Origin: Malonomonas rubra | Lineage (GTDB): Bacteria > Desulfobacterota > Desulfuromonadia > Desulfuromonadales > Geopsychrobacteraceae | Assembly (NCBI RefSeq): GCF_003247215.1 | Contig: NZ_QKAP01000104.1 | Location: 1 to 39,263, forward strand | DNA length: 39,263 bases | Reading direction: 5' to 3' | Part shown: positions 1 through 39,263 of the stretch, piece after piece | Position numbering within the stretch: position 1 is the stretch's first letter | Layout: every line of letters begins with the position of its first letter | Made by a program: the position numbers and the translations under genes | The notes under the pieces: model-generated | What the model saw: only the letters and a program-made list of their open reading frames with translations | Database searches by the model: none | What the model was told of the DNA's origin: nothing

Positions 1-129
1 AGCTCACTTCCTATCGCTTCCTTCAGACCCTGCCGTTGCCAGCAACGCCCTTGCGATTCGGATTGTCTTCCCCCTGATCGGGGCGACGCTTGCTTCTTTC
101 AGCAAGCCGGGTTTGCCAGCTCCGCTGGG
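1..129 (-). ncRNA. Structured non-coding segment, possibly part of a group II intron
   Basis: No convincing reading frame is present. Read on the minus strand, the stretch folds into consecutive hairpins: stems at 88-94/101-107, about 70-83, and 34-39/42-47. A short tract near 15-31 reads GGGTCTGAAGGAAGC on the minus strand, which reminds me of domain I of bacterial group II introns. The window cuts the element off, so neither the intron ends nor an intron-encoded protein can be seen. It could equally be another structured RNA or plain intergenic sequence. The hairpins are visible; the intron assignment is a guess from memory. Confidence 0.25.
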
Positions 130-165
130 CAAACAACAAAACGGGTGGCCAGAAACGGCCACCCG
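130..165 (-). terminator. Rho-independent terminator of the OmpA-type lipoprotein gene
   Basis: A 9-bp perfect stem (142-150 with 157-165, loop AGAAAC) is followed on the minus strand by a T-rich tract. It begins 24 bases past the lipoprotein stop codon. Confidence 0.85.
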
Positions 166-189
166 CTATGCGGATATGGCAAGAGCTGA

Positions 190-864
190 TTACTGGATAT
201 CTCCATCCGGAACAACAAAAACCTCTACACGTCTATTCTGGGCCCTACCACTTTCAGTATCATTCGTGGCAATCGGTTCCAATTCTCCGCGCCCTTCCGT
301 ACCTAACCGCTGACGATCTATCCCACGGAGCATCAGGTATTCGGCAACCGCATTCGCTCGCCGCAACGACAAATCAAGATTATATTGTTCAGAACCTACA
401 CTGTCAGTGTGACCGACAACGACGATCTGCGTTCGCGGATAACGGTTCATGATATCGGCGATCTTATTGAGCGGAGAATGAAAGGTCGACTTGATGGTTG
501 CAGAATTAGAATCAAATGAAACCTCACTATTCATTGTCAGCTTCAGAATCTCATTCTGTTGACGTTCAATTTCTATCTGATGCTGCGCCTGCTCATTAGC
601 CAACTGCTGCTCGAATTCAGTTTGCTGCTTATCCATATAGGCTCCAGCTCCAGCACCGATCGCACCACCGGCGGCAGCCCCGACCAAGGCTCCGCTCAGC
701 ATGCCGCCCGTGCGATCATTCTTATAACCAATGATCGCCCCTGAAACTGCGCCAACCAAAGCCCCTATCCCAGCTCCTTTCTTGGTATTCTCGTGGGTGG
801 TATTGGTGGCACATCCGGCAAGAAGAGCAACAACCACTACAAATACACTTAGCTTTTTCAGCAT
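190..864 (-). CDS. OmpA-family outer-membrane lipoprotein (YiaD-like)
   Basis: A 224-residue lipoprotein expected to anchor the outer membrane to peptidoglycan. The N-terminus MLKKLSVFVVVVALLAGC is a lipoprotein signal with the lipobox cysteine at residue 18. Next comes a glycine-zipper segment of repeated small residues (GALVGAVSGAIIG and a second block), then a short Gln/Glu-rich coiled segment, then a C-terminal OmpA domain containing the GHTDSVG...LS..RA peptidoglycan-binding signature. The start at 864 is chosen over an upstream in-frame codon because AAGGAG lies just before it and because it begins the signal peptide. The gene is monocistronic, with its own terminator downstream. The family is well known; the exact role here is inferred. 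Confidence 0.93.
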   Translation of the reverse strand: MLKKLSVFVVVVALLAGCATNTTHENTKKGAGIGALVGAVSGAIIGYKNDRTGGMLSGALVGAAAGGAIGAGAGAYMDKQQTEFEQQLANEQAQHQIEIERQQNEILKLTMNSEVSFDSNSATIKSTFHSPLNKIADIMNRYPRTQIVVVGHTDSVGSEQYNLDLSLRRANAVAEYLMLRGIDRQRLGTEGRGELEPIATNDTESGRAQNRRVEVFVVPDGDIQ

Positions 865-943
865 TTCAAACTCCTTCAGAAAAAAGGTCTCGTTACGATT
901 ACCATTCTGATTATAACGAGTAAAAATCAAAAGCAGAAGTTCT

Positions 944-981
944 AAACAAAAAGAATGGGAGACCCGTTCAGGTCTCCCATT
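944..981 (-). terminator. Rho-independent terminator of gltA
   Basis: An 11-bp perfect stem (954-964 with 971-981, loop CGTTCA) is followed on the minus strand by CTTTTTGTTT. It sits about 25 bases past the citrate synthase stop codon. Confidence 0.9.
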
Positions 982-1005
982 GAATAACAGCTATATCTGT
1001 TCTGC

Positions 1006-2319
1006 TTAGGCGATGCCAGCAGCTTCTTCCAGCATTGCGGTAGTAAGAGATTTTGGACGCTCAATACCGTAGCCAAGAGCGCGGTCCCAAGTGATGTTGG
1101 CGAGGCAGCCAAGTGCGCGACCGATACCGAACAGAACGGTATAGAACTCGTACTCAGTAACACCGTAATACCACTGGATGACGCCGGACTGAGCATCAAC
1201 GTTCGGCCAGGGGTTCTTAGCCTTACCATGCTCGGTGAGAACTCCCGGAGCCACATCGTAGATCATGGCGACCAGCTTGAACAGCGGGTAGTCCTTGAGG
1301 CCCGGAGTGTTGAGGCAGAACTCGCGCTGCGAGGTGTAACGCGGGTCGGTCTTACGAAGGACGGCGTGGCCGTAACCCGGGATAACCTGACCGCTGTTGA
1401 GGGTCGCCCAGAGAGCTTCCTTGAGGCCTTCTTCGGTCGGCACTTCGCCGCCCAGTTTAGCCATAAAATTCTGGGTCCAGCGAAGAACTTCCTCGTTTGC
1501 CAGACCGTGCAGCGGGCCAGCCAGGCCGTTGATACCAGCGCTGTATGAGTAGTAAGCATCAGACAGTGCCGAAGCAACCAAGTGAGTTGTGTGAGCGGAA
1601 ACGTTACCAGACTCATGGTCGGAGTGGAGGATGAAGTACATCCGGGCAACATCCTTATACTCGTCAGTCTGACCGATCATGTGAGCAAACTGACCGCCCA
1701 TATCCAGTTCCGGATCGGGAGCGATATGGGTGTCGCCTTTGTACTTCATGCGGTAGATGTAAGCACCGATGGGACCGAGGCGAGCCATCAGGGTGTTAGA
1801 ATCTTCGTACATATCTTCCCAGCAGGTCATCTTGTTGAATTTACCTGCGGCGTAGTTCTGAGCGAAAACGGACTCACGCTGCATAGCGACGATTGCGGCG
1901 GAAAACATTGCCATCGGGTGAGAATCACGCGGCATTGCACGCAGCACGTCGATGACATACTCAGGAACAGCGGAACGCTGCTTCCAGTCCTCAACAACCT
2001 CCAGAGTCTGCTCCATGGTCGGAACATCACCGGTCAGCAGCAGGTACCAGAAACCTTCAACGTAGGGGTAATCACTACCAGGAACCTTCGGCAGAGCAGC
2101 GAAAGTCTCAGGAATCGTCATACCGCGGAAACGGATACCTTCCATCGGATCAAGGTAGGAAATATCGGTAACCAGGCACTTGATACCGCGGGCACCACCG
2201 ATGGCCTGACCGATGGTAACATCGCCCAATTTAACATCGCTGCACTCTTTTACCAGCTTGGTGGTGCGAGGACGATGCTCCTGGATTTTCTTAAACAGGG
2301 TTTCTTTCAATGTCGACAT
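1006..2319 (-). CDS. gltA: Citrate synthase, mitochondrial-type (Geobacter-like)
   Basis: Condenses acetyl-CoA with oxaloacetate at the entry of the TCA cycle. The 437-residue protein has the catalytic triad in the expected contexts: His271 in NGLAGPLHGLANEEV, His318 in PGYGHAVLRKTDPRYTSQRE and Asp375 in WPNVDAQSGV. These surroundings match mitochondrial citrate synthase rather than the E. coli type, as is known for Geobacteraceae. The start at 2319 is supported by AAAGGAG six to seven bases upstream; codons further upstream in the same frame give an unlikely leader. The gene is monocistronic, with a promoter at 2538-2566 and a terminator at 944-981. In acetate-oxidising relatives this enzyme is central to energy metabolism and is regulated transcriptionally. 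Confidence 0.97.
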   Translation of the reverse strand: MSTLKETLFKKIQEHRPRTTKLVKECSDVKLGDVTIGQAIGGARGIKCLVTDISYLDPMEGIRFRGMTIPETFAALPKVPGSDYPYVEGFWYLLLTGDVPTMEQTLEVVEDWKQRSAVPEYVIDVLRAMPRDSHPMAMFSAAIVAMQRESVFAQNYAAGKFNKMTCWEDMYEDSNTLMARLGPIGAYIYRMKYKGDTHIAPDPELDMGGQFAHMIGQTDEYKDVARMYFILHSDHESGNVSAHTTHLVASALSDAYYSYSAGINGLAGPLHGLANEEVLRWTQNFMAKLGGEVPTEEGLKEALWATLNSGQVIPGYGHAVLRKTDPRYTSQREFCLNTPGLKDYPLFKLVAMIYDVAPGVLTEHGKAKNPWPNVDAQSGVIQWYYGVTEYEFYTVLFGIGRALGCLANITWDRALGYGIERPKSLTTAMLEEAAGIA

Positions 2320-2676
2320 ACTCTCTCTCCTTTGTGGTGTTGAAAAACAGTTTGCGGATGCCCTGTGGGCAAAAAAGAGGAAAAGGTCCGCATCGCGGAA
2401 AAAACATAGCAACTGCCTGAAAACGCCCGCCCGAACGGTTTCGTTAGCGCAGTTTTTTTTGGAATCTTAGAAAACATTCAGCTAGCCGACATGCTCGGCT
2501 CAAAAAAAACCTTCCGTCACTTAAAATTCCAAATGTTGTTCTAACAACTCATTCCTACCTTGTCAAGCGTATTTTGTATACAGTATCCCCATCCATAGAA
2601 GATCTAATCAGACCCTACCGGTAAGCTATTTTTTCTCTTGATTTATATATCAGCATCGCTAAAATGCCCAAATATT
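2320..2676. other. Divergent intergenic region gltA / dus
   Basis: 357 bases without a gene. It holds the gltA promoter (2538-2566), a roughly 210-base gltA leader and a small hairpin AGCCGA-catgc-TCGGCT near 2482-2498 beside an A8 run. The plus-strand promoter for the dus operon probably overlaps: TTGTCA at 2560-2565 is the near-palindromic partner of the gltA -35 box, but no good -10 element follows it. Confidence 0.6.
2538..2566 (-). promoter_or_regulatory. Sigma-70-type promoter of gltA with an overlapping inverted repeat
   Basis: On the minus strand: -35 TTGACA (2561-2566), a 17-base spacer, -10 TAGAAC (2538-2543). The -10 lies inside a perfect inverted repeat GTTGTT-CT-AACAAC (2535-2548), a plausible repressor operator. 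The promoter match is direct; the operator role is inferred. Confidence 0.65.
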
Positions 2677-3663
2677 ATGCAAATCATTTCCCCTCGTATC
2701 GGCTCACTACAGCTTGAAAATCAGCTTATCCTCGCACCGATGGCCGGCATCACAACCCTGCCGTATCGACGGATCATGAAGATTTTCGGTGCCGCTTTGG
2801 TTTACTCCGAAATGGTCAGTGCCAACGGCCTGATCCGTGACGGAAAAAAAACACGCGAATTGTTGGTCAGCTGCCAGGAAGAGGCTCCTCTCGGCATACA
2901 ATTGTTTGGTGACGATCCCGAAGTCCTTGCTGAGGCAACCTCGCTGATCGCCGACCAGTGTGCCTTGCTCGATATCAACATGGGCTGCCCGGTAAAAAAA
3001 GTCATTCGCAGCGGAGCAGGCAGTGCACTACTGAAGGATCCTGATCGTGTTGCCCGGATCACCCGCGCGGTCAGAGCAGCATATTCGGGTCCACTGACGG
3101 TAAAAATCCGTTCCGGGTGGGATGTTAACCGTATCAATTATGTAAAAATTGGTAAAATTGCTGAACAGGAAGGTGCTGACGCGGTCACCCTGCATCCCAG
3201 GACACGCAGTCAGGCCTTCGGAGGAAAAGCCGAGTGGCGGCAGATCGCTGAGCTGAAACAGGCATTGCAGATTCCGGTCATCGGCAGCGGCGATATCTTT
3301 TCTGCCACAGATGGCATTCGGATGCTCGAACAGACCGGCTGTGACGCAATCATGATCGGTCGTGGTGGCTACGGAAACCCATGGCTGCTCCGCGATATTT
3401 TATTATTGCTGACTGGGAAACCACTGCCCAGCGTAACTCCTTCGGAGAAAAAACGGGTCGCCCTGCAGCACCTGCACTGGCATCGTGAGCAATTTGGCGA
3501 ACGAAAGACCCTTTTCGAGATGCGCAAACATCTCTGCTGGTACGCACGTGGCTTGTCAGGTGCCAGCCATTTCCGCGCAGAACTGCAGAAAGCGAACGAT
3601 CTGTCACAGCTGATCGCGCAGGTTGAATTTTTCTTTAACAAGGTAGACAACGATGCCAACTAA
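2677..3663 (+). CDS. dusB: tRNA-dihydrouridine synthase (DusB / NifR3 family)
   Basis: Flavoenzyme that reduces specific uridines of tRNA to dihydrouridine with NAD(P)H. The N-terminus LILAPMAGITTLPYRR and the active-site block DINMGCPVKKV, with catalytic Cys104, are diagnostic, as are HPRTRSQAF and the FMN-site segment IMIGRGGYGNPW. The start is placed at ATG 2677 (328 residues), because family members begin a few residues before LQLENQLILAPMAG. An in-frame TTG at 2638 is less likely, and neither start has a strong Shine-Dalgarno site. The last codons overlap the next gene by 11 bases, so translation is probably coupled. The order dus - NtrB-like - NtrC-like matches the nifR3-ntrB-ntrC operon known from Rhodobacter and others. 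Confidence 0.92.
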   Translation: MQIISPRIGSLQLENQLILAPMAGITTLPYRRIMKIFGAALVYSEMVSANGLIRDGKKTRELLVSCQEEAPLGIQLFGDDPEVLAEATSLIADQCALLDINMGCPVKKVIRSGAGSALLKDPDRVARITRAVRAAYSGPLTVKIRSGWDVNRINYVKIGKIAEQEGADAVTLHPRTRSQAFGGKAEWRQIAELKQALQIPVIGSGDIFSATDGIRMLEQTGCDAIMIGRGGYGNPWLLRDILLLLTGKPLPSVTPSEKKRVALQHLHWHREQFGERKTLFEMRKHLCWYARGLSGASHFRAELQKANDLSQLIAQVEFFFNKVDNDAN

Positions 3664-4780
3664 AAACCGGCCATCCTCACGCGAATATGCCATGATATTG
3701 GAAAATATAGAGGATGCCGTCATCGCTCTCGACCAACAGGGAATCATCAGCCTGTTCAACCCTGCCGCACAGAATTATATCGGCATGTCTGAAAAACAAT
3801 GTATTGGGCGCCTCTTCTTCGAACGATTCGGCCACCAGAAAATACTTTGTAAACTGGCACGTACCACACTAGACAAGGGTCGCTCCATATCCGACCACGA
3901 AGCTGTCGTGCTACGTATGCCGGGAACCAAACCGCGTCCGGTCAGCACCACTGTTTCGCCGATCTTCGCCAGCAATGGTGTCCAGCAGGGAGCAGTCATG
4001 ATTCTACGTGACCTGACCCAGGTCCGCACCTTGGAAGAGACCCTGAAGCGGGCCGATCGGCTGTCGATGGTTGGGACCATGGCTGCTGGTTTGGCCCACG
4101 AAATCAAAAATCCTCTCGGTGGCATCAAGGGGGCGGCACAACTGCTTCAGATGGAACTGGGCAAAGATAACGATCTACAAGAATATACCCAACTGATGAT
4201 CCGTGAAACCGAACGGGTCAACCGCATCATCGAAGAACTTCTCGACCTGTCCCGACCGCGCAAACCTCAACCCGGAAAGGTCAATATCAGCCAAGTCCTC
4301 GATGAAATTGTCATGCTGCAAAAGCAGGCGGTTGCAGAGCGTGCTATTAGATTTAAACTGCATCTCGACCCGAGTATTCCCGATATCAGCGGTGACCGCG
4401 ACCTGCTGGTCCGCTTATTCCTGAATCTGATTAAAAATGCCGGTGAAGCCTCTCCCAATGGCGGCAGGGTGAACATTGAAAGTCGTATCGACTCCGAGTA
4501 CCATATGAGCTTTCCTGGAGCCAAACCAACCCCGATGGTGCTGATTACCATCAGCGACGACGGTCCCGGCATCCCACAGCAAAAGCTGGAACAGATCTTC
4601 ACCCCCTTCTATACCACCAAGGACGGTGGCAGCGGCCTCGGCCTACCAATCTGCCAGAAAATCGTCACCGATCACGGCGGTTTCATGCAGTTTGTCAATC
4701 GCACGGAAGGCGGAACCGCCGTCAAGGTTTCCCTGCCCCTGATAAGCAACCGCGAAAACGAATCGAACATAAATTCATAA
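3653..4780 (+). CDS. NtrB-like PAS sensor histidine kinase
   Basis: A 375-residue soluble kinase with no membrane segment. A PAS domain covers about residues 11-125, followed by a dimerisation/phosphoacceptor helix with His149 in GLAHEIKNPLGGIKGAAQLL, then a GHKL ATPase domain with the N box at about 251-265 (Asn262), DDGPG at 302-306 and the G2 box GGSGLGL at 325-331. Architecture and H-box match NtrB/GlnL. The start overlaps the dus stop, and the partner response regulator begins 11 bases after this stop. Neither glnA nor glnB is adjacent, so whether the signal is nitrogen status or something else is undecided. The kinase assignment is firm; NtrB orthology is inferred. Confidence 0.9.
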   Translation: MPTKNRPSSREYAMILENIEDAVIALDQQGIISLFNPAAQNYIGMSEKQCIGRLFFERFGHQKILCKLARTTLDKGRSISDHEAVVLRMPGTKPRPVSTTVSPIFASNGVQQGAVMILRDLTQVRTLEETLKRADRLSMVGTMAAGLAHEIKNPLGGIKGAAQLLQMELGKDNDLQEYTQLMIRETERVNRIIEELLDLSRPRKPQPGKVNISQVLDEIVMLQKQAVAERAIRFKLHLDPSIPDISGDRDLLVRLFLNLIKNAGEASPNGGRVNIESRIDSEYHMSFPGAKPTPMVLITISDDGPGIPQQKLEQIFTPFYTTKDGGSGLGLPICQKIVTDHGGFMQFVNRTEGGTAVKVSLPLISNRENESNINS

Positions 4781-4791
4781 GGAAAAAGCCG

Positions 4792-6228
4792 ATGTCGATT
4801 AATCGTATACTTGTTGCCGATGATGAAGAAAGTATCCGCTGGGTTCTTTCCCGGGCGTTGAAAAAAAAAGGGTTTACGGTGGATCTAGCGGAAGACGGCA
4901 AGCAGGCTCTCAGCATGTTCCGCAACAACCGCTATGATCTCGCGGTGCTTGATATCAAGATGCCCGGACTGCAAGGGCTGGAACTTCTCAAACAGGTCCA
5001 GGCAGACTACCCAGAGACTCTGGTGGTGATCATGACCGCAGAGTCGACCATGGAAAACGCCGTAGCTGCAATGAAAAACGGCGCCTACGACTACCTCACC
5101 AAACCATTTGACTTGGATGCCCTGGACGCCATCATTCTGAAAGCACAAAAAGCCGCCGAAGTCAGTGAACAAATCGGCCATCTAAAAGACGAACTTCAAG
5201 AGCAGTACAGTTTCGGGCGGACCATCATCGGCAACAGTCAGCCGATGCAGGAAGTCTACAAAACCCTCGGCCGGGTCGCCGGTTCGGATGTCACGGTACT
5301 GGTCACCGGTGAAAGCGGCACCGGCAAAGAACTGATCGCGCGGGCGATCCACTTCAACAGCCCGCGGCTAGGCAAGCCGTTTGTCGCCATCAACTGTGCG
5401 GCGATCCCGCGTGAACTCCTGGAAAATGAGCTGTTCGGCCACGAGCGGGGAGCTTTTACCGGCGCTACCGATCGCAAGGCAGGTAAATTCGAGCAGGCCA
5501 ACGGCGGCACCTTGTTCCTTGATGAAATTGGCGACATGCCGCTGGAGCTTCAGGCAAAACTGCTGCGCGTTTTGCAGGAAAAAGAGATCACCCGGACAGG
5601 CGGCAGCCAAACAATGCAGATCGATGTCCGCATCGTCGCGGCAACCAACCAGAATATTGCCGAACTGGTCGAAAAGAAGCAGTTCCGCGAAGACCTTTAC
5701 TACCGTCTCAACGTCGTACCGATCAGTCTTCCCGCGCTGAACCAGCGCAAAGACGACCTCCCGGCGCTGGTCGAATTCTTCCTTAAAAGAGCCCAAGATG
5801 AGCTCGGCGTAGGTCCCATCGAATGCAGCAAAGAGGCTCTTAACCTGCTCAAACGCCACAACTGGCCGGGCAACGTTCGCGAGCTGGAAAATGTCATCAA
5901 ACGGGCCACTCTGCTCTCCCCCAACAGCATCCTGATGCCATCCGATTTTCCGGGTCTGCTCAGCACTCCGGGGAACAAGAACCAGGATGAATCGCTTGAG
6001 ACCTTGGTTTTACGCAAGCTGGAGAGCTCTCTCGACCCGATGAACCTGCAAGAGTTGGACAATCTCTACGAAATGGTTCTTCATCAGGTGGAACGGCCAC
6101 TGATCAACATTGTCCTGCAGCAGACCCGCGGCAATCAGGTACGCACCGCCGAAATACTCGGCATCAACCGCAACACTTTGCGCAAGAAGATTAAGACCCT
6201 AGAAATTGACGTTAAACGGGGCAGCTAG
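4792..6228 (+). CDS. NtrC-family sigma-54-dependent response regulator
   Basis: A 478-residue transcriptional activator. Its receiver domain (about 1-120) has acidic residues D10-D11, phospho-acceptor Asp54 in AVLDIKMPG, Thr82 and Lys104. An AAA+ sigma-54 interaction domain (about 145-380) carries Walker A GESGTGKE at 173-180, the sigma-54-contacting loop GAFTGA at 220-225 and Walker B GTLFLDEIGD near 239-248. A Fis-type helix-turn-helix ends the protein (LQQTRGNQVRTAEILGINRN). It lies 11 bases after the kinase gene in the same operon. Full motif conservation indicates an active enhancer-binding protein. A sigma-54 promoter lies about 15.6 kb away, before the TRAP transporter; a regulatory link is possible but not shown. 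Confidence 0.94.
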   Translation: MSINRILVADDEESIRWVLSRALKKKGFTVDLAEDGKQALSMFRNNRYDLAVLDIKMPGLQGLELLKQVQADYPETLVVIMTAESTMENAVAAMKNGAYDYLTKPFDLDALDAIILKAQKAAEVSEQIGHLKDELQEQYSFGRTIIGNSQPMQEVYKTLGRVAGSDVTVLVTGESGTGKELIARAIHFNSPRLGKPFVAINCAAIPRELLENELFGHERGAFTGATDRKAGKFEQANGGTLFLDEIGDMPLELQAKLLRVLQEKEITRTGGSQTMQIDVRIVAATNQNIAELVEKKQFREDLYYRLNVVPISLPALNQRKDDLPALVEFFLKRAQDELGVGPIECSKEALNLLKRHNWPGNVRELENVIKRATLLSPNSILMPSDFPGLLSTPGNKNQDESLETLVLRKLESSLDPMNLQELDNLYEMVLHQVERPLINIVLQQTRGNQVRTAEILGINRNTLRKKIKTLEIDVKRGS

Positions 6229-6341
6229 GCACGTATGCCAGTTTGCTAATGCTTGGGAATTTTTAAATGACTGACTCTCTCGTCATGATGGAACTGGCAA
6301 TATTCATTTCAGCACCCCAGTTTAAACGAGAATCCGTGTCA

Positions 6342-6355
6342 GGACTTATAAGTCC
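6342..6355. repeat. 14-bp perfect palindrome at the decarboxylase stop
   Basis: GGACTTATAAGTCC spans the last codons and the stop codon of the minus-strand decarboxylase. There is no T tract, so it is not a convincing terminator. Function unknown. Confidence 0.5.
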
Positions 6356-8289
6356 CGTAATGTTTCCTTTGTGACATAAATCTCCCCATCATAGATCCCT
6401 TGGACATGTACATTTTGGGAAACAATGCTCCGCAGGTAGACAATGGTCCCTTTTTCTATTGCCTGCCCCGGCACCAGCAGTGGAATGCCCGGAGGATAAG
6501 GGGTAACAAGACCGGCCGAGGTCCTGCCGACAGCATTTTCGTAGCTGACACTTTCCCTGCTTCCGAAAAAAGCTTTAGCAGGAATACAATTCAAAGTAAT
6601 TTTAGGCAGACCCTCCAGTTTCTTTTTCCTATTCCTGGCAACTGGAATAGAGACCTTTTTCTGATCCAACTTCTTCAAGGCGTTATAAAGACGGATGACT
6701 TTCGATCTAGTGCCTCCGAGAGTCAGAAGAACCAGCATGGTTGAATGAGTGTATTTTTCAATTTCAAGCCCGATCTCATCCAGCAGATAACGGTGAATCT
6801 CATTGGTGGAGTAATCAAGCTTGGAAACATCGATCAGAATCTTCAATGGATCATGCCCAACATTATCCTCTCTAAAATGAGGAAAGGCTTCCTGAAAATC
6901 CTCGATTCCGAGGATTTTAATGTAACAAAAGTTTTTCATCTGCTCCTTTAATTCGGCGACCTGCTGAAGCAGGTCTTTCAGAAGACGGTAGCCCTCCATT
7001 TCCAGCTGCTTATGGCAAACATCCAGTGAAGCGATAATCTGGTATTTAGGTGATGTACTGACATACATACTGTAAATTTCGTGAAAGAAATCAGCGTCAA
7101 AATCCGGATCGTTTACGTGGATATAACTGGCCTGCGAGAAAGCTGATACGACCTTGTGTGCGGAATGGGTAATATAGTCAGCACCTGAATCGATCGCAGA
7201 ATAATAACGGAATTTCGGATGAAACAGAGAATAGGCAAACCAGGCTTCATCAATAAATACCTTAGTCCCCTTTTCGTGGGCCGCGGCGACTACCGCCCGG
7301 ATGTCCAACAACAGGCCCTCGTAGGTACATCCGGTCAGTACGATCAGTTTCGCATCAGGATTATCCTCTATGGCTTTTCTGATCTCCCCAAGTGTTGGCG
7401 GTGCAAAAATGCCGTAGTCGGGATGAAGTACGCTGCTCAGGTATACCGGTTCAGCACCTGACTGCACTATGCCGTAATGCACAGATTTGTGGCAGTTTCT
7501 GTCTACAATAACCTTGTCTCCGGCTCTCAGTAAAGTCTGCAAAATCACCTTATTGGAGGTACTGGAACCGTTGGTGACAAAGTAGGTTTTGGTGACCTCA
7601 AAAGTGTAGGCTGCTGCTTCCTGAGCCTTCCCTATGGCGTTGGTCCCTTCTGCCAGAGAACCGAGCGACTCCACGGATACAGAAAGGTCTCCCACGAAGG
7701 CATTTCGTCCATAAAAGTGGTAGAAATCATTGATATATGGTGAATTTCTGAAGCTCAAACCACCGCAGTGCCCCGGGGTATGCCATGAATCATTGGTTTC
7801 AGTAATGTAATTTTTATAGGCTTTCCAGAACGGTGTCTGGGCACGATCATCAAAATCATTTAAAATATAGCCCAGTATGGACTCAGGGTCATGAATGATG
7901 TCATCGCGGAAAAAGAATGATTCAATATCAATCGATTCATCGATAATATTCAGCCCCTGATTTTCATTACCAAGAATATAGATCGGAACTGAGACTCGAA
8001 TCTCCTTGATGGCTGAAATGATGTCCACGTTATTGCAGTGCGTCTTCTGCTTCTCTTCATTTATGTCTTCCCAGAATCCTTCTATGTCCCAGCTTAAAAC
8101 GACTGCCTGAATGTCCGGATCGTTTTCAATCTGCCTGATTGCTGACGGTACTGTAGCCGCCTCGCTGATTTCAATCGTTATATCCGATCGTTCAAAATTA
8201 TAAACAGCGCGGGCCATATTCTGGGTGATCTGGTCAAGCAATTCGCGATCATCTTCGATAACCAGAATTTTTAGAAGAGGCAGATTCAT
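6346..8289 (-). CDS. Class-I Orn/Lys/Arg decarboxylase with receiver-like N-terminal domain
   Basis: A 647-residue PLP-dependent basic amino-acid decarboxylase, of the fold used for acid stress or polyamine synthesis. Residues about 6-140 form the response-regulator-like wing domain (ILVIEDD; VVLSWDIEG) seen in LdcI, AdiA and SpeF. The major domain carries HTPGHCGGLSF, a substrate/PLP loop GSSTSNKV, FIDEAWFAY and the PLP lysine in THSAHKVVSAFSQ. The C-terminal domain carries PYPPGIPLLVPGQ. The exact substrate cannot be read from the sequence. The Shine-Dalgarno site before 8289 is weak. The gene is visibly AT-richer than its neighbours (25 of 60 bases GC at 6781-6840, against 35 of 60 at 9001-9060 in dnaB) and has no transporter beside it, suggesting acquisition as a single gene. 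Confidence 0.92.
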   Translation of the reverse strand: MNLPLLKILVIEDDRELLDQITQNMARAVYNFERSDITIEISEAATVPSAIRQIENDPDIQAVVLSWDIEGFWEDINEEKQKTHCNNVDIISAIKEIRVSVPIYILGNENQGLNIIDESIDIESFFFRDDIIHDPESILGYILNDFDDRAQTPFWKAYKNYITETNDSWHTPGHCGGLSFRNSPYINDFYHFYGRNAFVGDLSVSVESLGSLAEGTNAIGKAQEAAAYTFEVTKTYFVTNGSSTSNKVILQTLLRAGDKVIVDRNCHKSVHYGIVQSGAEPVYLSSVLHPDYGIFAPPTLGEIRKAIEDNPDAKLIVLTGCTYEGLLLDIRAVVAAAHEKGTKVFIDEAWFAYSLFHPKFRYYSAIDSGADYITHSAHKVVSAFSQASYIHVNDPDFDADFFHEIYSMYVSTSPKYQIIASLDVCHKQLEMEGYRLLKDLLQQVAELKEQMKNFCYIKILGIEDFQEAFPHFREDNVGHDPLKILIDVSKLDYSTNEIHRYLLDEIGLEIEKYTHSTMLVLLTLGGTRSKVIRLYNALKKLDQKKVSIPVARNRKKKLEGLPKITLNCIPAKAFFGSRESVSYENAVGRTSAGLVTPYPPGIPLLVPGQAIEKGTIVYLRSIVSQNVHVQGIYDGEIYVTKETLRDL

Positions 8290-8420
8290 AGGGCAACTTT
8301 AATCCAGAACTGGATAATAGAAAGTGACAAAAATCCCCGAAATAGGAAAGTAAAAACATATATATTTTTCATGGACTTGTCATGCAGATTCAGCAGACAT
8401 GAAATAGCTTCTTCCTGTCA

Positions 8421-9791
8421 TCAATAGCCATCATCCCTCCGGCTCTGACTTTCAAACCTGGTGAACTCGCCCCGGAAGGTCAGGTTGACAGTACCTATCG
8501 GTCCGTTCCGTTGCTTACCGATAATGATTTCGGCATCCTTATCGTGCCCCTTATCGCAGCTGCCATCCCTTTTCTTGCAGGCATCGCAATAGACTGATTC
8601 CCGATAAACAAACATGATAACGTCAGCATCCTGTTCAATCGCCCCCGATTCCCGCAGGTCCGACATCATTGGCCGTCGATCAGTCCGACTTTCCAGCGAA
8701 CGGTTCAACTGCGACAGGGCAATAACCGGCACATCGAGCTCTTTGGCCAAGGCTTTAAGGGATCTGGAGATTTCAGAAATTTCCTGCTGCCGGTTTTCGG
8801 TTGTGCTACCGCGCATCAACTGCAAATAATCGACCACGATCAGACCGAGGCCATACTCGGCCTTGACCCGCCGAGCCTTGGAACGAAGCTCCATAACCGA
8901 GATCGCCGGAGTATCATCGATAAAAAAGTCCGCTTCACTCAACTGCCCAGCCCCCATGGTCAGTTTCGGCCAGTCGGAATCCCCCAAGTGACCGGTCCGC
9001 AGCCGCCCGGCATCGACTTTGGCCACCGAACAAAGCATCCGTTGCACCAGCGACTCTTTACTCATCTCTAGCGAGAATACCAACGCCGGGACCTTGTTGC
9101 TGGCTTGGGTGGTGGCATATTCAACCACATTCAGGGCGAAAGCGGTCTTCCCCATCGAGGGTCGCCCGGCGATGATGATCAGATCACCTGACTGCATTCC
9201 GGCCGTCATTTTATCCAGATCCGCGTACCCGGTTGGCACCCCGGTGACAAGCTCCTGCCGCTCATAGAGTTTCTCAATCGTTTTGAAGGTGTCTTTCAGG
9301 ATATCCTTGACCGAGGCATACGAGGGGCTGCTGCGGTTTTCGGAAATCTCGAAGATCGCCTTTTCTGCCAGATCGAGAATCATATCCATGTCGCCCCCCT
9401 CGTAACCACTGGTAGCAATCTCAGTCGAGGCAGTAATCAGCTTGCGGGCGATCGATTTCTCTTTCACCAACTTGCAGTAGTAGACAATATTCGCCGCGGT
9501 CGGCACATAATCGACCAGGGTCGCCAAATAATTGCTGCCACCAACATCCTCCAGCTCGCAACGCGTTTTCAGTTCGGTCGCCAAGGTTACCAAATCGGCT
9601 GGTTCGCCCCGTTCCGACAAACGGATCAGTGCCTGGAAAATCTTCTGATGGCTACCGCGATAGAAATCATCAGCCGCCAAATGCTCTACCGCCTTGTTCA
9701 GCGCATCGTTCTCCAACATAATACCGCCGAGTACCGACATCTCAGCTTCCAGATTCTGCGGTTGCAGACGCTGGCCGTGACTTTTTTCCAT
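8421..9791 (-). CDS. dnaB: Replicative DNA helicase
   Basis: Hexameric 5'-3' replication-fork helicase, 456 residues. The N-terminal DnaB domain starts at LQPQNLEAEMSVLGGIML. The RecA-like C-terminal domain has Walker A GRPSMGKTAFALN, VVDYLQLMRG, ALSQLNRSLESR and IIGKQRNGPIG. ATG 9791 is preferred over a TTG five codons upstream because AGGAG lies seven bases before it. An unusual feature is a C-x2-C-x6-C-x3-H cluster (Cys402, Cys405, Cys412, His416) inserted just before the IIGKQRNGP motif. In relatives dnaB usually follows rplI directly; here hisG, hisI, a DUF4405 gene and a SEC-C gene lie between them on the same strand. Confidence 0.96.
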   Translation of the reverse strand: MEKSHGQRLQPQNLEAEMSVLGGIMLENDALNKAVEHLAADDFYRGSHQKIFQALIRLSERGEPADLVTLATELKTRCELEDVGGSNYLATLVDYVPTAANIVYYCKLVKEKSIARKLITASTEIATSGYEGGDMDMILDLAEKAIFEISENRSSPSYASVKDILKDTFKTIEKLYERQELVTGVPTGYADLDKMTAGMQSGDLIIIAGRPSMGKTAFALNVVEYATTQASNKVPALVFSLEMSKESLVQRMLCSVAKVDAGRLRTGHLGDSDWPKLTMGAGQLSEADFFIDDTPAISVMELRSKARRVKAEYGLGLIVVDYLQLMRGSTTENRQQEISEISRSLKALAKELDVPVIALSQLNRSLESRTDRRPMMSDLRESGAIEQDADVIMFVYRESVYCDACKKRDGSCDKGHDKDAEIIIGKQRNGPIGTVNLTFRGEFTRFESQSRRDDGY

Positions 9792-9840
9792 ACCTTCACT
9801 CCTCAAACAAAAAGCTGCCCAGCAGAGTAACAGAAGAAAT

Positions 9841-9876
9841 AAAAAAGGCTCAACCGTTTTCGGTTGAGCCTTTAAG
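9841..9876 (-). terminator. Rho-independent terminator after the SEC-C gene
   Basis: A perfect 10-bp stem (9847-9856 with 9861-9870, loop TTTT) is followed on the minus strand by TTTTTTATTT. It lies 50-80 bases beyond the SEC-C stop and upstream of dnaB. Confidence 0.9.
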
Positions 9877-9920
9877 TTGCCAAATTATTTTTGACCCGCT
9901 CGGGTTTAGCAGTTCGATCC

Positions 9921-10123
9921 TCAGTTGAATAAGGATCGGCTGGTCTGCGCCGCCTGTTGCTTCTCTCTGATCAACTTCAGGGTTTCTTGATCCTGCGATT
10001 CATGACATCTCTTATATTTGGCACCGCTACCACACCAGCAAAGCTCGTTACGTTGTGGCAAAGGATGCGGTGGAGCGAGCAGTTTTTCCTTTGTTTTTTT
10101 TCAAAAAAACCCAGTAGAAACAT
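9921..10123 (-). CDS. Small SEC-C motif protein, read through a -1 frameshift at an A8 run
   Basis: ATG 10123 follows a strong GGAGG site with ideal spacing and encodes MFLLGFFEKK. The minus strand then has GAAAAAAAAC. In the initial frame no known motif follows. After a -1 shift at the A8 run the frame continues as TKEKLLAPPHPLPQRNEL and then CWCGSGAKYKRCHE, a perfect SEC-C zinc motif (C-x-C-x8-CH), and stops at 9921. The joined product has about 67 residues and an intact design. The motif frame has a stop (TGA) immediately upstream and no ATG or GTG start of its own. Either the A run has lost one base (mutation or sequencing error), or the gene uses -1 ribosomal or transcriptional slippage. 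SEC-C modules bind zinc and occur as the C-terminus of SecA or in small proteins of poorly known role. Confidence 0.75.
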
Positions 10124-10152
10124 AATTTGCCTCCGTGAATACAAATTCAATA

Positions 10153-10180
10153 TATTTAGATTTTGCGCTATCGATGTAAA
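10153..10180 (-). promoter_or_regulatory. Possible promoter of the SEC-C gene
   Basis: On the minus strand: TTTACA (10175-10180), a 16-base spacer and TAAATA (10153-10158), about 30 bases before the Shine-Dalgarno-equipped ATG. A moderate match only. Confidence 0.4.
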
Positions 10181-10200
10181 GCCATTTTTACACAGACCAT

Positions 10201-10242
10201 AAAAAAAGACGGAAGCCCCACCGGAGCATTCCGTCTTTTTTT
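10201..10242 (-). terminator. Rho-independent terminator of hisG-hisI
   Basis: A 14-bp uninterrupted stem (10201-10214 with 10229-10242) has T7 at the end of either strand, so it could act in both directions. It lies about 20 bases beyond the hisI stop. Confidence 0.92.
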
Positions 10243-10263
10243 CTTCTGACTTCATTGCTGACC

Positions 10264-10662
10264 TCAGGCCAGAACCAGATTCTTGCTCTGCAGGTCGACC
10301 TTGCGATAAAAGCAGGTCTCGCGGGTCTTGCCGGTCTCAGGATTTCTGGTGTGACAAGCACCGCCCCCCTGCGGTTCAACTTTGTAGATCAAGGCATCCT
10401 GATCGCAGTCGGTGAGAATCTCAACGATTTTCAAAAAATCACCAGAGGTTTCCCCTTTGGTCCAGAGTTCGTTGCGCGACGTTGACCAGAAAGTGGCCAT
10501 CCCTTTCTCCAGGGTCGTCTCATAGGCCTGCTGGTTGACATATGCGAGCATCAGCACCCGGCCATTTTTGACATCCTGAACTATCGCCGGCACGAAACCA
10601 CCCCGCTTTTCGAAATCAATACAAACTTCGCTACCTTCTTCGAGCATTTTCTTATCCATCAT
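10264..10662 (-). CDS. hisI: Phosphoribosyl-AMP cyclohydrolase
   Basis: Third step of histidine biosynthesis: opens the adenine ring of phosphoribosyl-AMP. The 132-residue protein is the monofunctional form, with no HisE domain. Characteristic blocks are FVPAIVQD, VLMLAYVN, FWSTSRNELWTKGETSG, the metal-binding acidic run DCDQDAL and the zinc cysteines in GGACHTRN and ETCFYR. The start is ATG 10662 (or the adjacent ATG 10659), with AGGAGA just upstream. It begins 7 bases after the hisG stop, so the two form a small operon ending at the terminator at 10201-10242. The other his genes are not in this window. Confidence 0.95.
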   Translation of the reverse strand: MMDKKMLEEGSEVCIDFEKRGGFVPAIVQDVKNGRVLMLAYVNQQAYETTLEKGMATFWSTSRNELWTKGETSGDFLKIVEILTDCDQDALIYKVEPQGGGACHTRNPETGKTRETCFYRKVDLQSKNLVLA

Positions 10663-10669
10663 TCTTCTC

Positions 10670-11608
10670 CTAGAATTTATTCGCTTTGACCATATCCTGG
10701 GTAAATACTTTCGGCGCCGGCACCGGGACAATGCCATCAACCCCGAGTCGCAACAGCTGTGGCGCCAGGATATTCAACTGTGATTCACGGATAACCACCG
10801 ATACGCTACGCCAAGCTTCGTCAACCACCGGGCTGACCGTCGGCGACACCACCGAAGGCAGCATTTCTTCAACCTGTGGCAACACCTTGGTCGGGACGTC
10901 CATAAAGACCATGTAGACCGGCTCCCGTTCAGCCTGCAGCACTGCATCGATACAGATGCGAATGTCCTCCATCTTCTCCAGAAGCTCGGAGTTCTTGATC
11001 GCATCCTTATTGGCAATCAACTGCGGATTGGAAGTGAACAGCTCAGCGACAATGTTGTTGCCGTTCGCTTTCAGGGTCGCGCCGGTTTCGGTGATATCGG
11101 TGAAAGCGTCGCACTCACCCATATTAACCTTCGCCTCAGTCTTGCCTTCGCTGCGCAGGATGGTGATATCCTCGATCCCATACAAGTCTTTCATCCGCCG
11201 CTTGGTCAGGTTCGGCAACTCGGTGGCGATAATCTTGCCGACGCAATCTTCCGGCTTCTCGATGCCGAGCTCCGGCCGCGAAGCGAGCACCAATCGAGAT
11301 GGCTGGGCGGTGTACTTGGAGAAAATGAAATCGCCGAGGACTTCAACAGCTTCCTCCATTCCCGCCTCGAAGATATAATCCTTACCTGTGATACCGCAAT
11401 CAACGATACCATCAGCAACTTTCTGTGGCATCTCCTTGCGGTCGAGAACGCGAAACACCACATCCGGATCGTAAGAGGTGGTCAACTCGTACTGGCGCCC
11501 TTTTTTCAGCGGCCGCCCAGATTTTTCCAGCAGACGCATCACTTGGTCGTTCAAACTCCCGGATGGGATTCCGAAATAGAGAATTCCTTCTTTTTTTCCA
11601 TAGGCCAT
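10670..11608 (-). CDS. hisG: ATP phosphoribosyltransferase, long form
   Basis: First committed step of histidine synthesis: joins ATP to PRPP. At 312 residues it is the long form, with the catalytic periplasmic-binding-like domains followed by the C-terminal ACT-like regulatory domain (from about residue 215, including EEMLPSVVSPTVSPV) that confers histidine feedback inhibition. Diagnostic segments are FGIPSGSLND, DCGITGKDYI and the PRPP-binding region ECDAFTDITETGATLKANG. The start at 11608 (MAYGKKEGIL) follows GAGGG eight bases upstream; in-frame codons further up read an implausible leader. No separate HisZ is needed for this form. hisI follows 7 bases downstream. Confidence 0.95.
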   Translation of the reverse strand: MAYGKKEGILYFGIPSGSLNDQVMRLLEKSGRPLKKGRQYELTTSYDPDVVFRVLDRKEMPQKVADGIVDCGITGKDYIFEAGMEEAVEVLGDFIFSKYTAQPSRLVLASRPELGIEKPEDCVGKIIATELPNLTKRRMKDLYGIEDITILRSEGKTEAKVNMGECDAFTDITETGATLKANGNNIVAELFTSNPQLIANKDAIKNSELLEKMEDIRICIDAVLQAEREPVYMVFMDVPTKVLPQVEEMLPSVVSPTVSPVVDEAWRSVSVVIRESQLNILAPQLLRLGVDGIVPVPAPKVFTQDMVKANKF

Positions 11609-11742
11609 AATCTTTTCCCTCAACTGATGAATGGCTGGCACAAAACATGACGAAAAAAACAACCTGAGCATTCTGCCAAGATCGTGGGCAAACATCAACA
11701 GTCGTTTTTTTCTCCCTCAAAGACCGGTCTAAAACTTACCCA

Positions 11743-12372
11743 CTATTCGTAAACCCGGTCGTCCATCATCATTGCTTCAAAAATCTGCATTGGCGAAGCA
11801 GTAGTTCCCGCAGCGAGTTTTTTCAGGGTCGTTTTCTCGTCGACCTTAAAACCCTGCTCTTGTAAAACCGCCAACACTCCCGCCAAGTTAAGGTCCATTT
11901 TGCTGGTCAACTGTTGCAGGGTCATCAGCTCAGCATGTGGAAAAGGCGGCTGGACCTCCTGCCCTGCATACCAAGTTTTTTTGATCTCGGTCCCCAAATC
12001 CATGAGGCTGGTAAACGGGGGAACCCTGGCAATGCTGCCATGGGTACAAATAATCGTAATTAACAGAACCAGCACCAGTTCGCTACGCATGCTGTAGGTC
12101 TTTTTGACCTTATCGCGCAGGTAAGAGAGCAACGCCTTCCAGTTGAAGATCAAATGAAAAACGGTGCCAATGGCAAAAATAAAGCTGAGTACCGTATGCA
12201 TGGTGTTCCATTGGGCCTTATCGAGTCCCCAGAAACGCCAATCGGCCCAGTAAGCGATCCGCCCTTCCGGCATGATGTAGGCGATGACACCAGAAACGAT
12301 CATGACCAGGCCACTGAAAGTCACCAGCAACGAGATAAACCCACGGAAACTGAAACTCTTCTCCCAGAACAT
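11743..12372 (-). CDS. DUF4405-type membrane protein
   Basis: A 209-residue protein. About residues 10-35 and 60-85 are hydrophobic helices, with histidines in MHTVLSFIFAIGTVFHLIFNW in a spacing typical of cytochrome-b-like haem helices. A third helix follows around VLVLLITIICTHGS. The last 75 residues are soluble (PHAELMTLQQLTSKMDLNL...). The pattern fits the DUF4405 family often found in Geobacter-like bacteria. Function is unknown; membrane electron transfer is a guess. The start at 12372 has AAAGGAG six bases upstream and is preferred to the upstream frame, which runs through the rplI terminator. The gene lies between that terminator and hisG and has no obvious partner. Confidence 0.8.
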   Translation of the reverse strand: MFWEKSFSFRGFISLLVTFSGLVMIVSGVIAYIMPEGRIAYWADWRFWGLDKAQWNTMHTVLSFIFAIGTVFHLIFNWKALLSYLRDKVKKTYSMRSELVLVLLITIICTHGSIARVPPFTSLMDLGTEIKKTWYAGQEVQPPFPHAELMTLQQLTSKMDLNLAGVLAVLQEQGFKVDEKTTLKKLAAGTTASPMQIFEAMMMDDRVYE

Positions 12373-12394
12373 AGCTGCTCCTTTGTCCCTCATG

Positions 12395-12435
12395 AAAAAA
12401 AGGCGAAAGATCTTTCGACCTTTCGCCCGTTTTTC
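12395..12435 (-). terminator. Rho-independent terminator of the rpsF-rplI operon
   Basis: An 8-bp stem GGCGAAAG/CTTTCGCC (12402-12409 with 12420-12427) is followed on the minus strand by T7. It lies about 30 bases past the rplI stop. Confidence 0.85.
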
Positions 12436-12456
12436 AATTTTCAATAAACTGGAAGC

Positions 12457-12912
12457 TTAGGCTTCTTCAGCGCTGACCAGCACCTTCAGCTCGGCGACGA
12501 CACCGGCATCCAGTTTGATAGAGACAATATGCTCACCAAGCGCCTTGATCGGCTCGGCCATTTGAATCTTCTTACGATCGACTTCGATCCCTGCTTCCTG
12601 AAGCTTGGATTCCAGATCCATCGAAGTAACCGAACCGAACAGCTTGCCTTCTTCGCTGGCACGCTGGGTGAACTCGCACTTGACAGCTTCGATGCGGGTC
12701 TTGATCGCTTCAGCGTCTTTGGTCACTTTTTCCAGCTTGCGGGCCAGTTGACGCTTCTGATGCTCAAGTTCCTTAACGTTGCGCTCGTTGGCAATGATTG
12801 CCAGTCCCTGGGGGACCAGATAGTTGCGAGCATAACCAGGCTTTACCGAAACCTGATCACCGATAACGCCGAGACCATCGACGTTCTCTTGCAGAATAAT
12901 ATTGACACTCAT
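12457..12912 (-). CDS. rplI: 50S ribosomal protein L9
   Basis: A 151-residue large-subunit protein that stabilises the L1-stalk region. The N-terminal RNA-binding signature VSVKPGYARNYLVPQGLA, the long connecting helix (ELEHQKRQLARKLEKVTKDA) and the C-terminal domain are all present and of normal length. GGAGG lies six bases before ATG 12912. It is the last gene of the rpsF-rpsR-DUF2232-rplI operon, followed by a terminator. Confidence 0.97.
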   Translation of the reverse strand: MSVNIILQENVDGLGVIGDQVSVKPGYARNYLVPQGLAIIANERNVKELEHQKRQLARKLEKVTKDAEAIKTRIEAVKCEFTQRASEEGKLFGSVTSMDLESKLQEAGIEVDRKKIQMAEPIKALGEHIVSIKLDAGVVAELKVLVSAEEA

Positions 12913-12942
12913 GAGTTTCCTCCGTATCAGAAAAAGTTTTTA

Positions 12943-13890
12943 TCAATCTTTGTTCCGAGGCTTGCGAAAATCGATCCACAGATCGAAAACGCCAACCCCG
13001 GTTATTATCAGCGGCATCGGGTTGAGAATAAACACCAGCGCATAAATCAACCCTTTTACAGCTGGTGGATACGCCTTGCGTTGCAGATAACTGCTGACCA
13101 CCGCCAAGCCCTGCAAAAAATAGAGCGGCAGCAGAATGGCCAACAAGTTCCGACCGAGCAGTGCAAGCGCCTCGAGCGGAGCAAAAAACATTGCGAATCC
13201 AGCAACAATCAGGCCCCAGATCAAGCCAGCCGGCAACCTCCAATTGGCAAAACGAGAACCTGATATCTGGTAATGGTTCTTCTTCAGCCACTGCAATATC
13301 GCCAGACAGAGAAACTGGATTGCCAGCACCCCGGCGACGAACAGGCCGTAAAAGGTCTGCTTGATGAAGGTTGCCAAACTATCAACAACCTCCTGCAACT
13401 GCTGTAGTTGCGATTCACTGAAACCGGCTTCGCGATAAATCCGCATCGCCTGGTCGACTTCAGCCTGAATCACTTGGCCAACCAGCTGATCAATACGACC
13501 TTCGCTGGTAAGCAACGCCACCAAAGCCATTGCGATAGTGACGAGAACCGCCCCGGCAACCGAAAAAAACACAGCCCGGTCCCAAGACTGACGCTGCTGC
13601 AAAAACCAAGGCAACAGTAATGAACCAACCCCGAACAACCCCAGATAGGCGGTTAGGGTATAAATTGGAGCCAGCTGTAGTAACAGCAGGCTGACAACGG
13701 CAACAACAACGATTCCGGTTCGCAAACCGAACCGCATACTCAAATAGGCCGCTGCCACCGGGGTCAGCAGGTTCAACACTGCGCCCATCGGCCCCAGCAA
13801 ACTGCCTCCCTGTAGGGAAAGCAGCGTTACACCAATACCGACTGCGGTTAGAAGTACTGCCTGCCCTCTCATCGCTGGTCGGTTCAACAC
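12943..13890 (-). CDS. DUF2232 multi-pass membrane protein
   Basis: A 315-residue integral membrane protein with roughly eight hydrophobic helices and a soluble loop near residues 130-175 (EGRIDQLVGQVIQAEVDQAM...). It matches the DUF2232 (YybS-like) family by topology and by position: in relatives a DUF2232 gene lies between rpsR and rplI. The molecular role is unknown. The start is uncertain: GTG 13890 lies just 3 bases after the rpsR stop, TTG 13887 is next, and ATG 13872 (MRGQAVLL) lacks a Shine-Dalgarno site. Tight spacing suggests translational coupling to rpsR. Confidence 0.85.
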   Translation of the reverse strand: MLNRPAMRGQAVLLTAVGIGVTLLSLQGGSLLGPMGAVLNLLTPVAAAYLSMRFGLRTGIVVVAVVSLLLLQLAPIYTLTAYLGLFGVGSLLLPWFLQQRQSWDRAVFFSVAGAVLVTIAMALVALLTSEGRIDQLVGQVIQAEVDQAMRIYREAGFSESQLQQLQEVVDSLATFIKQTFYGLFVAGVLAIQFLCLAILQWLKKNHYQISGSRFANWRLPAGLIWGLIVAGFAMFFAPLEALALLGRNLLAILLPLYFLQGLAVVSSYLQRKAYPPAVKGLIYALVFILNPMPLIITGVGVFDLWIDFRKPRNKD

Positions 13891-13893
13891 TCC

Positions 13894-14160
13894 CTAGTCG
13901 ACTGCGTGAGACTGGGTGTACGGCAGCAGAGCAATCTGACGGGCGTTTTTGATCGCCTCAGCCAACTGACGCTGATGCAGTGCACAGGTTCCAGAAATCC
14001 GGCGGGGAACAATCTTACCACGCTCAGTCAGATAGTAGCGCAGGTTATTGATATCCTTGTAATCAATCTTCGCATTCTTGTCTGCACAGTAGCGACAGAT
14101 TTTACGACGGCCGAAACGACGGCGCGGTGCAGAAGATGAACTTGATCTTTCGAAAGCCAT
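13894..14160 (-). CDS. rpsR: 30S ribosomal protein S18
   Basis: An 88-residue small-subunit protein that pairs with S6 on the platform. It has the conserved RRKICRYC...[23 protein letters not shown] core and the C-terminal [23 protein letters not shown]. The cysteine pattern (CRYC and a later C-x2-H) fits a zinc-binding form. GAGGAG lies just before ATG 14160. It follows rpsF by 26 bases. Confidence 0.97.
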
Positions 14161-14186
14161 GTATATTCTCCTCGGTTGCTAAATGA

Positions 14187-14552
14187 TTACTCTTCTTCTT
14201 CAGCAAAAACTTCTTCCTGAACCTCAGCCTCGGCTACTTCACGCGCAGCTTCAACCGCCGGGAAGTCGCCGTCAAGCTTGACGGTCAGGAAGCGCAATAC
14301 CTTCTCGTCCAAACGCATGCGACGCTCGAATTCTGCAATCACCTGCGGCTCGGCACGGAACAGAGTCTGCACATAGCAACCGCGCTCAACCTTTTTGATC
14401 GGGTACGCCAGCTTGCGGACGCCCCAGTTGTCCAGATTGTGGATCTCGGCCCCCTGGTCGGTGAGAACCTTCTGGAATTTTTCCACCATCGCGGCCAGTT
14501 CATCGGCGACCACTTCCGGGTGGATGATGTAGAGTGATTCGTAGTTCCTCAT
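14187..14552 (-). CDS. rpsF: 30S ribosomal protein S6
   Basis: A 121-residue small-subunit protein. MRNYESLYIIHPEV and the WGVRKLAYPIKKVERGCY block are diagnostic, and the tail is acidic (EVQEEVFAEEEE), as in S6 proteins that carry C-terminal glutamates. ATG 14552 is chosen over the preceding TTG because GAGGAG lies eight bases before the ATG. It is the first gene of the ribosomal operon; its leader is structured and may bind the S6:S18 complex. Confidence 0.97.
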   Translation of the reverse strand: MRNYESLYIIHPEVVADELAAMVEKFQKVLTDQGAEIHNLDNWGVRKLAYPIKKVERGCYVQTLFRAEPQVIAEFERRMRLDEKVLRFLTVKLDGDFPAVEAAREVAEAEVQEEVFAEEEE

Positions 14553-14573
14553 CAATGTTTCTCCTCTCGGATT

Positions 14574-14632
14574 AAGCAGCCCCGGGACCCTCCCGGAGCA
14601 AGGAAACAGCCCACAACCCCCACGGCTGCGGA
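14574..14632 (-). promoter_or_regulatory. Structured rpsF leader, possible S6:S18 autoregulatory element
   Basis: In the mRNA sense the leader has an outer stem GCAGCC/GGCTGC (14624-14629 with 14576-14581). It encloses an inner hairpin CCGGGA/TCCCGG (stem positions 14582-14587 and 14591-14596), and CCGT lies at the base of the outer stem. Known S6:S18 leaders carry a conserved CCG at a bulge. The stems are visible; the ligand is inferred. Confidence 0.45.
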
Positions 14633-14643
14633 CGAAACAATAG

Positions 14644-14672
14644 CTTTTAGCACAATCGCCCTATCGGTTCAA
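14644..14672 (-). promoter_or_regulatory. Promoter of the rpsF operon
   Basis: On the minus strand: -35 TTGAAC (14667-14672), a 17-base spacer ending in TTGTGC, -10 TAAAAG (14644-14649). It stands about 90 bases before rpsF. Confidence 0.5.
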
Positions 14673-14708
14673 GCCCTTTGAGTAGGAAAAGTACTCTTGC
14701 CGGGGGTA

Positions 14709-14882
14709 TTAGATCAAAACAGAAAAATGCTTTTGCGTTCCTCCCCGGCCAGCAAAAATCATTGCTTTTGAATAATTTTCTGGCAACTCAACCAAGACCT
14801 CCGGCATCGGCCCTTCCTCTTGAGGGTCGAGGGCTGAGGTAGGCTCATCCAGCATCAACAACTCCGGATCCATAGTCAACAT
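14709..14882 (-). pseudogene. Remnant of an ABC-transporter ATPase (Walker B region)
   Basis: A 57-codon frame that begins ML TMDPELLMLDEPTSALDP. This is the Walker B and D-loop segment of polar-amino-acid-type ABC ATPases, where the sequence before it would be the QR.AIARAL helix. After about 20 matching residues the frame degrades to unrelated residues (EEGPMPEVLVELPEN...) and stops at 14709. There is no Walker A, signature or H-loop, and no Shine-Dalgarno site. It starts 14 bases beyond the ychF stop on the same strand. The match is direct; decay of a once complete gene is inferred. Confidence 0.75.
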
Positions 14883-14896
14883 TGCAATCTGCCAAA

Positions 14897-15991
14897 CTAA
14901 ACGTTAAAACGGAAATGCATCACATCGCCGTCAACAACCCGATATTCTTTCCCCTCGAGTCGCAACAGGCCCTTTTCCTTGGCTCCCGCTTCTCCACCCG
15001 AATTGATAAAATCCTCGAAGGCAGTCACTTCGGCGCGGATAAATCCCTTCTCGAAGTCTGTATGAATGACACCGGCAGCCTGCGGGGCCAATGCACCGTC
15101 AGGCACGGTCCACGCACGCACCTCTTTGACCCCTGCGGTAAAATAGGTAATCAGGCCGAGCAACTTGTAGCCAGCATGGATCATCCGGTCAAGTCCCGAT
15201 TCCTCAAGCCCCATTTCATTTAAAAACTCAAGTTTTTCTTCGTTGTCCAGTTCGGCAATTTCCGATTCTATCTTTCCGCAGATGGTAACCATCTCAGCGG
15301 CTTCACAGGCAGCATGCTCACGGACCTTCTGCACAAAAGGATGAGCGCCTTCGAGGTCATCTTCGCTGACATTCGCAACATAAAGCACGGGCTTGATGGT
15401 GATCAGGCACAATTCAGCTATCGTCTGGCGCTCTTCTCTGTTCAAATCAACGGCACGGGCAGGCAACCCCTCATTGAGGGCATCACGCACCCGCTCCAGA
15501 ACTTCAACCTCTGCTTGCAATTTCTTGTCGCCGCTCTTCGCCTGTTTGGCGCTGCGTTGAATCCGCTTCTCGACAGTCTCCAAATCAGCTAGGTTCAACT
15601 CGGTCTGAATCACCTCGATGTCACGGAGCGGATCGACACTGCCATCGACATGAACTACGTTATCGTCCTCGAAACAACGAACGATATGGGCGATGGCATC
15701 GACCTGCCGAATATGACCGAGAAACTGGTTACCCAGCCCTTCCCCCTTGCTGGCACCCCGCACCAGTCCGGCGATATCGACAAACTCCATGCTGGTCGGC
15801 AGAATGGCCTGCGGCTTAACAATCTCGGCAAGTTTATCCAGGCGCTTGTCCGGCACCGCCACCACACCGACGTTCGGCTCGATGGTACAGAACGGATAGT
15901 TGGCCGACTCGGCACCAGCTGAGGTGATCGCATTGAAAATAGTCGACTTGCCAACATTCGGCAAACCGACAACTCCGCATTTAAAACCCAT
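14897..15991 (-). CDS. ychF: Ribosome-binding ATPase YchF (Obg-like)
   Basis: A 364-residue P-loop NTPase of the OBG family that prefers ATP and binds ribosomes. It has G1 [15 protein letters not shown]3 [20 protein letters not shown], a G4 region degenerate as usual ([10 protein letters not shown]), a coiled-coil insertion (about 130-200) and a C-terminal TGS domain ([15 protein letters not shown]...[15 protein letters not shown]). Length and start are normal (GAAGGA before ATG 15991). It follows the hppA terminator. Confidence 0.97.
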
Positions 15992-16004
15992 ATCGATATT
16001 CCTT

Positions 16005-16044
16005 CAAAAAGACCGATAGCCGGAGCAGTTGCCCCGGCTATCGG
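16005..16044 (-). terminator. Rho-independent terminator of hppA
   Basis: An 11-bp perfect stem (16013-16023 with 16034-16044) is followed on the minus strand by TCTTTTTG. It lies about 30 bases beyond the hppA stop and before ychF. Confidence 0.88.
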
Positions 16045-16071
16045 ATTGTTCCTTATTTCCTCAAACCGCTC

Positions 16072-18084
16072 TTAAACGAGCAGCGGCGCAATAACCAGAG
16101 AGACAACACTCATCAGCTTGATGAGAATGTTCATGGCCGGACCGGAGGTATCCTTGAACGGGTCGCCAACGGTGTCGCCGATAACGGCAGCAGCGTGAGC
16201 ATCCCCACCCTTGCTTTCACCTTCGAGGGAACCGCTCTCGATGTATTTCTTGGCATTGTCCCAGGCACCGCCACCGTTCGACATCATCAGGGCAAGCAGA
16301 ACACCGGCCAGAGTCGCACCGGCGAGCATACCACCTAAAGCTTCCTTGCCAAGGATGAAGCCGATCAGCACCGGAGCGACAACAGCAATCACGCCAGGCA
16401 GAACCATTTCCTTCAGGGCAGCACGTGCAGAGATATCAACACAACGCTGGGAATCTGGCTTAACGCCTTCCTTGCCTTCCAGCAGGCCCGGGGTTTCACG
16501 GAACTGACGACGGATCTCGTCAACCATCTGACCGGCAGCACGGCCAACCGAAGTCATGGTCAGGGCGCCGATAAAGAACGGCAGCGCACCACCGATCAGC
16601 AGACCGATAACAACCATCGGGTTGATCAGGTTGATTGCTTCCAGTTGCACGGTAGTGGCATATGCGGAGAACAGCGCCAAAGCGGTCAGGGCGGCTGACC
16701 CAATAGCGAAACCCTTACCGATAGCGGCAGTAGTGTTGCCGATAGCGTCGAGTCCGTCAGTGATTTTACGAACATCAGAACCAAGGCCAGCCATCTCCGA
16801 GATACCACCGGCGTTGTCAGCGATCGGGCCGTAAGCATCAACGGTCATGGTGACACCGACCGTCGCCAGCATACCGACAGCGGCAATACCGATACCGTAG
16901 AGGCCAGCGGACAGGTTAGCGATGAAGATGCCGACGCAGATGATAACGATCGGTGCGGCGCAGGACTCAAGACCAACAGCCAGGCCGTGAATGATGTTGG
17001 TCGCCGGACCGGTTTTGGAAGCATCAGCGATACGGGCAACCGGTGCATGAGCAGTGTAGTACTCGGTAATCTGCCCGATCGCGATACCTGCGATACATCC
17101 GGCGAGAACCGCCCAGAAAACGCCCGTTGACAGACCGAGCATCTTGATGACGATCAGAGCGAAGACCAAAAAACCGGCGGCAGCAACAAAAGTGGTGTAG
17201 TGCAGGGCCTTGGCCGGGTCAATCCCTTTCAGGAAACGCATCGAGAAGATACCGATAACCGAGAAGATCAGACCGACCATTGCCATCACCAGCGGCAGCA
17301 CCATAGCGTTCGACTGGATTTCAGCGCCACCCAGTTTGGTCAGCAACTCCGGGCCAGCGGCAGCGGCGATCGCCATGGTGGCGATAATCGAACCGACGTA
17401 GGATTCGAAAATATCAGCACCCATACCAGCGGTGTCACCAACACAGTCACCAACGTTGTCAGCGATAACGCCCGGGTTACGCGGATCGTCTTCCGGGATG
17501 CCAGCTTCGACTTTACCGACCAGGTCGGCGCCGACGTCAGCAGCCTTGGTGTAGATACCACCACCGACACGAGCGAACAGCGCGATGGAAGAAGCACCCA
17601 TGGCAAAACCGTTGATGTACTTGGCAGTAGTTGTATCACCACCGAAAAAGATGTAGGCGATGCCGACACCAACCAGGCCGAGGGAGGCAACTGCGAGGCC
17701 CATAACGGCACCACCGTTGTAGGAGACTTCCAGAGCCTTGGCCTGACCGTGAGCGCGAGCAGCCTCAGAGGTACGCACGTTGGCGCGGGTCGCTGCTTTC
17801 ATGCCGATGAAACCGCAGGTCATAGAACAGAGTGCACCGCCGACAAAAGCGAAAGCAGTCTGGTAGCCCATGCCGATCAGGACCAGCACAAAAACTGCGG
17901 CGATGAAGATTCCAAGTACTTTGTACTCACGACCGAGGAAAGCCATGGCTCCAGCATGAATATCTTCAGCGATTTCATGCATTCTCTCGTTACCAACCGG
18001 TTGCGACTTGACAATATTGTAGAGCACAACCGCGATTGCGAATCCGATTACCCCCAGCACGGGAGCCCACATCTGCACACTCAT
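16072..18084 (-). CDS. hppA: Membrane-bound ion-pumping pyrophosphatase (K+-dependent type)
   Basis: A 670-residue protein with about 16 membrane helices. It hydrolyses pyrophosphate and pumps H+ or Na+. The substrate site is clear: [39 protein letters not shown], and a second acidic cluster [17 protein letters not shown] near the C-terminus. The segment [10 protein letters not shown] has Ala where K+-independent enzymes carry Lys, which by established rules marks the K+-dependent subfamily. Whether the ion is H+ or Na+ cannot be settled by eye. The gene begins 27 bases after pth on the same strand and ends at a strong terminator. Confidence 0.96.
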
Positions 18085-18111
18085 CTGTTCTTTGCCTCTC
18101 TTTTAAAGGTG

Positions 18112-18690
18112 TTAAAGTGAATCCAACAAGTTACAGTTATTAAAATGATTCATTGCCTTAATCGGTCCATCCGTCAGCAACACCTCAGCAGCGTCCGCTG
18201 CCAGATTGAGCACCTGCGGCAATAATTTTTTTTCGTTCGAACTGAAGCGCCCCAGCACATGACTAGTGACATCGCCCCGCTCCGGTCGCCCGATACCTAC
18301 CTTGATACGAATAAAATCTTTAAAACCGAGCAGTGCGATAATATCGCGTATTCCATTGTGACCACCGTGACCACCCTCCGGCCGGATCCGGATTCGGCCT
18401 AACGGCAAGTCAAGATCGTCGTAGATGACAATCAAATCCCCCGGAGTGACCCCGAGGGATTTATAAGCCGCATTGACGCTGGCGCCGCAACGGTTCATGA
18501 AGGTTTGCGGTAACAGGATGGTGGTTTCTTCACCAGCAACCCGGCCCACGCCGTAGACCCCCTGATACCCCTTCTTTTTCAGTGAAACGCAGTGACGTGC
18601 TGCGACCTGTTCGGCAACCAGAAATCCGGCATTATGGCGTGTCCCGGCATATTTATCGCCTGGATTCCCCAACCCGACAAGCAGCTTCAC
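18112..18690 (-). CDS. pth: Peptidyl-tRNA hydrolase
   Basis: A 192-residue enzyme that releases tRNA from peptidyl-tRNA that has dropped off ribosomes. Motifs: LVGLGNPGDKYAGTRHNAGF, with catalytic His19 and Asn9; the TFMNRCG segment; and IYDDLDLPLGRIRIRPEGGHGGHNG. Length is normal. It lies 26 bases after rplY in the prs-rplY-pth-hppA run, an order common in relatives. Confidence 0.97.
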   Translation of the reverse strand: MKLLVGLGNPGDKYAGTRHNAGFLVAEQVAARHCVSLKKKGYQGVYGVGRVAGEETTILLPQTFMNRCGASVNAAYKSLGVTPGDLIVIYDDLDLPLGRIRIRPEGGHGGHNGIRDIIALLGFKDFIRIKVGIGRPERGDVTSHVLGRFSSNEKKLLPQVLNLAADAAEVLLTDGPIKAMNHFNNCNLLDSL

Positions 18691-18716
18691 AACGTTCCCG
18701 CATTAAGATAAGAGGG

Positions 18717-19337
18717 TTACTCTTCTGCAGCCTCAGTGGCTTCACCGCCTTCGCCCTCTTCGCCCTCTTCGACCTCTGCTTTGTGGCCAACGACGGTGAT
18801 AACGGTGAAGTTAACATCGTATACCAGCTCTGCACCTTCAGGAACGGTAACTTCCTCAACATGCACAACGTCACCGATCTGAAGAGCGGCAACATCAATC
18901 TCGATCGACTGCGGCACTGCTGTCGGCAAACAGAGAACCTCCAACTCGTGACGAATCACCTGCAGACTACCGCCGGCTTTTTCACCTTCAGATTTACCAA
19001 CGGTGACAACCGGAACCATAAAGGAGTTCTTGGTCTTCAGATCGATGGCATGAAAATCTGCGCAGACCATTTCACGGCGCAGCGGGTGCAGGTCAAGCTC
19101 TTTCAGCACAACGATCTTGCCTTCAACCGCAGGAGCACCTTTTAAGGTAAGCAATGTGTTCCAGCCAGCCTCGGTGTCAACCGCCTGCTCCAGAGCTTTC
19201 GGCTCAACGGTAATCGCGGTCGGCTCCATGCCTTTGCCGTAAACTACAGCCGGAACCTTACCTGCCGCACGCAGTTTGCGCGCAACACCCTTGCCGGTGT
19301 TCTCACGAATTTCTACATTCAGTTCTGCTTGTGCCAT
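18717..19337 (-). CDS. rplY: 50S ribosomal protein L25 / Ctc
   Basis: A 206-residue long form with the N-terminal 5S-rRNA-binding L25 domain (ENTGKGVARKLRAAGKVPAVVYG), a C-terminal Ctc-type beta domain (about 100-185) and an acidic tail of Glu and Gly. GGAGG lies upstream of ATG 19337. In relatives it is co-transcribed with prs and pth, as here. Confidence 0.96.
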   Translation of the reverse strand: MAQAELNVEIRENTGKGVARKLRAAGKVPAVVYGKGMEPTAITVEPKALEQAVDTEAGWNTLLTLKGAPAVEGKIVVLKELDLHPLRREMVCADFHAIDLKTKNSFMVPVVTVGKSEGEKAGGSLQVIRHELEVLCLPTAVPQSIEIDVAALQIGDVVHVEEVTVPEGAELVYDVNFTVITVVGHKAEVEEGEEGEGGEATEAAEE

Positions 19338-19393
19338 CTATCTATCCTCCATCTATTGGGAAACTGGCTTTATCGTTAACCCGGTTGCGCTCG

Positions 19394-20338
19394 TTAAACA
19401 AACAACGAGCTGACCGATTCGTCGTTATGGATGCGCCGGATCGCTTCCGACAGCAATTTGCTGACCGATGAATTTTTAAGCTTGCTGCACTCTTTAATCT
19501 TTTCCTGTGCCGGGATGGTGTTGCCGATCATCACCTGTTTGATCGGGCTGTCTTCAATCCGCTGCAGCGCCGGTCCGGAAAGGACCCCATGTGTAGCACA
19601 GGCAAAAACTTCACCGGCTCCATCATTTTGCAACGCAGTTGCAGCAGCACAGAGAGTACCAGCGGTGTCGATCATGTCATCAACAATGACACAGGTCTTG
19701 CCTTTAACATCACCGATGATGTGCATAACCTCGGAGACATTCGGCCCGCTCCGACGCTTGTCAATAATCGCCAGACCGGCATCAAGCCGTTTGGCGAAAG
19801 CCCGGGCCCGTTCCGTACCACCAGCATCAGGGGAAACAACCACCAGATTATCCCCAGCCGGACAAACCTTGCGAATCTCTTCCAACAGTACCGGAGCCGC
19901 ATAAAGATGGTCGACCGGGATATCGAAAAAGCCCTGAATCTGGCCAGCATGCAAATCGATAGTCAGTACCCGATCGACACCGGCAACCGATAACAAATCT
20001 GCCACCAATTTGGCTGTAATCGGTGCCCGCGGAGCAACTTTGCGATCCTGACGTGCGTAACCAAAGTAAGGAATAACTGCGTTGATCCGTGCCGCTGAAG
20101 CCCGCTTGAGGGCATCGACCATCACCAGCAATTCCATCAAGTGATTGTTGGCCGGTGCACAAGTCGACTGGATAACATAAACGTCACGACCACGCACGTT
20201 CTCACTGATTTCCACCATCACCTCGCCATCAGAGAAAGTTTTCACCTTGGCGTCACCTAAGCGAACAGACAAGTGTTGGCAGATTTCCTGAGCCAAAGGC
20301 TCGTTGGAGTTACCAGTAAAAACTTTAATCATTCCCAC
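19394..20338 (-). CDS. prs: Ribose-phosphate pyrophosphokinase
   Basis: A 314-residue enzyme that makes PRPP for nucleotide, histidine and tryptophan synthesis. Motifs: [13 protein letters not shown], the catalytic flexible-loop region [10 protein letters not shown], the metal-binding [11 protein letters not shown] and the PRPP loop [12 protein letters not shown]. The start is GTG 20338 or ATG 20332 (MIKVF); an AAGGTGA site sits at better distance from the GTG. It lies about 120 bases after the tRNA-Gln gene and probably shares its promoter. Confidence 0.96.
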
Positions 20339-20460
20339 GGGAAATCACCTTTTCTGCTAGAAGACGAAAAAACGGATAGGCCATGGCGCAAACCATGACC
20401 TAACCTGAACTCGAAGTTTTTATAATTTCGGGCACATCTGGATGTGCCGTTATTGTTTGA

Positions 20461-20535
20461 TGGCTGGGGTACCAGGATTCGAACCTGGGAATGCCGGAAT
20501 CAAAATCCGGTGCCTTACCGCTTGGCGATACCCCA
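20461..20535 (-). tRNA. tRNA-Gln (anticodon TTG)
   Basis: A 75-nt cloverleaf on the minus strand. The acceptor stem is TGGGGTA/TACCCCA, the anticodon stem is CCGGA/TCCGG around a loop containing TTG, the T arm is CCAGG-TTCGAAT-CCTGG, and CCA is encoded. It sits between ispE and prs, as in Geobacter relatives. Confidence 0.97.
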
Positions 20536-20591
20536 ACACGAATAACTCTACTATTTACTTATATGATAAACCGTTGCTTTTCAGCCCGGCG

Positions 20592-20620
20592 TTTTTAACC
20601 GGAACCGCAACAGGTGTCAA
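20592..20620 (-). promoter_or_regulatory. Promoter for tRNA-Gln / prs
   Basis: On the minus strand: consensus -35 TTGACA (20615-20620), a 17-base spacer, -10 TAAAAA (20592-20597). It lies about 55 bases upstream of the tRNA. Confidence 0.55.
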
Positions 20621-20646
20621 CCCTAAATCCGGGTTATTATTTAAAT

Positions 20647-21492
20647 TTAAAGCGGCCGAACCGGGTAAAACAGCCAATCATATTCCTGGGCCAGTTTTTC
20701 TGCAGCCTGGCAGGCCGCGGTGTAATCGGCAAAGACACCGAACACCGTCGCTCCACTGCCAGACATCAGGGAGCCGCACGCCCCCTTTTCGAGCAACAGC
20801 TGCTTGATCTTCGCAAGCAACGGATAACGCTCCAAAGTGACCCGCTCCAGATCATTGTGCAAAGCAGCACAAAGATCATCCCTTGTCACAACAGAAAACC
20901 TCGGAAGGTTAGCCAGTTCGCCCCCTTTTGTCAACCGTAAACTTTGGTAGGCCCAGGCAGTAGAAACGGCTATTTTCGGATTCACCAGCAGGTACGCGAC
21001 ATCAGGCAGAGGAGGCAGGGTTGTCAGCTCTGTCCCGATCCCCGTTGCCCACGCCGGGACGCCGTGAATAAAGAACGGAACATCGGCCCCCAGCTCAGCT
21101 CCCAACTCAAGCAATCGCTCATGTCGCACCCCGAGGTCAAGCAGTCGATTAAGCCCAAGCAAAACCGTAGCGGCGTTAGAGGAACCGCCCCCCAAGCCGG
21201 CCGCGACAGGAATATGCTTCTCAATCTCGACTTCAACACCAGCAACCACCTGTGCCTCATGAAGGAGCAAGCGGGCGGCCTTGGCCGCAATATTCTCTTC
21301 TCCCGCCCCCAGCACAACGCCTTCACAGATCACCCTGACATAGCTCCCCTCCGTGATACGTAGACAGATCCGGTCACACAGATCGACGCGCTGCATCGCC
21401 ATCGCCAACTCGTGATAACCATCCTCACGGCGCCCCAAAACATGCAAACAAAGATTGATCTTCGCCGGCGAAGCCAAACAACTCTCTGCCAC
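20647..21492 (-). CDS. ispE: 4-diphosphocytidyl-2-C-methyl-D-erythritol kinase
   Basis: A GHMP-family kinase of the non-mevalonate isoprenoid pathway, 281 residues. It has the substrate-site start PAKINLCLHVLGRREDGYHE, the ATP-binding glycine loop PVAAGLGGGSSNAA and the C-terminal LMSGSGATVFGVF motif. It starts at GTG 21492, with GGAGG eight bases upstream. A TTGACA box at 21558-21563 on the minus strand could be the -35 element, but no clear -10 follows. Confidence 0.95.
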   Translation of the reverse strand: MAESCLASPAKINLCLHVLGRREDGYHELAMAMQRVDLCDRICLRITEGSYVRVICEGVVLGAGEENIAAKAARLLLHEAQVVAGVEVEIEKHIPVAAGLGGGSSNAATVLLGLNRLLDLGVRHERLLELGAELGADVPFFIHGVPAWATGIGTELTTLPPLPDVAYLLVNPKIAVSTAWAYQSLRLTKGGELANLPRFSVVTRDDLCAALHNDLERVTLERYPLLAKIKQLLLEKGACGSLMSGSGATVFGVFADYTAACQAAEKLAQEYDWLFYPVRPL

Positions 21493-21968
21493 CCTTCATA
21501 CCTCCACCGCAAGATACTTGCTAGAAAAGCGGCTATCTTTGTCCAGGCCAAACAGCATGTCAAGCCGTTTGACTACATAGAACAGCATCCACGGACAGTG
21601 CCAGCCCAATCCACACCAATACAAATAAAACAACAAAACCAGGTTCTAACGCAACTATGACACTAAAAAAGGGACTGGCTATTTTTAGCCGCCAATGGTC
21701 AACCATCGCCACGTAAAAAGTTTATTTTTTTTAAATCGTTCCAGAGATTAACCATAAACCGCCAATTTCCGATATACATTCAAAAAAAGAACATCATTCT
21801 AAAAGTGGCACTATCCTTGCCAATTAGTGGATAATAAGAATATCGAAATGGCATTTCGCAAATGGCTTTCGATAGAAAACCCGTAGCCACCGGAACCTGA
21901 CTATCCGCTTTTCAACATGTCGTCAATGTCGACGACTTTTATGCCAACAACCTTTAGGGAGAGAAAGA
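21493..21968. other. Divergent regulatory region ispE / dctP
   Basis: 476 bases without a gene. From left to right it holds the ispE upstream region; a hairpin GGCTA-tttt-TAGCC (21677-21690); a palindrome ATGGT-CA-ACCAT (about 21694-21705) that could be an activator site; the sigma-54 promoter (21806-21821); a leader hairpin TATCGAAA/TTTCGATA (21841-21848 with 21867-21874); and a small GTCGTC/GACGAC hairpin followed by TTTT (21919-21940) before the dctP Shine-Dalgarno site. Confidence 0.65.
21806..21821 (+). promoter_or_regulatory. Sigma-54 (-24/-12) promoter of dctPQM
   Basis: TGGCAC-N5-TTGC is an exact match to the core sigma-54 consensus, except that the last base is C instead of A/T. It lies about 150 bases upstream of dctP in the right orientation, so the operon should need an enhancer-binding activator. 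Confidence 0.8.
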
Positions 21969-22961
21969 ATGACAAAAACTAAACTCGTGCTTGTAAGTCT
22001 GATGGTAGCAGCGACCATGCTGGTTTCAGCCACTGTCTCGGTGGCTGCACCGATCGTGATCAAATTTTCCCACGTCGTTGCCGAAAACACCCCCAAAGGC
22101 CAGATGGCCAACAAGTTCAGAGATCTGATTGCCGAACGTCTGGACGGTAAAGTGGTCGTGGAGGTATTCCCCAATTCACAGCTATTCGGTGACAACAAGG
22201 TGCTCGAGGCAATGCTGCTCGGCGATGTTCAGCTCGCAGCACCCTCCGTGTCAAAATTTGAAAAATACACCGATTCCCTGCAGATCTTCGATCTGCCGTT
22301 TCTATTCAAGGACATGGCTGCCGTGGAGAAATTCCAACAGGGCCCGGTCGGCCAGAAAATGCTGATGTCGATGAAGAAAAAGGGGCTGATCGGTCTCGGT
22401 TACCTGCATAACGGCATGAAGCAGCTTTCCGCCAGCGATCCACTGCGGGTACCGGCTGACGCCGCCGGCAAAAAATTCCGCATCATGACCTCCGACGTCC
22501 TTGCCGCCCAGTTCGAAGCGGTTGACGCCCTTCCGCTTAAGAAGCCGTTCTCCGAGGTCTTCACCCTGCTACAGACTAGGGCGATCGACGGTCAAGAGAA
22601 CACTTGGTCAAACATCTACTCGAAGAAATTCTTCGAGGTGCAGCCCTACATCACCGAATCGAACCACGGCGTGCTCGACTATTTGGTTATCACTTCTACT
22701 GAATTCTGGATGGACCTACCAGATGACATTCGCACCGAGGTCAAGAAGGCCCTCGATGAAGCGATCGCCTTCGGCAACCAGATTTCCGAGAAGAAGGCTA
22801 TCGAAGACCGCCAGAAGATAATCGACTCCGGTCGCTCCGAAATCATTGAACTGGCCGATGCACAGCGCCAGCAGTGGGTCGACGCCATGAAACCGGTCTG
22901 GAAGAAGTTCGAAGACAAAATCGGTAAGGAATACATCGACGCAGCGGTTGCGTCTAACTAG
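21969..22961 (+). CDS. dctP: TRAP transporter substrate-binding protein (DctP family)
   Basis: A 330-residue periplasmic receptor with an N-terminal Sec signal (about 1-27, ending VSVAA). It has the DctP pattern: IKFSHVVAENTPKGQMANKF, the carboxylate-binding arginine in GKKFRIMTSDVLAAQFEA, and QTRAIDGQENTWSNI. By family the ligand is a C4-dicarboxylate or related organic acid; the exact acid is not readable. AGGGAG lies before ATG 21969. First gene of dctPQM, behind a sigma-54 promoter. Confidence 0.93.
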   Translation: MTKTKLVLVSLMVAATMLVSATVSVAAPIVIKFSHVVAENTPKGQMANKFRDLIAERLDGKVVVEVFPNSQLFGDNKVLEAMLLGDVQLAAPSVSKFEKYTDSLQIFDLPFLFKDMAAVEKFQQGPVGQKMLMSMKKKGLIGLGYLHNGMKQLSASDPLRVPADAAGKKFRIMTSDVLAAQFEAVDALPLKKPFSEVFTLLQTRAIDGQENTWSNIYSKKFFEVQPYITESNHGVLDYLVITSTEFWMDLPDDIRTEVKKALDEAIAFGNQISEKKAIEDRQKIIDSGRSEIIELADAQRQQWVDAMKPVWKKFEDKIGKEYIDAAVASN

Positions 22962-23030
22962 TACCCAAGATGCGGGCCCTGGCAACGGGGCCCGTAACTT
23001 TGTCCAGATATTTGTTCTTACGAGGTTTCT

Positions 23031-23588
23031 ATGATTTACCGGACGATTAATTGGATTGAGGAGACGATCATCTGTCTCCTTCTAGCTTCCATGACTCTGC
23101 TGGTCTTCGTCGAAGTGGTGATGCGCTTCGGCTTTAACGCAGGCGTTATGTGGGCCCAGGAAGCCACATTGCATCTTTCGGCCTGGATGGTTCTGTTTGG
23201 CGCCTCCTACGGAATCAAGGTCGGCTCCCACATCGGCGTAGATGCCCTCGTGAAAACCATGCCCTCGATGACTCGTCGGATCATCAGCGGACTGGCAGTT
23301 GCGGCCTGCCTTTTTTATTGCGGTTTGTTCACCAAAGGGTCATGGGTCTATCTGGCGAAAATGTACAAAATCGGGATTGAGCTCGACGACATGCCGATTC
23401 CGAAATGGATTGCCCACAGTATCCTGCTGATCGGAATACTTCTAATTGCCATCCGCCTGTTGGCGCTGCTTTGGGCCATCATCACCGGCAAAGCCGAAGG
23501 TTTCTCCATGACCGACGAAGCCAAGGAAAGTATGCACTTGGCCGAAGAAGCCAAAGCCGCAGCCGCGAAAGAAGGAGATTCGGCATGA
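23031..23588 (+). CDS. dctQ: TRAP transporter small permease (DctQ)
   Basis: A 185-residue protein with four hydrophobic helices and the DctQ hallmark FVEVVMRFGFNAGVMWAQEA around residues 24-43. The soluble C-terminal tail is rich in Ala, Glu and Lys. Its stop overlaps the dctM start by four bases (ATGA). Confidence 0.93.
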   Translation: MIYRTINWIEETIICLLLASMTLLVFVEVVMRFGFNAGVMWAQEATLHLSAWMVLFGASYGIKVGSHIGVDALVKTMPSMTRRIISGLAVAACLFYCGLFTKGSWVYLAKMYKIGIELDDMPIPKWIAHSILLIGILLIAIRLLALLWAIITGKAEGFSMTDEAKESMHLAEEAKAAAAKEGDSA

Positions 23589-24982
23589 CCACCGCTGCAC
23601 TGTTTATCATTCTACTTTTGTGTCTGCTGACAGGCATGCCGATTGCCTTCGCCCTCGGCCTATCGAGTATCACCACGATTCTGCTTTTTTCTAACGACTC
23701 GCTAGCATCGATCGCCCTGAAACTGTTTGAGGCCGAGTCAGAACACTACACCCTTCTGGCGATACCGTTCTTTATCCTCTCATCGACTTTCCTGTCGACC
23801 GGGGGAGTTGCGTCTCGAATTATCAATTTCGCCGTTGACTGCGTCGGCTGGATCCGCGGCGGGCTGGCAATGGCCTCGGTCCTCGCCTGCATGATCTTCG
23901 CCGCCGTCTCCGGCTCGTCACCGGCCACCGTAGCCGCTATCGGCTCGATCGTCATCGCCGGGATGGTACAGGCGGGTTACCCGAAACAGATGGCTGCCGG
24001 GGTAATCACCAACGCCGGCACGCTCGGCATCCTGATTCCGCCGTCAATCGTCATGCTGGTTTACGCCGCCGCTACCGAAGAGTCTGCTGCGCGCCTGTTC
24101 ATGGCCGGCTTCCTGCCCGGCATCATGATGGGCACCATGCTGATGATCGTCATCTATATCGTCGCCCGTTACAAAAAACTACCCGCACAACCCTGGGTTG
24201 GCTTCGGCAACCTGCTGAAATCGAGTTTCGACGCCATCTGGGGACTGATGCTAATCTTCATTGTGCTCGGCTCGATCTACGGCGGTATCTGCAGCCCGAC
24301 CGAAGCGGCGGCCATCTCGGCAGTCTACGCCTTTTTCATCGCCATCTTCGTCTATCGCGACATGGGCCCGCTAAAAGGCCAGAAATGGCGTAACAAGGGG
24401 GACGGCATTCCAACCGTTATCGTCCGCAACCTGTTGCTGACGATTAAAGCTCTCCCCTTAGCCGTAACCCACAAAGACACGCGCAAGGTGCTACTGGACG
24501 CCTCCAAGGTCTCCATCATGCTACTGTTCATAATCGGCAACGCTATGTTGTTCGCCCATGTGCTGACCACCGAGCGAATTCCGCATCATATCGCCGAGAT
24601 GATTGTCGGCTGGGGCCTGCCGGCCTGGGGCTTCCTGATCGTGGTAAATATTTTGCTGCTGATCGCCGGCAATTTCATGGAGCCGTCAGCGATCCTGCTA
24701 ATCATGGCGCCGATCTTGTTCCCGATTGCCGTCCAGCTTGGCATCGATCCGATCCACCTCGGCGTCATCATGGTTGTCAACATGGAGATCGGCATGATAA
24801 CACCACCTGTTGGCCTCAACCTTTTCGTTACTTCTGGGATCACCGGTGAAAGCATCACCTGGGTATTGCGCGCAGCACTGCCTTGGTTGCTGATCCTGCT
24901 GGTATTCCTGGCGTTAATTACCTACATTCCGCAAATCTCGCTCTGGCTGCCAGAATATATTGATCACCTGAAGGGGTTTTAG
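23585..24982 (+). CDS. dctM: TRAP transporter large permease (DctM)
   Basis: A 465-residue integral membrane protein that forms the sodium-coupled transport channel. Conserved segments include TGMPIAFALGLSSI, SGSSPATVAAIGSIV, GILIPPSIVMLVYA and ITPPVGLNLFVTSGI. It is somewhat longer than the usual DctM length of about 425 because of a charged cytoplasmic loop near residues 260-310 (KGQKWRNKGDG...KDTRKVLLDAS). The start at ATG 23585 overlaps the dctQ stop. A stem-loop ATGGGGGA/TCCCCCAT (24997-25022) follows without a T tract. Confidence 0.93.
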   Translation: MTTAALFIILLLCLLTGMPIAFALGLSSITTILLFSNDSLASIALKLFEAESEHYTLLAIPFFILSSTFLSTGGVASRIINFAVDCVGWIRGGLAMASVLACMIFAAVSGSSPATVAAIGSIVIAGMVQAGYPKQMAAGVITNAGTLGILIPPSIVMLVYAAATEESAARLFMAGFLPGIMMGTMLMIVIYIVARYKKLPAQPWVGFGNLLKSSFDAIWGLMLIFIVLGSIYGGICSPTEAAAISAVYAFFIAIFVYRDMGPLKGQKWRNKGDGIPTVIVRNLLLTIKALPLAVTHKDTRKVLLDASKVSIMLLFIIGNAMLFAHVLTTERIPHHIAEMIVGWGLPAWGFLIVVNILLLIAGNFMEPSAILLIMAPILFPIAVQLGIDPIHLGVIMVVNMEIGMITPPVGLNLFVTSGITGESITWVLRAALPWLLILLVFLALITYIPQISLWLPEYIDHLKGF

Positions 24983-24996
24983 TCTAGAGCGCAAGT

Positions 24997-25022
24997 ATGG
25001 GGGAGGCATTTCTTTCCCCCAT
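24997..25022 (+). other. Stem-loop between dctM and uspA
   Basis: An 8-bp stem (24997-25004 with 25015-25022) without a T run. It may be an mRNA-stabilising or processing hairpin, or a weak terminator. Confidence 0.45.
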
Positions 25023-25084
25023 TCACCTCCTGGTAATTTACGCTTTGCGTCAATAGAAAATTGATACGTTAAGGGAGATCGATC

Positions 25085-25573
25085 ATGCTGCCTATTTACA
25101 AAAAAATTCTGGTGACAACGGACTTGAGCCCGAATGCAGAACACGCATTTAAACATGCCATCACCATTGCCAAGCAACACAACTCAGAAATTTATCTGTT
25201 GAGCGTTATCCCGGAAGTGGATACCAGTTTCCGCAGTTATGTCACTGCCGTGATGGGAACCGGGCAACTGGAAAAACTGGAGCGGGAACATGAAGTTGCT
25301 GCCCGTGAAGAGATAAAACAGGAAATAGATCACTTTGCCAAAGAAGAATTGGCGGACCAACCGGAGTTGCTCAAGCAGTTCGCCGGAAGTATCGTCATCC
25401 ACGGTCACCCCGTTGCCGGAATCCTGCAAACCGCAGATAAACTAGACGCGGATCTAATCATTATGGGAACTCATGGCAAAGGGGATCTGCAATATGCCTT
25501 TTTAGGCAGCGTCACGGAAAAGGTTCTGCGCAAATCGAAACGACCGGTACTCGCCATTCCCCTCCCTCACTAA
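25085..25573 (+). CDS. Universal stress protein (UspA family)
   Basis: A 162-residue single-domain protein. It has the ATP-binding pattern IMGTHGKGDLQYAFLGSV (G-x2-G-x9-G-S) and the ending RPVLAIP typical of ATP-binding Usp proteins. GGGAG lies before ATG 25085. Usp genes often accompany TRAP transporters, so co-regulation is plausible. It ends at a strong terminator. Confidence 0.93.
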   Translation: MLPIYKKILVTTDLSPNAEHAFKHAITIAKQHNSEIYLLSVIPEVDTSFRSYVTAVMGTGQLEKLEREHEVAAREEIKQEIDHFAKEELADQPELLKQFAGSIVIHGHPVAGILQTADKLDADLIIMGTHGKGDLQYAFLGSVTEKVLRKSKRPVLAIPLPH

Positions 25574-25576
25574 GGC

Positions 25577-25612
25577 AAAAAACGGGACGTCGCGCGACGT
25601 CCCGTTTTTTTA
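25577..25612. terminator. Bidirectional terminator (uspA / E2-like gene)
   Basis: A perfect palindromic stem about 16 bp long with A-runs and T-runs at its two ends. It lies between the convergent uspA and E2-like genes. Confidence 0.92.
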
Positions 25613-25638
25613 TCTACCTACCCTTTTACCTGATCCCC

Positions 25639-26757
25639 CTAGCAGCGGCATTCCCCCACTAGGGTGATCGGCGCTTCCAGATAGCTCTTCAGCGTATCGA
25701 GAAACTCCGCCGCATCGGCACCGTCGAGAACCCGATGATCGGCGGATAGAGTCACTCTCATAACCGGCGCCACTGCCGGTTCACCTTGATCGTCAACGAT
25801 CACCTCCCCTTTGACCGTCCCGACCGCCAATACCGCAACCTGCGGCGGGGTGACCAGCGAAGTAAACGCTTCTACACCAAGCATCCCCATGTTGGTGATC
25901 GTGAAAGTGCCACCCTCCATCTCATCTTTCTGCAATTGGCCGGAACTTGCCTTATCTGCCATGATCCCCGCTTCTTCGCTAATCTGCTTAAGGTTGAGAA
26001 CCTCGCAATTGCGAATAACCGGGTAGTAAAGCCCGTGCTCGGTCGCCACCGCCATCTGCAGGTTGATCTCCTCCTGTTCAACGCCCTGCTCACCATTCCA
26101 GAGACTGTTCACCCAGGGGTGTTCCTGCAAAGCATGGGTGGTTGCGGAAAGAATGAAGTCATTGATCGACACGCCCAGATCCTTGCGGAAACGAATCACA
26201 TCGGTCATATCGATGCTCATGGTAACGTAGAAGTGGGGAATGGTTGTCCAGGCTTGCTCCGCCATACGAGCAATCAAGCGCCGGACCCGCACCGATTTCT
26301 CGCTCCCGGCCGCTGCCGCCTTGCTGGTTAGATCGCGGGAAACCGCCACCGCCGGCGGGGTCCGGTCGGCATAAGCACGCTCTACATCGGACAGCAGCAC
26401 CCGGCCACCAGGGCCACTGCCATAGATCGATTCCAGAGAGATACGTAATTCTTTGGCCAGTTTGCGGGCTGCCGGGGATGCGGAAACCCGGGGCGGAACC
26501 GCACTGATCGCTTCTTCCTGATCGGGAATAAAGTAGGCGACCAGGTCCCCCATCGCCACACTCTCTCCTTCGGCAGCAAGCTGACGGCTCAAAACGCCGG
26601 CGACCGTCGCTTCAAGCTCGATAACCACACTTCCCTCTTCTATTTCAGCCAGCACCGTCCCCCGTGCAACCTGCTCCCCCTCGGCCACACGCCACTTCAG
26701 CAGACGAGCTTCCTCAACTTGAAAATTGATTTGCGGAACTCTGATTTCAATGGCCAT
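25639..26757 (-). CDS. E2-type dihydrolipoamide acyltransferase homologue lacking the lipoyl lysine
   Basis: A 372-residue protein with the three E2 parts: a lipoyl/biotinyl-like domain (about 1-78), a peripheral-subunit-binding motif (about 90-130, SPAARKLAKELRISLESIYGSGPGGRV) and the acyltransferase core (about 155-365), with catalytic His341 and Asp345 in SADHRVLDGADAAEFL. In the lipoyl domain the usual E-T-D-K-A turn reads AEIEEGSVVIELEA, so Ser43 stands where the lipoylated lysine should be. No E1 or E3 gene is adjacent. It may acylate a substrate without its own swinging arm, use another protein's lipoyl domain, or be losing function. GGGGAG lies before ATG 26757. fhs is upstream on the same strand (78-base gap). 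Confidence 0.88.
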   Translation of the reverse strand: MAIEIRVPQINFQVEEARLLKWRVAEGEQVARGTVLAEIEEGSVVIELEATVAGVLSRQLAAEGESVAMGDLVAYFIPDQEEAISAVPPRVSASPAARKLAKELRISLESIYGSGPGGRVLLSDVERAYADRTPPAVAVSRDLTSKAAAAGSEKSVRVRRLIARMAEQAWTTIPHFYVTMSIDMTDVIRFRKDLGVSINDFILSATTHALQEHPWVNSLWNGEQGVEQEEINLQMAVATEHGLYYPVIRNCEVLNLKQISEEAGIMADKASSGQLQKDEMEGGTFTITNMGMLGVEAFTSLVTPPQVAVLAVGTVKGEVIVDDQGEPAVAPVMRVTLSADHRVLDGADAAEFLDTLKSYLEAPITLVGECRC

Positions 26758-26835
26758 TTCGACTCCCCGTTTCAATAGCATCAATAAGCGGACTGTAACA
26801 TATTCATCCTGTTACCGGTGATCAATTCTCTCGAA

Positions 26836-28500
26836 TCACGCCAGACCGACTATCGAACCATCGTCACACAGCTGCCACTGCTCTGCCGCCGGGTGCTCCG
26901 GCAATCCCGGCATGCGCAGGATATCTCCTGTCAGCACAACCAGAAAACCTGCACCGGAATTGATCTGTATCTCCCGCACGGTGACATCGAAATCACGTGG
27001 CCGGCCGATCAGCTTCGGGTCATCGGAGAGGGACCCCTGAGCCTTGGCAATACAGACCGGCAACTGCTCGAAACCGAGCCGCCGTACGGAGTCAAGGTCG
27101 CGGGCCGCCTGTTTGGTGAAAGCGACATCGTGCGCACCGTAAATCTCCCGACAGATAATCCGTACCTTCTCCTCAACCGGCAGGTCAAGGGAGTACAGCG
27201 GTTGATAAGGCTGATTGTTTTCGGCCATCGCCATGACCTGCTCGGCCAATTCCACGGCCCCCTCTCCTCCGCGGGTAAAATGATCGCAAAGCGCAAAAGA
27301 AACGTTCAGTTCCTGGCAACGTGCTTTGATCAATTCAATTTCAGCGGCAGCATCACCGTCGAACCTGTTGAGCGCGATAATCGGCTGTTTGTTGAACTTG
27401 CGCACATTCTCAATATGTTTGTCGAGGTTCGCCATCCCATTGCGTAGAGCCGGCAGATCTTTTTCTCCCAGCTGCTGCTTGCTCTGCCCACCATGTAGTT
27501 TGAGCGCGCGGCAGGTGGTGACCAAGACTACCGCCACCGGGTCGATCCCCCCGAGACGGCATTTGATGTCGAAAAACTTCTCCGCCCCCAGATCGAAACC
27601 GAAACCGGCCTCGGTGATCGCCCAATCAGCACAGTGCATCGCCAACCGTGTAGCCAGCAAGCTGTTGCAACCGTGGGCGATATTGGCGAACGGTCCGCCA
27701 TGCACCAGTGCGGGAACTCCCTCCAGGCTCTGCACCAGGTTGGGGTGCAGGGCATCGTGCAGCAGCGCCAGCATGGCACCGGTTACCTGTAGTTGTCCGG
27801 CGAATATCGGTTCCCCCGAATAGGTAAAGGCGACCAATGTGTTCTCAAGGCGCTGGCGCAAATCATCCAGATTTTCGGCCAGACACAACATCGCCATCAC
27901 CTCGGACGCCGCGGTAATATCAAAGCCCCCCTCTCGCGGCACCCCCTGCGCCTTCCCTCCCAAGCCGAGGACGATATGCCGCAGGCTGCGATCATTCATA
28001 TCGATCACCCGCCGCCAAAGCACCCGGCGCGGATCGATGTTCAGCCGATTGCCCTGGTAGATATGATTATCGATCACAGCCGCCAACAGGTTATTCGCGC
28101 TGGTCACGGCATGAAAATCGCCGGTAAAATGCAGGTTGATCCGTTCTGCCGGCAACAGCTGACTGTAGCCTCCCCCGGTCGCTCCCCCCTTCATGCCCAG
28201 ACAGGGTCCGAGCGATGGTTCACGCAACGCCAGACAAGCAGATTCACCCAGCTTGGCGAAGGCCTGTCCGAGACCGATCGAGGTGGTGGTTTTTCCTTCA
28301 CCGGCGGCGGTCGGTGTGGTCGCGGAAACCAGCACCAGCCGCTTCCGCGTTGACGAAGGTCGCTGCAGAGCCGAGATATCAATCTTACCCATCTCCCTTC
28401 CGTGAGGATGCAGCAGAGCCTTGTCGATCCCGAGTCGATCGGCGATTTTCCCGATCGGTTGTGGCTGCACTTGTTGCCGAATTTCCAGATCGCTCAGCAT
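26836..28500 (-). CDS. fhs: Formate-tetrahydrofolate ligase
   Basis: A 554-residue enzyme that makes 10-formyl-tetrahydrofolate from formate, THF and ATP. P-loop TPTAAGEGKTTTSIGLGQAF and FVKLGxx-type blocks are clear, as are GAIGGGYSQ-like GATGGGYSQ and EAGFGFDLGAEKFFDIKCR. Full length. ATG 28500 is preferred over a GTG three codons upstream because AAGGGG is well spaced from the ATG. In this group the enzyme links formate to C1 metabolism. The E2-like gene follows. Confidence 0.97.
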   Translation of the reverse strand: MLSDLEIRQQVQPQPIGKIADRLGIDKALLHPHGREMGKIDISALQRPSSTRKRLVLVSATTPTAAGEGKTTTSIGLGQAFAKLGESACLALREPSLGPCLGMKGGATGGGYSQLLPAERINLHFTGDFHAVTSANNLLAAVIDNHIYQGNRLNIDPRRVLWRRVIDMNDRSLRHIVLGLGGKAQGVPREGGFDITAASEVMAMLCLAENLDDLRQRLENTLVAFTYSGEPIFAGQLQVTGAMLALLHDALHPNLVQSLEGVPALVHGGPFANIAHGCNSLLATRLAMHCADWAITEAGFGFDLGAEKFFDIKCRLGGIDPVAVVLVTTCRALKLHGGQSKQQLGEKDLPALRNGMANLDKHIENVRKFNKQPIIALNRFDGDAAAEIELIKARCQELNVSFALCDHFTRGGEGAVELAEQVMAMAENNQPYQPLYSLDLPVEEKVRIICREIYGAHDVAFTKQAARDLDSVRRLGFEQLPVCIAKAQGSLSDDPKLIGRPRDFDVTVREIQINSGAGFLVVLTGDILRMPGLPEHPAAEQWQLCDDGSIVGLA

Positions 28501-28625
28501 CAATCTCACCCCTTAATAAAAAGCTTTTCGCTACTGATCAAGTATAGCGGGAAAAATATTCACCCTGATGGTAAAAAAAACTGGCTGAGTCAAAACAGAT
28601 CCATTATATTACGCCATCCTTAAAT

Positions 28626-28656
28626 CCCCTCTGCCGGCTTTTGCCGACCAGAGGGG
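28626..28656 (+). other. Leader stem-loop upstream of the radical SAM gene
   Basis: CCCCTCTG pairs with CAGAGGGG around an inner CGGC-TTTT-GCCG helix. It stands 12 bases before the Shine-Dalgarno site of the radical SAM gene. It might be a terminator-like or regulatory hairpin; the downstream T content is modest. Confidence 0.5.
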
Positions 28657-28681
28657 ATTGTTTGTCGTGGAGGTGCGTCTG

Positions 28682-30094
28682 ATGGCGTTGTCGATGAAGC
28701 GGCGATCGCAGCAAATTGCGGCGAATCAGCTCGAATACCAAGAGCGTTATCAGACGCTCACTTTTCCTTTGCAACCAGAACTGGAAGCGGCCACCCAGAA
28801 ACGCACCACCTTGCTTGCCTCGCTGGAGGACAAGGTCAAAATCGGCTGTCACGGCAGCAAGCTCGACATGGAGCAGCTCTCCCCCGGCTGTAAAATTTGC
28901 GTTGAAGGGCGCTGGTCATGCCTGTTCATCAACGGGCTTTGCAACTGCAGCTGCTTTTACTGCCCGACCTCTCAAGACGAAATCGACCTGCCGATGACCA
29001 ACAGCGTAAGCTTTCGCCATCCGGCCGATTATGTCGACTACCTCGAAAGGTTCGGCTTTACCGGAGCCAGCATCAGTGGCGGAGAACCACTACTGACGCC
29101 AAAGCGCAGCCTCGGGTTTCTCTACGCAATCAAGCGCCATTTCGGCCACAAGATGCATACCTGGCTGTACACCAACGGCACCCTGCTCACTGAGGAGTTG
29201 GTGCAGCAGCTGCACGACTGCGGCTTGGACGAAATCCGCTTCGATATCGGTGCGACCGACTACAATCTGCAACCGTTACGCAAAGCGATCGGCAACATCG
29301 AAACCGTCACCGTCGAGATTCCTGCGATCCCCGAAGAGCTCCCCCGGCTCAAAAGGTTGCTGCCGGAGCTGCGCGATAGAGGCGTCAAGCATCTCAACCT
29401 GCATCAACTCCGTCTTACCCCCCACAACTATCGCCACCTCGTCAAGCGCGGTTACCGCTTTCTGCACGGCGAAAAAATCACCGTTCTCGATTCCGAACTG
29501 GCGGCTCTGGAGTTGCTGCTAGAGACCATCGAAAACGGCACCGACCTGCCGGTCAACTACTGCTCGTTCGTTTATAAAAACCGCTTTCAGGCCTTGGCCG
29601 CCCGGCAGCGCAACGGGCTTTATCAACGCAAAAGCTATGAAGAGCTGACTGAAAATGGCTACCTGCGTACCCTGACGCTGCATGGCAGCAAACCGCAACT
29701 TGCCACGCTACAACAACATTTCACCGACAGATGGCAAAACAGCTCGCTCTGGGCTGTCAGCCGGTCCGGTGAGCAATTAACGATCCACCCAAAACTGTGG
29801 CCCCTGATCGATTTTTCCGGGCTGAAACTGACGCTCAGCTACGCCGTCGCCCGTCAGCTTCCGTCCGTCACCTACCGCAACCCGTTCATCAAGGTCGCAT
29901 TGAGCCCGCGGCAAGAACTTATTATCGAACGGGGCAAAGCTTGTAATGATCTTGAGCTGGACACCGAACAGACGGAGCTGTTCGGAAAAAAATTCTTGTT
30001 TTCCCAAAGGAATCTACCGGTTCCGGACGAAGATTTATGGGATGAAATCCATTCCCGTGAATGGCCCATCGAGGGGTTGCAGGACTATTACTGA
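28682..30094 (+). CDS. Radical SAM enzyme with extra N-terminal cysteines
   Basis: A 470-residue protein. The SAM-binding [4Fe-4S] motif is Cys87-x3-Cys91-x2-Cys94 (CNCSCFYCP), followed by ISGGEPLL (SAM-binding GGE) and further TIM-barrel strands. Four additional cysteines before the motif (56, 70, 73, 80) plus Cys89 could support another cluster. ATG 28682 is chosen because GGAGG lies upstream; an upstream TTG is weaker. The substrate is unknown. It is followed after 107 bases by hyuA and hyuB on the same strand, so a shared operon is possible. It is not a recognised member of a named maturase family as far as I can tell. Confidence 0.85.
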   Translation: MALSMKRRSQQIAANQLEYQERYQTLTFPLQPELEAATQKRTTLLASLEDKVKIGCHGSKLDMEQLSPGCKICVEGRWSCLFINGLCNCSCFYCPTSQDEIDLPMTNSVSFRHPADYVDYLERFGFTGASISGGEPLLTPKRSLGFLYAIKRHFGHKMHTWLYTNGTLLTEELVQQLHDCGLDEIRFDIGATDYNLQPLRKAIGNIETVTVEIPAIPEELPRLKRLLPELRDRGVKHLNLHQLRLTPHNYRHLVKRGYRFLHGEKITVLDSELAALELLLETIENGTDLPVNYCSFVYKNRFQALAARQRNGLYQRKSYEELTENGYLRTLTLHGSKPQLATLQQHFTDRWQNSSLWAVSRSGEQLTIHPKLWPLIDFSGLKLTLSYAVARQLPSVTYRNPFIKVALSPRQELIIERGKACNDLELDTEQTELFGKKFLFSQRNLPVPDEDLWDEIHSREWPIEGLQDYY

Positions 30095-30201
30095 AGCAAC
30101 TGCCTGACATCGATAAGTAGCTGCCCCTTGCAGAGCGCGGTATGATATCGGTACACTGCCGCGACAGAACAAAAGTAAATACTTTCGACAAGGAGCTCCA
30201 G

Positions 30202-32184
30202 ATGCTGATCATCGGTGTGGATACCGGCGGCACTTTTACCGATTTCATCTGGCAGGACGGCGCTGACAGCGGCGAATACAAGCGTCTTTCTACACCCCAC
30301 AATCCGGCTGAGGCGGTGTTGGCCGGCCTCAAGCATCTAGCCGGAGAAAAAACTTTTCAGCTGGTGCACGGATCAACCGTCGCCACCAACGCGCTGCTGG
30401 AAAAAAAGGGCGCTCGCACCGCGTTGATCACCAATCGCGGTTTTGAGGATATCATCGAAATTGCCCGCCAGAACCGTCCCAATTTGTATGACCTGCAGGT
30501 CAGTAAGAACCCGCCGCTGGTCCCAAAAATGCTGCGTTTTGGAGTTCCCGGCCGGATCGGTCCGCAGGGAGAAGTCATCGAAAAGCTGAGCGAGGCGGAC
30601 CTGCAAGCGCTGCTGAAACAGCTCGAACAAGCGCAGGTTGAATCGTTGGCTGTTTCGCTGCTGTTCTCCTTCAACAATCCAAAGCATGAATTGTTGCTCG
30701 GCGAGCAACTGCAAAAATTTCAGCTGCCGATTTCCCTATCTCACCAGATTCTTGCCGAGTTTCGCGAGTACGAACGGACCAGCACGACCTTGATCAACGC
30801 CTACGTCTCGCCGAAGATGGACCGTTACCTGGCACAGATCGCCGCAGAGTCGAACGCCAAGGTGTTCCGGATCATGCAGTCGAACGGCGGCTCCATCTCG
30901 GCAGAGACTGCTCGCCGTGAATCGGTGCGCACCATCCTTTCCGGTCCAGCCGGTGGCGCTGTCGGTGCCGCTGAGATCGGCCGGCAGAGCGGCCAGCACA
31001 AGTTGATTTCCTTCGATATGGGCGGCACCAGCACCGACGTGGCGCTGATTGACGAGAAGCTGCCATTGACCACCGAATCAACCATCGCCAGCTACCCAAT
31101 TAAAGTACCGATGATCAATATCCACACCGTCGGTGCTGGTGGCGGTTCGATAGCTCGTCTCGATCGCGGCGGCTCACTACAGGTCGGCCCAGAGAGCGCC
31201 GGCGCAGATCCGGGGCCGATCTGTTACGGCAAGGGGCAGGAGTTGACCGTCACCGACGCCAACCTTTACCTCGGCCGCTTGATTCCCGACCACTTTCTCG
31301 GCGGCGGCATGCAGCTGCAGACCGAGAAAGTTACACAGAAAATGGAAGACTTTGCTGAACGGCTCGGACTCGAACCGGTTGATTTGGCAGAAGGGATTCT
31401 GTCGGTCGCCAACAGCGCGATGGAGGGAGCGATCAAGAAGATCTCTGTGGAACGCGGCTTCGATCCGCGTGAATTCACCCTATTCTCTTTCGGGGGTGCA
31501 GGCGGCATGCATGCGGTCGACCTTGCCGAACTGCTGCAGATGCCGCAGGTGATGGTGCCGACCTCACCCGGTATCCTGTCGGCCTGCGGCATGCTGATGG
31601 CTGACGTGATCAAGGACTACTCGCAGACGGTCATGTTGAACGAGCAGCAGGCGGATCATACGCTGCTCGACAAACTATTCACACCGCTGATGAAGCAGGC
31701 GACATCCGATCTGCAGGCTGAAGGGGTGGCAAGCGACCGTGTCGAGCTGCAACCGCTGCTCGACATGCGCTACCAGGGGCAGTCGTTCGAATTGCTGGTC
31801 GATTACGCAAAGGATTTCATTGCCGCGTTTCATCAGGAACACCAGCGTGCCTACGGCTACTGCAACCAAGAAAAAGCAGTCGAAATCGTCAACCTACGCC
31901 TGCGGGCTTTCGGTCGCCCCGACCATCCGTTGCCACAGGCGCGGCCTGAGGCTGGGGACAAACTGTCGGCAGCCGCAACACTTGGCCGAACCCGTACGGT
32001 TTTTACCGGGAAGTGGCATGACACAGCGATCATCGACCGAAATAAACTTGGCTACGGCAACCGTTTTGAAGGGCCAGCGGTCATCACCGAGTATTCATCG
32101 ACTATCGTCCTGCCCCCCAACTGGGAATGCGATGTCGACCGCTACGGCCACCTGATCCTGAGCAGGAAAGGAGCCAACCAATGA
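30202..32184 (+). CDS. hyuA: Hydantoinase/oxoprolinase subunit A family protein
   Basis: A 660-residue ATP-dependent amidohydrolase subunit of the HyuA/5-oxoprolinase/acetone-carboxylase family. It carries the ATPase start GVDTGGTFTDF, the GSTVATNALLEKKGAR segment, the GPAGGAVGAAEIG loop and SFDMGGTSTDVALI. ATG 30202 has AAGGAG six bases upstream. The stop overlaps the hyuB start by four bases, so A and B are coupled. Substrate (hydantoin, 5-oxoproline or another cyclic amide) cannot be told from sequence. Confidence 0.92.
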   Translation: MLIIGVDTGGTFTDFIWQDGADSGEYKRLSTPHNPAEAVLAGLKHLAGEKTFQLVHGSTVATNALLEKKGARTALITNRGFEDIIEIARQNRPNLYDLQVSKNPPLVPKMLRFGVPGRIGPQGEVIEKLSEADLQALLKQLEQAQVESLAVSLLFSFNNPKHELLLGEQLQKFQLPISLSHQILAEFREYERTSTTLINAYVSPKMDRYLAQIAAESNAKVFRIMQSNGGSISAETARRESVRTILSGPAGGAVGAAEIGRQSGQHKLISFDMGGTSTDVALIDEKLPLTTESTIASYPIKVPMINIHTVGAGGGSIARLDRGGSLQVGPESAGADPGPICYGKGQELTVTDANLYLGRLIPDHFLGGGMQLQTEKVTQKMEDFAERLGLEPVDLAEGILSVANSAMEGAIKKISVERGFDPREFTLFSFGGAGGMHAVDLAELLQMPQVMVPTSPGILSACGMLMADVIKDYSQTVMLNEQQADHTLLDKLFTPLMKQATSDLQAEGVASDRVELQPLLDMRYQGQSFELLVDYAKDFIAAFHQEHQRAYGYCNQEKAVEIVNLRLRAFGRPDHPLPQARPEAGDKLSAAATLGRTRTVFTGKWHDTAIIDRNKLGYGNRFEGPAVITEYSSTIVLPPNWECDVDRYGHLILSRKGANQ

Positions 32185-33752
32185 TTGTCAATCCGATCCT
32201 GCTGCAGGTTTTCCGCAACCGTTTCATCGCCATCGCCGAGGAGATGGGGGTCACCCTGGGGCGGACCGCCTTCTCCCCCAACATCAAAGAACGACGCGAT
32301 TATTCCTGCGCTCTATTCGACACCGATGGCGACATGATCGCCCAGGCGGCTCACATCCCGGTCCATCTCGGTTCGATGCCGCTGTCGGTCAAGGCAGCGA
32401 TCGAAGCGATCGAGATGCTGGACGGCGACATGGTGATGCTCAACGACCCATTTGCCGGCGGCACCCATCTGCCCGACATCACCTTGGTCGCGCCGATCTA
32501 TGTTGATGGCTCCCCAAAGCCAGCCTTTTTCGTGGCCAACCGTGCCCACCATTCAGATGTCGGCGGCATGACCGCCGGTTCGATGCCGGTTTCAACCAGC
32601 ATCTTCCAAGAGGGGATTATCATCCCGCCAACCAAAATCGTCAGTGCCGGAGAAATCGACCGCAACCTGTTCCGCCTGCTGCTGCGCAATGTGCGCACTC
32701 CGCAGGAGCGGGAAGGCGATTTTGCCGCCCAGGTAATGGCCAACCTCACCGGGGTGCAGCGCAGCAAACAACTTGTTGAAAAATACGGCCTCCAGCAAAC
32801 CTGTGACTACGCCAGGTACTTCAACGACTACGCAGAGAAAATGCTACGGCAAACGATTGCTGGAATTCCGGATGGCAATTATCAGTTCGAAGATTGTCTC
32901 GATTCGGACGGGTTCAGTGCGCAACCGGTGGTTTTGAAATTGCAACTGGAGATCAAAGGCGATTCAGCTGTACTCGATTTTCGTGGCTGCGCCCCGCAGG
33001 TCAAAGGAAGCGTCAACGCCGTTTATGCCATCACCCTGTCGGCGGTTCTTTACTGTTTCCGCTGTCTGGTCAAAGAGGACGTGCCGACCAACGCCGGAAT
33101 TGCCCGACCACTGACGATTCTCACCAAACCAGCTACGGTGGTCGACGCCCGCTTCCCAGCGTCGGTAGCCGGGGGGAACGTGGAGACCAGCCAGCGGATC
33201 GTTGATCTGGTGCTCGGCGCACTGGCGCAGGCGATTCCGGAACAGATCCCTGCGGCCAGCCAGGGAACGATGAACAATACCACCATCGGCGGCATCGACC
33301 CACGTACCGGACAACCATTCAGTTATTACGAGACCCTCGCCGGCGGTTGCGGGGCAACCAGTAGTCAGGACGGCGCCAGCGCCGTCCACTCGCACATGAC
33401 CAACACCCTCAACACACCGGTTGAGGCGCTAGAATACGCCTACCCTTTTCGGGTGACGCAATACAGTTTGCGGGAGGGATCCGGCGGCCATGGACAAATG
33501 AAGGGAGGAGACGGGCTGGTGCGGGAGATTGAAATGCTTGCAGAAACGGAAGTCACAGTCTTAAGCGAGAGACGCCGGAACCAACCATTTGGACTTGCTG
33601 GCGGAGCAGCGGGTCAATCGGGATGCAATCTTAAAATAATCGGAGAGCACCGCGAAAAATTGCCAGAGAAGGCGACCGGCTACTTTAAAACGGGGGAACG
33701 GCTGCGCATTGAAACCCCCGGAGGCGGCGGTTGGGGGAAAACTGAGAACTAA
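32181..33752 (+). CDS. hyuB: Hydantoinase B/oxoprolinase family protein
   Basis: A 523-residue partner of HyuA. Characteristic segments are NRFIAIAEEMGVTLGRTAFSP, RRDYSCALFDTDGDMIAQA, HIPVHLGSMP, LNDPFAGGTHLPDITLV, NRAHHSDVGG and the Gly-rich GGAAGQSG near the end. It starts within the hyuA stop (ATGA). Full length. Together A and B should form an ATP-driven ring-opening enzyme. Confidence 0.92.
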   Translation: MIVNPILLQVFRNRFIAIAEEMGVTLGRTAFSPNIKERRDYSCALFDTDGDMIAQAAHIPVHLGSMPLSVKAAIEAIEMLDGDMVMLNDPFAGGTHLPDITLVAPIYVDGSPKPAFFVANRAHHSDVGGMTAGSMPVSTSIFQEGIIIPPTKIVSAGEIDRNLFRLLLRNVRTPQEREGDFAAQVMANLTGVQRSKQLVEKYGLQQTCDYARYFNDYAEKMLRQTIAGIPDGNYQFEDCLDSDGFSAQPVVLKLQLEIKGDSAVLDFRGCAPQVKGSVNAVYAITLSAVLYCFRCLVKEDVPTNAGIARPLTILTKPATVVDARFPASVAGGNVETSQRIVDLVLGALAQAIPEQIPAASQGTMNNTTIGGIDPRTGQPFSYYETLAGGCGATSSQDGASAVHSHMTNTLNTPVEALEYAYPFRVTQYSLREGSGGHGQMKGGDGLVREIEMLAETEVTVLSERRRNQPFGLAGGAAGQSGCNLKIIGEHREKLPEKATGYFKTGERLRIETPGGGGWGKTEN

Positions 33753-33761
33753 TGTCTGTTC

Positions 33762-34442
33762 CTAGTGTCTTTCAAAACCGTTCACAAACCTTTGAAACAG
33801 AAACTGAACCAGAAATAAAGCCGCACCAATGGCCGGAGCAAACATATAAGCAAGTCGAATTTTTGCAGTTTTTATCGCTTCAACAACAATAGAATTACGC
33901 CGATCAGCTTCCCGCCTTTCTTGGTTCATCAGGAGGGTTACGATCTCTTGAAAGCTTGTCTCTATTTCTTCGAATTCGCGTTTCCACTGCAATGATAACG
34001 ATAACGAGTCGACCGCCTCAACCGACTTAGCTCCCGAGACATGGCTCATTTGAACCATCTGCCCGATCTCTGTTTCAAGTAGTTTAAGTAAAGAATTTTC
34101 CGTAACCGAAGGGTCCTTTGCCAAATTTTGATATTCCTCAAGATAGGCTAAAAGCTGCTGCCGAGTGTGATTGATTTCAGCATCATCGGCAGCTATCCAT
34201 TTTCGCCTCTCAGCTGTCTTCCGAATGGAGTAAAGAGAATATATTTCCAGAATTTCGGTAAACAGCGTCGATCCCTGAATATGAATATTCTGGAGCAAGC
34301 CAACGGCTCGAACACTTTCCTCTGAAAAACTGTGATAATTACGTTCAATTATGCCAAACTGCCACAGGCTGACGACCCCACCGGTCAAAATCACCAAAAC
34401 CGCTAACAGATAGAGAATAAACAACCTGTTGCGAATAGTCAT
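33762..34442 (-). CDS. Truncated membrane sensor (two helices with helical periplasmic domain, no output domain)
   Basis: A 226-residue protein with TM1 at about residues 7-29 (LFILYLLAVLVILTGGVVSL), a mostly helical periplasmic segment of about 165 residues, and TM2 at about 198-215. It ends only about ten residues after TM2. Such sensor modules normally continue into HAMP and a kinase or chemotaxis signalling domain, none of which is present. Its stop is nine bases from the convergent hyuB stop, so the C-terminus may have been lost by rearrangement. AGGAAGG lies before ATG 34442. Function unknown; it may be a remnant. Confidence 0.75.
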   Translation of the reverse strand: MTIRNRLFILYLLAVLVILTGGVVSLWQFGIIERNYHSFSEESVRAVGLLQNIHIQGSTLFTEILEIYSLYSIRKTAERRKWIAADDAEINHTRQQLLAYLEEYQNLAKDPSVTENSLLKLLETEIGQMVQMSHVSGAKSVEAVDSLSLSLQWKREFEEIETSFQEIVTLLMNQERREADRRNSIVVEAIKTAKIRLAYMFAPAIGAALFLVQFLFQRFVNGFERH

Positions 34443-34819
34443 AGGATGCCTTCCTGAGCTGTTTTTACCGACCTTGGATGCAATCCACAACGACCAAAAC
34501 CCTGCCCATGATAAAACGATTGCCAGCCGTCACCCGATATATGACTATAATACTCGCACTTCGATGCGTTTGCTACGATCAACTGCTATAAATAGGTGTC
34601 GTTGACAGATCTTGAGGCATGAATTACCTATAGGCCGCTATTCTCAGGGCGGGGTGAAAGTCCCCACCGGCAGTATTCTGGATAACTCCGGGAAGTCCGC
34701 TAGTGCAACGGCACTGTCTGTCACTGCCTGAGCGAAGAGCGGGTGCAACGACTGTAGCTGCCGATGATGACGATTGAAGATCTGATCAGCTATCACATTA
34801 CACTTCAGGAAATAGCCAG
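34443..34819. other. Intergenic region holding the riboswitch relic
   Basis: About 377 bases between the truncated sensor and the MFS gene. Its left half shows nothing clear; its right half carries the partial FMN riboswitch and ribB relic. Confidence 0.6.
34638..34757 (+). ncRNA. Partial FMN riboswitch (RFN element) relic
   Basis: The 5' half of an RFN aptamer is clear: TTCTCAGGGCGGGGTGAAAG followed by TCCCCACCGGCAGTA (P1 5' strand and P2), then AAGTCCGCTAGTGC, corresponding to the conserved P3 segment. The conserved 3' closing segment (GTCCGGATG-GAGAA type) cannot be found, so the aptamer is probably incomplete. No riboflavin gene follows; only a short ribB-like tail does. Confidence 0.7.
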
Positions 34820-34823
34820 TTAG
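34758..34823 (+). pseudogene. C-terminal remnant of ribB (DHBP synthase)
   Basis: In frame, directly after the riboswitch relic, the sequence reads LPMMTIEDLISYH-ITLQEIAS and stops at 34823. T-I-x-D-L-x-x-Y is the typical C-terminus of 3,4-dihydroxy-2-butanone-4-phosphate synthase, the gene normally controlled by an RFN riboswitch. A stop precedes this frame, so the body of the gene is gone. The match is short (about 10 residues); the riboswitch context strengthens it. The stop overlaps the convergent MFS stop. Confidence 0.6.
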
Positions 34824-36052
34824 TCATCCAGTTTGCTCTTTCCGGCGAACAGATACCAACCGGCGGCCAGCAACTGGCAACCGATCAAAAGCAGAAATGC
34901 CGCACGATAACCTGCCGGTTGATATCCGCCATCCATATCGGTCGGCCACAGGCCGATAACCGCACCAATCAGCCACTGTCCAGCAAATGCGCCGACAAAG
35001 ACAAGCAAATTGAGGCAGGTGTTGCAGCGTCCGGTCAAGTTTTTCGGGAAGCTTTGCGCCAGTACGGCATACGGCAGAATACAGGAGGTTCCGAAGAACC
35101 CGAAGCAAGGCCACAGCACTGTGGCATACTCCGGCACTCCAACCAGAAACCCCTGAATCAAAATGAAACAACTCATGCCACTTGCCGCAACCACCACCGG
35201 TGAAATCCCAACTTTGGACAGGCGTCCCGTCAGACTGCCGAAGGTAAAATAGCCGACAATCATCGCCAACGCGATCACAAACAACATCTCGGAAACCTGA
35301 CCGCGACCATACCCTGCAACATCCCGCAACCAGGGGCCGGACCAGAGTCCCTGAATCGAGAGGTAAGCAGACTGCCCTGCAAATGCCCACGGTGCTATCC
35401 GCCAGAAAACTTTGCTTTTCAGTACCGACCTGAGCCCCTGCAGCTGTTCGGCAAAGCTCTCCGGAAGCTGCTCTCGGGGCCGCTCCGGCACAACAAAAAA
35501 AACCGTCACTGCAGCAATCAATCCGAGTCCTGCCAGGGCCAGAAACACGCCACGCCAATCGGTAAACTGTAATGCGGCTTGCACCGGTGTCGTTGCCGTC
35601 AGTGCGCCCAGGCCGCCCGACACCATCTGCACACCGTTGGCGAAGGGTAATTTTTGGACCGGCAACCAGGTCGAAAATGATTTAAACGCAGCCATTAAGC
35701 AAGCGGAAACGCCAAGTCCGATCAATGCACGGCCGAGTAAGAGCCCGGCCATAGAATCGGCAACGGAAAACAGTAATGCTCCCGCCGCAGCAAATAGAAG
35801 CAGTAAACTTTCGACGCGCCGCGATCCGAAGCGATCAAGCAAAATCCCCAGCGGAGGCTGAAACGCGGCAAAGGACAGAAAGTAAGCGGAAGTCAATAAA
35901 CCAAGATCAGCCGGGCTAAGAGCCAGGTCGGCGACCAGATCGGCGGCAATGACCGCATTGACGGTACGAAAAGCGTACGAGACAAAATAGCCGAGTCCAA
36001 AGGGCAGAAATAATCGAAGCAGAAGCAACGAGGACGGCGGAGCAGCCATCAT
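34820..36052 (-). CDS. MFS transporter
   Basis: A 410-residue protein with about 12 hydrophobic helices and the MFS loop motif GILLDRFGSRRVESLL between helices 2 and 3. The substrate is not evident from sequence. The start (ATGATG at 36052/36049) overlaps the stop of the upstream radical SAM gene, so the two are translationally coupled. Its 3' end meets the ribB relic. Confidence 0.9.
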   Translation of the reverse strand: MMAAPPSSLLLLRLFLPFGLGYFVSYAFRTVNAVIAADLVADLALSPADLGLLTSAYFLSFAAFQPPLGILLDRFGSRRVESLLLLFAAAGALLFSVADSMAGLLLGRALIGLGVSACLMAAFKSFSTWLPVQKLPFANGVQMVSGGLGALTATTPVQAALQFTDWRGVFLALAGLGLIAAVTVFFVVPERPREQLPESFAEQLQGLRSVLKSKVFWRIAPWAFAGQSAYLSIQGLWSGPWLRDVAGYGRGQVSEMLFVIALAMIVGYFTFGSLTGRLSKVGISPVVVAASGMSCFILIQGFLVGVPEYATVLWPCFGFFGTSCILPYAVLAQSFPKNLTGRCNTCLNLLVFVGAFAGQWLIGAVIGLWPTDMDGGYQPAGYRAAFLLLIGCQLLAAGWYLFAGKSKLDD

Positions 36053-37725
36053 CTACCACCACAGACACCACAACGGGTGCAGCCAGCACTGCAGGGAGGG
36101 GACAACTTACCCTGCAAACCTCGCTGGTACTCCCGCCAAAGATAGTCGCGGGAGAACCCCTGGTCGATCACCTCCCAGGGAAAAGACTCATCCTGCCCCC
36201 GTTCTCTAGTGACATAATCATCGAGGGCAATACCGGCCTTTTTGCACAACTGCTTCAGATTGCCCCCTTCAGCCAGATCAGGCAACAGCCTGCCGATCTG
36301 CCTGTCCCCACGCGATAAAAATGCCTGCAGGACCGAACAGCGGATCGATTCGCTAATCAGGTCGGTGTTCGGCATTCGAGCGATCGCAGCATGGAGGAAG
36401 CGTAGTTTCTTCTTCAAGCTTTTCTCTGGCTCCATACCACACCACTGCAGCGGGGTGAACGGTTTGGGAATAAAAGGGTTAACACTCAAGGTTACACTGC
36501 CCATCTGCCCGCGTGCGCGACCGGCTTCACGCCAGATAAGACGAATTTTTTCAGTCAAAGCGATCAGCTCGTCGAGATCTACCTGAGTTTCGTTCGGCAA
36601 GCCAATCAGAAAATAGAGCTTTAAATTACGGATGCCTCCATCCGCCAGTAGCTGCACGGCATGAAGGATCTGCTCTTCATCAAGATTTTTGTTGATAAGG
36701 TCACGCAGCCGCTGGCTACCCGCCTCAGGTGCAATGGCTGCGGTCCGCAAACCTGATGCGTGTAAGCTAGCAACTTCACTGGCCCTCAGGGCATCCAGGC
36801 GTAAGCTGGATACTGACACCTGCCCACCTCGATCAATAATTTCGCGCTGCAACGGATCGATCTGCGAATGATCAGCAACCGCCGCACCTACAAGACCGAT
36901 TTTGTTTCGTTGACAAAGCCCTTCATCAACCTGGTTCAGCAAATTATCGAGGCTGCGCTCTCGGGGCGGCAGGTAGATGTAGCCAGCAGCGCAAAACCGA
37001 CAACCGCGTGAACAACCGCGAGAAACTTCCGTTAAGGACATGTCTCCGAATTCAGTATCTTCAGCATGAATGAAGCTGCGACTGACAGAATAGTCCAGAT
37101 CGGTTAAAAACTGACGGAGGGGAGTATGAGTTTGGGGGTGATGGGGCAGATAAATTCCAGGCAAGACTGCTAGCTGCCCCCATAGTGATTCATCGACTAC
37201 TACAGCATGCAGAAGTATATCGAGTAATCCAGAGAGAATCGGTTCCGCCTCCCCCACCACGACAACATCAACGACATCAGCCAACGGTTCCGGATTGAGA
37301 AACGCACAGACACCGCCAAACACAACTAGTGGGTAATCTGCTGTTCTGTCATCAGCAAAGAAGGGAACACGCCCGAGTTCAAAAATGAGCGGCAAATTCA
37401 GATAATCGTTTTCAAAAGAAACTGAAAGGGCGATCAGATCGAAATCTGCTAATGGTTGTTGCGATTCATAGGAGACAAGCGGAAAACCGGTTTTGCGATG
37501 TTCCTTCAGCTCATCGTCATCAGGGAGAAAAAAGCGTTCACACAAACAATCTTCACGATTATTCAGCAGGTGATAAACACTTTGAAAGCCGAGGTTGCTC
37601 ATCCCCTGGTGATAGAAATTTGGATAGATCAGGGCGATCCGGTAGCGATCAGTCCACGCATGACGGATGGTTCCTACTTCTTTCGCGAGGCGCTGCTGAA
37701 TTATCTGTATGATCCGGTGTGACAT
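36049..37725 (-). CDS. B12-binding-type radical SAM protein with C-terminal cysteine motif
   Basis: A 558-residue protein. The N-terminal part (about 25-175) is Rossmann-like (IALIYPNFYHQGMSNLGFQ, VVFGGVCAFLNPEPLAD, VVVGEAE), resembling cobalamin-binding domains but without a clear D-x-H-x-x-G base-off motif. The radical SAM motif is Cys238-x3-Cys242-x2-Cys245 in SRGCSRGCRFCAAGY. The last 14 residues hold four more cysteines (545, 549, 552, 555), possibly an extra iron-sulfur site. The family is known in Geobacter-like bacteria but uncharacterised. It ends overlapping the MFS start; the Shine-Dalgarno site is weak. Confidence 0.88.
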   Translation of the reverse strand: MSHRIIQIIQQRLAKEVGTIRHAWTDRYRIALIYPNFYHQGMSNLGFQSVYHLLNNREDCLCERFFLPDDDELKEHRKTGFPLVSYESQQPLADFDLIALSVSFENDYLNLPLIFELGRVPFFADDRTADYPLVVFGGVCAFLNPEPLADVVDVVVVGEAEPILSGLLDILLHAVVVDESLWGQLAVLPGIYLPHHPQTHTPLRQFLTDLDYSVSRSFIHAEDTEFGDMSLTEVSRGCSRGCRFCAAGYIYLPPRERSLDNLLNQVDEGLCQRNKIGLVGAAVADHSQIDPLQREIIDRGGQVSVSSLRLDALRASEVASLHASGLRTAAIAPEAGSQRLRDLINKNLDEEQILHAVQLLADGGIRNLKLYFLIGLPNETQVDLDELIALTEKIRLIWREAGRARGQMGSVTLSVNPFIPKPFTPLQWCGMEPEKSLKKKLRFLHAAIARMPNTDLISESIRCSVLQAFLSRGDRQIGRLLPDLAEGGNLKQLCKKAGIALDDYVTRERGQDESFPWEVIDQGFSRDYLWREYQRGLQGKLSPPCSAGCTRCGVCGGR

Positions 37726-37754
37726 GACTGTTATTTAACCACAGAGGCGTTGCT

Positions 37755-37791
37755 ATGCGAACAAAGAAAAAGGGGCCGCATTTACGGCCCC
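37755..37791 (-). terminator. Rho-independent terminator downstream of ftsZ
   Basis: A 7-bp GC stem (37772-37778 with 37785-37791) is followed on the minus strand by TTTTTTCTTTG. It lies about 190 bases beyond the ftsZ stop; another imperfect hairpin (about 37930-37957) lies closer. Confidence 0.75.
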
Positions 37792-37983
37792 TGGTGACGA
37801 GGGAGTCGTCAGGGAAATAATCACAATATACAGAACGCTGTACATCTGCCGGGCGGAGAACCGGCGCACATCACAGTTAAACTGCTCACAGTATTACCTC
37901 CAACGCCCTATAACCTAGGCGTGATTAAATTCGCAATCTGCTAACCGCAGATGCGAGAAAATCTGGGCAGTACAATCAGTTAA

Positions 37984-39183
37984 CTAATCGACCCGACGAC
38001 GCAGGAACGTCGGGATATCGAACTGTTCATCATCGACAAACAGATCACGATTGCGGCTAGGCGTCTCGCGCTGTTTCATGCCCATTGATCCGGTCTGTTG
38101 ATTGCGTATATGAGTCGGGGTGTCGAAATCAACCTTTGCCGTCGATCGCATCATCGGTTCCGGTCTTGCGCTGAGGGTTTCCGTCACTCTCCGTTTATTC
38201 TCGAAGTTATCGCCGAAACCTGTCGCAATTGCAGTGATTTTAATTTTATCGCCCAAGCTTTCATCGATCACCAGACCAACAATGATGTTGGCGTCCTCAT
38301 GAACCTTTTCATGGATAATGGTCGATGCTTCCTCGAACTCTTCCATGGTCATGCTGGAGGAACCAGAGATATTAACCAAAACGCCCATAGCGCCAGAGAT
38401 GTCGACTTCCTCCAGCAGCGGACTGCTTATGGCGTTATGAGCGGCTTCTGCAGCACGGCGTTCGCCTTCAGCGACACCGATCCCCATCATAGCCATGCCA
38501 CGGTTGCTCATGACGGTTCGAACATCGGCAAAGTCGACGTTGATCAAACCTTCGGTAGTAATCAGGTCGGAGATTCCCTGCACTGCCTGCCGCAGTACAT
38601 CATCGGCCGGCTTAAAGGCATCTAGGATACTCATGTTCTTGCCGGCCAGGCCAAGCAGACGATCATTCGGCACGACAACCAGGGAGTCAACAACTTCCCG
38701 GAGTTCAGTGATGCCCTGCTCGGCACGCTGCATCCGCTGTTTTCCTTCACGGGTAAACGGCTTGGTCACCACACCGACAGTCAGCGCACCGGCTTCTTTC
38801 GCAGCCTTGGCGATAACTGGTGCAGCCCCGGTTCCAGTACCACCGCCCATACCGGCGGCAACAAAGATCATGTCGGAACCTTCAAACATTTCGACCAGGC
38901 GCTGATGATCTTCTTCGGCAGCCTGACGGCCTATTTCCGGATTGGCTCCAGCGCCCAACCCCTTGGTCAGATGGCCTCCGAGCTGTACCTTCATGGAAGC
39001 TGAACTGCGCCGTAATGCCTGGGCATCGGTGTTGGCTGTAATAAACTCAACACCATCGACATTGGAACTAATCATAGTGTTGACTGCATTACCGCCGCCA
39101 CCACCAACACCCACCACGCGAATCTTCGCAACTTGATCCAAGGTATCTTCAAATTGAAACATGACTCCCTCATTCGTAGGCAT
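37984..39183 (-). CDS. ftsZ: Cell division GTPase FtsZ
   Basis: A 399-residue tubulin-like GTPase that forms the division ring. It has VGVGGGGGNAVN near the N-terminus, the G box GGGTGTGAAPVIA, the synergy-loop region NVDFADVRTVMSNRGMAMMG and the C-terminal partner-binding peptide DIPTFLRRR. The start is placed at ATG 39183 because GGGGAGG lies five bases upstream; ATG 39162 (MFQFEDT), the usual family start, has only a too-close GGGAG, so a seven-residue extension is likely. ftsA and ftsQ are presumably just outside the right edge; the last 80 bases hold no gene. Confidence 0.96.
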   Translation of the reverse strand: MPTNEGVMFQFEDTLDQVAKIRVVGVGGGGGNAVNTMISSNVDGVEFITANTDAQALRRSSASMKVQLGGHLTKGLGAGANPEIGRQAAEEDHQRLVEMFEGSDMIFVAAGMGGGTGTGAAPVIAKAAKEAGALTVGVVTKPFTREGKQRMQRAEQGITELREVVDSLVVVPNDRLLGLAGKNMSILDAFKPADDVLRQAVQGISDLITTEGLINVDFADVRTVMSNRGMAMMGIGVAEGERRAAEAAHNAISSPLLEEVDISGAMGVLVNISGSSSMTMEEFEEASTIIHEKVHEDANIIVGLVIDESLGDKIKITAIATGFGDNFENKRRVTETLSARPEPMMRSTAKVDFDTPTHIRNQQTGSMGMKQRETPSRNRDLFVDDEQFDIPTFLRRRVD

Positions 39184-39263
39184 TTTGCCCTCCCCTTTTT
39201 CAGTTGCGCTACAGGCTCTCCGCAGATCCTATAGCTAGTTAAATTTAATTTAGGCTAATTTAG

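Follow-up and report, generated by a model that had tools for sequence, protein, structure and literature searches.

A frame-broken SEC-C mini-gene beside dnaB in Malonomonas rubra and its possible origin in a recent single-base indel at a poly-A run

The window analysed here, a stretch of 39,263 nucleotides from Malonomonas rubra (NZ_QKAP01000104.1), contains a SEC-C mini-gene whose start codon and zinc-motif part lie in different reading frames. Sequence comparison favours, with slightly better than even confidence, a recent single-base indel at or near a poly-A tract that shifted the SEC-C part out of its frame in this lineage alone. The coordinates of the mini-gene (9921–10123, minus strand) were confirmed, and it is flanked by hisI (Pfam PRA-CH) and dnaB (Pfam DnaB and DnaB_C). 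The identities of hisG and rplI in the window were also backed by Pfam matches. The sole Rfam match in the window was a tRNA gene at 20464–20535 on the minus strand. The features of the mini-gene and its surroundings are as follows.

10175–10180, minus strand: TTTACA, a possible −35 element of a candidate promoter of the mini-gene's own (pairwise alignment)
10134–10130, minus strand: Shine–Dalgarno sequence GGAGG, six bases 5′ of the ATG at 10123–10121
10094–10123, minus strand: first ten zero-frame codons, MFLLGFFEKK; intact copies have a homologous N-terminus
10101–10094, minus strand: A8 run at the point of the frame break, zero-frame codons GAA AAA AAA CAA, including the heptamer A_AAA_AAA at 10100–10094
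9921–10094, minus strand: C-terminal part in the −1 frame, with a proline-rich linker, the SEC-C motif CWCGSGAKYKRCH (Pfam PF02810), a charged tail and the stop codon TGA at 9923–9921 (translation)
9977–10123, minus strand: unshifted zero-frame product of 48 aa without the SEC-C motif, stop codon TGA at 9979–9977 (translation)
9844–9873, minus strand: intrinsic-terminator-like hairpin 3′ of the mini-gene, conserved in genome G029

The initial annotation had described a GGAGG–ATG start opening MFLLGFFEKK, which only a −1 shift at the A8 run joins to a zinc motif with a normal stop and terminator, in a protein of about 67 residues. These elements were all recovered, and the ten codons and the C-terminal part together give a joined reading of 67 residues. 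The −1 frame becomes open immediately past a TGA codon that precedes the A8 run, and a T7 run (10109–10103) also lies ahead of it. The Pfam SEC-C model (PF02810) matched the 46-aa ORF containing the motif with an E-value of 5.2e-11 and 42.6 bits, against a gathering cut-off of 20.4, and the joined reading, given an X where the two frames meet, scored 41.7 bits, likewise above the cut-off. For the 48-aa zero-frame product, no Pfam match was found at E up to 1. A codon model applied to the C-terminal part scored the −1 frame at −1.3, compared with −21.0 and −25.4 for the other frames, a preference of about 20 natural-log units in which the best score was still not positive. Upstream of the mini-gene, TTTACA sits within GCTTTACAT, a stretch common to the syntenic copy in G029 by pairwise alignment; the output of a promoter scan did not include this candidate −35 element.

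Homologues were sought at E 1e-6 in 136 genomes of the order, with one genome per species, and matches were found in 25, the window's own counted in. All of the 24 other homologues open from ATG and are 65–73 residues long (the start of L014 was placed at the ATG 70 codons before the stop; a TTG is also present upstream). The 22 closer homologues have in common a hydrophobic N-terminus, a PP..LP.RND linker and the motif CWC.S..KYKKCH. The joined reading aligns with the intact copies from end to end and is 52–59 % identical to those of the genus and of G051 and G052. The distance from the initial Met to PLP is 23 residues both in the window's reading and in G029, and 25 in G030. Phylogenetic reconstruction placed the joined reading in a seven-row group with the copies of the genus and of G051 and G052 (support 99/95), within which its fork with G029 was supported only at 88/34; the distant rows L027 and L028 were left out of the tree and of the invariant-column count given below. 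Judged by these comparisons, the joined reading is an ancestral gene and not a chance product, because its ten N-terminal residues and its C-terminal part align together with intact homologues and because the latter scores best in the −1 frame under the codon model. The family of SEC-C mini-proteins of about 70 residues (L005–L026) is patchy across the order, and no NCBIfam model reached its cut-off on the four sequences tried.

The most similar full-length dnaB was that of G029 (93 % over 458 residues); the mini-protein evolves fast, with 53 % identity between the same two genomes. G029 carries an intact mini-gene at the same place just upstream of dnaB, with the same terminator and a different neighbour on the other side. 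This copy is open from its ATG, so that the alignment of orthologues beside dnaB, which the initial annotation had put forward as a check, lends no support to a programmed shift. The break is a singleton, being present in none of the 24 other homologues of the order. The position of the mini-gene varies (window 9806–10264; L007, L008, L045, L048–L050). In G034 it is on the same contig as dnaB but on the opposite strand, some 3 kb ahead of that gene and separated from it by hisG and hisI, while in G030 and G032 the mini-gene and dnaB are on separate contigs. The gene directly before dnaB is rplI in G033 and G035. At E 1e-6 the mini-gene was not found in five of the ten genus genomes, among which G033 is 99 % complete and the other four are 76–86 % complete. 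The mini-gene looks dispensable from this distribution, because of these five genomes and because hisI directly precedes dnaB, without the mini-gene there, in three (G031, G032 and G034). Just upstream of dnaB in G033, G031 and G030 (L047, L048, L051) there is a repeat, palindromic in part and containing CCAAGGGCCGC and CAGACACCCTT, which probably represents an interspersed repeat of this genus; both 11-mers are absent from the window and from L045 of G029.

An additional, intact copy elsewhere in this genome was also considered and rejected. A search with the 46-aa ORF at E up to 10 returned only the ORF itself and matches on C140 and C38, which sit in open frames of considerable length (486 and 1470); by its translation, the C38 match is presumably a SecA C-terminus. 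A class-wide search matched 36 of 277 genomes (seven rows are without a locus, and translations cover the 24 homologues only). No row had an internal stop, but this says little about frame breaks because the broken row of the window is also without one.

Nineteen alignment columns were invariant across 22 rows. The window keeps 17 of these, with D changed to E and K changed to R, in keeping with an earlier description of the downstream frame as well preserved. Comparison of the C-terminal part with five homologues gave pS of 0.66–0.85 and pN of 0.28–0.35, with synonymous far above non-synonymous change; a dN/dS ratio was not calculable for most pairs because synonymous sites were saturated. 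Branch lengths were 0.55 for the window and 0.55 for the intact copy in G029. Under neutral simulation, the chance of retaining an open frame and the 17 invariant residues was 0.60, 0.09 and 0.0085 at 0.01, 0.05 and 0.1 changes per site, respectively, a bound that is biased because the case was chosen for its open frame. No disabling changes other than the frame break were seen in the mini-gene. Retention of 17 of 19 invariant residues suggests that the break is recent, is an assembly error or has been tolerated through leaky slippage, and since there is little further decay the event would fall at the recent end; by this measure the break looks recent. Constraint on an intact C-terminal part is also expected of a gene that is still expressed, which counts against a recent indel, as does a window branch no longer than that of intact G029. 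The initial annotation had listed normal-frame orthologues combined with decay in this strain as evidence against its own proposal. The normal orthologues exist, in all 24 cases, but there is little decay beyond the frame itself.

The phase of the heptamer A_AAA_AAA is the one required for a −1 slip, which bears out part of an earlier designation of the run as a classic slippery site, but the same run occurs in the same phase in intact genes. Within the window, GAAAAAAAA (GAA-AAA-AAA) lies in this phase in the intact pth gene (18233–18226). It is also found in phase within intact ribF, and a DUF2201 gene contains it with an additional, ninth A; a Pfam match spans the A run in all three. Among 145 sampled ORFs of the genome there is no avoidance of A8 runs, with seven occurrences compared with 4.5 (sd 2.0) in synonymous shuffles; the corresponding counts were eight compared with 3.7 (sd 1.7) for T8, two compared with 2.4 (sd 1.3) for A9 and none compared with 1.8 (sd 1.2) for T9. 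An in-frame A9 run is present at codon 23 of a sigma-54-type response regulator ORF in the window (4792–6228). T and A runs of 6–8 are common in intact mini-gene copies, where they are natural because the family codes for Phe-Phe and Lys-Lys at this point, and G051 has A8 there in a normal frame. The A8 run here is not a special signal. Where a frame breaks at a slippery heptamer in the correct phase, the heptamer should be treated with caution, as weak evidence for recoding, if the family encodes Lys-Lys there and the run remains unshifted elsewhere in the genome, as in pth and ribF.

Folding of the downstream RNA in four slices gave z-scores of −2.40 (40 nt), −1.39 (50 nt), −0.03 (73 nt) and +0.60 (115 nt). 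The lowest value reflects a hairpin of seven pairs with a large loop that begins directly after the A8 run. Known frameshift stimulators lie some bases further downstream of the slippery site. The signal fades in the other three slices and is not robust, and the low value probably reflects the choice of slice. Upstream of the A8 run, only GGG at 10112–10110 is faintly Shine–Dalgarno-like.

The principal competitor to a real indel is that the run length was miscalled and that the genome truly carries an intact mini-gene, which we regard as a substantial though clearly lesser possibility. Apart from a single base in a homopolymer nothing in the mini-gene is irregular and its remainder looks constrained, the assembly comprises 149 contigs with a contamination of 3.75 %, and PMC3711429 anticipates that singletons validated by BLASTp are sequencing errors and not true indels. 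The pattern seen here, with G029 intact at the corresponding place and a break found only in the window, is that of a recent-indel pseudogene, yet it fits an assembly error equally well. Against a miscall, a codon-model scan covering 204,784 bases of the genome (ORFs of at least 450 nt, window included) detected no excess of breaks: there was one frame-break candidate in 145 ORFs, with no homopolymer of at least six bases near it. The scan recovered 32 of 60 artificial one-base deletions as a positive control, and it missed the SEC-C break itself because the mini-gene is too short for it. Its limits had been loosened after stricter settings gave zero candidates in a run without a positive control, and the number of ORFs sampled is 149 or 145 depending on the overlap rule. 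The lone candidate is L063 (G000 contig C7, about 2647). One error at the A8 site would be compatible with the absence of excess breaks in this sample.

Other explanations have the SEC-C part still translated in some form. A real indel might be tolerated if unprogrammed slippage, by RNA polymerase on A8 or by −1 ribosomal shifting on A_AAA_AAA, yields some full-length protein; this seems improbable. It would suit the phase of the heptamer and the constraint on the C-terminal part, and there are precedents. According to PMC4066793, A_AAA_AAA is one of the motifs at which frameshifting in E. coli exceeds 0.10 % in the absence of stimulators, and it occurs commonly in elements of the IS1 and IS3 families; rescue at A runs is reported at about 20–25 % for tssM1 with 11 A's (PMC4256274) and at about a tenth of full-length product for the eight A's of human apoB (PMC1088944). 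The sampled ORFs do not avoid A8, however, the genes pth, ribF and DUF2201 remain in frame over the same run, and for a large share of genomes selection against A and T runs becomes visible at a length of nine, not eight (PMC1088944). It is very unlikely that selection maintains the A8 run as a switch, by way of programmed frameshifting or phase variation, controlling how much 48-aa relative to 67-aa product is made. The slippery heptamer and the hairpin directly after it could be read in this way, but the zero-frame product matches no Pfam family and the structure and the upstream GGG are as unconvincing as described above. A conserved frame transition among homologues, by which programmed frameshifts are recognized, was found in 0 of 24. 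Programmed control is not supported, because no homologue shifts, the run is intact in pth and ribF, A8 is not avoided and there is no convincing stimulator. That the A8 run now works as a slippage switch in M. rubra, giving a low level of SEC-C mini-protein beside the 48-residue product, is scarcely more probable; if true, it would explain the slight decay of the shifted part. Finally, the SEC-C part could be translated alone from a re-start, although we consider this most doubtful. The downstream frame had been said to have no start of its own, yet it does contain a CTG at 10082, closely preceded by AAAGGA, and a TTG at 10061, which heads the 46-aa ORF with the whole SEC-C motif. Both codons, however, correspond to internal positions of intact copies; there is no Shine–Dalgarno-like sequence before TTG 10061, and the good one belongs to ATG 10123. 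Of programmed control, mutation and a sequencing indel, all entertained in the initial annotation, mutation is thus favoured, followed by error, and programmed control falls away.

A recent indel would have started from an ordinary 67-residue SEC-C mini-gene upstream of dnaB, in which replication slippage at the homopolymer may have produced a real one-base change. Ribosomes would then start at ATG 10123 and terminate after 48 residues, giving a main product without the SEC-C motif, and any full-length protein would arise solely by unprogrammed leakage. Such a leaky product is possible and would probably be small, because shifting in E. coli exceeds 0.10 %, selection on runs shows at nine and apoB with A8 gives about a tenth. 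The mini-gene most likely no longer works well.

The role of the mini-protein can be suggested only by analogy. SecB is a binding partner of the metal-binding domain of SecA, and YecA has been suggested as a SecB-interacting chaperone in work termed un-peer-reviewed (both PMC8076867). In the literature on SecA-like and SEC-C domains no title concerns such mini-proteins, which is thin evidence of absence, and the patchy family could interest students of SecA-like metal-binding domains.

Frame-broken genes at homopolymers are known from several systems. In the GeneTack analysis, programmed sites are those in clusters of at least five members that share a conserved site, whereas singletons represent indel mutations or sequencing errors (PMC3711429). 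Like those singletons, the mini-gene is broken at a homopolymer in one genome and has intact homologues, but it is very short and shows little other decay so far. Genes rescued by transcriptional slippage, such as tssM1 of Citrobacter rodentium (PMC4256274) and those of IS elements (PMC1088944), likewise combine a break at an A run with a conserved downstream frame; tssM1, however, has 11 A's compared with eight in the mini-gene, whose genome has ordinary A8 runs in ORFs. The mini-protein shares the CxCGSGxxYKxCH motif with the SEC-C domains (PF02810) of SecA, YecA and YchJ, and the PDB sequence matches of the intact G029 copy are SecA peptides and YchJ. Unlike these proteins, it is free-standing, with about 70 residues and a short hydrophobic N-terminus.
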